From the NCBI RefSeq assembly GCF_900100605.1, contig NZ_FNCN01000034.1, forward strand, positions 13,434-62,210: a stretch of 48,777 nt of DNA, read 5' to 3'. The notes below the pieces were generated by a model, which was not told where the DNA came from, searched no databases, and worked only from the letters and a program-made list of their open reading frames with translations. Source of the DNA: Sinosporangium album (lineage in GTDB: Bacteria > Actinomycetota > Actinomycetes > Streptosporangiales > Streptosporangiaceae). A program made the translations under genes and the position numbers. Within the stretch, counting starts at the first letter, position 1. Every line of letters starts with the position of its first letter. Positions 1-48,777 of this stretch are shown here, piece after piece.

Positions 1-102
1 ATGCTGATCCGCGCCATCCCGAGAGACCAGCGCCGGCGACCGACCGTCGCGGACTTCCAGACTGTCCTGGCGATCGAGCCGGGCCCGTCCGCCAAGGCGT
101 AG
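1..102 (+). CDS. Short ORF or C-terminal end of an upstream gene (partial)
   Basis: An open frame runs from the first base to a TAG at 100-102. It could encode 33 residues ending IEPGPSAKA. Because the window begins here, this is more likely the tail of a larger protein than a complete gene. I recognise no domain. The following 186 bases (103-288) hold no convincing gene, only G-rich sequence with a GGAGG-like run near 173-178 and the hairpin described separately. Confidence 0.3.
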   Translation: MLIRAIPRDQRRRPTVADFQTVLAIEPGPSAKA

Positions 103-254
103 GGGCACCGCCGAGGAAATGGGATGCGTGGCGGAGGGGGCCGGGGTAGTATCGCGCTCTGCACTGCGACCTAGGAGGTGAGACCGATTCCCCCTGTATC
201 GGGTTGGGAGCTCCCGTCTCACGTCCGCCGGGCCGTTTCGGCTTAGGCCGTACT

Positions 255-287
255 GGGGAGCCTCACAGGCATTCCGAAAGGCTCCCC
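255..287 (+). promoter_or_regulatory. Inverted repeat spanning the ribosome-binding region of the PrmC-like gene
   Basis: GGGGAGCCT (255-263) and AGGCTCCCC (279-287) are perfect reverse complements with a 15-base loop. They end one base before the ATG at 289. The only Shine-Dalgarno-like run, GAAAGG (276-281), lies in the loop and at the base of the 3' arm. A folded leader would therefore hide the initiation site. The geometry is seen directly; regulation is inferred. Confidence 0.5.
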
Positions 288-288
288 C

Positions 289-1116
289 ATGTCGCTTTCC
301 CCTTCGGTCGTTTCGTTGACGTCTGTCGTTTCCGCCCTGCGTGCCTCCGGCTGTGTGTTCGCCGAGGACGAGGCGCGGTTGCTCATTTCCACCGCGCGCA
401 CGCCCGCCGAGCTTGACGCCATGGTGGCGCGGCGGGTGGCCGGGCTGCCTCTGGAACATGTGCTCGGCTGGGCCGAGTTCTGCGGGCTGCGTGTGGCGGT
501 GGACGCCGGGGTGTTCGTGCCGCGGCGGCGCACCGAGTTCCTCGCCCGCCGGGCTGCGGCGCTGGCGCGGTCCGGGGCCGTTGTGGTGGACCTGTGCTGC
601 GGTTCGGGTGCGGTGGGTGCCGGGGTGGCGGCGGCGGTGGAGGGGGCGCGTGTGTATGCCGCCGACGTCGACCCGGCCGCGGTGCGGTGCGCCCGGCGCA
701 ACGTCCCCGGCGGCCGGGTCTACGAGGGCGACCTCTACCGGCCGCTGCCCGTCGCGCTGCGCGACCGGGTCGACGTTCTGGTGGCCAACGCGCCCTATGT
801 CCCCACGCGCGAGATCGCGCTGCTCCCCGCCGAGGCCCGTGTCCACGAGCCGCGCACCGCGCTGGACGGCGGCGCCGACGGCCTCGACGTGCAGCGGCGC
901 GTCGCCGCCGAGGCCCCGCTGTGGCTCGCTCCCGGGGGCCACCTGCTCGTCGAGACGAGCGCATGCCAGGCACCACTGACCGTGGAGGTCTTCGCCCGCG
1001 TGGGGCTGACCCCGCATATCGAGCTGTGCGACGAACTCGACGCGACGATTGTGATCGGTGTCCGCAGAGGAGCCGACCAAACCGGATGTCCAACTGACGA
1101 TGCATCCGATGGCTGA
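289..1116 (+). CDS. HemK/PrmC-like N5-glutamine methyltransferase (release-factor methylase family)
   Basis: A 275-residue class I SAM-dependent methyltransferase. An N-terminal segment (about 1-90) carries HemK-style PLEHVLG (54-60) and a FVPRRRTEFL stretch (76-85) that replaces the usual IPRPETE. The SAM loop VVDLCCGSG is at 99-107, an acidic DVDP at 126-129, and the catalytic NPPY motif is present as NAPY (167-170). Family members methylate the GGQ glutamine of release factors. The altered NPPY means the substrate may differ, and many actinomycetes carry such a paralogue besides the true prmC, which normally sits near prfA; no prfA is present here. Stand-alone gene with a possible RBS-hiding hairpin just upstream. 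A GntR or pca partner is not evident. Confidence 0.7.
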   Translation: MSLSPSVVSLTSVVSALRASGCVFAEDEARLLISTARTPAELDAMVARRVAGLPLEHVLGWAEFCGLRVAVDAGVFVPRRRTEFLARRAAALARSGAVVVDLCCGSGAVGAGVAAAVEGARVYAADVDPAAVRCARRNVPGGRVYEGDLYRPLPVALRDRVDVLVANAPYVPTREIALLPAEARVHEPRTALDGGADGLDVQRRVAAEAPLWLAPGGHLLVETSACQAPLTVEVFARVGLTPHIELCDELDATIVIGVRRGADQTGCPTDDASDG

Positions 1117-1272
1117 GGACGTGACCCCTATCTGATCATGCCGAGTGGGCCGGCGACCCGGGAGATCGCCCCTGCGGAACTACCCGACCCGCGCCGACAT
1201 CTCCGCTTTCCTCCGCGACCACAAATGAGGTCCGCAGTGGGCCGACCTGGACGTCAGGGCCACCGCCGATCG

Positions 1273-2364
1273 TCAGTCTTCCCGGGGCTCGGCCAGCACA
1301 CGCTGCGCCACGGAGAAGGCGGCGTTCGCCGCGGGCACTCCGCAGTAGATCGCGGTCTGGAGCAGCACCTCGCCGATCTCGTCGGGGGTCAGCCCGTTGC
1401 GGAGCGCCGCCCGGACGTGCATGGCCAGCTCTTCCAGGTGCCCGTGGGCGACGAGCGCGGTGAGGGTGATGCAGCTGCGGGTGCGGCGGGAAAGGCCGGG
1501 GCGGCTCCAGATCTCGCCCCAGGCGTAGCGGGTGATCAGGTCCTGAAAGTCCTTGGTGAAGCCTGTCGTGCGGGCGATGGCCCGGTCGACATGGGCGTCG
1601 CCCAGCACTTCGCGCCGCACGCTCATGCCGGGGTCGGCCGGAAGGTGCGCGAGCAGGGCGGCGGTGCAGGTCTCCGGCTGGTCGACATTGGCCAGGTGGG
1701 CGGCGCGCGCCACCTCCACGAGGGTGGCCCCGGGGATGCCGTCGGCGAGCAGGCGCGCGTGGGCGGGGGGTGTCGCCGGGTCCTCGCGTCCGGCGAGCAC
1801 GAGCGTGCGGGTGCGGATCTCGGCGAGGCGGTCGCGCAGGTCGTAGTCGGCCAGCGCGTCGCAGCAGGCCGCGTAGCCGGCCCTGTCGGTCTGCGCGAGG
1901 TCGGACAGGAGAGCCTCGTCGCCCGGCCCCGCGAACCAGCGGCCGGCCGCGGCCGGGAGCAGCGGAGGTGTTCCTTCGCGCCGGACGAGCTCCGCCCGCG
2001 CCCGCCACCCTTGCGGTTCGCCGAACCACGCGGAGGAGCAGAGCATCGCCAGCGAGCGCACCCTTCCGGGATGGCGCAGCGCCAGGGTCGCGCCGATGGC
2101 GCCGCCGAGCGAGATGCCCGCGTAGTGAAAGCCGTCCATGCCGAGAGCGTCCGCGAGCTCGACCACCAGGTCGGCGAGCCCCTCCACCGTCCGCGCGCCG
2201 GACGCCGGGGAGCCGCCGTGGCCCGGCAGGTCGAATCGGACGACTCTGAAGGTCCGTGCCAGTGCCGGGACTTGGGGCTCCCAGACCCGGAGCGACGTTC
2301 CGAGGGACGGGCCGAGGATGAGCGGCGCGCCGCTCTCGGGGCCGTCCACGCGATGGTGAAGCAC
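1273..2364 (-). CDS. pcaL: PcaL: fused 3-oxoadipate enol-lactonase / 4-carboxymuconolactone decarboxylase
   Basis: 363 residues with two enzyme domains, the fusion typical of actinobacteria. Residues about 1-245 form an alpha/beta hydrolase with nucleophile elbow GISLGG (Ser85), matching PcaD, which opens 3-oxoadipate enol-lactone. Residues about 247-363 form a carboxymuconolactone decarboxylase (AhpD-like) domain, matching PcaC. The fusion therefore performs two consecutive steps of protocatechuate degradation. Start chosen at the GTG at 2364, preceded by GGAGGAG, which lies inside the end of pcaB; pcaB stops only 2 bases upstream. Last gene of the pca operon. Nothing recognisable follows in the 156 bases to the methyltransferase gene. 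Confidence 0.93.
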   Translation of the reverse strand: MLHHRVDGPESGAPLILGPSLGTSLRVWEPQVPALARTFRVVRFDLPGHGGSPASGARTVEGLADLVVELADALGMDGFHYAGISLGGAIGATLALRHPGRVRSLAMLCSSAWFGEPQGWRARAELVRREGTPPLLPAAAGRWFAGPGDEALLSDLAQTDRAGYAACCDALADYDLRDRLAEIRTRTLVLAGREDPATPPAHARLLADGIPGATLVEVARAAHLANVDQPETCTAALLAHLPADPGMSVRREVLGDAHVDRAIARTTGFTKDFQDLITRYAWGEIWSRPGLSRRTRSCITLTALVAHGHLEELAMHVRAALRNGLTPDEIGEVLLQTAIYCGVPAANAAFSVAQRVLAEPRED

Positions 2365-2366
2365 GC

Positions 2367-3533
2367 TTACTCCTCCGACAATGCGCGATCGACGAGTGCC
2401 GCGGCCGATCCGGTCGACCCGGTGAGGCGCAGGTTGTCACGCATGCGCTCGGGGTGGATCCGGAGGCCGGCCAGAAGGTCGGCGGTGTTGCGCGCGGCCC
2501 CCGCCACCAGGCGCAGCGTCTGGCGCAGCGCCTGCCACTCCGCGTGCCAGGCGCCCGAGGGCCGCTCGTCCTCGGCCACGAGCGAGCCGTACAGGACCGT
2601 GGTCAGCGCGGGCACCTGGCGGGCGGCGGCGGCGACCAACGTGGCCTTGACCGGGTTGTGCTTATGCGGCATGGACGACGAGTCGCCCCCCACTCCCTCG
2701 GAGACCTCGGCGATCTCCGTGCGGGACAGGACCAGCACATCGGCCGCGATCTTGCCGAGGGCGCCGGCGGTGAACGCCAGCGCCCCCGCGAGGTCGGCGA
2801 CGGGTGTGCGCAGAACATGCCAGGGCAGGACGGGCTCGGCCAGGCCGACTTCGGCGGCGAACCCGGCGAGTACGGCGAGGCCGCCCGGCTGGTCCAGGGT
2901 CCCGGCGGGGCCGCCGAGCTGCGCGGGGAGCCCGTGGCGTGCGGCGTGCAGCCGGTGCCGGGCGTCCGCGGTGAGTTTGCGCCAGCCGGCGGCTTTGAGC
3001 CCGAATGTGGTGGGGACGGCCTGCTGGGTGAGCGTGCGGGCGGCCATGGGGGTCTCCCGGTGCTCGGCCGCGATTCCCGTGAGCGCGTCGGTCGCCGCGC
3101 GCAGGTCCGCCAGGATCGTGCCGAGCGAGCGGTGGGCGACCAGCATGAGTGCGGTGTCCAGGATGTCCTGGCTAGTCGCGCCCAGGTGGACGTGCGGGGC
3201 GTGCGGCCCTACGGCTCGCCGCAGTTCCTCGACGAGCGGGATCACAGGGTTTCCACCGGAGCCGGAGCCCGCGATGAGGCGCGGCAGGTCGAAGTCCGCC
3301 GCCCGGGCCGCGACGGCGCTCACGGCCTCGGCGGCTTGGCGCGGCGCCAGGCCGAGTGCGGCCTGGGCGCGGATCAGCGCGGCCTCGGCCTCCAGCATGG
3401 CTGCGAGGACGGCCGCGTCGCCGGTCTCCCCCACCGCCGACTGCATGGGCGACAGCAGGCCGAGGTCCGCGCCGCTCATGGGGTCCGCGCCGCTCATGGG
3501 GTCCGCGCCGCTCATGGGGTCCGCGCCGTCCAC
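2367..3533 (-). CDS. pcaB: PcaB: 3-carboxy-cis,cis-muconate cycloisomerase
   Basis: Fumarase/aspartase superfamily enzyme that lactonises 3-carboxymuconate. The family signature appears as SSSMPHKHNP, and homology to the family starts around ADLGLLSP. The N-terminus is unusual: four 18-bp units each encode (V/M)xGADP or close, so the frame offers GTG (3533) and ATG (3515, 3497, 3479) starts at exact 18-bp intervals. I chose the GTG because GAGG lies 5 bases upstream; the length is then 388 residues, or 370 from the last ATG. The ATGA overlapping the pcaG stop (ATG at 3544) is in the wrong frame. Translation is probably coupled to pcaG upstream and pcaL downstream. Confidence 0.92.
   Translation of the reverse strand: MDGADPMSGADPMSGADPMSGADLGLLSPMQSAVGETGDAAVLAAMLEAEAALIRAQAALGLAPRQAAEAVSAVAARAADFDLPRLIAGSGSGGNPVIPLVEELRRAVGPHAPHVHLGATSQDILDTALMLVAHRSLGTILADLRAATDALTGIAAEHRETPMAARTLTQQAVPTTFGLKAAGWRKLTADARHRLHAARHGLPAQLGGPAGTLDQPGGLAVLAGFAAEVGLAEPVLPWHVLRTPVADLAGALAFTAGALGKIAADVLVLSRTEIAEVSEGVGGDSSSMPHKHNPVKATLVAAAARQVPALTTVLYGSLVAEDERPSGAWHAEWQALRQTLRLVAGAARNTADLLAGLRIHPERMRDNLRLTGSTGSAAALVDRALSEE
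3462..3533 (-). repeat. 18-bp tandem repeat at the pcaB start (4 units)
   Basis: Read on the minus strand, the unit is ATGAGCGGCGCGGACCCC. It occurs as one diverged copy starting GTGGAC, two exact copies and one copy ending in CTC. Each unit begins with a possible start codon in the pcaB frame, so unit number changes only the length of a dispensable leader. Confidence 0.9.
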
Positions 3534-3540
3534 GGCATCC

Positions 3541-4119
3541 TCATGCGAAGTCAAGGAAGACCGTCTCCTTCTCCCCCTGCATGTGGATGTCGAACCGGTA
3601 GACGCCTTCCCGCTCCTCCACGGCGGCGAGGGCGCGGCGGCGTTCGGGCGTGAGGGCGTCGGCCAGGGGACCCGAGGGCTCGGCGCCCAGGTAGACGCGC
3701 GTGTAGAGGTGGTGCAGCAGACCTCGGGCGAACAGGCAGACGCTGATGTATCCGTTGCCGGGAGTGTGCGTGCGCAGGGTCCAGTGGCCGTCGGCGTCGG
3801 TGGGGGTACGGCCGAAGCCGGTGAAGGCGACGCCGTCTCTGCCGATGATCGCGCCGGTGACGGGGTCGCGGCGCAGCGTGCCGGGGGCTCCGCGCAGGCC
3901 GCCGGAGGGGTCGGCCTGCCAGAACTCCAGCAGGGCGTCGGACACCGGGGCGCCCGCGCCGTCGTAGACGTGGCCGTGCACCGTGATCCCGCCCCGCGCG
4001 ATGTCACCGCCTCGGATGTCACCGCCTCGGATGTCACCGCCTCGGATGTCGCCGCCGCCTGCGAAGGGCAGCGCGTAACCGTAGAACGGCCCGATGGTCT
4101 GTGAGGGCGTCGGTTTCAT
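3541..4119 (-). CDS. pcaG: PcaG: protocatechuate 3,4-dioxygenase alpha subunit
   Basis: 192 residues, the usual alpha-subunit length, opening with KPTPSQTIGPFYGYALPF, the conserved alpha-chain start. With PcaH it forms the non-haem iron dioxygenase that cleaves protocatechuate to 3-carboxymuconate. The ATG (4119) overlaps the pcaH stop as ATGA, indicating coupled translation of the two subunits. Residues about 22-41 are an insertion of four GGDI(R/A) units encoded by a 15-bp tandem repeat; it sits between the conserved N-terminal segment and the first beta strand (ITVHGHVYDGAG), so it probably forms a surface loop. The iron ligands belong to the beta subunit, so none is expected here. Confidence 0.93.
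   Translation of the reverse strand: MKPTPSQTIGPFYGYALPFAGGGDIRGGDIRGGDIRGGDIARGGITVHGHVYDGAGAPVSDALLEFWQADPSGGLRGAPGTLRRDPVTGAIIGRDGVAFTGFGRTPTDADGHWTLRTHTPGNGYISVCLFARGLLHHLYTRVYLGAEPSGPLADALTPERRRALAAVEEREGVYRFDIHMQGEKETVFLDFA
4000..4056 (-). repeat. 15-bp tandem repeat within pcaG (4 units)
   Basis: Minus-strand unit GGCGGTGACATCCGA, encoding GGDIR. There are four consecutive in-frame units, the terminal ones slightly diverged. It lies about 60 bases inside pcaG. Confidence 0.9.
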
Positions 4120-4904
4120 CGGCCGTGCTCCGTCCAGGTCGCGGCGGGGCCGTCCAGGGTGATGTCCCATCGGTATCCGAGGGACCACTCGGGCACGGAC
4201 AGGTCGTGGTCGTAGGCCGCGACCAGCCGGGCCCTGGCGCGTTCGTCGGTCACCGAGTTGAGCACCGGGTCGTAGGGAAGCAGCGGGTCGTTCGGAAAAT
4301 ACATCTGGGTGACCAGGCGCTGGGCGAAGGCGCGGCCGAACACGGAGAAGTGGATGTGGGCGGGGCGCCAGGCGTTGACGTGGTTGCGCCACGGGTAGGC
4401 GCCAGGCTTGATCGTGGTGAACCGGTAGTAGCCCTCGTCGTCGGTCAGGCAGCGGCCGGCGCCGGTGAAGTTGGGGTCGAGCGGCGCCGGGTGGCCGTCG
4501 CCCTGGTGGCGGTAGCGGCCCGCGGCGTTGGCCTGCCAGACCTCCACGAGCTGGCCGCGGACCGGGCGGCCGTCGCGGTCGAGCACCCGGCCCTCCACGG
4601 TGATGCGCTCCCCCAGCGGCTCGGCGAGGTGCCGGCGGGTCAGGTCGGCGTCGAGGGGCGACACGTCGGTGACGCCGAAGACCGGGCCGGTCAGTTCGGC
4701 GGCGTCGGGGTCTTCCATCACGACCAGCGGCCGTTTGGGGTGGCGCAGGACGCTGCTGCGGTACGGGGCGAAGTCGCGGAGCGGGTGGCCGCTCGCCGGG
4801 CCTGCGCCGTTCGCATGTAGGTGGGCGGTTTCACCGTCGATGTCATGCTGGGTAGGAGGCTGCGGGGAAGGTGGTGTCAAGGCTGGTGGTGTCAAGGCGT
4901 TCAC
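4116..4904 (-). CDS. pcaH: PcaH: protocatechuate 3,4-dioxygenase beta subunit
   Basis: 262 residues. The conserved block YPWRNHVNAW followed by RPAHIHFSVFG contains the His ligands of the active-site Fe(III), and the C-terminal EWSLGYRWDI is typical of the beta chain. Start chosen at the GTG (4904) that overlaps the pcaF stop as GTGA; no other in-frame start lies ahead of the conserved region. The first residues, [16 protein letters not shown], contain a duplicated ALTPP encoded by a 15-bp tandem repeat and have no counterpart that I know in typical PcaH. Cytosolic enzyme, partner of PcaG. Confidence 0.93.
   Translation of the reverse strand: MNALTPPALTPPSPQPPTQHDIDGETAHLHANGAGPASGHPLRDFAPYRSSVLRHPKRPLVVMEDPDAAELTGPVFGVTDVSPLDADLTRRHLAEPLGERITVEGRVLDRDGRPVRGQLVEVWQANAAGRYRHQGDGHPAPLDPNFTGAGRCLTDDEGYYRFTTIKPGAYPWRNHVNAWRPAHIHFSVFGRAFAQRLVTQMYFPNDPLLPYDPVLNSVTDERARARLVAAYDHDLSVPEWSLGYRWDITLDGPAATWTEHGR
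4869..4898 (-). repeat. 15-bp tandem repeat at the pcaH start (2 units)
   Basis: Minus-strand GCCTTGACACCACCA followed by GCCTTGACACCACCT, in frame, two codons after the GTG start; each unit encodes ALTPP. Confidence 0.85.
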
Positions 4905-6046
4905 CTTTCGAGGACGAGGGCCAGGCCCTGCCCGACGCCGATGCAGAGGGAGGCCAGGCCGGTGCCTGAACCGGCGGCGGCCAGCCGGTGGGCGACGGTG
5001 CCGACCAGGCGGGCCCCCGAGGCTCCGAGCGGATGGCCCAGGGCGATGGCCCCGCCGTGCGGGTTGACGATCTCGGGGTCGAGCTCGGGCAGGCCGGCGA
5101 GGCAACCCAGGACCTGGGCGGCGAAGGCCTCGTTCAGCTCGGCGGTCGCCACGTCCTCGAATTTTCTGCCCGCCTTGGCGAGGGCCTTCGTGACGGCTTC
5201 GACGGGGCCGAGGCCGAAGAAGCGGGGTTCGAGCGCGCTGACGCCGCTCGCCACGATCCTGGCCAGGGGCTCGCGCCCGCCGAGGCCCGCCTCGTCGGTG
5301 ATCAGCAGCACCGCCGCGCCGTCGCTGAGCGGTGACGAGTTGCCCGCGGTCACGGCGCCTCCGGCGCGGAAGGCCGGTTTCAGCCGGCCGAGCGCCTCCA
5401 GGGAGGTCTCCCGGCGGATGCCCTCGTCGGATGCAATGCCGGCGATGGCGGTGATCTCACGGTCGAACGAGGCCGCGGCGGCCTTCCGGTGGCTGGCCAG
5501 CGCGTAGGCGTCCTGCTCGTCGCGGCCGATGCCGTATTTGTCGGCGATCAGTTCGGCCCCCTCGCCGAGGGAGACCGTGTGCTCGCCCGCCATCCTGGGG
5601 TTCGTCAGCCGCCAGCCGAGCGAGGTGGAGACCAGCTCCTGGCCTCCGGCGGGGAACGCCCGGTCCGGCTTGGGCAGCACCCAGGGCGCCCGCGTCATCG
5701 ACTCCACGCCGCCCGCGACCACGACGGAGGCGTCCCCCAGGGCCACCATGCGGTATGCCTGGACGACGGCCTCCATGCCGGAGCCGCACAGCCGGTTCAC
5801 CGTGACGCCCGGCGTGGTCACCGAAAGGCCCGCCAGAAGGGCGGCCATGCGGGCCACGTTGCGGTTCTCCTCGCCGGCTCCGTTGGCGTTGCCGAGGATC
5901 ACCTCGTCCGCGGCCTCCAGCGCGTTGCGCTCGGCGAGAGCCCCGATGACGTGGGCGGCCAAATCGTCGGGGCGGACGCCCGACAGTGCTCCGCCGTATC
6001 GGCCGAAGGGGGTGCGGACCGCGTCGGCGATGTAGACGGCTCTCAC
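4901..6046 (-). CDS. pcaF: PcaF: beta-ketoadipyl-CoA thiolase
   Basis: 381-residue thiolase of the acetyl-CoA acetyltransferase family. It has the active-site cysteine in [10 protein letters not shown] (Cys87), NEAFAAQ, and the C-terminal [16 protein letters not shown] with catalytic His; the second Cys is in the SLCIGVGQG segment. It cleaves 3-oxoadipyl-CoA to succinyl-CoA and acetyl-CoA, the final step of the pathway. The GTG start (6046) overlaps the pcaJ stop as GTGA and is preceded by GGAGGTGG. A generic thiolase could also act on other acyl-CoAs, but the operon position fixes the role. Confidence 0.92.
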
Positions 6047-6672
6047 AGGGCCACCTCCGCGCCCGTACGGCTGCGCAGCTCGGCCGCGTCCACGCCCGGC
6101 GCGGTCTCGACCAGCCTCACGCCCTCCGGGCCGACGTCGAGGACGCCCAAGTCGGTGACGACCCGGTGCACGCACGCCCTGCCCGTCAAGGGAAGCGAGC
6201 ACTCCTCGACGATCTTCGGTGAGCCGTCCTTGGCGGTGTGCTCCATGACCACGATGACCTTGCGTGCCCCGTGGACCAGGTCCATCGCCCCGCCCATGCC
6301 CTTGACGAGCTTTCCGGGGACCATCCAGTTGGCGAGGTCGCCCCGGGCGGAGACCTGCATCGCGCCGAGCACCGCGACGTCGATGTGGCCGCCGCGGATC
6401 ATGCCGAACGACAGTGAGGAGTCGAAGAAGGAGGCTCCCGGGAGCACGGTGACCGTCTCCTTGCCCGCGTTGATCAGATCCGGGTCGACCTCGTCCTCGC
6501 GGGGGTAGGGGCCGACGCCGAGGATGCCGTTCTCCGAATGCAGCACCACGTCGACGCCCGGCGGCAGAAACGCAGGGATGCGCGTGGGCAGCCCGATGCC
6601 GAGGTTGACGTAGTCGCCGTCACGCAGTTCGGCTGCCGCGCGGGCGGCCATCTCATCGCGGGTCCAGCTCAT
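6043..6672 (-). CDS. pcaJ: PcaJ: 3-oxoadipate CoA-transferase subunit B
   Basis: 209 residues. [14 protein letters not shown] near the N-terminus and SENGILGVG, containing the catalytic Glu that forms the CoA thioester, identify the beta subunit of a family I CoA-transferase. With PcaI it moves CoA from succinyl-CoA to 3-oxoadipate. The ATG (6672) overlaps the pcaI stop as TGATG. The two subunits are encoded in the usual order. Confidence 0.92.
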
Positions 6673-7484
6673 CAGGTCACGGTCCTCTTCTCGATGCCTT
6701 TGTCGGCGGCCTCTTCCGGGGTGAGCGCGACGACACGCTGAACGAAGACGCCCGGCAGGTGGATCTCGTCGGGGTGGAGCACGCCCGGATCGACGAGTTC
6801 CTCCACCTCGGCCACGGTGATCCGCCCGGCCATCGCGGCCGGCGGGTTGAAGTTCCTGGCGGACTTGCCGAACGCCAGGTTGCCGTGGCGGTCGCCTCTG
6901 GCCGCCCTGACCAGGGCGAAGTCCGTTCTGATGCCGCGCTCCAGCACGTAGTGCCCGCCGTCGAACTCGCGGACCTCCTTCGGCGGGGAGGCCAGCTCGA
7001 CAGAGCCGTCGGCGGAGTAGCGCCACGGGAGCCCGCCCTCGGCGACCGGGGTGCCGACCCCCGCCGGGGTGTAGAAGGCGGGGATGCCGCTGCCGCCCGC
7101 GCGCAGCCGTTCGGCCAGGGTGCCCTGGGGGGTCAGCTCCACCTCCAGCTCGCCGGCGAGGTATTGCCGGGCGAACTCCTTGTTGTCGCCGACGTACGAC
7201 GCGATCACGCGTGCGATCCTGCGGTCGGCGAGCAGCAGGCCCAGCCCGGCGCCGTCCACGCCGCAGTTGTTCGACACGACCGTGATGCCGGTCACGCCGC
7301 TGTCGAACAGGGCGCGGATCAGCGTGTTGGGGATGCCGCTCAGGCCGAAGCCGCCGACCGCGAACGACATGCCGTCGCGCGCATCGGCCAGCGCCTCTGC
7401 GGCGCCGGCGGCCACCTTGTCTGCGCGCACGGCACGGTCTGCGCGCACGGCACGGTCTGCGCGCACGGCACGGTCTCTGCGCAT
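6672..7484 (-). CDS. pcaI: PcaI: 3-oxoadipate CoA-transferase subunit A
   Basis: 270 residues. The CoA-transferase alpha signature is [14 protein letters not shown], followed by [10 protein letters not shown]. First gene of the pca operon. The N-terminus before the conserved [10 protein letters not shown] is [16 protein letters not shown]..., three perfect 18-bp repeats encoding DRAVRA, which add a highly basic leader absent from ordinary PcaI. The ATG at 7484 was chosen because it is in frame directly before the repeats; the ATG at 7494 is out of frame. Transcription probably starts in the interval to the divergent IclR gene, which holds a palindromic operator. Confidence 0.92.
7422..7475 (-). 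repeat. 18-bp tandem repeat at the pcaI start (3 units)
   Basis: Three identical copies of minus-strand GACCGTGCCGTGCGCGCA, in frame, starting at the fourth codon of pcaI. Confidence 0.93.
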
Positions 7485-7533
7485 GGCACTCCATTCCCCG
7501 CGAAGAGCTCCCCGAGCACGGGAGTGTTCGCTG

Positions 7534-7551
7534 AATGAACTAGAGTTCATT
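7534..7551. promoter_or_regulatory. Palindromic operator between pcaI and the IclR regulator
   Basis: AATGAACT-AG-AGTTCATT is a perfect 8-bp inverted repeat with a 2-base centre in the divergent intergenic region. It lies 50 bases from the pcaI start and 91 bases from the regulator start. IclR-family PcaR/PcaU proteins bind such short palindromes; assignment to the adjacent regulator is by position. Confidence 0.65.
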
Positions 7552-7641
7552 AATGTGAGGTCGAGTATGCGGAGCGCAGCCGCTCCTGTCAAAGTGCTTC
7601 CATCGCCGAAACCGGGTGGAGGAGACGGAGGAGTGGGAGCG

Positions 7642-9099
7642 ATGGAGCCGGCCGGGACCCTGGAACGCGGGCTCGCCGTCCTGCGTGCGCTGGTCGCCAC
7701 CCCGAGAGGCCGGGCGCGCGCGACGGACCTGGTCCGCGCCACCGGCCTGGCCAGGTCGACGGTGGACCGGGTCGTCGCCACCTTCGTCCACCTCGGCCAG
7801 CTGCGGGTCGAGGAGCGGGAGGTGCTGCTCGCCCCGCGCCTGATGGAGCTGGGCGAGGCATACCTCGCCTGCGACGGCCTCCGGGGTCCGCTCAGCCCGC
7901 TCGCCGCACGGCTCGCCGACGAATTGGACGAGTCCGTGTCGCTCGCCGTCCCCGACGAGGACGGGGTCCGCTTCATCTGCCAGATCCCCCGCCGCCGCAC
8001 GGTGTCGATCAGCTTCAGGGTCGGCGATCCGTTGCCCGCCGACCGCTGCGCGGCGGGCCTGGTGTTCCTCGACCCGTCGGCGCCGTGGGCGGAGGACGAC
8101 CAGCTCATCGAGCCGGGCCTCGTCGCGGTGGCGATGCCCGTGCGAGACGCGGGCGGCACACCGAGATGCGCGGTCAGCGTGGTCAGCCACACCAGCAGGC
8201 ACAGCGTCGCCGAGCTGCGCGCCCACGCCATGCCCCGGTTGCGGAAGGCGGTGGCGGAGATGGAGGCGGCGATCCTCAGTCCTCCCCCGCCCCCGCCTCT
8301 GACCGCCGCGGTCGACGACACGCGCGCCGCCAAAGAGGATCTCGGCGCGGACTACCTTCAGTCGCTCGCCCGGGGCATGGCCGTTCTGGTGTCGCTCGGC
8401 TCCTCGCCCGGCGGGCTTACCCTCGCCGACGCCGCCAAGGCCACCGGGCTGCCCCGGGCCACCGTACGGCGGGCCGTCCAGAGCCTCACGCAGCAGGGCT
8501 ACGCGGCGGCCGACGGCACCAGGTTCAGGCTGACGCCCAAGGTGCTGGCGCTCGGCTACGCGCATCTGTCCGGGCGCACCTTCAGCGAGACGGTCGAGCC
8601 GCACCTCCGCGACCTGGTGTCCCGGGTCGGCGAGTCCGCCTCGGTCGCCGTGCTCTCGGGGGTCGACGTCGTCTATGTGGCACGCGTGCCCACGATCAGC
8701 ATCATGACCGTCGACATCACCCTCGGCACCCGCTTCCCGGCCTACGCCACCTCCATGGGGCGCGTCCTTCTCTCGGCCCTGCCCGAGGACGGCCCGGCCG
8801 GGCCCGCCCCGCGGGCGCTCACCCGCCACACCGTCACGTCGCGCGACGAGCTCGCTGCAGCCGTACGGCAGGCCGCGAGCGACGGCTACGCCCTGGTCGA
8901 CCAGGAGCTTGAGGAGGGCGTGCGGTCGATCGCCGTCCCGCTGCGCGACAGGGACGGCCGGGTCGTCGCGGCGGTGAACGTCGCCACCCACGCCGGACGC
9001 ACAACGCGGGACGAGCTCCTGCATGACGTGCTGCCCGCCCTGAGGGAGGCCGCGGGGCTGATGGAGGCGGACCTGGCGCTGACCCGTGTGGTCCCGTAG
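7642..9099 (+). CDS. Tandem-domain IclR-family regulator of the pca operon (PcaR-like)
   Basis: 485 residues built from two IclR modules. The first has a helix-turn-helix around ATDLVRATGLARSTVDRVVA and an effector domain; the second begins near the DYLQSLARGMAVLVSLG segment, with HTH LTLADAAKATGLPRATVRRA and the conserved ISIMTVDITLGTRFPAY ... SMGRVLL ligand-domain region. Double IclR proteins accompany pca operons in other actinobacteria (Rhodococcus). The first effector domain looks shortened, the second canonical, so ligand binding (3-oxoadipate or protocatechuate in known relatives) is probably in the C-terminal half. Start at the ATG 7642 with GGAG upstream; a GTG at 7633 is possible. 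Divergent from pcaI. Confidence 0.85.
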   Translation: MEPAGTLERGLAVLRALVATPRGRARATDLVRATGLARSTVDRVVATFVHLGQLRVEEREVLLAPRLMELGEAYLACDGLRGPLSPLAARLADELDESVSLAVPDEDGVRFICQIPRRRTVSISFRVGDPLPADRCAAGLVFLDPSAPWAEDDQLIEPGLVAVAMPVRDAGGTPRCAVSVVSHTSRHSVAELRAHAMPRLRKAVAEMEAAILSPPPPPPLTAAVDDTRAAKEDLGADYLQSLARGMAVLVSLGSSPGGLTLADAAKATGLPRATVRRAVQSLTQQGYAAADGTRFRLTPKVLALGYAHLSGRTFSETVEPHLRDLVSRVGESASVAVLSGVDVVYVARVPTISIMTVDITLGTRFPAYATSMGRVLLSALPEDGPAGPAPRALTRHTVTSRDELAAAVRQAASDGYALVDQELEEGVRSIAVPLRDRDGRVVAAVNVATHAGRTTRDELLHDVLPALREAAGLMEADLALTRVVP

Positions 9100-9148
9100 G
9101 CCGCCGCGCCCCGCCTTTGCGGCAGTGGGCCGGACCGGAGGGGCCGCC

Positions 9149-9754
9149 TCACGGCCTCACATGGTCGGGGAATCCGGTCCAGCACAGGTCGGCCGGGAGG
9201 TGGCTCATGTCGTTGAACATCACGAGTGTGGGCGGCAGGCCGTTGCGGTATTCGATGACCGTCAGCGCTGCGTTGGCGCTGTTCAGTCCGAGCCACCGGG
9301 ACGGTGGCGCGTCCAGTGCGTGGCGCACCAGCCACGCGATCGGGTAGGCGTGCGTCACCAGGACCTCGTGCGTGTCCTTCGCTGTCGGGTCGGGGATGAC
9401 CTTCGCGAACCGGGCGACCAGGGCCTGGGCGAGCCTGTGGCCCGAGGCCGCCTCGGTCTCGTCGTAGCCGTCGAAGAAACCGGCCCAGGACCGGGGTGTT
9501 TCGGCCGCGGGGGGAACGTAGGGCACGTGGTCGACGAGTTCGACCGCCTTGGCCACGGGCGGGTCCGGTAGATGCCGGGCGAGTTCGTGTGCGCTCGCTC
9601 CGGCGCGTGGGAGCGGCGAATGCCACACGGCGTCGACCGGTATGCCGGCGAGCCGCTCGCCCAGCAGGCCCGCCTGCCGACGCCCGACGTCGGTGAGCTC
9701 CCCGAACGCGTCGGCCGCGCCATGGCGTGCCAGATAGAGGTGTCGTGTCGCCAT
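9149..9754 (-). CDS. Histidine phosphatase (phosphoglycerate mutase-like) family protein
   Basis: 201 residues. The family signature RHG (10-12, in ARHGAAD) supplies the phospho-accepting His, and the second active-site His lies in LVTHAYPIAW. Single-domain cytosolic phosphatase; the substrate cannot be deduced. The last residues, CWTGFPDHVRP, resemble many actinomycete paralogues. Convergent with the pca regulator over 49 bases, and lying downstream, in the same direction, of the PEP-utilising gene with a 58-base gap. Confidence 0.82.
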   Translation of the reverse strand: MATRHLYLARHGAADAFGELTDVGRRQAGLLGERLAGIPVDAVWHSPLPRAGASAHELARHLPDPPVAKAVELVDHVPYVPPAAETPRSWAGFFDGYDETEAASGHRLAQALVARFAKVIPDPTAKDTHEVLVTHAYPIAWLVRHALDAPPSRWLGLNSANAALTVIEYRNGLPPTLVMFNDMSHLPADLCWTGFPDHVRP

Positions 9755-9812
9755 GAGGGGTCATGGGGGCGGTGCCCGTGCGGGCCCGCTTCCCGGCTCC
9801 TTTCGATCCCGA

Positions 9813-11054
9813 TCAGGTTGTGGTGGTAATGGTGCCGTTGGTGCCGTCGATGGTGATGGCGGTGTCGTCGTGGAGTCTGCTCGTCGCGTTCGGGACGCCG
9901 AGGACGGCGGGGATGGCGTGTTCGCGGGCGACGATCGCGGCGTGGGAGAGCACGCCTCCGGTCTCGGTGATGACGCCGGCGGCGATGCGCAGCAGCGGCG
10001 TCCACGCGGGGTCGGTGAAGGGGCAGACGATGACGTCGCCCGGCTGCACGCGCGCGAAGTCACCGGGACCGCGGACGATCCTGGCGGTGCCGGTCGCGGT
10101 GCCGTGGCTGCCCGGTGTTCCGGTGAGCGTGGCGGCCGGGGTGTCCGAGGCGCTGGGAGGCGACGCCGCCGGCGGTGGGAGTGCGGCGGTGACCGGCCGT
10201 GCCTGCAGAACCCAGATGCGGCCGTCGGCGATGGCCCACTCGATGTCCTGCGGTCCACCGAGCGCGGCGGCGATCCGGTCGCCCAGCGTGGCGAGCCGCG
10301 TGGCGGTCGCGTCGTCGATCGTCGGCCGGCCCTGGGAGTGGGTGGGCACGTCGCGGGCGACGAGCCGCCCGCCATGCCGGTCGAGGCGGGTCCGCTTGTG
10401 CGCGACGGTGCGTGTGACCGACCCGTCGGCGGCGACGCGGTAGGCGTCGGGGGTGACCGTACCCCCGACAACGCTGGGGCCGAGGCCGAAGGATGCCTCG
10501 ATCCGGGTCGCGTCGCCGGGGTCCGCGGGTGTGAACATCACCCCGGACACCTCGGCGTCCAGATGGCGTTGGACGATGACGGCCATCGCGGGATCGTCGG
10601 ACGGCTGGTCGCCTTGGTAGTCGATGGCGCGTGGAGAGAACAGCGAGGCCCAGCAGGCGCGTACGGCGTCGGCGGCGTCGCCGACTCCGTGAACGGCGAG
10701 AAAGCTCTCGTGCTGACCGGCCGCCGACGCCTGGCCGGTGTCTTCGCTCGACGCCGATGACCTCACCGCCAGGGGCGGGTCGCCGAGCTCGTCGAGCGCG
10801 CCTTCCAGCGCGTCGATCACGGTGGCGTGGACCGGGCGGGCCTCGATCGCCTGCCGTACGGCGTCGAGATCGTGCTGGCCGGCGGACCGCCCGAGGCCCA
10901 GGTCGCCGACGGCGGCACTGTAGGCGGCGCGGTAGGCGGCGAACGGGACGACGAAGCCGTCGGGAATCGGCAGACCCGCGCGGAGCAGCGCGCCGAGCGT
11001 GCCGGCCTTGCCCCCGCAGGTATCGGCGGCAGCCTCCATGAGGGGTACGAACAC
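9813..11054 (-). CDS. Compact PEP-utilising / pyruvate-phosphate-dikinase-like enzyme
   Basis: 413 residues from the GTG at 11054 (AAGGGGG just upstream; the ATG at 11039 is an alternative). Residues about 1-300 form the PPDK/PEP-synthase ATP-grasp domain (GGKAGTLGALLRAGLPIPDG, then VRSSASSEDTGQASAAGQHE). The C-terminal 80 residues form the swivelling phosphohistidine domain, with GGVLSHAAIVAREHAIPAV holding the catalytic His. The third, PEP- or drug-binding domain of full-length PEP synthase (about 800 aa) or rifampin phosphotransferase (about 870 aa) is absent. It may therefore phosphorylate an unknown small molecule or act with a separate partner. Divergent from two small regulators across an inverted-repeat operator. 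Confidence 0.8.
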   Translation of the reverse strand: MFVPLMEAAADTCGGKAGTLGALLRAGLPIPDGFVVPFAAYRAAYSAAVGDLGLGRSAGQHDLDAVRQAIEARPVHATVIDALEGALDELGDPPLAVRSSASSEDTGQASAAGQHESFLAVHGVGDAADAVRACWASLFSPRAIDYQGDQPSDDPAMAVIVQRHLDAEVSGVMFTPADPGDATRIEASFGLGPSVVGGTVTPDAYRVAADGSVTRTVAHKRTRLDRHGGRLVARDVPTHSQGRPTIDDATATRLATLGDRIAAALGGPQDIEWAIADGRIWVLQARPVTAALPPPAASPPSASDTPAATLTGTPGSHGTATGTARIVRGPGDFARVQPGDVIVCPFTDPAWTPLLRIAAGVITETGGVLSHAAIVAREHAIPAVLGVPNATSRLHDDTAITIDGTNGTITTTT

Positions 11055-11065
11055 CAGCCCCCTTT

Positions 11066-11092
11066 CAACGAAAGATTGACAATATTTCGTTG
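11066..11092. promoter_or_regulatory. Divergent promoter/operator: 8-bp inverted repeat around promoter hexamers
   Basis: CAACGAAA (11066-11073) and TTTCGTTG (11085-11092) are perfect inverted repeats with an 11-base spacer. The spacer contains TTGACA (11076-11081) on the plus strand and, on the minus strand, TATTGT (11084-11079), a plausible -10 for the PEP-enzyme gene. Protein bound to both arms would block that promoter. The arms are observed; the promoter roles are inferred. Confidence 0.55.
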
Positions 11093-11111
11093 ATTGTGGA
11101 GCATGAGTCGC

Positions 11112-11507
11112 ATGCCCCGCAAGCAGGACACCGATCACAACGCGTATAGCGACCACGCCCAGGCCCACCGTGAACAAGAGGCGAGTAGGCGCCTCCGGAG
11201 CCTGGGCGCAGACGCGCTCGACGCCCGTCCGTGGCGCCCCTCCCCCGTCCCGCCGTCGGCGGTCGACCTCGCGCACTTCGCCCTCTGGCGCAGCCCCGAC
11301 CTGGCCCCGGAAGACCTCCTCAGCGCGCTGGCCCTCCTGCCCGCCGCGCGCGCCGAGGTCGAAGGACTCGAAGCCGGCCTGCTGTTCACGGCCCGGAGCG
11401 CAGGACTGACCTGGGCTCAGATCGCCCGCGCGCTGGGGTTCAACTCCCCGCAGGCGTGCCAGCAGCACTACGCCCGTCTGACAGCACGACAGGACGCCGA
11501 CTCATGA
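11112..11507 (+). CDS. Small DNA-binding protein (HTH), partner regulator of the PEP-enzyme locus
   Basis: 131 residues. Charged N-terminal tail; the C-terminal part LTWAQIARALGFNSPQACQQ reads as a helix-turn-helix followed by HYARL. The ATG at 11112 is preferred over 11103 because GGAG (11098-11101) is only one base from the latter. The stop overlaps the next ATG (ATGA), so both proteins are probably made together. It begins 20 bases from the inverted repeat and may bind it. No enzyme domain. Confidence 0.68.
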   Translation: MPRKQDTDHNAYSDHAQAHREQEASRRLRSLGADALDARPWRPSPVPPSAVDLAHFALWRSPDLAPEDLLSALALLPAARAEVEGLEAGLLFTARSAGLTWAQIARALGFNSPQACQQHYARLTARQDADS

Positions 11508-12139
11508 CACGGAACTCCCCGCACGACCTGCTGGTCCTGCACGCCGCGCGCATCACCGGGTTCGCCGACACCCCGGTGATCGCACACCGGTACGGGCTCG
11601 ATGAGGCCGAGACGAAAGAGACGCTGCGCGACGCCGAGGCGCGCGGCTGGGTCACGCACACCGCCTTCGCCGGCACCGGAGGCTGGTCGCTGACCGAGAC
11701 CGGCCGAGCCGAGAACGAACGTCGGCTGGCCGCCGAACTCACACGCGTCGGCGGCGCCGACGAGGTCCGCGGCGCCTACCGCGACTTCCTCCCGCTCAAC
11801 GCACTCCTGCTGCGAGCCTGCACCGACTGGCAACTCCGGCCTGCCGCCGGCGATCGGCTCGCCGTCAACGACCACTCCGATCCCACCTGGGACGCCCGAA
11901 TCCTCCACGAGCTCGCCGGCATCGACCGCGCGCTCACGCCACTCGCGGACCGGCTCGGGAACGTCCTCACGCGGTTCCGCGGATACGACACACGATTCAC
12001 CTTCGCCCTGGCGCGCGCCCGAGCCGGGGATGGCGCCTGGGTCGACCGCACCGACGTCGACTCCTGCCACCGCGTCTGGTTCGAGCTCCACGAAGACCTC
12101 ATCGCCACGCTCGGCCTCGACCGGAACGCGGAACCCTGA
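11504..12139 (+). CDS. Winged-helix (MarR-like) transcriptional regulator
   Basis: 211 residues. The N-terminal ~75 residues form a winged helix: VIAHRYGLDEAETKETLRDA, then ARGWVTHTAFAGTGGWSLTE as the wing. The C-terminal half is mostly helical (LNALLLRACTDWQL, WDARILHELAGIDRAL) and ends in RVWFELHEDLIATLGLDR. I know this architecture as an unnamed actinobacterial regulator, often beside PEP/pyruvate-binding proteins. Translationally coupled to the preceding HTH gene by ATGA. It could be a sensor for the substrate of the divergent PEP enzyme; that is inference. Confidence 0.65.
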   Translation: MTRNSPHDLLVLHAARITGFADTPVIAHRYGLDEAETKETLRDAEARGWVTHTAFAGTGGWSLTETGRAENERRLAAELTRVGGADEVRGAYRDFLPLNALLLRACTDWQLRPAAGDRLAVNDHSDPTWDARILHELAGIDRALTPLADRLGNVLTRFRGYDTRFTFALARARAGDGAWVDRTDVDSCHRVWFELHEDLIATLGLDRNAEP

Positions 12140-12298
12140 CCCCGCGCTCCTCCGTGCCGGTGGTCGGCCTTCCGGATAGCACAGGGACAGCGTGCGGCCC
12201 GACGTGGTCCGCGGGACATGCCGGCTGCCCGCGGGGGCGTGGGCGTGCCGTCGCGGCTGCGGTGGCAACGCCTGACCCGCCCCCTGTCCGGAGATCCG

Positions 12299-12332
12299 CT
12301 CCGTCTGGAGGCACGGCCGCCACCAGACGGAG
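12299..12332. terminator. Stem-loop between convergent genes
   Basis: CTCCGTCTGG (12299-12308) pairs with CCAGACGGAG (12323-12332), a 10-bp stem with a 14-base loop, 10 bases beyond the aceE stop. No T-run on either side, as is common for high-GC terminators. It probably serves aceE and the convergent regulator operon. The rest of 12140-12298 shows no gene. Confidence 0.6.
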
Positions 12333-12341
12333 ACTTGCGGT

Positions 12342-14783
<2,442 letters not shown>

Positions 14784-14797
14784 AACGCCATTAAACA

Positions 14798-14817
14798 CCC
14801 AACGATCGATCATTGGG
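14798..14817. promoter_or_regulatory. Near-perfect 20-bp palindrome between aceE and gntR
   Basis: The sequence reads CCCAACGATC then GATCATTGGG; arms match except for one pair. It sits 14 bases from the aceE ATG and 26 bases from the GTG of the GntR gene. The size and symmetry fit a FadR-type GntR dimer operator. Confidence 0.65.
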
Positions 14818-14843
14818 CATTTAGGAGCGTACTATCGACTCCC

Positions 14844-15461
14844 GTGAGACCCGTTGTGCGGTCGCCGCTGCGCGACCAGATCCGCCAGGTGCTGCTCGAA
14901 GGGCTGATCAGCGGCCGATGGGAGCCCGGCGAGCGCATCGTGGAGCGCCGGGTCGCCGCCGAGCTGAAGGTCAGCCAGGCGCCGGTCCGCGAGGCGCTGC
15001 GCGAGCTGGAGGCGCTCAGACTGATCGAGTCGTCGCCCAACAAGGGCGCCAGGGTTCGCCCCCTCACCGCGGCCGACCTGCAGGAGGTCTACGAGGTGCG
15101 GGCGGGGCTGGAGGAGACGGCGGCCAGGCTGGGCGGCCCGCCGATAGAGGAGCTGCGGGCACACGCGGCCCGCCTGCATGTGGCCGCCGAGACGGGCTCA
15201 CTCGACGACCAGGTGCGGCACAGCGTCGCCTTCCACCGCGAGATCGTGGCGGCCTCGGGCAACGCCGTGCTGCTGTCGGTGTGGGAGTCGCTGAGCGTCG
15301 AGGTGTGGACGCACCTGTCGATCCGGCTGTTCAGGATACGGCCGGACGAGAACGCCGCCGACCACGAGCCGCTCATCGAGGCATTCGAAGCGGGCGATCC
15401 CGACGTCGGCCGCATGCTGCGCGAGCACGTCCTCGGCTACGCGCCCTGCGACTCGCGGTAG
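14844..15461 (+). CDS. GntR/FadR-family regulator, probable control of aceE
   Basis: 205 residues. The N-terminal winged helix includes AELKVSQAPVREALRELEAL, the GntR recognition helix. A short FCD all-helical ligand domain follows, with DLQEVYEVRAGLEETAARL, then HSVAFHREIVAASGN containing a typical metal/ligand His. The GTG at 14844 lies 16 bases after the best SD (TAGGAG), so initiation is uncertain; GTG 14856 is the alternative. By analogy to PdhR it may sense pyruvate or a related acid, but sequence alone does not fix the ligand. Confidence 0.82.
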   Translation: MRPVVRSPLRDQIRQVLLEGLISGRWEPGERIVERRVAAELKVSQAPVREALRELEALRLIESSPNKGARVRPLTAADLQEVYEVRAGLEETAARLGGPPIEELRAHAARLHVAAETGSLDDQVRHSVAFHREIVAASGNAVLLSVWESLSVEVWTHLSIRLFRIRPDENAADHEPLIEAFEAGDPDVGRMLREHVLGYAPCDSR

Positions 15462-15506
15462 TACGGGCCCTCCTGGTCCGCGTAGGTGCACACCTATTCC
15501 AGCGGA

Positions 15507-15533
15507 GCCCGCCGACCGAACTCGGCAGCGGGC
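15507..15533. terminator. Possible stem-loop between convergent gntR and histidine kinase genes
   Basis: GCCCGCCGA (15507-15515) can pair with TCGGC and GCGGGC (15522-15533) with a 2-base bulge. It lies in the 119-base convergent gap. Weak by length, plausible by position. Confidence 0.35.
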
Positions 15534-15580
15534 ACCCGTAGCGCGATCGCCATGGTTCAGGACATACCGCATGAAGAGGC

Positions 15581-16939
15581 TCAGAGACGACGTTGAGGCA
15601 GGAAGACGCTGAAGCACGTGTCTCCGAGTTCGCTGGCCACCTCGACCCGGCCCCCGTGGGCGATCGTCACGGCCTGCACGATGGCCAGCCCGAGCCCGGC
15701 GCCGCCGCCCTGGCGCGAGCGGGAGTGGTCGCCTCTGGTGAACCGGCCGAAGATGGTGGGCAGCAGGTCGGCGGGGATGCCCGTCGCGTCATCACGCACG
15801 CGGATGACCAGCTCGCCGTCCTCGATGTCGAGAGTGGTGGACACAACGGTGCCGGGCGGGGTGTGGACGCGGGCGTTGGCCAAGAGGTTGGAGATCACCT
15901 GGTGCAGCCGGTCGGGATCACCCGTCACGGTAGGCGCCTCGTCGGGGAAGTCCACCAGCCAGTGGTGTTCACGCGAGGCGGCGTAGGCGTCGCTGACCGC
16001 GTTGACCAGCAGCGGGCGCAGATCGACCTCGTCGCGGATGAGCGGCCGCCCGGAGTCGAGCCGGGCCAGCAGCAGCAGGTCCTCCACGAGACTTGTCATG
16101 CGGGCGGTCTCGGAGCGGATGCGGCGCAGCGCGAACTCCTGCGTGCGGGGATCGCGGCCGGCGAGCTCGGCGTAGCCCGCCAGCGAAGCCAGCGGAGTGC
16201 GCAACTCGTGGCTGGCGTCGGCGATGAACCGGCGCAGCCGCACCTCGCTGTCATGTCTGGCCGCCAGCGAGTCCTCGATGTGGCCGAGCATCTGGTTGAG
16301 GGCCGCGCCCACCTGGCCCACCTCGCCGCCGGGATGGGAGTCGGCCTCGGGAACGCGCGCCAGCCGTACCACCTCACCGCTGGACAGCTCCTGCTGCGAG
16401 ACCTCCGTGGCGGTGGCGGCCAGGCGCTGAAGAGGGTGCATCTGGCGGCGGACCATCGCGGTGCCGATGAGGGCTGCCAGGCTCAGCGCGCCGAGGGTGA
16501 CGCCGACCTGGACGGCGATGAAGCGGCTGAGCGTGCTGGAGACCGAGTCCAGGGGCAGGCCCATGACCAGTGTGAGACCGCCCGGGCCGGGCGCGGCACG
16601 CAGGCGGTACTCGCCGAGCGGGTGGAGCGTGACGGTGGTGATGTCGCCGGTGAACGACGGGAGGCGGTCGGGATAGGGCGCCGGCCCGATCTGACCGTCG
16701 GCGGTGACCAGGCCGGACTCCAGCACCTCGCCGCCGCGCAGCCGCATGGCGAAGGCGCCCTCCGGCAACCGGCTGAGAAGCGACTGGCCCATCCGCCCCC
16801 GGGGGGACATGAGCGCGGTCAGCCGGTCGTCGAGCTGTGCGCGCAGGGAGGCGTCGAGCTGGAGCGTGGTGATCGTGCCGATGACCACCGCGACGCCGAC
16901 CATGAGCAGGATCGCGGTGGCCACCAGCCGGGTGGTCAG
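15581..16939 (-). CDS. Two-component sensor histidine kinase
   Basis: About 452 residues. The N-terminal TM helix (LVATAILLMVGVAVVIGTI) is followed by an extracytoplasmic sensor of roughly 120 residues, a second TM helix (VTLGALSLAALIGTAMV) and HAMP. HisKA has the phospho-His in DASHELRTPLASLAGY; the HATPase has NLLANARVHTPPG and GLGLAIVQAV. Start unclear: frame upstream overlaps the response regulator, and no ATG/GTG has an SD. CTG 16939 overlaps the regulator stop (CTGA), and GTG 16924 is a conventional alternative. Forms an operon with the response regulator. Adjacent efflux genes are the likely targets. Confidence 0.88.
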   Translation of the reverse strand: MTTRLVATAILLMVGVAVVIGTITTLQLDASLRAQLDDRLTALMSPRGRMGQSLLSRLPEGAFAMRLRGGEVLESGLVTADGQIGPAPYPDRLPSFTGDITTVTLHPLGEYRLRAAPGPGGLTLVMGLPLDSVSSTLSRFIAVQVGVTLGALSLAALIGTAMVRRQMHPLQRLAATATEVSQQELSSGEVVRLARVPEADSHPGGEVGQVGAALNQMLGHIEDSLAARHDSEVRLRRFIADASHELRTPLASLAGYAELAGRDPRTQEFALRRIRSETARMTSLVEDLLLLARLDSGRPLIRDEVDLRPLLVNAVSDAYAASREHHWLVDFPDEAPTVTGDPDRLHQVISNLLANARVHTPPGTVVSTTLDIEDGELVIRVRDDATGIPADLLPTIFGRFTRGDHSRSRQGGGAGLGLAIVQAVTIAHGGRVEVASELGDTCFSVFLPQRRL

Positions 16940-17625
16940 CGAGCGGGGGGTTTGAGCACGTAGCCCGCGCCGCGCACGGTGTGAATCAGCTGCATCCCCA
17001 GCTTGCGCCGCAGGTACGACACGTACAGCTCCACCACGTTGCTGTTTCCGCCGAAGTCGTAGCCCCACACGTACTCCAGGATCTGGCTCTTGCTCAGCAC
17101 CCGCCGAGGATTGTTCAGCAGGAAGCGCAGCAACTCGAACTCGGTCGGCGTCAGCTGGACCAGTTCGCCCGCCCGGAACACCTCGTGCGTGTCCTGATCC
17201 AGGACGATGTCGCCGATCGCCAACCGGGATTCCGGCCGGGCCTGCAGCGCGCCCGAGCGGCGCAGCAACCCTTGAAGCCTGATGATGATCTCCTCCAGGC
17301 TGAACGGCTTGGTCACGTAGTCGTCGGCGCCCGCGCTCAGCCCGGCCAGCCGGTCGGCCAGCTCGTCCTTGGCGGTCAGGAACAACACCGGCAGCTCCGG
17401 TGAGAGCCCGCGTAGCCGCTGCAGCACCTGCAAACCGTCCATGTCGGGCAGCATCACGTCCAGGACGACTGCGTCGGGCAGGAAGGCTCTGGCCTGCCGT
17501 ACCGCGCTCTCACCGTCGTGGGCGCAGTAGACCTCCCAGCCGACCAGCTTCATCGCCATGCTGAGCACCTCTGTGAGCGACGGCTCGTCGTCGACGACGA
17601 GGACGTTGATCTGCCTGGTGTTCAT
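16936..17625 (-). CDS. OmpR/PhoB-family response regulator
   Basis: 229 residues. Receiver domain 1-125: acidic pair VVDDEPS, phospho-acceptor Asp in VVLDVMLPDMDG, Lys in YVTKPFS. The C-terminal winged helix contains LTPTEFELLRFLLNNPRRVLS and ends RGAGYVLKPPAR. ATG 17625 chosen (MNTRQINVLVVDDEP); no clear SD. The adjacent kinase is its partner. A 10-bp direct repeat lies just upstream, the usual OmpR-type half-site arrangement. Confidence 0.9.
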   Translation of the reverse strand: MNTRQINVLVVDDEPSLTEVLSMAMKLVGWEVYCAHDGESAVRQARAFLPDAVVLDVMLPDMDGLQVLQRLRGLSPELPVLFLTAKDELADRLAGLSAGADDYVTKPFSLEEIIIRLQGLLRRSGALQARPESRLAIGDIVLDQDTHEVFRAGELVQLTPTEFELLRFLLNNPRRVLSKSQILEYVWGYDFGGNSNVVELYVSYLRRKLGMQLIHTVRGAGYVLKPPAR

Positions 17626-17666
17626 CGAGTTCAACACAACCTGCCGTTCGGGAGGGTTACGAACCC

Positions 17667-17686
17667 CACGTATCGACACGTATCGA
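17667..17686 (-). promoter_or_regulatory. Tandem 10-bp direct repeat upstream of the response regulator
   Basis: CACGTATCGA occurs twice head to tail, 42 bases before the response regulator start. Direct repeats at one helical turn are the typical binding format of OmpR-family dimers, so autoregulation is plausible. Confidence 0.45.
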
Positions 17687-17817
17687 CCGTCTTGGCCGCC
17701 GACCTGGGGGAAGCGTAGTGGTCGGTCGCCGTGCTCTTCACAGGCCACTCGGCATCGAAGCCGGGCCTGACCGTCTTGCGGTGAGGAGAGCGGCCAGGAC
17801 GGGACACTTCGTGATCA

Positions 17818-19290
17818 TCATTCCGGCCAGCCGCTGTCGGGGAACTCGCCTGAGGCGGCGTCGGAGACGACCACCAGGTCTTTTTCGGACAGCCCCTGGG
17901 TGATCTGCACGTACTGGTCGCCGCGCACGCCCGTGCGCACGCTCTTCTCTCCACCGTCGCGGAGCCTGACAACGGCGGTGCCGTCCGGTCTGCCGGTGAC
18001 CGCCTGGACGGGCAGGTAGATGGCGCCTTCCGCCTCCTCCAGCGTCACCACCACGCTCGCCGTCTGGCCCACCATGAGCTTCCGCGGCGGCTTGTCGAAC
18101 GAGATCGTGGCGGTGTAGGTGACCAGCTGGCCCGTGGTGGTCGCGGTGGGCGATATGCGAGTGACGGTGCCGGTGTGCCTGGTCTCCGGGCTCGTCGCCA
18201 GGGTGATGGCGGCTTTCTGACCGATCTTCAGCTGGTTAACGTCGCTCTCGGTGAACTCCGCCTTCACCTGGAGCTCGTCGAGGTTGCCCAGGGTGAGAAA
18301 CGTGCCGGTCCTGGCGGTCTCGCCCGCCTTCCCCGCGACGCTCAGGATGGTTCCGGAGACCGGTGCCACGATCTTGGTGCCGTCGAGCTGGTCCTGGGCC
18401 TTGCTCAGGTCGGCCTGGGCCGCCCGCAGTTGGCTCTCCAATCTGTCCGCCGCGCCGGCACTGGCGGTTTCGGCGCTCGCCGAGGGCCTCGCCCTGGAAG
18501 CGGGGCAGGAGTCGGCGGCCGTACGGTCGGCGCCCGCGCCGGGCGATGCGCTCTTTGAGATGCCGGCCGGGCGGGACGGGCCGGGCGATCGGGTCACGGC
18601 GGCTGTCACCGTGGCCGTGGCGGTAACCGTCACCGTGACCGTCGGGACGGGTTCCACGCTCAACTCCGCGGAGGGCTCCTCGCCGGGTTTCTGCGGGCTG
18701 GGGGCCTGCGTCTCCCGTATCGGGTCGAGCCGGTGGGCGGCTGCCCGGACCGCAGGCCCGCCCGCCGCGCCGATCATGGACGAAGAGGCGGTCGACGGCC
18801 TTGGACTCGCCGAACCCGAAGCCGAAGGTGACGGTGAGGGCATGGGTGAGCGAGAAGCCGAGGCGGAGGCCTTGGGCTTGGGCGCCGGAACACAGGGGTC
18901 GCCCGCCGCAGGCGAGGTCTCCTCGGCCGGGGACGGCTCCTCCAATGCCTCCTTGGCCGCCACGTAGTCGGCTCGTGCTTGCGTGTAGGCCTCCTGCGCG
19001 GCGGTGGAATCGATGCGCGCCAGCAGTTCGCCCCTACGCACCTTGTCACCGGCCTTGACGTACAGCCGCGTCACCTTCCCCGACGAGCCGAAGGCCAGTT
19101 CGCGGCGTGACCCGTCGGCGGTGCTGCCTGCCGCGCTCACGGCGGAGGTCACGGTGCCACGCTCCGCCGAGGCGAGGCGGACCGAGGAGGTTTCGGCCGG
19201 CTCGTCGCGGAGAGTGAGGTACGCGCCCCCTCCGACGGTGACGGCGACGACCACCGCCAAGACGCCGGTGCGCGCTCCGAATCGACTCAT
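17818..19290 (-). CDS. HlyD/MacA-type efflux adaptor with a long Ser/Pro-rich insert
   Basis: 490 residues. N-terminal membrane anchor (VLAVVVAVTVGGGAYL), then biotinyl-lipoyl-like GSSGKVTRLYVKAGDKVRRG, a coiled-coil hairpin, and a C-terminal beta-barrel/MP domain (KAEFTESDVNQLKIGQKAAI ...). The hairpin carries a long low-complexity insert rich in Ala, Pro, Ser and Thr (about residues 115-275), including a TVTVTVTATATVTAAVT run, unlike the second adaptor. Transcribed away from the macAB-like operon, toward the two-component genes; probably an adaptor for the same or a related ABC pump. Confidence 0.85.
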   Translation of the reverse strand: MSRFGARTGVLAVVVAVTVGGGAYLTLRDEPAETSSVRLASAERGTVTSAVSAAGSTADGSRRELAFGSSGKVTRLYVKAGDKVRRGELLARIDSTAAQEAYTQARADYVAAKEALEEPSPAEETSPAAGDPCVPAPKPKASASASRSPMPSPSPSASGSASPRPSTASSSMIGAAGGPAVRAAAHRLDPIRETQAPSPQKPGEEPSAELSVEPVPTVTVTVTATATVTAAVTRSPGPSRPAGISKSASPGAGADRTAADSCPASRARPSASAETASAGAADRLESQLRAAQADLSKAQDQLDGTKIVAPVSGTILSVAGKAGETARTGTFLTLGNLDELQVKAEFTESDVNQLKIGQKAAITLATSPETRHTGTVTRISPTATTTGQLVTYTATISFDKPPRKLMVGQTASVVVTLEEAEGAIYLPVQAVTGRPDGTAVVRLRDGGEKSVRTGVRGDQYVQITQGLSEKDLVVVSDAASGEFPDSGWPE

Positions 19291-19346
19291 GGGCGGCCAT
19301 ATTGGCCGGTCTATGTGGGAAGTAGTTAGGCAGAAGCTGTGAGTTC

Positions 19347-19409
19347 CCCATGGGTTCCTGTGAGCCTGCTTTCACAGGAAATCCATGGGAGATCCACAGC
19401 AGGCTCACA
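19347..19409 (+). promoter_or_regulatory. Leader with two mutually exclusive stem-loops before the macA-like gene
   Basis: Structure 1: CCCATGG (19347-19353) with CCATGGG (19383-19389), plus TTCCTGTGA (19355-19363) with TCACAGGAA (19372-19380) and an 8-base loop. Structure 2: TGTGAGCCTGCT (19359-19370) with AGCAGGCTCACA (19398-19409), a perfect 12-bp pairing. Both use bases 19359-19363, so they cannot form together. The start codon (19435) is 25 bases downstream. Either an RNA switch or overlapping protein sites (TGTGA-N8-TCACA) is possible. Confidence 0.5.
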
Positions 19410-19434
19410 AACCTGCGTGCCACGGTCCCCCACT

Positions 19435-20534
19435 GTGAAGTTCAGACGCAGAGGCCTGATCACCAACGGGGCCTTGGGAATACTCTTGCTGGGCGGTGCC
19501 GGCGCGGTCTACCAGACGCTCGGCCCAGGCGACTCCACGGAACAGGTCACGGTCCGGACGTTCACGGCCTCGCGCGGCACGGTCATCGCCTCCGTCTCTG
19601 CCTCGGGCAAGGTGGAGAGCGCCCGTGCCAGGTCGCTCAATTTCGGCACCAGCGGTACGGTCGAGAAGATCCACGTCAAGCCGGGCGACAAGGTCACCGC
19701 CGGGCAGATCCTGGCCGAGCTCGACGACGACGCCGCGCAGGAGAGCGTCGCGTCCGCCGCGGCCGGCCTCAAGGCCGCCGCCGAGGACAGCGAGTCCAGC
19801 GCGAGTGCCTACGCCGGCTACGTCAAGGCGGACATCACCTACAAGGAGGCCCAGCGCACCCTGGCCGCTACCGACCTCAAGGCTCCCTTCGCCGGCACCG
19901 TCACCGCGGTGAACGGCACTGTCGGGGGCTCGTCCGCCTCGTCTGCCTCGTCCGGAGGAGGGGCCGGTACGGCAGAAGCCGGTGGTTTCATCGAGCTGGC
20001 CGACACCCGCCGGCTCCAGCTTGTCGGCTCCTTCACCGAATCGGATGTCACCAAGCTCAAAGTGGGTCAGACCGCCTCGATCTCATTCGACGCCCTGACC
20101 GGTGTGACCGGCGAAGGGAAGATCACCCAGATCGATCCCGTTGCCGCCACGAGCAACAACGTGGTCCAGTACCCCGTGACGGTCGCCTTCACCGATGTGC
20201 CGGACGAAGTCCGGCTGGGCCAGACCGCCACAGTCTCCGTCGAGGTGGGCAAGGCGGAGAACGCCATAGCCGTCGCTTCCACCGCCATCACGACCGCGGG
20301 CGGTCAGAGCAGCGTCACCGTGCTCAGAGACGGCCGCCAGGTCAGGACTCCGGTCACCGTGGGAGTCCAAGGCACCTCACTGACCGAGATCACGGCGGGA
20401 CTGAGCGAGGGCGACCAGATCGTGCCGCCCGCCTCGGCTGCCACGCAGAACGGCAACCAGCGCATGGGCGGTTTCCCCGGCGGCGGCGGAGGCTTCCCCG
20501 GTAATGTCGCGCCTCCCGGCGGGAGGGGCGGCCA

Positions 20535-20538
<4 letters not shown>
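19435..20538 (+). CDS. MacA/HlyD-type efflux adaptor
   Basis: 367 residues from GTG 19435. Anchor helix GALGILLLGGAGAVYQTLG, lipoyl half-motifs FGTSGTVEKIHVKPGDKV and DLKAPFAGTVTAVNGTVGG around a short hairpin, then barrel domain (SFTESDVTKLKVGQTASISF). The C-terminus is Gly-rich (FPGGGGGFPGN). It links the ABC permease to the outside; in Gram-positives such adaptors are thought to direct substrate across the thick wall. No SD before the GTG; an upstream GTG (19339) would add residues encoded by the hairpin leader. It overlaps the ATPase gene as ATGA. Confidence 0.86.
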
Positions 20539-21325
<787 letters not shown>

Positions 21326-21329
<4 letters not shown>

Positions 21330-22594
21330 ACGGGCTGGAGATCCTGCGTTTCGCCCTGCGCGGCCTGGTGGCCAACAAGCTACGCAGCGCCCTGACCACC
21401 CTGGGCATCCTCATCGGCGTCGCCGCCGTCATCCTGCTGGTGGCGGTGGGTGAAGGATCCTCGCGCTCCATCACCCAGAACATCCAGCGCCTGGGCGCCA
21501 ACACGCTGACCATCTCCCCCTCCTTCTCCGGCGGCGGAGGAGGAGGCGGAGGCGGCGGAGGCATGGCGCGGCCGGGCGGCGGGCAGAACAGCGGCCCCAG
21601 AACCCAGGCCCGCCCGCTCGTCCTCGCCGACGCCAAAGCCCTGACCGACAAGACCCAGCTCCCCGCGGTGAAGAGCGTCTCCCCCGTCGTCACGGCCAAC
21701 TCCGCCGCAGCCACCCACGAGGGCGCCAGCCACACGATCTCGCAGGTGGTCGGGACCTATCCGAGCTATTTCGAGGCCGCCAACAAGCAGGTCGCCGAGG
21801 GCCAGTACTTCGTCAACGCCGACGTCGTGGCCGCTCGCAAGATCGTGGTCATCGGCAAGACCGTCGCCGAGGCGCTGTTCGGCCGGACCGAGCCGGTGGG
21901 CAAGGCGATCGCCATCTCCGGCGTGCCGTACACCGTGGTCGGGGTTCTGAAAGAGTCGGGCTCCGCCGGAGGCATGCAGGACGCCGACGACCTGGCCATC
22001 GCGCCGCTGCCCGCCGTACAGCAGTCGCTGACCGGCTTCGGCTCGCTCGGCTCGATCCTGGTCCAGGCGACCTCCGCCTCCGCCTCCGGCGACGCCCAGT
22101 CGCAGATCACCGCGGTGCTCAACCAGCGCCACGGCATCACCGCGACCGGCTCGGCCGACTACCGCATCCTCAACCAGGCCACCCTGCAGGAAACGGTCAG
22201 CACGGCGACCGGCACCTTCACCGTGCTGCTCGGTGCGGTCGCGGCCATCTCACTCCTGGTCGGCGGCATCGGCATCACCAACATCATGCTGGTCACGGTG
22301 ACCGAGCGGACCAGGGAGATCGGCATCCGCAAGGCCATCGGCGCCTCACGCGGCGCGATCCTCGGCCAGTTCCTGCTCGAAGCGACCCTGCTCAGCCTGG
22401 TCGGCGGCCTGACCGGAGTGGCGGTCGCGGTGGCCGGGGCGCAGTTCACCATCGCCGGGATCGAGCCGGTGATCGTGCCCTCCTCCGTGGCGCTGGCGCT
22501 CGGCGTCTCGGTGGGCATCGGCCTGTTCTTCGGCAGCTACCCGGCCAACCGGGCTGCCAAGCTCCGCCCGATCCAGGCGCTTCGCCATGAATAG
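21326..22594 (+). CDS. MacB-type ABC transporter permease
   Basis: 422 residues of the FtsX/MacB fold. TM1 (TTLGILIGVAAVILLVAVGEG), a large extracytoplasmic MacB_PCD domain, then three C-terminal TM helices (VLLGAVAAISLLVGGIGITN; VGGLTGVAVAVAGAQF; LALGVSVGIGLFFGSYPA), ending AAKLRPIQALRHE as usual. A run of ten or more glycines (GGCGGAGG-type codons near 21530-21565) interrupts the domain after TISPSF. Substrates of relatives are peptides, macrolides and lipopeptides; here unknown. Confidence 0.92.
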
Positions 22595-22636
22595 GCGCCC
22601 GTCTCCCCCTTCCAGGCGCATGAGCGAGGAAACCTG

Positions 22637-23137
22637 ATGAACAAAGATGAGATGAAAGTGCTGGAGACCTCCCCCTTCGCCGGCGATCTCGACGCCTCCT
22701 TGCGTGCCCGGCCACGCAACGGCGCGTCCAAGATCACGCTCGCCTTGGGCGCCGGGGTCGTGCTGGTGGCCGGCGTGCTGCTCGGAATTCAAGCGCAGAA
22801 GAACTTCGGCACGACCAGCAGTACGGCGGGGCCGCAGCTGCCCGCAGGCCCCCGCCAGCCGGGCGGCGGCTTCAGCGGAGGGCCCGGCGAGATGGGTCGT
22901 ATGGGCGGCGGAATGACCACCGGGACGATCACCAAGATCGACGGCACCAAGGTCCACCTGGAGACCGCCGACGGCACCGAGGTCGTCGTGACCACAGATG
23001 ACCAGACGACCATCCAGGTCACCGGGAAACTCGCCGACCTGAAGAAGGGCAGGGCCATCGTCGTGCAGGGCCGGAAGAGCGCGAACGGCGCGGTGAACGC
23101 TACCTCCATCAGGACGGCAGGAGCAGTTTCACGATGA
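22637..23137 (+). CDS. Membrane-anchored DUF5666-like protein
   Basis: 166 residues. A cytosolic basic N-terminus, a TM helix (ITLALGAGVVLVAGVLLGI), a Gly/Pro-rich linker, and an OB-like beta segment GTITKIDGTKVHLETADGTE followed by VVVTTDDQTTIQV and GRAIVVQG, matching DUF5666-type proteins. Its role is unknown; it often accompanies MacAB-like operons with two-component systems. SD GAGGAAA, 42 bases after the permease. Confidence 0.7.
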   Translation: MNKDEMKVLETSPFAGDLDASLRARPRNGASKITLALGAGVVLVAGVLLGIQAQKNFGTTSSTAGPQLPAGPRQPGGGFSGGPGEMGRMGGGMTTGTITKIDGTKVHLETADGTEVVVTTDDQTTIQVTGKLADLKKGRAIVVQGRKSANGAVNATSIRTAGAVSR

Positions 23138-23460
23138 GATCAATCCCGCTGATGCTGGCCGTCTTGCTGTCGCTTGCAGGCTGCGGCACCACGCCGGAAG
23201 ACGCGAACGCGCAATTTCGGGAATGCATGAAGGAGCACGGCGTAGAGCTGCCGGAAGGCGGTCTTCGTGGTGGGCCGGGTAGCGGCCGGGGTCCAGATGG
23301 CGCCCCGTCCGCGCGGCCGAGCGGCGAGCCCCGCCAACGGCCAAGCGGCGAGCCGCGGCCGAGCGGGGAACCGCGCCAGCGGCCGAACATGTCCGCGGAC
23401 ATGCAGAAGGCCATGGACGCCTGCCGGCAACTCGCCCCGCAGCGACCCGCAGGGAACTGA
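23134..23460 (+). CDS. Small lipoprotein with Pro/Arg/Gly repeats
   Basis: 108 residues. Signal peptide with lipobox LAGC (Cys17), then ECMKEHGVELPEGG and a repeated (R)PSGEPRQ segment (about residues 62-84), ending MQKAMDACRQLAPQRP. The ECMKEHGV...ACR pattern is common in small actinobacterial extracytoplasmic proteins next to MacAB-like pumps. Overlaps the DUF5666-like gene as ATGA, so it is the last gene of the operon. Confidence 0.72.
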   Translation: MRSIPLMLAVLLSLAGCGTTPEDANAQFRECMKEHGVELPEGGLRGGPGSGRGPDGAPSARPSGEPRQRPSGEPRPSGEPRQRPNMSADMQKAMDACRQLAPQRPAGN

Positions 23461-23545
23461 GCGACCGGAGGAGATCGCGAGCCGCAGCACGGTAGATCAT
23501 CGGCAGGATATCGCTGAACCGGTCGAACAGCGACCGCACACCCAT
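23461..23545 (-). pseudogene. Beginning of a further gene of the RiPP operon, truncated
   Basis: Twelve bases after the pentapeptide-gene stop there is a strong SD (GAGGAGGAG) and an ATG (23545). It starts MGVRSLFDRFSDILPMIYRA and continues ARDLLRSL. This resembles the opening of actinobacterial ABC exporters (short amphipathic start, then YRASPR-like entry to TM1), but no TM helix follows, and beyond about 23461 the frame is only antisense to the lipoprotein gene. I read it as a gene cut off where the efflux operon begins. Identification as an exporter is a guess. Confidence 0.5.
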
Positions 23546-23557
23546 CTCTCCTCCTCG

Positions 23558-24235
23558 CTAGTCCTTGAGGTCTTCGCCGTAGACGACCTCAAGCTCGGCC
23601 GCCAGCGCCTCGGCGAGCTGCGGGGTCTGCGACCGGTCGATGACGACGTGGCGGAGCGAGGACACTCCCCGGAGGGCGGACAGGTCGTTGCCGCGCAGGT
23701 CGAGGTCGCGGTACTTGCCGCCGTCGAACTCGGTCAATGTCAGGTCGCAGTCGTCGACGGTCACACCTCCGCTCAGGTCGGCTGCCGTGAAGGTGGCCTC
23801 GCGCAGGGAGCAGGACGAGAAGACGACCGGCCCGGCGACACGAAGGCGAGTGAAGACGGCGAGGTCGAGTTTGCACCGCTCGAAGATCACGTCCTCCAGC
23901 GTCACCACCTCCCAGGCGGCGCCGAGCAGTTTGCAGTCGGTGAAGACCACACGGGTGAGTCGGCTGTCGGTCCAGCACAGGCCGGACAGGTCGCATCCGG
24001 AGAACACCACCGAGTTCAGGCGCAGCCCGTCCAGGTGGATGCGCTGAGCGGCGAGGCCGGTGACGCGCCCCTCCACGAGCTGAACCTTCGACAGGGACAG
24101 CTCGCGCAGGCGTCCACCGGAGTAGGCGAACTCACGTAGGTCGCTCTCCCCGAGCGAACCGATCTCGTTCAGGTCCGCATCATCCAGACCGGGTAGCGTG
24201 ACGTGCGTCCGGCGCACGGTACGGATGTTCTGCAT
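23558..24235 (-). CDS. Pentapeptide-repeat protein in the RiPP operon
   Basis: 225 residues with repeated A(D/N)LxX-like units (FSGCDLSGL, FTDCKLLGA, FERCKLDLA, FSSCSLREATFTAADL, DLRGNDLSAL), predicting a right-handed quadrilateral beta helix over residues about 45-200. A short C-terminal acidic tail follows (EVVYGEDLKD). Such proteins include DNA-mimic gyrase protectors (Qnr, AlbG, McbG). Placed 77 bases after the precursor gene and transcribed with it, it may be the producer's immunity factor. Other pentapeptide proteins have unrelated or unknown roles. Confidence 0.8.
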   Translation of the reverse strand: MQNIRTVRRTHVTLPGLDDADLNEIGSLGESDLREFAYSGGRLRELSLSKVQLVEGRVTGLAAQRIHLDGLRLNSVVFSGCDLSGLCWTDSRLTRVVFTDCKLLGAAWEVVTLEDVIFERCKLDLAVFTRLRVAGPVVFSSCSLREATFTAADLSGGVTVDDCDLTLTEFDGGKYRDLDLRGNDLSALRGVSSLRHVVIDRSQTPQLAEALAAELEVVYGEDLKD

Positions 24236-24312
24236 AGGATCTTAGCCTCTCAGCGTGAGGTACCCGCAGGTGAGCGCTCGGCGATTCGACGCGTCCACCG
24301 CCGAGCACTTGG

Positions 24313-24507
24313 TTACTTCTTGCTCCAGTTGTCCCAGGATGGCCTGTTGTCGAATGGGCCGGGACTTTTGGCCCAGTTGTCCCACGACGGCCTGTTGTCG
24401 AACTTGGCCTGCACCGGTGCCTGCACAGTGTTGCCGGAGGTGTGGCAACGGATCAGGTCGCGGACCGCGTCCGAGTCGGTGGCGGCCAGGAACTCCAGAA
24501 CGGTCAC
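24313..24507 (-). CDS. amcA: AmcA-like multi-cyclophane RiPP precursor peptide
   Basis: 64 residues from the GTG at 24507, which overlaps the maturase stop (GTGA) and has AAGGAG 6 bases upstream. Leader about 1-35 (TVLEFLAATDSDAVRDLI ...). The C-terminal core has two copies of FDNRPSWDNW at 36-45 and 52-61, linked by AKSPGP and ending SKK. Each copy contains F-D-N and W-D-N, the aromatic-x-Asn pattern in which radical SAM enzymes join an aromatic ring carbon to the Asn beta carbon (three-residue cyclophanes). Up to four cyclophanes are therefore possible. The name follows the actinobacterial AmcA family as I remember it. The single Cys21 lies in the leader. Confidence 0.8.
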   Translation of the reverse strand: MTVLEFLAATDSDAVRDLIRCHTSGNTVQAPVQAKFDNRPSWDNWAKSPGPFDNRPSWDNWSKK

Positions 24508-25616
24508 GGCTGCTCCTTGGCTGCGGCGGTGGACAGTGCGGTGGCGAGGGCCTGGCGGGTCAGACGGCAGTAGGCGGTCTCGGTGCTGGCGAGGCTGCCG
24601 TTCTCGAAATACCTGTTGGCCGCCTGCGCACCCCGGCAGAAGTCCCAGAAGTCGCACCCGGCCCGGCAGCGGGACAGACCGGTCATGAACTCCTGGACGT
24701 AGCGCAGCCGGTGCGCCTGGGCGAGCATGCCGGCGATGCTCTGGTGGCGGACGTTGCCCGCCAGGAAGTCCCCGTAGCCGGGATCGGCGGTGTCGGCCAG
24801 CTCCGGCGACAGCAGCACCACGTCCCCGTCGCATGACACGGTGGGGATCGGATCCAGACGCCGACCGTCCCACTCCTCGCGCCGTCCGCTGCGAACCAGA
24901 CCGAGGTACTCGGCCAGGTGTTCCAGCTCCCTCACCACCGGGACATCGTCGCGGCGGCAGGACCATTCCAGGACTCCCGTCCAGAACCGCTCGGCCTGCT
25001 GCGGGGCGATGGAGACCGCCGTGCTGTTGACGCCCTCCATCTCCTCCACGTTCAGCCCGATGGTGTGCGGGCCGAGGCCGGCGAGGAAGTCCAGGAGCGC
25101 ATCCGGCTCCGAGACGCCCTCGGCACCCACCACCGCGATCACCGAGAAGGGAATCCCGTGGGCGCGCAGCCGCTCGATCCCGCGCACGATCCTGACGGAC
25201 GCCGGCCTGCCGCGCAGATCGACCCGCCGCGCGTTCAACACCGCAGGCCCGTCGATGCTCACCCCGACCCGGAAATCGTGGCGGACCAGCAGATCGCACC
25301 ACTCATCGTCGATCAAGGTGGCGTTGGTCTGCACATAGTGCCTGACACGCCCGGATCGGCGCAGGTCCTCGAACGGTGCGAGCAGCGCGGCGAATCTGGA
25401 CCGGCCGAGCGCGAGCGGTTCCCCTCCGTGCCAGACGATGCCGAGCGGGCCGCCGTTCCCGGCGAGTTCGGCCGCCGAGGCGGCCACCGCGGCGGCCGTC
25501 TCGGGGGACATCTCGCGCTTGAGGCGGCGCAGCAGCAGGTAGCAGTAGCTGCAGTCCAGGTTGCACAGGGTGGACGGCGGGCCGAACCAGCGGTCGAACT
25601 CCGATCGCCGGTTCAC
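24504..25616 (-). CDS. amcB: Radical SAM/SPASM cyclophane-forming peptide maturase (AmcB-like)
   Basis: 370 residues. The radical SAM cluster motif CNLDCSYC is near residue 18-25; GGEPL follows at the canonical distance (WHGGEPLALG). The C-terminal SPASM region has scattered cysteines (VSCDGD; SRCRAGCDFWDFC; ETAYC) to bind auxiliary 4Fe-4S clusters. It should activate SAM and form C-C links in the neighbouring FDN/WDN precursor. The GTG start (25616) overlaps the preceding small gene (GTGA), and the precursor overlaps its end, so the three are coupled. The length matches GrrM/AmcB-type maturases. Confidence 0.86.
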   Translation of the reverse strand: MNRRSEFDRWFGPPSTLCNLDCSYCYLLLRRLKREMSPETAAAVAASAAELAGNGGPLGIVWHGGEPLALGRSRFAALLAPFEDLRRSGRVRHYVQTNATLIDDEWCDLLVRHDFRVGVSIDGPAVLNARRVDLRGRPASVRIVRGIERLRAHGIPFSVIAVVGAEGVSEPDALLDFLAGLGPHTIGLNVEEMEGVNSTAVSIAPQQAERFWTGVLEWSCRRDDVPVVRELEHLAEYLGLVRSGRREEWDGRRLDPIPTVSCDGDVVLLSPELADTADPGYGDFLAGNVRHQSIAGMLAQAHRLRYVQEFMTGLSRCRAGCDFWDFCRGAQAANRYFENGSLASTETAYCRLTRQALATALSTAAAKEQP

Positions 25617-25846
25617 CTCGTGTCCTCCTCGGAGGCGCGTGCCGAGGCCAGGGCGAGCGCGGTGACCTCGTCCCAGGCCCGGTAGCAGCGGCGGTGCAGG
25701 AACAAGGCCCGCAGCGCCTCGCTGAACGGCCACACCAGCTCGTGCATCCCCCTGGCGTGGGCGTCGGCCTTCACGGCCAGCAGCTCCTCCAACGAACCCT
25801 CAAGCCAGTCCAGCGCGAGCGTCTCTTCGGTGTCGTCTGCGGACAT
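25613..25846 (-). CDS. Small helical (TPR-like) protein of the RiPP operon
   Basis: 77 residues from an ATG with SD AAGGAAG. The sequence LDWLEGSLEELLAVKADAHA, then ELVWPFSEALRALFLHRR, then WDEVTALALASAR looks like two TPR helix pairs, the kind found C-terminal to NB-ARC domains of SARP/STAND regulators. It is either a stand-alone scaffold or the relic of such a regulator. The GTGA overlap with the maturase gene argues for a working partner. No recognisable precursor-binding RRE fold is seen. Confidence 0.6.
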   Translation of the reverse strand: MSADDTEETLALDWLEGSLEELLAVKADAHARGMHELVWPFSEALRALFLHRRCYRAWDEVTALALASARASEEDTR

Positions 25847-26003
25847 ACTTCTTCCTTTCCGGGTGATGACTCGGACCAGTCCCCTGGGTGCCGGAGGCCG
25901 CAGCGGGCGGCGCGTCGGACGGATCGTCCTGCCAGCGGGCCTCCCACTCGCCGGACTCCTGTCCGCTGACCTGGAACTCGGGGATCTCGCGGCCGGGGCT
26001 CAC
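25800..26003 (-). CDS. Small ORF coupled within the RiPP operon, unknown function
   Basis: 67 codons from the GTG 26003 that overlaps the preceding stop (GTGA). Third positions are almost all G/C for the first 40 codons (SPGREIPEFQVSGQESGEWE and following ARWQDDPSD), then bias is lost while the frame overlaps the start of the next gene by 47 bases. The first half is acidic with two Trp. It could be a true small protein, a second peptide substrate, or a larger gene truncated at the 3' end. Confidence 0.45.
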   Translation of the reverse strand: MSPGREIPEFQVSGQESGEWEARWQDDPSDAPPAAASGTQGTGPSHHPERKKYVRRRHRRDARAGLA

Positions 26004-26290
26004 GCCGGCCCCGCGATCATCGACGAGCGGATCAGGCGGGGGATGTCGCCGATGTCCTCGGGGCGCACCATGAACAGTTTGTTGCCCTGCGGCGGCAGCG
26101 TCACCAGGTAGTGGCGGCTGTGCGCCCCGCCCGCGACCTTCGCCAGCTCCCACCCGCCGCCGTCGGTCACGTCCAGCTCCTCGGGCAGGGCGCGGCCGTT
26201 GGGGGAAGAGCCGAGCCGGATCAGGGTCGCGGTGAACCGTTCGGCGTGCAGGAGGGCCCGGACCCGCTCCAGCGGGCCGGCGTTCTGTAC
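26000..26290 (-). CDS. Unknown ~96-aa protein without a standard start codon
   Basis: The frame shows strong coding bias from about 26290 (TVQNAGPLERVRALLHAERF, then ATLIRLGSSPNGRALPEEL) to the TGA at 26002-26000, ending FMVRPEDIGDIPRLIRSS and then MIAGPA. No ATG, GTG or TTG lies ahead of this block; the first GTG is within the protein (LDVTDGG). GAGGG sits 7 bases before a GTA at 26290, suggesting a lost GTG. The open frame continues back without interruption to the XRE gene's TAG (26407-26405) in the same frame. Likely first gene of the RiPP operon, or the tail of a former fusion. Coordinates of the 5' end are provisional. Confidence 0.5.
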   Translation of the reverse strand, partial: VQNAGPLERVRALLHAERFTATLIRLGSSPNGRALPEELDVTDGGGWELAKVAGGAHSRHYLVTLPPQGNKLFMVRPEDIGDIPRLIRSSMIAGPA

Positions 26291-26404
26291 GGTCGTTCCC
26301 TCGGTGGTCTGCCGTTGGGCGGGGACCTCGCGGGGACCTCGCGGGGGGTCGCGGTGTGTGCTGAGGTCATGCAGACGACGGTAGGAGGGGGTGGTTCGCA
26401 GTGG

Positions 26405-27262
26405 CTACGGAATTGCGCCTGATTGCGGTAGACGGCTTCGAGCTTCCTCGATCAGCGCTCGGGCAGGGCTTCCGTAAACGGCCATAGAGTGCAGCATCTC
26501 AAATGCCCTCAAGTAGATCGCGATCTCGTCCGGCCTGGTAGTGCGAATGCGTCCGGTCCAGAGGTCATCACGAACCAGTTGATCATCAAAGATGTAGAAA
26601 CACTCTCCGGGATACAGGATTCTTCGCCTGGCCGGGGGAATGATGCCTAGTGCCACATTTGGCAGCCTGGCGACTCGGGCAAGGAAGTCAAATTGTTCAT
26701 GCATCGCTTCGGTGTTTCCCATCGAAGCGTTGAGCGCTCCGGCCTCCAGTACGAAAGCGTAGGTGTTGGAGCCATTGATGACTAGATGCTGTCGGGACAG
26801 CCGCGCCTCGGTAGCCTCTGCCAAGTCATCCGTGGGCAAACTGTACAGTCGTGCGTTAGCTTCCATTACTCCGTACACGTAGCCGCGCGTTTGGAGGATG
26901 CCTGGGATGACCCCCGACTCGTAGACCTTTAGCAGCTTGGTCTTCTCATACAGAGAGTTTCCTCTTGCCTGTATGTAGGGTTGTCCGGCGCGCATAGCCT
27001 GGCGGTGCTCTTCCCACATGAGCGCGATTTCGCGCCGCGTCGCAATTAGTTCGGGGATGAGGCGGGCGACCCCACACGCGATGGCCCAGGAGCGAATGTC
27101 GTCCTCGGAGGCGTTTGACTGCCCCAACTCGATTCGAGTGACTTTCGCGGGGTGGCATTGCAGCATTTCCGCCAACTGCTTCGCATGCATTCCGGCATCT
27201 TTGCGTATGTTACGAAGCCTGACACCAAATGCCTTCTTTGCAGCGTCTGCCTGTTCGGTCAT
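26405..27262 (-). CDS. XRE-family regulator with DUF5753 domain
   Basis: 285 residues. The N-terminal helix-turn-helix is LRNIRKDAGMHAKQLAEMLQ with PAKVTRIELGQ; residues about 100-275 are the DUF5753 domain (YESGVIPGILQTRGYVYGVM; RQHLVINGS; YFI FDD-type ending). Proteins of this class are abundant in filamentous actinomycetes and usually act with a small partner. Codon usage is markedly less G/C biased than the flanking genes. Pairs here with a DUF6879 gene 8 bases upstream. Confidence 0.86.
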   Translation of the reverse strand: MTEQADAAKKAFGVRLRNIRKDAGMHAKQLAEMLQCHPAKVTRIELGQSNASEDDIRSWAIACGVARLIPELIATRREIALMWEEHRQAMRAGQPYIQARGNSLYEKTKLLKVYESGVIPGILQTRGYVYGVMEANARLYSLPTDDLAEATEARLSRQHLVINGSNTYAFVLEAGALNASMGNTEAMHEQFDFLARVARLPNVALGIIPPARRRILYPGECFYIFDDQLVRDDLWTGRIRTTRPDEIAIYLRAFEMLHSMAVYGSPARALIEEARSRLPQSGAIP

Positions 27263-27270
27263 GGCGCAGG

Positions 27271-27780
27271 TTACACGTGGTACTCGTTGTATGGAGTTGC
27301 CAGTGCCCAGGCCGCACCGAAGGTATCGCGGCAGAACTTCACGATGTCAGGGTCGGTGGTGAGCTGGATGTCCACACGGTTGTTGTCTCCATCGAGCACG
27401 TTGAACATAGCCGTATGGTCGTCCAGTACGAAGCAGTCGTTGCCGGGGAGCGGGATTGCTGAAGCGAGCCGGCGAGGGAGATAACGCATCTGCTCTCCGG
27501 CATCGACTCCAGGCCCTGCGAACTCGTACGCGAACCTGTGGTACTCCGAGAGCGGTTCAGACACCACACGCAACCGCAGCCAGGTGCGACCCGCCGAAAG
27601 ATCACCGGCTACCCTGTTTTGCCAAGCGAGTGCTGGACCTGCCAGCACTGTCGATGGGGCATGCCTCCAGGTGGTCAAGAGGTCGTGGTCGATCTGGTAG
27701 CTGTCACGCAGCTCAAGCTTGAGGTAGTGGCGTGTGCTGTTGATCAACTCGCCGCGACGCTCCGGTGAGATCGACTCCAT
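27271..27780 (-). CDS. DUF6879-family protein
   Basis: 169 residues from ATG 27780, preceded by AAGGAG. Characteristic blocks: LKLELRDSYQ, GRTWLRLRVVSEPLSEYHRF, GEQMRYLPRR, NDCFVLDD and the C-terminal CRDTFGAAW. DUF6879 genes typically precede XRE-DUF5753 genes; function unknown, possibly part of a signal or conflict module. The preceding gene overlaps the start by 68 bases. Confidence 0.78.
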   Translation of the reverse strand: MESISPERRGELINSTRHYLKLELRDSYQIDHDLLTTWRHAPSTVLAGPALAWQNRVAGDLSAGRTWLRLRVVSEPLSEYHRFAYEFAGPGVDAGEQMRYLPRRLASAIPLPGNDCFVLDDHTAMFNVLDGDNNRVDIQLTTDPDIVKFCRDTFGAAWALATPYNEYHV

Positions 27781-28018
27781 AGCGCTCCTTCGCATACATG
27801 ATGACCATTCGCTCGACCACCCTCTCAGGGATCTCCACGAACGTCTCGGTGGGCTTCAGGCCCACCAACTGTGCCTCCACGTGTTCGCCCTGCCGGTCGC
27901 CCTGCACGATCCATGAAGCGCGGTCGGTTCGGTAGAACGCTGGGCAGTCCTCGGTCCCGGTAGAGTCCGGGTCCTTGCAGTAGAAGCTAACGATCACATT
28001 CTCGCCAGTCGATTGCAT
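27713..28018 (-). CDS. Small hypothetical protein of the XRE/DUF6879 module
   Basis: 101 residues from ATG 28018 with GGAGG 9 bases upstream. Residues include CKDPDSTGTEDCPAFYRT, a CxxxxxxxxxxC pair that could bind metal, and a helical end VERMVIMYAKERYGVD. I recall short proteins of this type beside DUF6879 genes but no function. Lower third-position GC than the core genes. Confidence 0.6.
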   Translation of the reverse strand: MQSTGENVIVSFYCKDPDSTGTEDCPAFYRTDRASWIVQGDRQGEHVEAQLVGLKPTETFVEIPERVVERMVIMYAKERYGVDLTGASRRVDQQHTPLPQA

Positions 28019-28090
28019 GAGATTGCGCCTCCTGGTGATGAGTCGAGCTATCACGTGACCATCCCCTGATGTTGTCACGCAGTCAAGGGC

Positions 28091-28476
28091 TTATGAACAA
28101 GAAATTTTTACCATTAGACCCAGACAGGGATTTATCGGACAGGTGCTGGTTTCCGCGCGGCGTCGTTGTTGAGGCTCCCCACTTCGATCGATTCTTACCG
28201 CCCAGGCTGACCTTAAGATCGTGATGGGTATCTCGCACCACAGCGTTTGAACAGACCATTCTTCGGAGGTGTAGCTCCCCCAGAGGCCGCCCGATAGGAA
28301 CTCCACAAGTTGTAGGCCGCAGCCGTGCTCGGACTCGTCAGCTGGCGTCTTCAGACGCGGGACGTTGGAGGAAGAGCCTCGGTCCTCAACCTCGATGCGC
28401 CAGCAGTCCCCGTGCCGAAGCAGAGAGAGCCGGATATCGCTGTCAGGACACGCCTGGTCAGAGCGCTTGAGTACCG
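28091..28476 (-). pseudogene. 3' half of an anti-sigma-type HATPase gene, 5' end lost
   Basis: The frame encodes DIRLSLLRHGDCWRIEVEDR, then HGCGLQLVEFLSGGLWG and LWCEIP: the N2/G1/G2 region of HATPase_c anti-sigma (RsbW-like) proteins. The N-terminal half, including the ELxxNAxxH box, is missing; its place is taken by intron-like sequence from about 28477. A 40-residue tail after LWCEIP is atypical and may be read-through of a lost stop. Confidence 0.65.
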
Positions 28477-28558
28477 GTAGGCCACTGACGAGGTTCCGAC
28501 TTGACGGCCGTCGGTCCTTCTCCAGTGGCCCCCGGCCCGAACCGGACGTGCACCTTTC
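28477..28558 (-). mobile_element. 3' end of a bacterial group II intron (domain V fragment and domain VI)
   Basis: On the minus strand, GAAAGGTGCACGTCCGGTTC equals the 3' half of a group II intron domain V (GAAA loop, then GGTGCAC and CCGGTTC). A domain VI-like hairpin follows, GGCCACTG (28530-28523) with CAGTGGCC (28487-28480), and the 3' end CCTAC. The 5' half of domain V (expected GAGCCGG-like) is replaced by the transposase-element end. The branch-point A is not at the standard place, so the class is uncertain. Confidence 0.5.
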
Positions 28559-29285
28559 AATGAGCCTTTTTCATCCTCGGGCGACCTCGTAGTTCTGTAG
28601 AACTGCGATGGCCTTGCACATGTGTCCGGCCTTACTCGGGCTGCAGCGGAGTTTGCGGAGGATGCGCCAGCTCTTGAGCTGCGCGTTCGCACGCTCACCC
28701 GGACCGCGGAGCCGGGAGTGGGACCGGTTGGCCCGCTTCTGGGACTCGGGCTTCCTCTTTCCTTTGCAGGGCGTGACAACGGGGCCGCCCGCTCCCTGGT
28801 ACGCCTTGTCCGCGAGCACGGGGAGCCCGACCTGCTCCAGGCGGCGGAGGACGCCCCCGCTCTGGCGGCGGCCAGGTCGTGGACGCTGCCGGGCAGCGCC
28901 CCCGACGCCCATGGGAGTGCCCCTTCGGCGAGGCTATGACCTGGAGGTTCATGCCGTGCGTGCGATGTTTGCCGGAGTGGTGCGGCCGGTCGGCCCTGAC
29001 CCGGTCGGTCCAGATGAGCGTGCCGTCGAGCACCAGGTGGTGCAGCCCGTCCCGCCCGGCCTTCCCCAGCACCCGGCCGAGCTTCGGGATCGGGCGGACA
29101 GGAACGCGACGGTCTCCTCGACATAGCGCCAGGCGGTCGCCGCCGAGACGCCGAAACCGGCTCCGAGTTCGCGGAACGTCTCGCCTTTGCGCAGGTGGAC
29201 CGGTACGAGCATGGCCTGCTGCCCTGGATTGAGCCGACGCCAGACGCTTCCGACCGCCTTGCGGCGTCGGCGGATGAGGCCGGCG
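28559..29285 (-). pseudogene. Degenerate IS5-family transposase (frameshifted)
   Basis: Three pieces in different frames form one DDE transposase: LNPGQQAMLVPVHLRKGETF (near 29240-29180), then HHLVLDGTLIWTDRV (near 29045-29000), then VLADKAYQGAGGPVVTP with ERANAQLKSWRILRKLRCSP, ending VLQNYEVARG (stop at 28571-28573). At least two frameshifts make it inactive. The N-terminus has no start codon. Matches the IS5-type transposases common in Streptomyces (IS112-like). Confidence 0.72.
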
Positions 29286-29534
29286 GCGGGCACGGCCGGC
29301 GGGTCGCGGCGCTTGAGGTGGTGCCCGGCCGCGTGCGTCTGCTGGTCAAGGCGCAGCCGGAGAGCCCGCCGCCGTATGCGGCCGACCGGTTCCAAGGGTC
29401 GACCTCCCGCCACCCGTGTTCCCGACCGCCCGCCCCGCGGTCGCGGTCCTGCTCCGCTGCCGGTGCCGTGTCCGCGCGGGCGGTGCGGCGCCGCACCGGG
29501 ACGGGGTGCGGGCGGCCGTCCGGGGGTGGTGGCC
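29280..29534 (+). pseudogene. IS200/IS605 TnpA (Y1 transposase) remnant with destroyed HUH motif
   Basis: The frame reads RVAALEVVPGRVRLLVKAQP, which aligns with the TnpA block ALEVMPDHVHLLVKA. The catalytic His-hydrophobic-His has become R-V-R and the preceding Asp is Gly (codons 29327, 29330, 29336). The 5' part is missing and the 3' part decays into Pro/Arg-rich noise. Directly followed by a tnpB start. Confidence 0.6.
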
Positions 29535-29684
29535 GTGCGTAGGTCGTTCAAGTTCCTGATGCGCCCGACCCGGCACCGGCAGATCGCGCTCGCCGCGTGC
29601 CTGGAGGACCACCGGGAGCTGTACAACGCGGCGCTGGAGCACCGCCGCACCGCCTACCGCAAGCGCCCGAACTTCGCCCACTGA
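29535..29684 (+). pseudogene. N-terminal fragment of TnpB/OrfB (IS605-type RNA-guided nuclease)
   Basis: 49 codons from GTG 29535: RRSFKFLMRPTRHRQIALAA, then HRELYNAALEHRRTAYRK, the classic TnpB opening. It then ends PNFAH-stop, so the RuvC domain is absent. Gene order tnpA-tnpB is that of IS200/IS605 elements. Confidence 0.7.
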
Positions 29685-29758
29685 AAACCCTATTTTTGGG
29701 GGTATCTGCGACCCGCTTGCTCTGTGACAGTACCGCTACGACTAGGAGGGATCGTTTA

Positions 29759-30415
29759 ATGACTGTCACGGCATCAAGGGGCAGATCGGCAGTGGTCACG
29801 CTGGTGATCGCGGTACTCGCATTGGCGCTGCCGACCGGCCCGGCCGGTGCGCAGGCCGCGAAGGCCTACCGCGGCACCGCCAGCGTGGTGGTCGACACCT
29901 ACGACTACTGCGGTGGCAAGTTCGGAGGGGACCTCCGATTCGCCGGCACCAGCCGATACAGGGCGGCGGCCCGCCTCATCACCAGCGCTCGCCAGTCCAC
30001 GGGTGGCCGAATCGAACGCAATCCGTTCCACTGGGAGTTCTACGTCGGCAAGATCGGAGCCGTCGGTTCGTTCCAGCTTGGCTCATCCACCATCGTCACC
30101 AGTTCGGGCCGGGACATCGCTGGCAACCTGCGCGATCCCAGGCTCCTGCTCGGCTACTGGGTCACAGGCCGATCGGGCACCTCCTGGTCCGGCAAGCTGG
30201 TCGACGACCACCGCGGCGAGGGGGCCTCCTTCAATCATTTCTGGGCCCAGACCCCGCTGGTGCCCTGCCGTAATCTCGGTTCAATCGTGAACCTGCACTC
30301 CTTCAAGGAAGGTGCGACGATCTCGGGCCGGGTGAGCTCGGGCGGCGCCGCGTTCACCGTCCGTGGCGCCACCTACGACGGCCTCTACCGATTCCGCATC
30401 GACTTCAGCGGCTGA
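29759..30415 (+). CDS. Secreted protein, unknown function
   Basis: 218 residues with a strong SD (AGGAGG, 9 bases before ATG 29759). Sec signal peptide: VVTLVIAVLALALPTGPAGA with cleavage likely after AQA near residue 34. The mature part is beta-rich, with many Gly/Ser/Thr and Trp/Tyr, two cysteines (DYCGGKF and LVPCRN) that may form a disulfide, and an ending GATYDGLYRFRIDFSG. No family recognised. Its promoter lies beside the tnpB fragment; 29685-29758 holds the leader. Confidence 0.78.
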   Translation: MTVTASRGRSAVVTLVIAVLALALPTGPAGAQAAKAYRGTASVVVDTYDYCGGKFGGDLRFAGTSRYRAAARLITSARQSTGGRIERNPFHWEFYVGKIGAVGSFQLGSSTIVTSSGRDIAGNLRDPRLLLGYWVTGRSGTSWSGKLVDDHRGEGASFNHFWAQTPLVPCRNLGSIVNLHSFKEGATISGRVSSGGAAFTVRGATYDGLYRFRIDFSG

Positions 30416-30594
30416 ACCGGGATCTGGGAACTGCCTGAGAGGTCCTCACGGAAAACTCAGCGGACGAGACGTCGCCAGCAGATGATCCGGCTGGCTTCAT
30501 GCACGCTTCGCCGATGTGGTCGCGGACCTCCCAGCGGATGCGCAGACGGCGGAAACGCGGGCGGGGAGGCCGGCCGGGCTCACGCCAGCCGGGA

Positions 30595-30780
30595 TCAGCC
30601 TCGCCGCCCGGCTCTCCCGCCTTCTGCTTCGAACTCGGTTCGCTTCTGGATGGCCTCGGCTTGGTGCTCCCGTGCCCGGTGGACGATGCCGTTCCCGGCG
30701 TCGCTGAGCGACCGGCCCTGTGGTGTGAGGGCGCACTCGACGCGGGTGGGACTTACGCGTACGCCGTCCTCGTCACCGGA
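30595..30780 (-). pseudogene. HxlR-type regulator C-terminal remnant
   Basis: The frame reads PTRVECALTPQGRSLSDA, then HRAREHQAEAIQKRTEFEAE. It matches the C-terminal part of HxlR regulators (P-R-V-E-Y-x-L-T-x-x-G-x-S-L ... H...I). The N-terminal winged helix is not found upstream. The remaining parts of the 30416-30828 gap show nothing I can assign. Confidence 0.5.
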
Positions 30781-30828
30781 CCGTCCGCCCAGGGAATGCG
30801 GGAACCGCTGTGTACGGCGGGCGCGGTG

Positions 30829-31368
30829 TTAGGGGACGGAGGTGGCGTCGGGTTTGAGGGGTGGGCAGCGGCGTTCGCGGGCGTAGCGGGAGGAGTACTC
30901 GAAGTGCCACCATTCGTTGGTGTAGATCCGGCACAGGCCGTACTTGCCGTTCGTGTCCTCCAGCCATGCGGCGGCCGGGCGCGGGCCGACGTCGACGGCG
31001 AGGCCCTTGACGTGGGCGGACTTGTCGGGCGGTAGGACGAATTTGCGGGCCTGCTCGGCGGAGCCGTACCTGTCGACGGCCTCTTGGAATTCGGCGAGCT
31101 GCTCTTTCCGGGTGCGGTGGCCGGAGGTGATGTGCATCTCGACTCCGTCAGTCTCGGCGGCCTCGGCCGCGCGGAGGTAGGCGCGGCGGGTGCCGGGGGT
31201 GAGGCCCGCCACCTCGCGGGGCACGGGGGCGGCGACCGCGGGTTCGGCCTGCTGTGCCGCCACGGCCGCCTGGTCGTGGCGTACGGCGAGAGCCGCCACG
31301 ATGGCGGCTCCCGCCAGCAACATGATCACGATGGCTATTGAGGTCTTCGTGGTTCTGTTCACGTTCAC
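30829..31368 (-). CDS. VanY-like D-alanyl-D-alanine carboxypeptidase (M15 family)
   Basis: 179 residues. N-terminal TM anchor (TSIAIVIMLLAGAAIVAALAV), then an extracytoplasmic M15B domain. Zinc-site motifs SAHVKGLAVDVG (SxHxxGxAxD) and EWWHFEY are intact, as is HITSGHRTRKEQ. It trims the terminal D-Ala of peptidoglycan stems. GTG 31368 is likely; GTG 31362 is an alternative. Divergent from a two-component operon, an arrangement recalling VanRS-VanY glycopeptide resistance. Confidence 0.84.
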   Translation of the reverse strand: MNVNRTTKTSIAIVIMLLAGAAIVAALAVRHDQAAVAAQQAEPAVAAPVPREVAGLTPGTRRAYLRAAEAAETDGVEMHITSGHRTRKEQLAEFQEAVDRYGSAEQARKFVLPPDKSAHVKGLAVDVGPRPAAAWLEDTNGKYGLCRIYTNEWWHFEYSSRYARERRCPPLKPDATSVP

Positions 31369-31490
31369 CCGGCCCACGCTCGGCGGGCGGCATCCTGCGC
31401 ATGTCCGGGAAATGTCATGGTCGTGCCACAGAACCCGGCTGCCATCCGCTGATGTCCGTTTCACGAGGTGAGCGCCTGGATACTGGGGGC

Positions 31491-32171
31491 ATGGCTCGCG
31501 TACTTCTCATCGAGGATGACTCTTCGCTGCGCAGAGGGCTCGCCATGGGTCTGCGCCGCCAAGGCCACCACCTCTATGAGGCGGGCACGGGCGAGGAGGG
31601 GCTGGAGCTCCTGAGAGCCGCCGCGCCCGACATCGTGGTGCTCGACCTGATGCTGCCGGGCATCGATGGGTTCGAGGTGTGCCGCCGGGTGAGGGCGGCG
31701 GGCACGACGCCGATCGTGATGCTGACGGCCCGCGACGACGATCTGGACGTGGTCAGCGGGCTGGAGGCCGGTGCCGACGACTACGTGGTGAAGCCCATCC
31801 GGGCGCGGGTGCTTGAGGCGAGGATCCGGGCGGTGCTGAGGCGCGGTGAACACGTGGCAGCGGGGCCCGAGGTCTACGGCGACCTGACCGTCGACCGGGG
31901 GGCGCTGACGGTGACACGCGCCAGCCGTTCCCTGGCGCTGACGCCCACGGAGCTGCGGATGCTGCTGGAGCTGTCCCGCTCCCCCGGCCAGGTGCTGTCG
32001 CGGCAGCACCTGCTGCAGGCGGTGTGGGAGCACGACTACCTCGGCGACTCCCGCATCGTGGACGCCTGCGTGCAGCGGCTCCGCGCCAAGATCGAAGAGA
32101 ATCCGTCGCGCCCGGTCTATGTGCAGACGGTGCGGACGTTCGGCTACCGCTTCCAGCCGGATCCGAGGTGA
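31491..32171 (+). CDS. OmpR-family response regulator (CseB/VanR-like)
   Basis: 226 residues. Receiver: LLIEDDSSLRRGL, phospho-Asp in IVVLDLMLPGIDGFEV, Lys in YVVKPIR; DNA-binding domain with LALTPTELRMLLELSRSPGQ and QTVRTFGYRF. ATG 31491 was chosen from the typical ARVLLIEDD opening. The stop overlaps the kinase GTG (GTGA). Likely controls cell-envelope genes, including the divergent M15 peptidase 122 bases away. Confidence 0.9.
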   Translation: MARVLLIEDDSSLRRGLAMGLRRQGHHLYEAGTGEEGLELLRAAAPDIVVLDLMLPGIDGFEVCRRVRAAGTTPIVMLTARDDDLDVVSGLEAGADDYVVKPIRARVLEARIRAVLRRGEHVAAGPEVYGDLTVDRGALTVTRASRSLALTPTELRMLLELSRSPGQVLSRQHLLQAVWEHDYLGDSRIVDACVQRLRAKIEENPSRPVYVQTVRTFGYRFQPDPR

Positions 32172-33661
32172 AGCCGCCCGGACCGCGCGGCGCGCGCAGT
32201 CCGCGCAGGCTGCGCGGACTGCACCCGCGTCTGGTGATCGCCTTCACCGCGCTCGCCCTGGTGACGGCGGCGGCGACGACCGTGGCGTCCTACCGGGAGG
32301 CGCGCACCATGCTCCTACAGGAGGTGCAGGACGCCGCCGCCTCGCGAGTCCACGACACCCTGCGCAAGCTGGCTCCCGGCCTCGACCAGCCGCTGGACGA
32401 GGTCTCGGTGATGAAGATCATCGAGACCCTTGACATGCCCTCCGGTGATGACATGGTGGTCGTCCTCCACGGCGAGCGCTCCTACGGGACCGACCCCCGC
32501 GCCGTAGTCCCGCCCGAGCTGCGGGAGACGGTGCGGGCCGGCGACCGGATGGTCTACCAGCGTTTCGAACGCGGCGGCGTGCCGTACTTCGCCGTCGGCA
32601 CGACCATCGGGGTGGACCGGCCGGTGGGCGACCCCGACCCGCCCGAGGTGTACGTCATGGCCGACCTGACGCGCCAGCAGCAGGGGCTGTCCACCATGGC
32701 CGTGAATTCGGCCCTGATCGTCGTCGCGGCGCTGCTGCTCGCGGTGGCGGTCGCCGTACTGTCGGCCCGCAGAGTGCTGCGTCCCGTGCGTGAGCTGGGG
32801 GTGGTCGCACGGCGCATGGCCGAAGGCGATCTGACCGCGCGGCTGCGCCCGGTCGGGCAGGACGAGCTCGCCGACCTCGCCGCGACCTTCAACCGGACCG
32901 CCGCGGCGCTGGACAGCACGCTCCAGGAGTTGCGCGACCGCGAGTCGGCCGCGCGGCGCTTCGCCGCCGACGTCTCCCACGAGCTGCGCACCCCCGTGGC
33001 GGCCATGATGGCCGTCGCCGACGTGCTCGACGAGGAGGCCGGGCACCTCGACGGAGACCTGCCCGAGGCGGCCCGCACCGTCGGAGACGAGGCCCGCAAC
33101 CTCGCCGGGCTGGTCGAGGACCTGATGGAGATCTCCCGGTTCGACTCCGGGGTCGCCGCGCTGACGCTCAACAGCGTCGACCTGGCGCCCGCGATCCGCG
33201 CCTGCCTGCGCACCCGCGGCTGGCACGACACCGTGGCCGCGGACCTGCCTGAGGGGCCTGAGGGGCCTGAGGGGATCGTCGCCGACATCGACCCCCGCCG
33301 CTTCGACGTCATCCTGGCCAACCTGGTCGGCAACGCGCTGCGCCACGGCGCTCCCCCGGTCGAGGTACGGCTGCGCGCCGAAGACGGCGACGTCGTCGTC
33401 GAGGTCGCCGACCGGGGCCCCGGCCTGCCCAGTGGGCCGCGGGAGCGCATCTTCGAGCGGTTCGTCAAGGGCGACGCCGCCAGAACCCGCGACGCCGCCC
33501 GCGCCCGCGACGCCGCCGCCGGATCCGGCGGCAGCGGGCTCGGGCTGGCGATCGCCTGGGAGAACGCCCGGCTACACGGCGGCTCCCTGGAGGCCGCCTC
33601 CCGCCCGGGGGGCGGTGCGCTGTTCACGCTGCGCCTCCCACGCGGGGGTGAGCGCTCATGA
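32168..33661 (+). CDS. Sensor histidine kinase (CseC-like)
   Basis: 497 residues. TM1 (LVIAFTALALVTAAATTVA), extracytoplasmic sensor about residues 40-175, TM2 (ALIVVAALLLAVAVAVLSA), HAMP, HisKA with DVSHELRTPVAAMMAVADVL, HATPase with NLVGNALRHGAPP and GGSGLGLAIAWENA. A 9-bp tandem repeat (33248-33274) adds GPEGPEGPE between HisKA and HATPase, and a TRDAARARDAAA insert follows the F-box, both apparent slippage products. Coupled at both ends by GTGA and ATGA overlaps. Confidence 0.9.
   Translation: MKPPGPRGARSPRRLRGLHPRLVIAFTALALVTAAATTVASYREARTMLLQEVQDAAASRVHDTLRKLAPGLDQPLDEVSVMKIIETLDMPSGDDMVVVLHGERSYGTDPRAVVPPELRETVRAGDRMVYQRFERGGVPYFAVGTTIGVDRPVGDPDPPEVYVMADLTRQQQGLSTMAVNSALIVVAALLLAVAVAVLSARRVLRPVRELGVVARRMAEGDLTARLRPVGQDELADLAATFNRTAAALDSTLQELRDRESAARRFAADVSHELRTPVAAMMAVADVLDEEAGHLDGDLPEAARTVGDEARNLAGLVEDLMEISRFDSGVAALTLNSVDLAPAIRACLRTRGWHDTVAADLPEGPEGPEGIVADIDPRRFDVILANLVGNALRHGAPPVEVRLRAEDGDVVVEVADRGPGLPSGPRERIFERFVKGDAARTRDAARARDAAAGSGGSGLGLAIAWENARLHGGSLEAASRPGGGALFTLRLPRGGERS
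33248..33274 (+). repeat. 9-bp tandem repeat in the histidine kinase gene
   Basis: CCTGAGGGG occurs three times head to tail, in frame, encoding an (E)GP repeat in the linker before the ATPase domain. Confidence 0.9.
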
Positions 33662-34116
33662 AACGGTCCCGGGCGCTCGCGGCGCTCGCCGTACTCGCCG
33701 TACTGGCGGCGGGGTGCGGGATCAGGCCCACCGCCCCGTTCGAGGTGGGTCCCCGCCCTGACGGCCTCGGGTCGGGTCCCCGCCTGTTCTTCGTGCGCGG
33801 CGAGCGCCTCTACTCGGTGACCCGTGACGGCCTCGACGACCTGTCCACCCGGATCGGCGCCCTGGTGGCGGGCCCCACCGCGGAGGAGAAGGCCGAGGGG
33901 CTGGGCAGCGACCTGCCCGAGGGCCTCGCCGTGGAGGCGGTGACGGGCTACCCGCGGGTCACCCTCACCCTGAGCGGTGCCCGCTCGATCAGCCGCCTCG
34001 GCCTGCAGCAGATCGCCTGCACGGCGGCCACCTCCGGCACCGAGACCCCCGTCGAGGTGCGCGTCACCCTCTCCGGCCAAGCCCTCGGCACCCACTCCTG
34101 CCCGCTGGACGGCTGA
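33658..34116 (+). CDS. GerMN-domain lipoprotein
   Basis: 152 residues. Signal peptide with lipobox LAAGC (Cys near 20). The mature part resembles the GerMN fold: RLFFVRGERLYSVTRDGLDD, LVAGPTAEEKAEGLGSDLP and VEAVTGYPRVTLTL. Lipoproteins of this type (CseA in Streptomyces) accompany envelope-stress two-component systems and dampen the kinase. Overlaps the kinase stop as ATGA. Confidence 0.78.
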   Translation: MKRSRALAALAVLAVLAAGCGIRPTAPFEVGPRPDGLGSGPRLFFVRGERLYSVTRDGLDDLSTRIGALVAGPTAEEKAEGLGSDLPEGLAVEAVTGYPRVTLTLSGARSISRLGLQQIACTAATSGTETPVEVRVTLSGQALGTHSCPLDG

Positions 34117-34163
34117 CCCGCCGGCTGGGCCGATCCCGAAGGCGTCCACGTCGACGCCGGCAG

Positions 34164-34314
34164 AGCTGCCTGGCCTACATCAACACCCTCATGATCCGCG
34201 ACACCGTTGCCGAGCCCGCGTCGGCCGACGTGCTGACCGACGTCGACCGGCGCGGCCTGACGGCCTCCGGCGGCACCCGAAGACTCTGGGCGTTCACAGA
34301 AACGAGGGCCTCGA
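34164..34314 (+). pseudogene. Tn3-family transposase C-terminal remnant
   Basis: The frame reads SCLAYINTLMIRDTVAEP, then ADVLTDVDRRGLTA. It corresponds to the conserved C-terminal block of Tn3 transposases (YxNTLMxxxxLxEPxWxxxLTxxDxRxLT). The expected ending (FWTHVxPYG...) has decayed. No inverted repeat or resolvase was found. Confidence 0.6.
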
Positions 34315-35235
34315 TCACCAGCCGGTGCGGTGGCGGATCAGCGCGCTCGCGGCCCGGGCGGCCCGCGCCTGATACGGGCGCAGGTGGGGGACGTTCGGCG
34401 GTGCGGGATAGGGGGCGGAACGGATGAGGTAGCCACCCAGAGCGACGATGTTCGCGGTGACAAGGTCGGCGTCGGCGTCGGCCAGCGGCCCGGCGAGCAC
34501 GTTCTCGGCGGTGGCCGCGGTGTGTCCGGCCATGACCAGATGGGGAGCGAGGGAGTAGGTGTCGCGCCAGGGGAACCCACACCGGGCCTGGGCCCAGTCG
34601 ACGACCACGACGGCACCGTTGTCCCTGATCAGGAGGTTGTCGGGGCGGATGTCGTTGTGAACGAGCGCCTTTCCGCTGGCGGCGCGCTCGGCCCACCGGT
34701 CTTCGAGGTCGGCGAGCGCAGCCAGGTGCGGGATAGCCCAGGCCTGTTCGGTGCCGTCGAGGTCGGCCTCGGTGAGGCTACGCCAACCGGATGGAACTGC
34801 GACCGGTGCGGCGTCCAGGGGGGACGGGTCGAGGCTGGCGGACATCGCGCTGATCGCCGCGGCGACGGCCGGGATATCCGGCGAGCTGGGCGACAGGTCG
34901 GGGTGGCGCCCTTCGACGTCCGCTATGGCCATCGCGGTCCAGCCGTCGAGGTGGCCGGCCCAGATCAGATCGGGACGGAACCCCTGGCGAGGAAGCCGCT
35001 CGATGGTGGAGGCCTCGCGATCGTAGGCGTCCGCGAGGGGATGGTCGGCGGGGATGGCTTTGAGGAACAGGCGCCGCCCCGAGGCGGTGTGGAGGATGCG
35101 CAGCGCTGCGCCGGGCGTGAACCCGCCGTCCTGGCTGTCGGCCTCCACCGCCTCGGCGTCCGCATCGAGGAGGCGGGCGGCGTGGGTGCGGAGCCCGGTG
35201 GGAAGTTCGGACCAGGTTGGGCGCAGCGCTGGCAT
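34315..35235 (-). CDS. Aminoglycoside-phosphotransferase-like kinase
   Basis: 306 residues of the APH/choline-kinase fold. The catalytic loop VHNDIRPDNLLI (HxDxxxxN) and the Mg-binding Asp in VVVVDWAQA are intact, with a GxxGxxxx-poor P-loop region AALRILHTASGRRLFLKAIP supplying the Lys. The substrate is unknown. Last gene of a three-gene minus-strand operon with the ThiF-like and MoaD-like genes (12-base gap), which argues for a small-molecule or peptide-modification role rather than antibiotic resistance. Confidence 0.8.
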   Translation of the reverse strand: MPALRPTWSELPTGLRTHAARLLDADAEAVEADSQDGGFTPGAALRILHTASGRRLFLKAIPADHPLADAYDREASTIERLPRQGFRPDLIWAGHLDGWTAMAIADVEGRHPDLSPSSPDIPAVAAAISAMSASLDPSPLDAAPVAVPSGWRSLTEADLDGTEQAWAIPHLAALADLEDRWAERAASGKALVHNDIRPDNLLIRDNGAVVVVDWAQARCGFPWRDTYSLAPHLVMAGHTAATAENVLAGPLADADADLVTANIVALGGYLIRSAPYPAPPNVPHLRPYQARAARAASALIRHRTGW

Positions 35236-35247
35236 CAGGTCTCGCTT

Positions 35248-35991
35248 CTAGGCAGGTGAGCAGGGGCAGTCCGGGCGGGCGGTCGCGGGCACGAACATCG
35301 TGTCGCCGGGGAACCCGCTGAACGTGAGGTAGCCGTCGGTGTTGAGACGGCCGGTTCCGAGAATCAGCTTGATCGTCTCCATCGCGCCCCAGCAGCCCGC
35401 GAGCCCCGTCACGCAGCCTACGACGGGGACCGGCCCGCCGTGGCCCATCGGAAGATCTGCGAAGACGCACCGGAAGCACGCGGTTGCGCCGGGGATGTAG
35501 GTGAATAGGTGGCCGTAGGCGTACTGCGCGGAGGCGTGGACCATCGGCTGGCCCGACCGGCCGCAGTAGTCGCTGACGAGCTGCCGTCCCGGAACCGAGT
35601 CACCGCCCTCGATGACGACGTCGAACCCGGCGAGCAGGTCGTCGATGTTGTGCTCGCCGATCCAGACGCCGAACCGTTCGATCGTGATGTCGGGGTTCAG
35701 CGCCTCGAGGCGGACGGCTGCGGCCTCGGCCTTATTGCGGCCGATCGCCGCGGTGTCGTAGAGGATCTGCCGGTTGAGATTCGACAGCTCCACCTGATCG
35801 TGGTCGATGATCCGCAGCGAGCCGACACCCGCGGCCGCCAGGTAGTACAGCAGCGTCGATTTCACGCCGCCCGCACCGATCGACACCACCGATGCCCCGG
35901 CCAGCTTCTCCTGGCCGCCGGTGCCGATCTGGGGCATCGCCTCCTGGCGGCTGTAGCGGGTGTCGGCCCAGACGGCGGTCTCAGCCGTCAC
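35248..35991 (-). CDS. ThiF/MoeB-type E1-like adenylyltransferase
   Basis: 247 residues. The nucleotide loop SIGAGGVKSTLLYYLAAAG, the acidic RIIDHDQVELSNLNRQILYD and Lys in GRNKAEA form a complete E1 ATP site. The zinc ligands are present as CFRC and the terminal DCPCS; a candidate catalytic cysteine lies in VVGCVTGLAGCWG. It should adenylate the C-terminus of a ubiquitin-like carrier. The GTG 35991 start lies 11 bases inside the upstream MoaD-like gene, so both are co-translated. Stand-alone from thi or moa genes. Confidence 0.85.
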   Translation of the reverse strand: MTAETAVWADTRYSRQEAMPQIGTGGQEKLAGASVVSIGAGGVKSTLLYYLAAAGVGSLRIIDHDQVELSNLNRQILYDTAAIGRNKAEAAAVRLEALNPDITIERFGVWIGEHNIDDLLAGFDVVIEGGDSVPGRQLVSDYCGRSGQPMVHASAQYAYGHLFTYIPGATACFRCVFADLPMGHGGPVPVVGCVTGLAGCWGAMETIKLILGTGRLNTDGYLTFSGFPGDTMFVPATARPDCPCSPA

Positions 35992-36262
35992 AGGGCAGCA
36001 CCGCCAGCAGGGTCGCCGGCCGGTAGGTGTTCAGCGTCCCGCCGTGCTCGATCGGCGTGCCGTCCTGGAGGATGCGGGTCGTGGCACGCAGCCCCCCGTC
36101 CGGCCGCCGCCACAGCACCCGGTGGATGCTCGGCCCATCCCTGCCCATCGCCTCTTCGACGGCGGCCACCAGCGTGGCCGGGAGCACTGTCCCGGTCAGC
36201 GGGACGTCGACCTCCGCCAGGCCGGATGCCGCTTCGGGATATCCCCGCAAGATCACCTTCAT
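35981..36262 (-). CDS. MoaD/ThiS-like (ubiquitin-like) small protein
   Basis: 93 residues with GGGAG before ATG 36262. It opens MKVILRGYPEA and ends in a hydrophobic strand ATLLAVLPCDG. The size, beta-grasp pattern and overlap with a ThiF gene suggest a sulfur-carrier or modifier protein. The C-terminus is ...CDG rather than the classic GG, with a single terminal Gly for adenylation. No JAMM peptidase or E2-like gene is nearby. Confidence 0.6.
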   Translation of the reverse strand: MKVILRGYPEAASGLAEVDVPLTGTVLPATLVAAVEEAMGRDGPSIHRVLWRRPDGGLRATTRILQDGTPIEHGGTLNTYRPATLLAVLPCDG

Positions 36263-36347
36263 GTACGGCTCCCAAGGGTCATGGCCCCTTCGATCCGGGG
36301 GCCCTTGCGTCTTCACCTTCGCCGCGATCCTGCCGCAGTGGCGACCG

Positions 36348-36385
36348 GTTTACGAGGTGAGTAAACGGTTTGCGGGTCACGCAAA
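36348..36385. promoter_or_regulatory. Two adjacent inverted repeats in the divergent ubl/XRE promoter region
   Basis: GTTTAC (36348-36353) with GTAAAC (36361-36366), and TTTGCG (36369-36374) with CGCAAA (36380-36385). They lie in the 184-base gap between the MoaD-like gene and the XRE regulator and could be operator sites for the latter. Confidence 0.5.
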
Positions 36386-36446
36386 TCGTGGGAGCTATCT
36401 GTCCTGTCGGGGTTACGATGAGTTTCCCGTCTGCCCGGAGATGACT

Positions 36447-37739
36447 ATGCGTCCCGGAGAGATCGTGCGCCTTGCCCGCCAGGCGAAACACTGGAGGCTG
36501 AAGGACTTGGGAGACAGGTGCGGCTACTCCGCCGCCCAGATCTCCCGCCTCGAACGCGGCCTTGCCCCGCTCACCGACATCACCCTCCTGCATGCCCTCG
36601 CCGACATCCTCGACATCCCGCCCGCTCGTCTCGGGATCGCCCCAGCCCCGATCTTGGCGGAGCGCCCCCTGCCTGGCGACGTTCTCCGTAGTGTGGAGGC
36701 AGAGACCGATGGGGAGGACGACGACGTGCGCAGACGAGAACTCTTGCAGTCCGCAGGCATCTCCGTCCCGCTGGCTGTCCTCGCCCGCGTCGACGACGCG
36801 CTCGCGGTGATGAAGACCACGGCCGGCACCGCGGACCTCACTCACGTACGCCGGTCTCTCGATCTGGCCCGCGCCCAGTTCGCGGCCGGGCGGCTCGCCC
36901 CCATGATCGACGCAATCCCCGACCTCCTCGCCAACGCCCACACCGCCGCAGGCATCTCCCTGCGCCCCGTCACCAGGCAGGCGACGGTCTCCGGCAAAGA
37001 CCCCGTCGCGATCAGCATCCTCGCCGGCTGCTACGACCTGGCCTCCGAAGCCCTCCACAAGACCGGCCGCACCCAAGCGGCACGGCTCACCGCCGACCGC
37101 GCCACCACCTACGCCGCCCTCTCCGAAGATCCCGTCGCCGTCGCGATGGCCGCCCGGTCCCTCGCCGTCGTCCTCCGCCACGAAGGACGCGAAACATTCG
37201 CCGAGCAGGTCAGCTTGGACGCCGCGACCGCCCTGGAACATAGCAGCGTCCGCACCCCCGACGCGCTCAACACCCTCGCGCAGATCTACTGCACCAGCGC
37301 CTACTCCGCAGCATCGGCGGGCGATCGAACCCAGGCCATGACCCTGATCGGGGAGGCTCGCGCCGCCGCCCGCGCGGTGCCGACCGAGTTCAGCACCCCG
37401 AGCCGGTTCGTTGTCACCCCCGCCCAGGTCGACCTCTATCTCCTGGGCATCCACTGGGCTCTGGGCGAAACCGGCGCGGCCTTGCAGACGGGCCGCAACC
37501 TCAAGGCCGTTCAGTTCGCCACGGTCGAACGACGCGCCCGGCTATTCACGGATTTCGCTCGCGTGCTGTGGCAGGCCAAACGGCCGGAACCGACAGCCCG
37601 CGCGCTGCTCACCGCTCACCAGTACGCGCCCCCAGAGGTCAACCGGACCAGCATCACCGCGCTCGCCTGGCAGCTGGTCAGGCACCACCCGAGAGTCCGG
37701 GGGGTCGATAGGCTCTCCCTCATCCTCCGTCGTCCTTGA
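36447..37739 (+). CDS. XRE-family regulator with TPR-like C-terminal region
   Basis: 430 residues. HTH: WRLKDLGDRCGYSAAQISRL followed by ERGLAPLTD. The large helical remainder (SLDLARAQFAAGRL, HTAAGISLRPVTRQ, GCYDLASEALHKTGRT, ARSLAVVLRHEGRE) fits TPR repeats, as in many actinomycete regulators of secondary metabolism or peptide sensing. ATG 36447 was chosen, 6 bases after GGAG; ATG 36441 abuts it. Divergent from the Ubl/ThiF/kinase operon, so a likely controller. Confidence 0.82.
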   Translation: MRPGEIVRLARQAKHWRLKDLGDRCGYSAAQISRLERGLAPLTDITLLHALADILDIPPARLGIAPAPILAERPLPGDVLRSVEAETDGEDDDVRRRELLQSAGISVPLAVLARVDDALAVMKTTAGTADLTHVRRSLDLARAQFAAGRLAPMIDAIPDLLANAHTAAGISLRPVTRQATVSGKDPVAISILAGCYDLASEALHKTGRTQAARLTADRATTYAALSEDPVAVAMAARSLAVVLRHEGRETFAEQVSLDAATALEHSSVRTPDALNTLAQIYCTSAYSAASAGDRTQAMTLIGEARAAARAVPTEFSTPSRFVVTPAQVDLYLLGIHWALGETGAALQTGRNLKAVQFATVERRARLFTDFARVLWQAKRPEPTARALLTAHQYAPPEVNRTSITALAWQLVRHHPRVRGVDRLSLILRRP

Positions 37740-37742
37740 GGC

Positions 37743-37767
37743 GCAAGTTCTGTGACACAGAACTTGC
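37743..37767. repeat. Perfect 25-bp palindrome after the XRE gene
   Basis: GCAAGTTCTGTG (37743-37754), a central A, and CACAGAACTTGC (37756-37767). It begins 4 bases after the XRE stop. With a 1-base centre it would fold poorly as a terminator loop, so a protein-binding site or an element end is as likely. The remaining 37768-37880 contains a second TGTCACA and no gene. Confidence 0.85.
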
Positions 37768-37880
37768 ATTACCTGTCACACTGAGCCTCGTCTACCGGAA
37801 AGACGCCCAGCTCGCCGACCGGCGAGCCGGACCCGGCTCGGCAACGTTATGTGTCGCATCGGCGCGGGAGGGCCCCCAGC

Positions 37881-38138
37881 GTGTCGATCCACGAGTTCCC
37901 GACGCCGGCCGTCGACGGCAGCCAGAGCGTCGAGGCCGCCGTCGACCACTACCTCGACTCCGTCCATACAAAGACCACCCGCGCTAGATACGCCAACACG
38001 CTCGTCCGCCTCACCGCGCTCGCCGGCGACCGGCCCGCCGCCACGCTCACGCCCGAGGACTACGCCGCGGTGATGGACAAGTGGAACAGCGCGGCCTCCG
38101 CGACCTGGAACCGGCACCTGTCCGCGCTGACCTCGTCC
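37881..38138 (+). pseudogene. Tyrosine-recombinase (integrase) N-terminal fragment
   Basis: 86 codons from GTG 37881 (GGAGGG upstream). VEAAVDHYLDSVHTKTTRAR, then NTLVRLTALAGDRP and ASATWNRHLSALTS are the SAM-like core-binding domain of phage-type integrases. The catalytic domain with R...HxxR...Y is missing; homology stops at about 38138. Confidence 0.65.
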
Positions 38139-38139
38139 G

Positions 38140-38229
38140 GCCGGGTCCAGCTTCCTGGAGGCGGCGGTGTGGAGCGCGGGCATCGCCCTGGTCAGTTATC
38201 TGTGGGCACGCAGGCTCTACAACTGGTGA
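38140..38229 (+). pseudogene. C-terminal tail of an ABC-2 type permease
   Basis: In the frame ending at TGA 38227-38229 the sequence reads FLEAAVWSAGIALVSYLWAR then RLYNW, the last TM helix and end of ABC-2 permeases of antibiotic exporters. It follows the integrase fragment directly, marking a recombination junction. Confidence 0.5.
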
Positions 38230-38256
38230 GGGTAGACGTGTGACCGGCCGCCCGCC

Positions 38257-39465
38257 TCACCAGCGCACGGGTACCTCCTCGAACCCGCCGACGATGAGCC
38301 CTTCGCGGAGGACCAGCCGGTCGGCCGGTACGGCGAGTGCCAGCGTGGGCAGGCGGCGCAGCAGCACGGAGAGCACGACCTGCAGCTCGGTGCGGGCCAG
38401 CGCCTGCCCGAGGCAGGCGTGAGGGCCGATCCCGAAGGCCAGGTGGGCGTTGGGCGAGCGGCGCAGGTCCATGGTGTCGGCGTGGCCGAAGGCGTGCGCG
38501 TCGCGGTTGGCGGCAGCCGTACTGCACAGAACGGTGGTGCCCGCGGGGAGCTTCCGCCCGGCGACCTCCACGTCCTCCGACAGGTAGCGGGGCATGCCGA
38601 CCCCGGGGTCGGCGTCGAAACGCAGTGCTTCTTCCACCGCGCCGTCCACGAGTGACGGGTCGTCGAGCAGCGCCTGCCAGCGGGCCCGATCGTGCAGCAG
38701 CATCGCGACCATCTTGCCGATCATGTTGCTGGTCGTCTCGTGCCCCGCCACCAGCAGGCCCTGTCCGGTGATTACGGCCTCCGCCTCGGTCAGCCGCCCG
38801 TCGTCGGCGTCGGCGACGGCGATGAGCTCGCTCAGCAGGTCCTCACCCGGGTTCGCGCGTTTGGCGCGGACATGCTCGGCGAAGTAGGCCGCGAACTCGG
38901 CCTGGGCCGCGTCGATCTCGGCCTGCGAGTACAAGGTCATGTTGAGCAGGGTGTCCGACCAGTAGGCGAAGCGGTCGCGGTCGGAGTCCGGCACGCCGAG
39001 GAGGTCGCAGATCACCCACACCGGCAGCGGGAAGCCCACATCGCCCAGCAGATCGCGGGGTGGCCCCGCCGCCAGCATGGTGTCGACGAGATGCTCGGCC
39101 ATGGCCTCGACGCGCGGACGCATCGCCGCGATCCGGCGGGCTGTGAACGACCTGGCCACCAGGCGCCGCCACCGCTGGTGCCCCTCACCGGCATCGATGT
39201 CCTTGACCGCCATGTCGCTGCCGAAGACGCCGCCGGACTCGTTGCTGGTGATCCGTGCCGCGTCGGCGGCGTCCAGCCGCCGAGTGAACCGGGGATCGGA
39301 CAAAACCTGTCGCACATCCTCGTAACGGGTCAGCAGGAGTGCCTGGTCGCCGCTCACCAGCCGGATCGGGGCCACCGGGCACGCGTCGTACAGCTCGTCC
39401 CACTCGGCTGGCGCCTCCAGTGGCGTGGCCCTGCGGAACGGGTAATTTCGGACAACGTCGTTCAC
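38257..39465 (-). CDS. Cytochrome P450 (CYP105/107-like, class I bacterial)
   Basis: 402 residues. I-helix AGHETTS, ExxR as EEALR, heme-binding FGIGPHACLG with the thiolate Cys, and the K-K' region are all complete. Soluble, so it would need separate ferredoxin and reductase; none is adjacent. GTG 39465 with GGAGGT upstream. Substrate unknown; possibly xenobiotic or secondary metabolism. Confidence 0.92.
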   Translation of the reverse strand: MNDVVRNYPFRRATPLEAPAEWDELYDACPVAPIRLVSGDQALLLTRYEDVRQVLSDPRFTRRLDAADAARITSNESGGVFGSDMAVKDIDAGEGHQRWRRLVARSFTARRIAAMRPRVEAMAEHLVDTMLAAGPPRDLLGDVGFPLPVWVICDLLGVPDSDRDRFAYWSDTLLNMTLYSQAEIDAAQAEFAAYFAEHVRAKRANPGEDLLSELIAVADADDGRLTEAEAVITGQGLLVAGHETTSNMIGKMVAMLLHDRARWQALLDDPSLVDGAVEEALRFDADPGVGMPRYLSEDVEVAGRKLPAGTTVLCSTAAANRDAHAFGHADTMDLRRSPNAHLAFGIGPHACLGQALARTELQVVLSVLLRRLPTLALAVPADRLVLREGLIVGGFEEVPVRW

Positions 39466-39689
39466 CGTACCTCCTGCGCGTTGGGAAAGCGGGGAAAGCG
39501 GACCCTGTCGATATCCCTCATCTCAGTCGAACCACGCACACATCCATCCCCCCATCCCGGCAACCTCACGCTCCCGGGAACACGGTCGGGTCGCGGGCCC
39601 CTTGATCAATGTGGTCATTTCCGTCGGGGGCGGCGGAAGCGTGAGATGGCGAAGGCTCGCCCTGCGGGGTGGAAGTGGGGCGATGGTGC

Positions 39690-39941
39690 GGGCGTGGCCG
39701 GGCGCTCGCCGTACCGGACCTGCCGACCACGGTCATGACGCGCACGCTGGCGGGCCTGGTCGCCGACTCGACGCTCGGCGAGGGGACCAACCCCCGGGCG
39801 GGCCGCCGCGTCCTGGCCGTCGGCGCGATGTTCACTGGTGCGCTGCTGGGGACGCTGCTGCTGCGGTCGTACGGCCTGGCCTGGCCCCTGCTGGCCTCCA
39901 CCGTCGTGGTGTCGGCCGTCGCGATCGGCTATCGCGAGTGA
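39690..39941 (+). pseudogene. DUF1275 (YoaK-like) membrane protein remnant
   Basis: LAVPDLPTTVMTRTLAGLVA, then FTGALLGTLLLRSYGLAWP correspond to the C-terminal third of DUF1275 proteins (VPDLTTTVLTxTLTGLAAD...). The N-terminal membrane helices are absent upstream (39466-39689 has no matching frame). An ordinary start codon is lacking at the homology boundary. Confidence 0.55.
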
Positions 39942-39997
39942 CACACGCCGTACGGCGCCGCCCCGCAGTGCCGGGGCGGCGCCGTACGGCCTGTCGT

Positions 39998-40579
39998 TCA
40001 GCCCGCGCGTGCTCTCCCGGCGCGCCACTCGTGTTCGAGGATCGAGTGGACGATGGAGTCCCGCCACTTGTCCTTGATGCGGAGGTGGTCGCGGATGCGG
40101 CCTTCTTCGATCATGCCCACCTTCTCCATCAGGCGCCCCGATACGTGGTTGTGCGGGCTGCGGGCGGCCCAGACGCGATGCAGCCCGAGCTCGTCGAAGC
40201 CGAGCCGGAGCAGCAGCGCCACGACCTCGGTGCCGAGCCCCTGCCCCCACTGGTCGGCGCGGAGCGCGAACCCGATCTGCCCGCTGTTCTGCCCGGGATG
40301 CTGGGTGTCGACGGCGAGTCGTGCGAACGCCACGACGTCTCCCACGACGTCTCCGGGAAGCCGCACCGCCGCGAGGGAGTACTCGGTCCGGGGACGGACC
40401 CTCGCCGCCGCCGTCACGGCGGCGAGGGTGGCCGTCACCTGCGCCCGGTCACGCGGCTCGAAACTCAGGTGGGCGGTGACCCGCGGGTCACCGTAGATCG
40501 CGAGTACGGCGTCCGCGTCCTCAGGGTTGGCGAATTCGCGTAGGCCGACGGTTCCGGAAGTGAGTGTGACCGGATACAT
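39998..40579 (-). CDS. GNAT-family N-acetyltransferase (RimJ/RimL type)
   Basis: 193 residues. Acetyl-CoA loop region DQWGQGLGTEVVALLLRLGF, C-terminal HRVWAARSPHNHVSGRLMEK and VGMIEEG are typical of RimJ/RimL-like GNATs acting on amino termini or small amines. Ten bases after the XRE-family gene, read in the same direction, so possibly co-transcribed. Confidence 0.87.
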   Translation of the reverse strand: MYPVTLTSGTVGLREFANPEDADAVLAIYGDPRVTAHLSFEPRDRAQVTATLAAVTAAARVRPRTEYSLAAVRLPGDVVGDVVAFARLAVDTQHPGQNSGQIGFALRADQWGQGLGTEVVALLLRLGFDELGLHRVWAARSPHNHVSGRLMEKVGMIEEGRIRDHLRIKDKWRDSIVHSILEHEWRAGRARAG

Positions 40580-40588
40580 GAAGTGAGA

Positions 40589-42076
40589 CTAGCGAGGGCG
40601 TGGCAGCGTCAATCCGGCGGGAGCCCGTCCGTAGTACTCGATCTCCCGCTGCAGGTCGGCGGCGGCGGGGGTGTTGCGGTAGCGCGGCAGCCGCAGCGCG
40701 GTGTGGATTCTGCCGACGCTGGCCACGATGCCGCCGATCCGCTGCTGGGGCGGCAGGTCGAGGACGGGCCGCAGTGCTTCGGCCGCGCCTTCGAACTCGC
40801 CGAGGTTGAGCCGGGCGAGCGACTGGTTGGTGCGGGCTCCCGCCTCGTCGCTGAACGACCGCTCCGACGGGTCGGCCACGGCGTAGGCGTTGATCGCCTC
40901 GGTGGCGATGTGCTCGGTCCGCGCCTCGGAGCCGGGCAGCCACACGTGGGCGTCGGCGGCGTAGTAGAGCTGGCGCGGCCGGGAGAAGGTCATGATCCCG
41001 CCGAGGGCGTCGAGTTCGTCGGCCTGGACGTGGTCGCGCGCCTCCGTGGCCCGGTCGATGGCGGCGAGCGTCTTGGTCTCGTCGCCGAGGACGGCCCACA
41101 CGCGCGCCTCCTGGGCCGGCAGCCACACCGAGGAGGTGCCTCTGCCGCGGGCGGCGTAGGCGGCCCCGTGCTGGGCGTAGCGGGCCGCCTCGTTGGGCCA
41201 CCCGGCCCAGTACGCGATCAACGACTGCAATCCCCGGGTCCACACGCGTAGCCCGTCGTGGCCGGCGTTCTCGGCGCAGATGAACGCCGTGCGGGCCTGC
41301 GTCATGGCCGAACGCGGGTCGCCGAGGTCGTGGCTCGCCTTGGCGAGGATCCCGCAGACCACCCCCGCGAGGAGGTACATCTCAGCGGTCTCGGACGGCC
41401 GCTGACGGCCTTCCAGCAGCCGGAAGGCCACCTCCTGCACGTCGATCAAGTCTCCCAGCAGGCTGGGAAGAGGCTGCTGCTGGTAAGCCGTCGCCAGGCG
41501 ACCCACCTCATCGCGCAGCTGGTCCAGCGTCTCCGGCCCGATATTGCTGCCTTCGACCATGACGGCGAACCGCATTGCCCTGCGGGCGGCCATTTCCACC
41601 TCGTTTTCTATGCTGACGGCCGCGGGCCACCCCCGCGGCCGGGCCGGCGGCGGCGCTGCCGCCTCGTCGGCCGAAACCGATACTGGTTCAGCAAAAGCCG
41701 CATTGCAGCGGATCAGAACCGCCCGCTCCTGCGGATCCATCCGGTCCAGAGCCTCGGGGTCCAACAAGCGCAGAGGCGTCGTCCCGTATATATCGGCCAA
41801 GGTGATGATCTGCGTGGCCTGCGGCGACCTCGAGCCCACCGCCGGGAACATCTCCAGCCGCGACAGCAACGGCTGGTCGATCACCGACGCCGGCGACTGG
41901 TGGTGGTATCTGTCGACCACCTCCGGCTGGCTGAGCCCATGCGCCATCCGGAAGGCCGCCAGCCTGGAACACCCGCACAGGTGCCGGATCTCCTCGGCGA
42001 TCTCCTCCGTGCTGCGGCCCTGCTGCGTCATCTGCATACGGAGACGGTTGACGTCCCGCTTGTTCCATCCGCTCAA
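40589..42076 (-). CDS. XRE-family regulator with TPR-like region
   Basis: 495 residues from a TTG start (42076). Residues about 20-100 hold an HTH region (EEIAEEIRHLCGCSRLAAFR, AHGLSQPEVVDRYHHQS), followed by a long TPR-type helical domain. Standard for the actinomycete family often paired with a divergent anti-sigma-like ATPase, as here (42290). ATG codons further in (MQMTQQG) are possible alternatives. A low-GC, promoter-like 213-base gap separates the two. Confidence 0.75.
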   Translation of the reverse strand: MSGWNKRDVNRLRMQMTQQGRSTEEIAEEIRHLCGCSRLAAFRMAHGLSQPEVVDRYHHQSPASVIDQPLLSRLEMFPAVGSRSPQATQIITLADIYGTTPLRLLDPEALDRMDPQERAVLIRCNAAFAEPVSVSADEAAAPPPARPRGWPAAVSIENEVEMAARRAMRFAVMVEGSNIGPETLDQLRDEVGRLATAYQQQPLPSLLGDLIDVQEVAFRLLEGRQRPSETAEMYLLAGVVCGILAKASHDLGDPRSAMTQARTAFICAENAGHDGLRVWTRGLQSLIAYWAGWPNEAARYAQHGAAYAARGRGTSSVWLPAQEARVWAVLGDETKTLAAIDRATEARDHVQADELDALGGIMTFSRPRQLYYAADAHVWLPGSEARTEHIATEAINAYAVADPSERSFSDEAGARTNQSLARLNLGEFEGAAEALRPVLDLPPQQRIGGIVASVGRIHTALRLPRYRNTPAAADLQREIEYYGRAPAGLTLPRPR

Positions 42077-42289
42077 GAGGCCCCTCTCATGAGGTTGCTG
42101 GTGGAAGGTTCACCCGCTGAAGCCCGGTCAGCAACCGGGCGTTCAGGGTCACACTCGTCTCGGCGGCATTCGAACCCCGAAATCCCCGACGAAAACGCAC
42201 CTCACAATCTGGACATCACCCATAGAAACCATGTTCTCAACCCGGGTGACCTTGAAGGGGTTAAAAGCGTTCACTAGCAGCACACTCTG

Positions 42290-42847
42290 ATGTCTACGAC
42301 AGGAGCAGCGATGCCCCCCGCTCCCGCTCCACCGGCCGCCCCATCGGCTTTCGCCGTACGGCAGTCGGCCCCCGGAAGGCCATACCGAGTGTCCGCGTGG
42401 TGCCTGCTCCCCCGCGACGCCCCGCGCCGCGCCCGCCGCCTCCTGCGCAGCCGGCTCATCGGCCTGTCCCCCGCCGTCGTCGACGACCTCGAACTGGTGC
42501 TCAGCGAGCTCGCCTCCAACGCCGTCACCCACGCCCCGGGACCGTACGAGCTACGCATCCTCTACGAGGACGGCCTCCCGATCCGGGTCGAGGTCGCCGA
42601 CTCGGGGAACAGCGCCCGCACCGTCGACCGGCTTCTCCACCGCCCCGGCGACGCCTTCGCCGCTGTCGACACGCTCGCCGACGGCGGGCGGGGGCTGCGC
42701 ATCGTCGCCGCCTGCACCGGCGGCTGGTGCGGGGCACGCCAGGTCCGGCTGTACGGCACCGGCAGGCTCGGCACGGGCGTCTGGTTCAGCCTGCCCACAC
42801 CGGGGATCGACACCCTCTCTCTGATCGCCTCGGCGGCGTCGGGATGA
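42290..42847 (+). CDS. Anti-sigma-type HATPase (RsbW-like) protein
   Basis: 185 residues. N box VLSELASNAVTHAPGPYELR and D box RVEVADSGN, then GGRGLRIVAACTGGW (G2) form the HATPase_c Ser/Thr kinase/anti-sigma fold. The N-terminal 30 residues are a Pro/Ala-rich tail. Partner of an upstream XRE regulator; probably phosphorylates or binds an anti-anti-sigma factor encoded elsewhere. Confidence 0.85.
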   Translation: MSTTGAAMPPAPAPPAAPSAFAVRQSAPGRPYRVSAWCLLPRDAPRRARRLLRSRLIGLSPAVVDDLELVLSELASNAVTHAPGPYELRILYEDGLPIRVEVADSGNSARTVDRLLHRPGDAFAAVDTLADGGRGLRIVAACTGGWCGARQVRLYGTGRLGTGVWFSLPTPGIDTLSLIASAASG

Positions 42848-42863
42848 ACCGCCCGATCGCCCC

Positions 42864-43214
42864 CTATCGCCGCTCCCGGCGCCGCTCCTGCTCGTGGCGC
42901 CGCTCCTGGTGCCGGCACGCCAGGACGGCCAGGTCGGCGAGGGCGATCACGGCGAGGACGCCCATCAGCACCGCGAGCCCGATCCAGCCGAGCAGCGCGG
43001 AGAGTACGGCGAAAGCCGTACAGACCAGGAATCCGAAGCACGCGAGAACCACCCGCAGGCCGATCGCGCTGCGGGGACGCTCCCCGGTCGGGGAGATCTG
43101 CGACCAGATGCGGTCGCTCCACTGCTCCGCGCCCGGCCCGGGCCCCGGGTCGTCCTGGACGTAGTGCGCGGGATCGCGCTGCCCCCGCCGGTGACGTCCA
43201 AGATCGCGGCGCAT
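42864..43214 (-). CDS. Small two-TM membrane protein (DUF6343-like)
   Basis: 116 residues. Charged N-terminal half, SAIGLRVVLACFGFLVCTAF (TM1) and WIGLAVLMGVLAVIALADLA (TM2), and a basic His/Arg-rich tail. Resembles the DUF6343 family of actinomycetes as I remember it. Convergent with the HATPase gene. Confidence 0.6.
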   Translation of the reverse strand: MRRDLGRHRRGQRDPAHYVQDDPGPGPGAEQWSDRIWSQISPTGERPRSAIGLRVVLACFGFLVCTAFAVLSALLGWIGLAVLMGVLAVIALADLAVLACRHQERRHEQERRRERR

Positions 43215-43226
43215 GGCCGCCTCCTC

Positions 43227-43523
43227 TCAGCGGAGGGCTTTCTCCAGCTGCGCCTTGGTCATGCTGGAACGGCCTTTGATGTTGCGGCGCTTGGCCTCGT
43301 CGTAGAGCTGGTCCCGGGTGCGCTCGCTCGTTGTGGTGGCCCGCTGGGCCGCCCGGCGCGTGGTCGACGCGGCCTTGCCGCCCGCTCGGCTCGCGGCCGT
43401 ACGGGTCTCACCCGCCTTGGCCCGCACCGTGTCGACCGTGCGGGAGGCCATCTTCTTGGCCCGTGTGGTGGTGCTTTCAGCGCGTTTCTTCGCGCCGCGC
43501 TTAGGACTCGATCCGCGTGGCAT
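43227..43523 (-). CDS. Basic DNA-binding-like protein with Rho-N/SAP-type end
   Basis: 98 residues. Lys/Arg/Ala-rich, histone-tail-like N-terminal 65 residues with AKKMASRTVDTVRAKAG, then QLYDEAKRRNIKGRSSMTKA at the C-terminus, a Rho-N/SAP-like helix-extended loop-helix. Expected nucleoid-associated. ATG 43523 was chosen; the upstream GTG lacks spacing to the G-run. The 43533-43779 gap shows nothing I can assign. Confidence 0.6.
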   Translation of the reverse strand: MPRGSSPKRGAKKRAESTTTRAKKMASRTVDTVRAKAGETRTAASRAGGKAASTTRRAAQRATTTSERTRDQLYDEAKRRNIKGRSSMTKAQLEKALR

Positions 43524-43779
43524 CCCAGCCACCCCCCAAGTCGAAGTTTGTCCCTATTGGTGGCGCTACCCAGCGAAACTGTCCTGACACCTCCCATTTC
43601 GCTCCCCTTTCGCGGCCTCCCCCCGGTCCCTCACGGCCCTCCGCGGGCCGGTTCGTGGACGATCTGCGTCTGGCCGCGACAGCGGTCGAGCGCCCAGGGC
43701 CCCACGACGTCGGCGGCGAAGACCAGCACCCTTGTCGAGCGCTCCGCGCAGCCGGTCCTCAGCGCTCGGGGACCTGTCG

Positions 43780-44481
43780 TCAACGTCGCTCCTGCATGAT
43801 CTTGTTGAGTGCGGCCATGCCGCGGCTGGTGTGCGCTTTGACCGAACCGCACGAGATGCCCATAGCGGCGGCGATGTCGCTTTCGCCCAGACCGAGCCAA
43901 TAGCGCAGCACCAGTGCCTCGCGCTGCCGCCCCGAGAGCTGCCGGAGCGCCTGGACGAGCGCCTTCTGATCGTCGCGCAGCAGGGCGACGCTCTCCGCGG
44001 ACCTCTCCAGATTCGCGCTCAGGTCCGTGTGCTTGCGGACCACCTGCAGGTGGCGCAGCCTCATGCGGGTGAGGTTGCAGACCACCGACCGGAGGTACGG
44101 CAGGGCGGCGTCAGCCGTACGCAACCGGTCCCACCTGCGGTGAAGTTCGCAGAACGCCTCCGCCACGATGTCCTCGGCGTCGTCGGCGCCCAACAGTACG
44201 GCAAGGCGCAGCATGCCGGTGTAGTGCCGTTCGAACAGCGCGGTCAACGCGGTCTCCCGCTCGTCGCCCGGCAAGCCGGGCGCCCGCGGATCGCACGCCC
44301 GCGGATCGGACGCGGGTAAGCCGGATGCCGGTTCGGCTTCGGCGACCGTCTGCTGCCGTGTCGCGGTCAAGTGATCGTCTCCGCTTCGGGGGGCATGCGT
44401 AGCCGCCGGGCGGCGACGGCGAGCAGGGAGGTGCCTGCCCAGCACGGCCGGGAACATCACCGCGCTCACGGGCTTAGTCAT
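43780..44481 (-). CDS. SigE-family ECF RNA polymerase sigma factor
   Basis: 233 residues. Region 2 at DAEDIVAEAFCELHRRWDRL, region 4 HTH at LSGRQREALVLRYWLGLGES, then AAMGISCGSVKAHTSRGMAA: the Streptomyces SigE-type family. A long N-terminal extension (about 65 residues) is Pro/Arg/Ala-rich and includes a duplicated DPRAxxxRA segment; true start could be later. No anti-sigma gene adjoins. The 304-base gap to cstA (44482-44785) holds this promoter, a short ORF-like stretch and an 18-bp tandem repeat. Confidence 0.82.
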   Translation of the reverse strand: MTKPVSAVMFPAVLGRHLPARRRRPAATHAPRSGDDHLTATRQQTVAEAEPASGLPASDPRACDPRAPGLPGDERETALTALFERHYTGMLRLAVLLGADDAEDIVAEAFCELHRRWDRLRTADAALPYLRSVVCNLTRMRLRHLQVVRKHTDLSANLERSAESVALLRDDQKALVQALRQLSGRQREALVLRYWLGLGESDIAAAMGISCGSVKAHTSRGMAALNKIMQERR

Positions 44482-44681
44482 CGGCCACCGTCCACTTGCA
44501 CCGGCACTACAGCTGAGTTGCGCACCAAGCATGACCGGTCGACGGCAAATCTTCCTGTAAAAGCGTGTCAACCGGATCGTGGACCTCGGCAACCCTGCAA
44601 CATAGGACGAAGGCCCCTTCCGGAGGGTGGGACATGGCCAAGCCGACGCGGCGAACGCGACGGGCACGGCATGGCCGCCGC

Positions 44682-44717
44682 CTACATCCGGAGACGCGGC
44701 TACATCCTGAGACGCGG
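44682..44717 (+). repeat. 18-bp tandem repeat upstream of cstA
   Basis: CTACATCCGGAGACGCGG followed by CTACATCCTGAGACGCGG. It lies inside a short frame that starts at ATG 44635 with GGAGGGTGGGAC upstream and reads MAKPTRRTRRARHGRRLHP. Whether this leader ORF is translated is unknown. Confidence 0.8.
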
Positions 44718-44785
44718 CGCGGATCGCCCGCCGCGCGGCAACCCCCGCCCATAGCGCTCCCTGCCCGTACAGAGGAGGATGCCCC

Positions 44786-46936
44786 ATGCCCAGACTCGGC
44801 GGAGCCGATTCCCGGGTCACGCTCAAATCGGTCATCGTATGGACGCTGGTCGCCGTGGCAGGCGCCGTCGCCTGGGGCGTCCTCGCTCTGTCACGGGGTG
44901 AGGAGATCTCGGCGATCTGGCTCGTGGCCGCCGCTCTCGGCTCCTATGCGATCGCCTACCGCTTCTACTCCCGCTTCATCGCCCGCCGGGTGCTGCGGGT
45001 CGACGACCGCCGCGCCACGCCCGCCGAACGGCTCGACAACGGGGTCGACTACCAGCCGACCGACCGCCGGGTGCTGCTCGGCCACCACTTCGCCGCCATC
45101 GCCGGAGCGGGCCCGCTCGTGGGGCCGGTGCTCGCCGCGCAGATGGGCTACCTGCCCGGCACCATCTGGATCATCGTCGGCGTCATCTTCGCCGGCGCGG
45201 TCCAGGACATGGTGACGCTGTTCTTCTCGATGCGCAGGGACGGCAAGAGCCTCGGCCAGATGGTCCGCGACGAGCTCGGCCCGATCGGCGGGGCGGCGGC
45301 GCTGATCGCCGTGTTCGTCATCATGATCATCCTGCTGGCCGTGCTCGCCCTGGTCGTGGTCAACGCGCTCGCCCACTCCCCGTGGGGCACCTTCTCCATC
45401 GCGATGACCATCCCGATCGCCTTCTTCATGGGCTTCTACCTGCGGATCCTGCGCCCGGGGCGGGTCATGGAGACCACGGTGATCGGCGTGGCGCTCCTGC
45501 TGCTCGCGATCGTCGGCGGCGGCTGGGTCCAGGAGTCGGAGTGGGCCGACGCCTTCACGCTGAGCCCCGAGGCGCTGGTGGTGTCCCTCGTGGTGTACGG
45601 CTTCTTCGCCTCGGTCCTGCCGGTGTGGATGCTGCTGGCCCCCCGTGACTACCTGTCCACCTTCATGAAGATCGGCACGATCGTTCTGCTCGCCGTCGGT
45701 GTCGTCATCGTCGCGCCGCCGCTGCAGAACGAGGCGATCACCCAGTTCGCCACCAGCGGCACCGGACCGGTCTTCGCCGGATCGCTCTTCCCGTTCGTGT
45801 TCATCACGATCGCCTGCGGCGCCCTGTCGGGCTTCCACTCGCTGGTCTCCTCGGGCACCACCCCGAAGATGATCCAGAAGGAGTCGCAGGTCCGGATGAT
45901 CGGCTACGGCGCCATGCTGATGGAGTCCTTCGTCGCCGTCATGGCGCTCATCGCCGCCTCGGTGCTCGACCCCGGGCTCTACTACGCGATGAACGCCCCC
46001 GCCGGCTTCCTCGGCACCACCGTCGAGAGCGCGTCGCAGGCCATCGCGAACCTGGGCTTCACCATCTCACCGCAGGACCTCCAGACCGCCGCCGACGAGA
46101 TCCAGGAGAGCAGCGTGATCGCCCGCACCGGCGGGGCGCCCACCCTCGCCGTCGGCATCGCCGAGATCCTCTCCGGCGTCTTCGGAGGCGCGGCGTTCAA
46201 GGCGTTCTGGTACCACTTCGCCATCATGTTCGAGGCGCTGTTCATCCTGACCACCGTGGACGCGGGCACCCGCGTCGGCCGCTTCATGCTGCAGGACTCC
46301 CTCGGCAACATCTGGAAGCCGCTCGGCCGGGTGAGCTGGAAGCCGGGCCTGTGGGGCACCAGCGCGGTGGTCGTGCTCGGCTGGGGCTACTTCCTGTACG
46401 CCGGCGTCACCGACCCGCTCGGCGGCATCAACCAGCTCTTCCCGCTGTTCGGCATCGCCAACCAGCTCCTGGCCGCCATCGCCCTGACCCTCTGCACCAC
46501 GCTCCTCATCAAGTCGGGCAGGCTCAAGTGGGCGTGGGTGACGGGCGTGCCGCTGGCGTGGGATCTGGCGGTCACCATGACGGCGTGCTGGCAGAAGGTC
46601 TTCAGCGCCGACCCCAAGATCGGCTTCTTCGCCCAGCGGGAGCGCTACGCCGACGCCCTGGCCGAGGGCACGGTCCTCGCCCCCGCCAAGAGCCTGGACG
46701 ACATGCGCGCCGTCGTTCTCAACTCGACCGTCGACGGCGTCCTGATCGCGCTGTTCGCCCTGCTCGTGCTCGCCGTGGTCGCCAACGCGGCCGTGGTGTG
46801 CCTGCGGGCCGTACGCTCCCGTGAGCCGCTGCCCACGACCGAGACACCGTTCGTGGAGTCCAAGATCGCCGCACCTGCCGGGCTCTTCACCACCGCCGAG
46901 GAGCGCGGTGAGCTCGCGAAGGTGGACTCCCGGTGA
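44786..46936 (+). CDS. cstA: CstA: carbon-starvation/pyruvate-type transporter
   Basis: 716 residues with about 16-18 TM helices and the conserved GPLVGPVLAAQMGYLPGTIW, FHSLVSSGTTPKMI and VDAGTRVGRFMLQD motifs of CstA/YjiY. Family members import pyruvate or peptides during starvation. GGAGGA precedes ATG 44786 by 7 bases. Downstream overlap (GTGA) with a YbdD gene is the standard pair. It may support the neighbouring carbon genes (aceE, pca) only by shared metabolism; no operon link. Confidence 0.94.
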   Translation: MPRLGGADSRVTLKSVIVWTLVAVAGAVAWGVLALSRGEEISAIWLVAAALGSYAIAYRFYSRFIARRVLRVDDRRATPAERLDNGVDYQPTDRRVLLGHHFAAIAGAGPLVGPVLAAQMGYLPGTIWIIVGVIFAGAVQDMVTLFFSMRRDGKSLGQMVRDELGPIGGAAALIAVFVIMIILLAVLALVVVNALAHSPWGTFSIAMTIPIAFFMGFYLRILRPGRVMETTVIGVALLLLAIVGGGWVQESEWADAFTLSPEALVVSLVVYGFFASVLPVWMLLAPRDYLSTFMKIGTIVLLAVGVVIVAPPLQNEAITQFATSGTGPVFAGSLFPFVFITIACGALSGFHSLVSSGTTPKMIQKESQVRMIGYGAMLMESFVAVMALIAASVLDPGLYYAMNAPAGFLGTTVESASQAIANLGFTISPQDLQTAADEIQESSVIARTGGAPTLAVGIAEILSGVFGGAAFKAFWYHFAIMFEALFILTTVDAGTRVGRFMLQDSLGNIWKPLGRVSWKPGLWGTSAVVVLGWGYFLYAGVTDPLGGINQLFPLFGIANQLLAAIALTLCTTLLIKSGRLKWAWVTGVPLAWDLAVTMTACWQKVFSADPKIGFFAQRERYADALAEGTVLAPAKSLDDMRAVVLNSTVDGVLIALFALLVLAVVANAAVVCLRAVRSREPLPTTETPFVESKIAAPAGLFTTAEERGELAKVDSR

Positions 46937-47109
46937 ACGTCCGCTCCCTGTGGCGCTTCATCCGCTGGTATCTCCGCGAGGCGACCGGCGAGGGCGAATA
47001 CGACAAATACCTCGCCCGGCACTGCCACGGGCAGCCCCTGACCCGCCGCGAGTTCGAACGTCGCCGCTCCAACCTGCGCGACAAGGCTGCGGGCATGCGC
47101 TGCTGCTGA
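46933..47109 (+). CDS. YbdD/YjiX-family small protein, CstA partner
   Basis: 58 residues, GTG 46933 overlapping the cstA stop. WRFIRWYLREATGEGEYDKY, then RHCHGQPLTRREFERRR match YbdD/YjiX. Such small proteins are nearly always encoded after cstA and are required for transport in relatives. Followed by a strong terminator. Confidence 0.85.
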   Translation: MNVRSLWRFIRWYLREATGEGEYDKYLARHCHGQPLTRREFERRRSNLRDKAAGMRCC

Positions 47110-47133
47110 CCAAAGCCGGGCCCGTCACAACGA

Positions 47134-47171
47134 GGACCGATCCTGACCTGGATACGGGTCAGGATCGGTCC
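47134..47171 (+). terminator. Strong stem-loop terminator of cstA-ybdD
   Basis: GGACCGATCCTGACC (47134-47148) pairs perfectly with GGTCAGGATCGGTCC (47157-47171), 15 bp, 8-base loop. It lies 25 bases after the YbdD stop. No T-run. The rest of 47172-47346 has nothing assignable. Confidence 0.8.
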
Positions 47172-47346
47172 ATGGGGCCTGGGGGGAGGCTCGAAGACCT
47201 TGCCAGCGGCGGCGAGTCGGTCGATCAGCCGCAGCGGGTGGGCCGGGTGGGCCGGGTGGCCCATGCCGGCGGGCGTCGGCCAGGGCGAGCGGGCCGGCTT
47301 GGTCCGTACGGGTTCACGGTGCTCGGCCCTGTCCTCTGGGTCGGCT

Positions 47347-47940
47347 CTACAGAGCCGAGGCGGCCCGCCCACCGCCGAAAATCTCCGCGACGAGCCGCTG
47401 CGTCGTCTTCTGGAACGCCTCGCCCATGGACAGCGCGGCGTCGTCCACGTAGTTCAGCGAGGCGGTCAGAATCTTGCCGCCGTCGGGCGTGCTGTACATC
47501 AGCCCCGCGTGGCCCGTGATGCCGCCGTTGTGGGTGATGACGGTGCCGCCTCCCGGCACGTCCTGTACGAACACCCCCAGGCCGTAGCCGGCCTTCGGCT
47601 CCGGCGTGCACATCTCGGCCAGCAGCTCGGCCAGCAGCAGCCTGCCGCCCACCAGCGCGGAGATGAAGGTGGCCAGGTCGCGGGTGGTTGAGATCATGTC
47701 GCCGCCGGTGGAGATCCAGGACGGGTTCTGGCGGGTGACGTCGACCACCTTCTCCTGGCCGTCCTCCTCATACCGGTAGTAGGCGTGGGCGTGCGGCTCG
47801 GGCACGTCCGTCGAGGTGTCCGGCACCACGGTGCCGGTCAGCCCGAGCGGTCCCAGGATCAGCCGCTGCATCTCCTCACCGAGCGAGCGGTCGGTGACCT
47901 TCTCGACCACCAGCCGGGCAAGCACGTAGTTGGCCAGCAG
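47347..47940 (-). pseudogene. Serine hydrolase / beta-lactamase-like C-terminal half
   Basis: Homology starts at NYVLARLVVEKVTDRSLG, follows with PSWISTGGDMISTTRDLA and ITHNGGITGHAGLMYS (the third-motif region, HNGG), and ends GRAASAL (stop 47347). The N-terminal half with the SxxK nucleophile and signal peptide is missing: the frame upstream of about 47935 is antisense to a regulator. Class C beta-lactamase/D-Ala-D-Ala carboxypeptidase family. Confidence 0.72.
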
Positions 47941-48648
47941 GACCGCCAGCAGATCGCGCTGGGACTGGCCGACGGTCTCGCCTACGCGGAGATCGCCAGA
48001 GGTCTTGACCGTCCGACCTCGACGATCACGCGTGAGGTGATGCGCAACGGCGGCCCCACCGCCTACCGCGCCGGCCTGGCCCACCGCGCCACCGAACGCC
48101 GCGCCCACCGCCGCAGGCGCACCGCGCCCCGGGACTCCAACACGCCCCCACAGGCCTACGGGCGCGATGCCGAGGCCGTGCGCGAGTACGAGGAGGTGTT
48201 CGCCACCGTCTTCATTCAAACGGGCCTGCCCAAGATGACGGCCCTGGTGCTGGCCAGCCTCTACACCACCGACGCCGGCAGCCTCACGGCCTCCGAACTC
48301 GCCGGACGCCTCCAGGTCAGCCCGGCGTCGGTCTCCAAGGCGATCACGTTCCTCGAAAGCCAGGGCCTCATCCGCAGGGAACGCGACGAACGCCGCCGCG
48401 AGCGCTACATCGTCGACGACGACGTCATGTACCAGTCGACGATGGCCAGCGCCCGCGCCACCGCCCACCTCGGCGAGGTCGCCCGCCAGGGCGTCGGCAT
48501 CCTCGGCTCCGACTCCCCTGCCGCCGCCCGCCTGGAGAGCATCGCCCGCTTCGTCGACTTCGTCTCCGAGAGCATCGCCCGCGCGGCGGACCAGGCCCGC
48601 GAGATCCTCCACACGAAACCCGAAACGACCTCAGACGGCACTACCTGA
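47935..48648 (+). pseudogene. MarR/GbsR-type regulator with lost 5' end
   Basis: From QQDRQQIALGLADGLAYAE the frame has an IS30-like HTH (IARGLDRPTSTITREVMRN), then a MarR-type wHTH (SLTASELAGRLQVSPASVSK; AITFLESQGLIRRERDERRR) and a helical C-terminus. The expected start and first residues are missing; upstream codons are antisense to the hydrolase. Either truncated or using an unnoticed internal start. If translated from a downstream GTG/ATG it would lose the first HTH. Confidence 0.68.
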
Positions 48649-48744
48649 GCCACGTTCAGATCGCGGGCAGGCAGCCTCGGCGACTAGACGAGTAGTTCCT
48701 AAGTTCAGCCCCGTGAACGCAGCGAGGGTGTCCATGATCCGTTT

Positions 48745-48777
48745 GTGACGACAGACCTGAACACCCTCTTGACCGCA
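48745..48777 (+). CDS. N-terminus of a probable IS982-type transposase (partial)
   Basis: GTG 48745 opens TTDLNTLLTA, the usual first residues of actinobacterial IS982-like transposases as I recall. The window ends after 11 codons, so this is a suggestion only. No T-run or inverted repeat could be verified. Region 48649-48744 has no gene. Confidence 0.35.
   Translation, partial: MTTDLNTLLTA

Follow-up and report, generated by a model that had tools for sequence, protein, structure and literature searches.

A predicted triceptide cassette with a pentapeptide-repeat protein of proposed immunity function in Sinosporangium album

Introduction

What is the role of a pentapeptide-repeat protein (PRP) whose gene follows those of a radical SAM peptide maturase and its precursor peptide? 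The question is raised by a locus of Sinosporangium album, a soil actinobacterium of the family Streptosporangiaceae. The locus lies in a stretch of 48,777 nucleotides (contig NZ_FNCN01000034.1, positions 13,434 to 62,210), referred to below as the window. An earlier note, made from the letters of the window, had read the locus as a coupled operon of many genes for a cyclophane-bearing RiPP and had guessed that the PRP confers immunity.

Results

Organization of the locus

The features of the locus are collected in Table 1. The reading frames of the maturase, the precursor and the PRP, all previously placed on the minus strand, were verified, and both copies of FDNRPSWDNW described in the precursor are exact in the translation. 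The chaining of the genes by 4-base GTGA overlaps holds at 26003/26000, at 25616/25613 and at 24507/24504, where the start of amcA overlaps the stop of amcB, but not for the 26003 ORF and its neighbour at 25846: the former has its stop at 25800, an overlap of 47 bases. A 77-base gap, without overlap, separates amcA from the PRP gene.

Table 1. Coordinates of the features of the locus within the window
Feature	Positions	Strand	Basis or remark
amcB, radical SAM peptide maturase, 370 aa	24504..25616	-	GTG start, CxxxCxxC present
amcA, precursor peptide, 64 aa	24313..24507	-	NF041721 and sequence
Core repeat 1, FDNRPSWDNW (F-D-N and W-D-N)	24373..24402	-	Translation
Core repeat 2, FDNRPSWDNW (F-D-N and W-D-N)	24325..24354	-	Translation
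Pentapeptide-repeat protein (PRP), 225 aa, proposed immunity protein	23558..24235	-	Pfam, neighbourhood and model
Probable oxygenase-gene relic, 13 codons, MGVRSLFDRFSDI	23507..23545	-	Likeness to start of relatives' gene
Deletion relics of a 119-aa gene and a 744-aa NB-ARC/TPR gene, outside the cassette	25634..26406	-	L184 alignment

Maturase and precursor

As whole-protein scores, the maturase passes the curated NCBIfam cut-off for AmcB (NF041718, 484.7 bits vs. 425) and the precursor that for AmcA (NF041721, 73.3 bits vs. 40), and the maturase additionally matches Radical_SAM of Pfam. By these scores the two are an AmcB/AmcA pair, in agreement with the initial description of a maturase of AmcB type whose aromatic-x-Asn precursor has two repeats. 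The window amcB is one open frame that spans positions 25-378 of a 380-position profile built in this study, and the AmcA sequence contains four aromatic-D-N motifs. Literature searches naming AmcB or AmcA gave no paper that we recognized as treating this family.

Linkage of the PRP gene to amcAB

Forty-three genomes of the host's family gave matches, and the loci of 41 were taken with their flanks, while G269 and G278, which are below the cut-off, were left out. The gene order amcB-amcA-PRP recurs in tight linkage: a PRP gene is located behind amcA at 25 of the 28 family loci with over-cut-off AmcB, the window included. The PRP also accompanies the cassette in Streptomyces sp. CBMA156, and in a genome of another family (G530) it is present on the opposite strand. 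Judged from this conservation, the PRP is a real third member of the cassette, as the earlier note had counted it.

No PRP match was obtained at seven loci encoding AmcB relatives (L006-L012), in six of which a precursor of another type was seen, and no PRP is present nearby in either of two genomes that combine an over-cut-off AmcB with another precursor (G430 and G521); the AmcB enzyme can therefore do without the PRP. The PRP accompanies the FDN/WDN type of precursor rather than the enzyme. At one locus (G254), intact amcB and a precursor of the FDN/WDN type have no PRP nearby. Clustering of the neighbouring genes revealed no transporter or protease gene recurring in the cassette, and a literature search that combined pentapeptide repeat with cyclophane yielded no paper.

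Upstream and downstream relics

The comparison of the neighbourhoods of AmcB-like genes, proposed as a check of the initial reading, gave a divided answer: the PRP gene is conserved with amcAB and the small upstream genes are not. The three upstream ORFs had no tblastn match (E<=0.01) at 55 other amcB or amcB-like loci, among which one locus is counted twice, as L004 and L069; presumably, L069 resembles the Streptosporangium minutum locus L004, and L072 the Rhizohabitans locus L003. The region upstream of amcB aligns with L184, a locus of the other genome of the host's genus, at 87-93% identity in three blocks with two gaps between them. In L184, a further radical SAM gene comes after the genes for a protein of 119 aa and an NB-ARC/TPR protein of 744 aa. 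The 77-aa upstream ORF is made up of two segments from the 744-aa protein, and the 67-aa ORF spans a junction. The ATG with which the 119-aa protein starts in L184 corresponds to window position 26370 and does not share the reading frame of the 26000 block. By this alignment the three ORFs are deletion relics of another locus rather than operon members, and since they are not conserved with amcAB, the notion of a many-gene operon is wrong. The 77-aa ORF was also considered to be a fragment of an FxsB-type maturase, because larger relatives have about 740 residues; this assignment was rejected on the NB-ARC and TPR matches of the L184 protein in Pfam.

In relatives (L060, L065, L069 and others) the PRP gene is followed by a gene about 236 codons long. 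The 23545 ORF, which the earlier note took for a gene start, agrees with the opening 13 codons of that gene and diverges thereafter; no complete copy is present within the window. This fourth gene is full-length in nine other loci. Neither Pfam nor NCBIfam gave a match for it, and its predicted model has a pLDDT of 38.4; its identity derives from a PDB sequence search, in which 110 positions, HxDN and HDGST included, were aligned with MicC (PDB 9vkm, E 3.1e-9). A literature search found no paper on MicC. In one genome a single reading frame carries both the MicC-like oxygenase and a GrrM/OscB-type maturase, and in the host genome the oxygenase profile gave, among the matches listed, one match, a fragment on contig C59. 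Most likely, the 23545 ORF is a relic of a MicC-related alpha-ketoglutarate oxygenase gene. The oxygenase is regarded as an accessory because a full-length gene was found in just 8 of the 338 family genomes, yet amcB and the PRP gene are intact at 24 family loci.

Predicted fold of the PRP

The window PRP exceeds the Pfam gathering scores of PF13599 (55.7 vs. 38) and PF00805 (41.1 vs. 20.2), and its monomer model (pLDDT 87.5) has a helix at residues 201-214; in known gyrase-protecting PRPs the C-terminal helix serves head-to-head dimer formation (PMC8145042). The PRP matches EfsQnr both in fold and in a full-length profile, and structure and profile searches also recovered AlbG, MfpA and QnrB1. 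The top TM-score belongs to 6fls (0.77/0.80), a PRP of unconfirmed function, and in the profile search designed PRP-like solenoids score about as high as MfpA. The scores for Qnr (NF033086, 44.2 bits) and MfpA (NF000349, 37.2 bits) are far below the curated cut-offs of 240 and 360. The pI is between 4.5 and 5.3 in 29 of 29 PRPs. A defence-system reading of the locus was discarded, as PADLOC did not match the PRP and gave nothing beyond weak viperin matches for AmcB.

Retention of the PRP at broken loci

An intact Amc-type PRP is found without intact amcB at 15 of 39 loci, or at 14 of 38 when G078, possibly a sequencing error, is left out; G224, whose frame lacks the N-terminal motif, is not among the 39. 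An intact over-cut-off amcB without a PRP occurs at 3 of 27 loci, or at 1 of 25 when only FDN/WDN-type precursors are counted, and tests of this asymmetry, which ignore relatedness, gave p values of 0.005 to 0.10 under a gene-length-weighted null. At 8 of 40 loci the PRP is kept without both amcA and amcB. Orphan PRPs are located at unrelated places in genomes without an amcB match (comparison of flanks at 11 loci), and many other PRPs of unknown role are encoded in these genomes. The genome scan scored up to eight candidate places per genome, and its 216-bit threshold favours intact PRPs.

In the PRP tree, a 100/100 branch separates all 41 linked, broken-locus and orphan PRPs, together with six others, from 16 other PRPs; the orphans are nested among the linked PRPs, and the tree requires several separate losses. 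Orphan and broken-locus PRPs are under constraint, with dN/dS of 0.18-0.49 in 12 chosen pairs by a simple Nei-Gojobori count. PRP genes are decayed in G090 and on contig C59 of the window's own genome, which carries a second, decayed amc locus, and are reduced to fragments in G096 and G115; G246 has lost an internal stretch and G224 its N-terminal segment.

Discussion

We consider it somewhat probable that amcB-amcA-PRP of the window is a minimal triceptide cassette with an antibacterial product, against which the PRP confers immunity, probably by shielding gyrase. AmcB would join the F or W of each aromatic-D-N motif to the Asn two residues on, and the four motifs could yield up to four three-residue cyclophanes per AmcA. 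An unlinked protease would remove the leader, and the mature product would be an antibacterial peptide. The PRP, an acidic beta-helix probably dimerising via its C-terminal helix, would shield or free DNA gyrase from this peptide, as McbG and AlbG are held to do in the case of microcin B17 and albicidin. In the literature on the microcin B17 and speirobactin operons, PRPs are described as a means of self-resistance against gyrase inhibitors. The PRP often outlasts the peptide-making genes and is therefore suggested to protect against the peptide, which hints at the peptide's target; the immunity role guessed earlier is thus supported indirectly.

The same retention bears on the other roles that the PRP might have. 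That it is a general gyrase- or DNA-related modulator, independently useful and fixed behind amcAB without a part in Amc immunity, appears unlikely: the constrained orphans at unrelated places and the many other PRPs in these genomes are compatible with it, but the 100/100 branch, with the orphans nested among linked PRPs, and the missing PRP where the precursor is of another type argue against it. We find it very improbable that the PRP is a biosynthetic partner of AmcB (precursor carrier, chaperone or export adaptor), as the tight linkage in constant order could suggest, given the intact PRPs beside broken or absent amcB, G430 and G521 with AmcB and no PRP, and the precursor-bearing, PRP-less G254. 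Distinctly improbable is also a product acting as a signal or internal regulator, with the PRP as receptor or part of the regulatory response and no killing; the lack of a recurring transporter or protease gene among the clustered neighbours would suit it, whereas PRPs kept without amcA and amcB and the fold shared with gyrase-protecting PRPs would not.

A further possibility, rather unlikely in our view, is that the cassette is decaying in the host strain and gives no finished product. The 13-codon remnant of the oxygenase gene, the decayed locus on contig C59 and the relics that directly abut amcB point in this direction, but the frames of amcB, amcA and the PRP are intact in the window, and the oxygenase is an accessory.

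Extending the immunity reading, it is possible, and stated here tentatively, that microcin B17 is not the only kind of gyrase-poisoning RiPP and the AMC triceptides of the host's family are another, made via radical SAM cyclophane chemistry and each provided with a dedicated PRP for immunity, and that the maker has been lost repeatedly, with orphan PRPs kept because neighbours still produce the peptide. A conserved gene resembling gyrase shields would give a whole predicted peptide family a named, testable target, and may serve as a marker for finding peptide products worth isolating. Orphan PRPs in non-producers would offer a natural system for immunity retained without toxin, and the MicC-like oxygenase points to further chemistry.

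As in the AmcA/AmcB multiple-cyclophane RiPP family, the window has an aromatic-D-N precursor adjoining its maturase, but the NCBIfam names and descriptions of NF041721 and NF041718 mention neither the conserved PRP described here nor the MicC-like oxygenase of relatives. OscB links a Trp or Phe residue to the Asn at the second position after it (PMC11002830); the window maturase is related to such OscB/GrrM-type triceptide enzymes, yet its TIGR04261 score (241.2 bits) is below the curated cut-off of 310, and its product is predicted from the genes. MicC is an alpha-ketoglutarate-dependent non-heme iron oxygenase, to which the fourth gene of relatives aligns, while the window keeps its 13 codons only. 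With EfsQnr, AlbG, MfpA and QnrB1 the window PRP shares the predicted fold, a predicted C-terminal helix and acidity, although it is only about 16-21% identical to them and remains under the curated Qnr and MfpA cut-offs. Microcin B17 is a product of azole chemistry, whereas the cassette described here has predicted cyclophanes and a proposed target; nevertheless, the microcin B17 operon is likewise that of a RiPP accompanied by a PRP gene, McbG being encoded in the operon as the immunity protein and gyrase being targeted.

Results

The maturase and precursor genes belong to AmcB and AmcA, families that are already named, and their products pass the respective NCBIfam cut-offs. The start of amcA overlaps the stop of amcB in GTGA, and the gene of the pentapeptide-repeat protein (PRP) follows 77 bases behind amcA. 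The core of AmcA, FDNRPSWDNW-AKSPGP-FDNRPSWDNW-SKK, contains the two repeats noticed earlier, with two F-D-N and two W-D-N motifs, in which rings would be formed, as we infer from the AmcA/AmcB family and from the chemistry of OscB (PMC11002830). The host genome encodes a single further maturase relative, which is far weaker (E 7.4e-10).

Features of the cassette and its surroundings in the window
Feature	Position	Strand	Profile match
amcB, radical SAM protein, 370 aa	25616-24504	minus	NCBIfam AmcB, 484.7 bits (cut-off 425)
amcA, precursor, 64 aa	24507-24313	minus	NCBIfam AmcA, 73.3 bits (cut-off 40)
PRP, pentapeptide-repeat protein, 225 aa	24235-23558	minus	
MGVRSLFDRFSDI, probable relic of fourth gene	23545-23507		
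Region aligned with L184	25634-26406		
ABC transporter ATPase and MacB/FtsX-type permease	20535-22594	plus	
DDE transposase fragment	28571-28912		Pfam DDE_Tnp_4

An earlier note described an operon whose genes, from three small upstream ORFs to the precursor, are chained by overlaps, followed by the PRP gene and the start of another gene. Upstream of amcB, the sequence is similar to L184, a locus in G210 (the other genome of the host genus), over three alignment blocks of 533, 75, and 184 columns (87-93% identity). In L184, another radical SAM gene is preceded by genes of a 119-aa protein and of a 744-aa protein with NB-ARC and TPR domains. Two gaps and a shifted frame relative to L184 left the three ORFs, of which that of 77 aa consists of two pieces of the 744-aa protein; its relatives are embedded in larger frames in many genomes of the family, Streptosporangiaceae (46 of 120 genomes with a match). 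Full-length relatives of the 114-aa block occur on contig C59 of the host genome (86%) and in G210 (82%). The L184 alignment and the lack of any match at 55 other amcB or amcB-like loci compared rule these deletion pieces out as operon members. Downstream, only MGVRSLFDRFSDI corresponds to the start of a gene of about 236 codons present behind PRP in relatives, and similarity ends there. Part of the overlap chain is thus fortuitous, produced by a patched junction; the unit that is conserved is amcB-amcA-PRP.

In L184, at 6202-9625, the gene of the 744-aa protein, which weakly resembles AfsR and HaaT (a TPR protein of a cyclophane RiPP), overlaps a radical SAM gene without an assigned family. 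The transposase fragment upstream may bear on rearrangements. The transporter genes are convergent with the cassette; no sign of their recurrence with amcAB was seen in the clustering of neighbouring genes.

Pfam and NCBIfam gave no match for the product of the fourth gene (236 aa), whereas among solved structures it matches MicC, an alpha-ketoglutarate oxygenase (9vkm, E 3.1e-9). Its profile (alignment A4) matched in 19 of 338 family genomes; eight of these matches are full-length, and all eight lie beside PRP. Fragments occur in further genomes and on contig C59. We regard the gene as accessory, with a role in tailoring, and as lost in the window. G278, G259, and G283 have weak matches next to distant relatives of AmcB. 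In G017, a single 679-aa frame (L083, 7034-9073) joins a weakly matching stretch to a maturase that exceeds the GrrM/OscB cut-off of 310 with 413 bits, possibly a natural fusion of two tailoring enzymes; an FDN/WDN-rich small frame lies just upstream.

At E<=1e-50, NF041718 had hits in 43 of the 341 family genomes searched (flanks covered for 41), 28 of them over the cut-off. A downstream PRP match, with identity down to 32%, was present in 25 of these 28 loci, the window included, which bears out the earlier inclusion of PRP in the cassette; the exceptions are G254, G168, and G081. Streptomyces sp. CBMA156 has both PRP and oxygenase genes, and in G530, of another family, the gene of a divergent PRP (119 bits) faces amcB and amcA tail to tail. 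No PRP match was found in seven loci of Nucisporomicrobium, Micromonospora, and Actinoplanes (L006-L012), six of which have a precursor ending in AWNHFENIPTFYNWNNRPR (none was found in L007), nor near amcB in G430 and G521, over the cut-off and with the same precursor end. Neither an FDN/WDN precursor nor PRP was found around G168, G081, and G330 (the last just under the cut-off), and seven more distant relatives (L080-L086) lacked a PRP match. This distribution indicates that PRP goes with the FDN/WDN product and not with the enzyme.

The near-invariance of AWNHFENIPTFYNWNNRPR beside AmcB relatives (L006, L008-L012, L140, L141) suggests a housekeeping-like peptide; the genes upstream in L006-L012 and L140-L141 look like purF and purM by sequence. 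Other small frames rich in aromatic-x-Asn lie near distant AmcB relatives, in L013 about 500 bases upstream of the maturase (with, for example, WGNGGWHNGG repeats), in L015 downstream, and in L019 upstream.

The PRP profile (alignment A1) gave 40 hits of at least 216 bits in 338 family genomes. At these loci amcB is intact in one frame in 24, variously damaged in eight (G078, with a frame change near the C-terminus, G224, G304, G064, G292, G120, G095, and G118, where only a shortened amcA is left), and wholly absent in eight (G312, G310, G309, G044, G206, G008, G193, and G103). Of the 40 PRP frames, 39 are intact, whereas that of G224 lacks the N-terminal motif. Intact PRP without intact amcB (15/39) thus contrasts with intact over-cut-off amcB without PRP (3/27; only G254, 1/25, with an FDN/WDN-type precursor); Fisher's test (p = 0.023 and 0.0023, respectively) and a gene-length-weighted null (p = 0.005 to 0.10) ignore relatedness. 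In the PRP tree (63 rows), 25 linked, eight broken-locus, eight orphan, and six other PRPs share one side of a 100/100 branch, opposite to 16 others. The tree requires seven changes for orphans (five forced by starred branches) and eight for broken loci (seven forced), which means that losses occurred more than once. Eleven loci with amcB missing or reduced to remnants share DNA over PRP, three of them also over the amc remnant; beyond that, the comparison gave just three short matches of 87-219 bases, all outside PRP. The dN/dS values were 0.18-0.49 for orphan/broken-locus PRPs (12 pairs), and 0.08-0.53 for linked PRPs (21 pairs), with a maximum of 0.63 across the two groups.

Discussion

The identity of AmcA and AmcB, and the membership of PRP in their cassette, can hardly be doubted. 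In the largely open-access literature searched, we saw no statement of this membership; the link gives a sharp, testable prediction. PRP is probably an immunity protein, as this best explains its linkage to one product type, its absence with another, and its retention after loss of the maker. Against such persistence, PRP genes decay too, by a stop (G090), an internal deletion (G246), or fragmentation (G096 and G115), and the PRP on contig C59 has an internal deletion and a lost end; three of these five genomes (the host, G096, and G115) still carry an intact copy, which is compatible with redundancy. Moreover, amcA of G302 is split over two frames between intact neighbours, and G254 retains amcB and precursor without nearby PRP. 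The decayed amc locus of contig C59 (L143, about 5700-6400) also retains an AmcA core end (NKPSWDNWSKK) and a C-terminal portion of the oxygenase gene product.

The PRP model (four sequences; pLDDT 87.5) has a beta-helix, with a further helix at the C-terminus (201-214); according to PMC8145042, such a C-terminal helix forms the head-to-head dimer in MfpA, EfsQnr, QnrB1, and AlbG. Foldseek ranked EfsQnr, AlbG, 6fls, and MfpA at the top, with the best TM-score (0.77/0.80) for 6fls, a protein of unconfirmed function. The PRP profile aligns with EfsQnr over almost its whole length (E 1.3e-23). Since designed solenoids reach scores like that of MfpA, however, the ranking by itself is no proof of a gyrase role. 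Acidity (pI 4.5-5.3) is common to all 29 PRPs examined. The fold, together with precedents in PMC10886550 and PMC12406682, makes gyrase a plausible target, which we name tentatively. By curated cut-offs, the PRP of the window falls outside both Qnr and MfpA; it may work like one of them.
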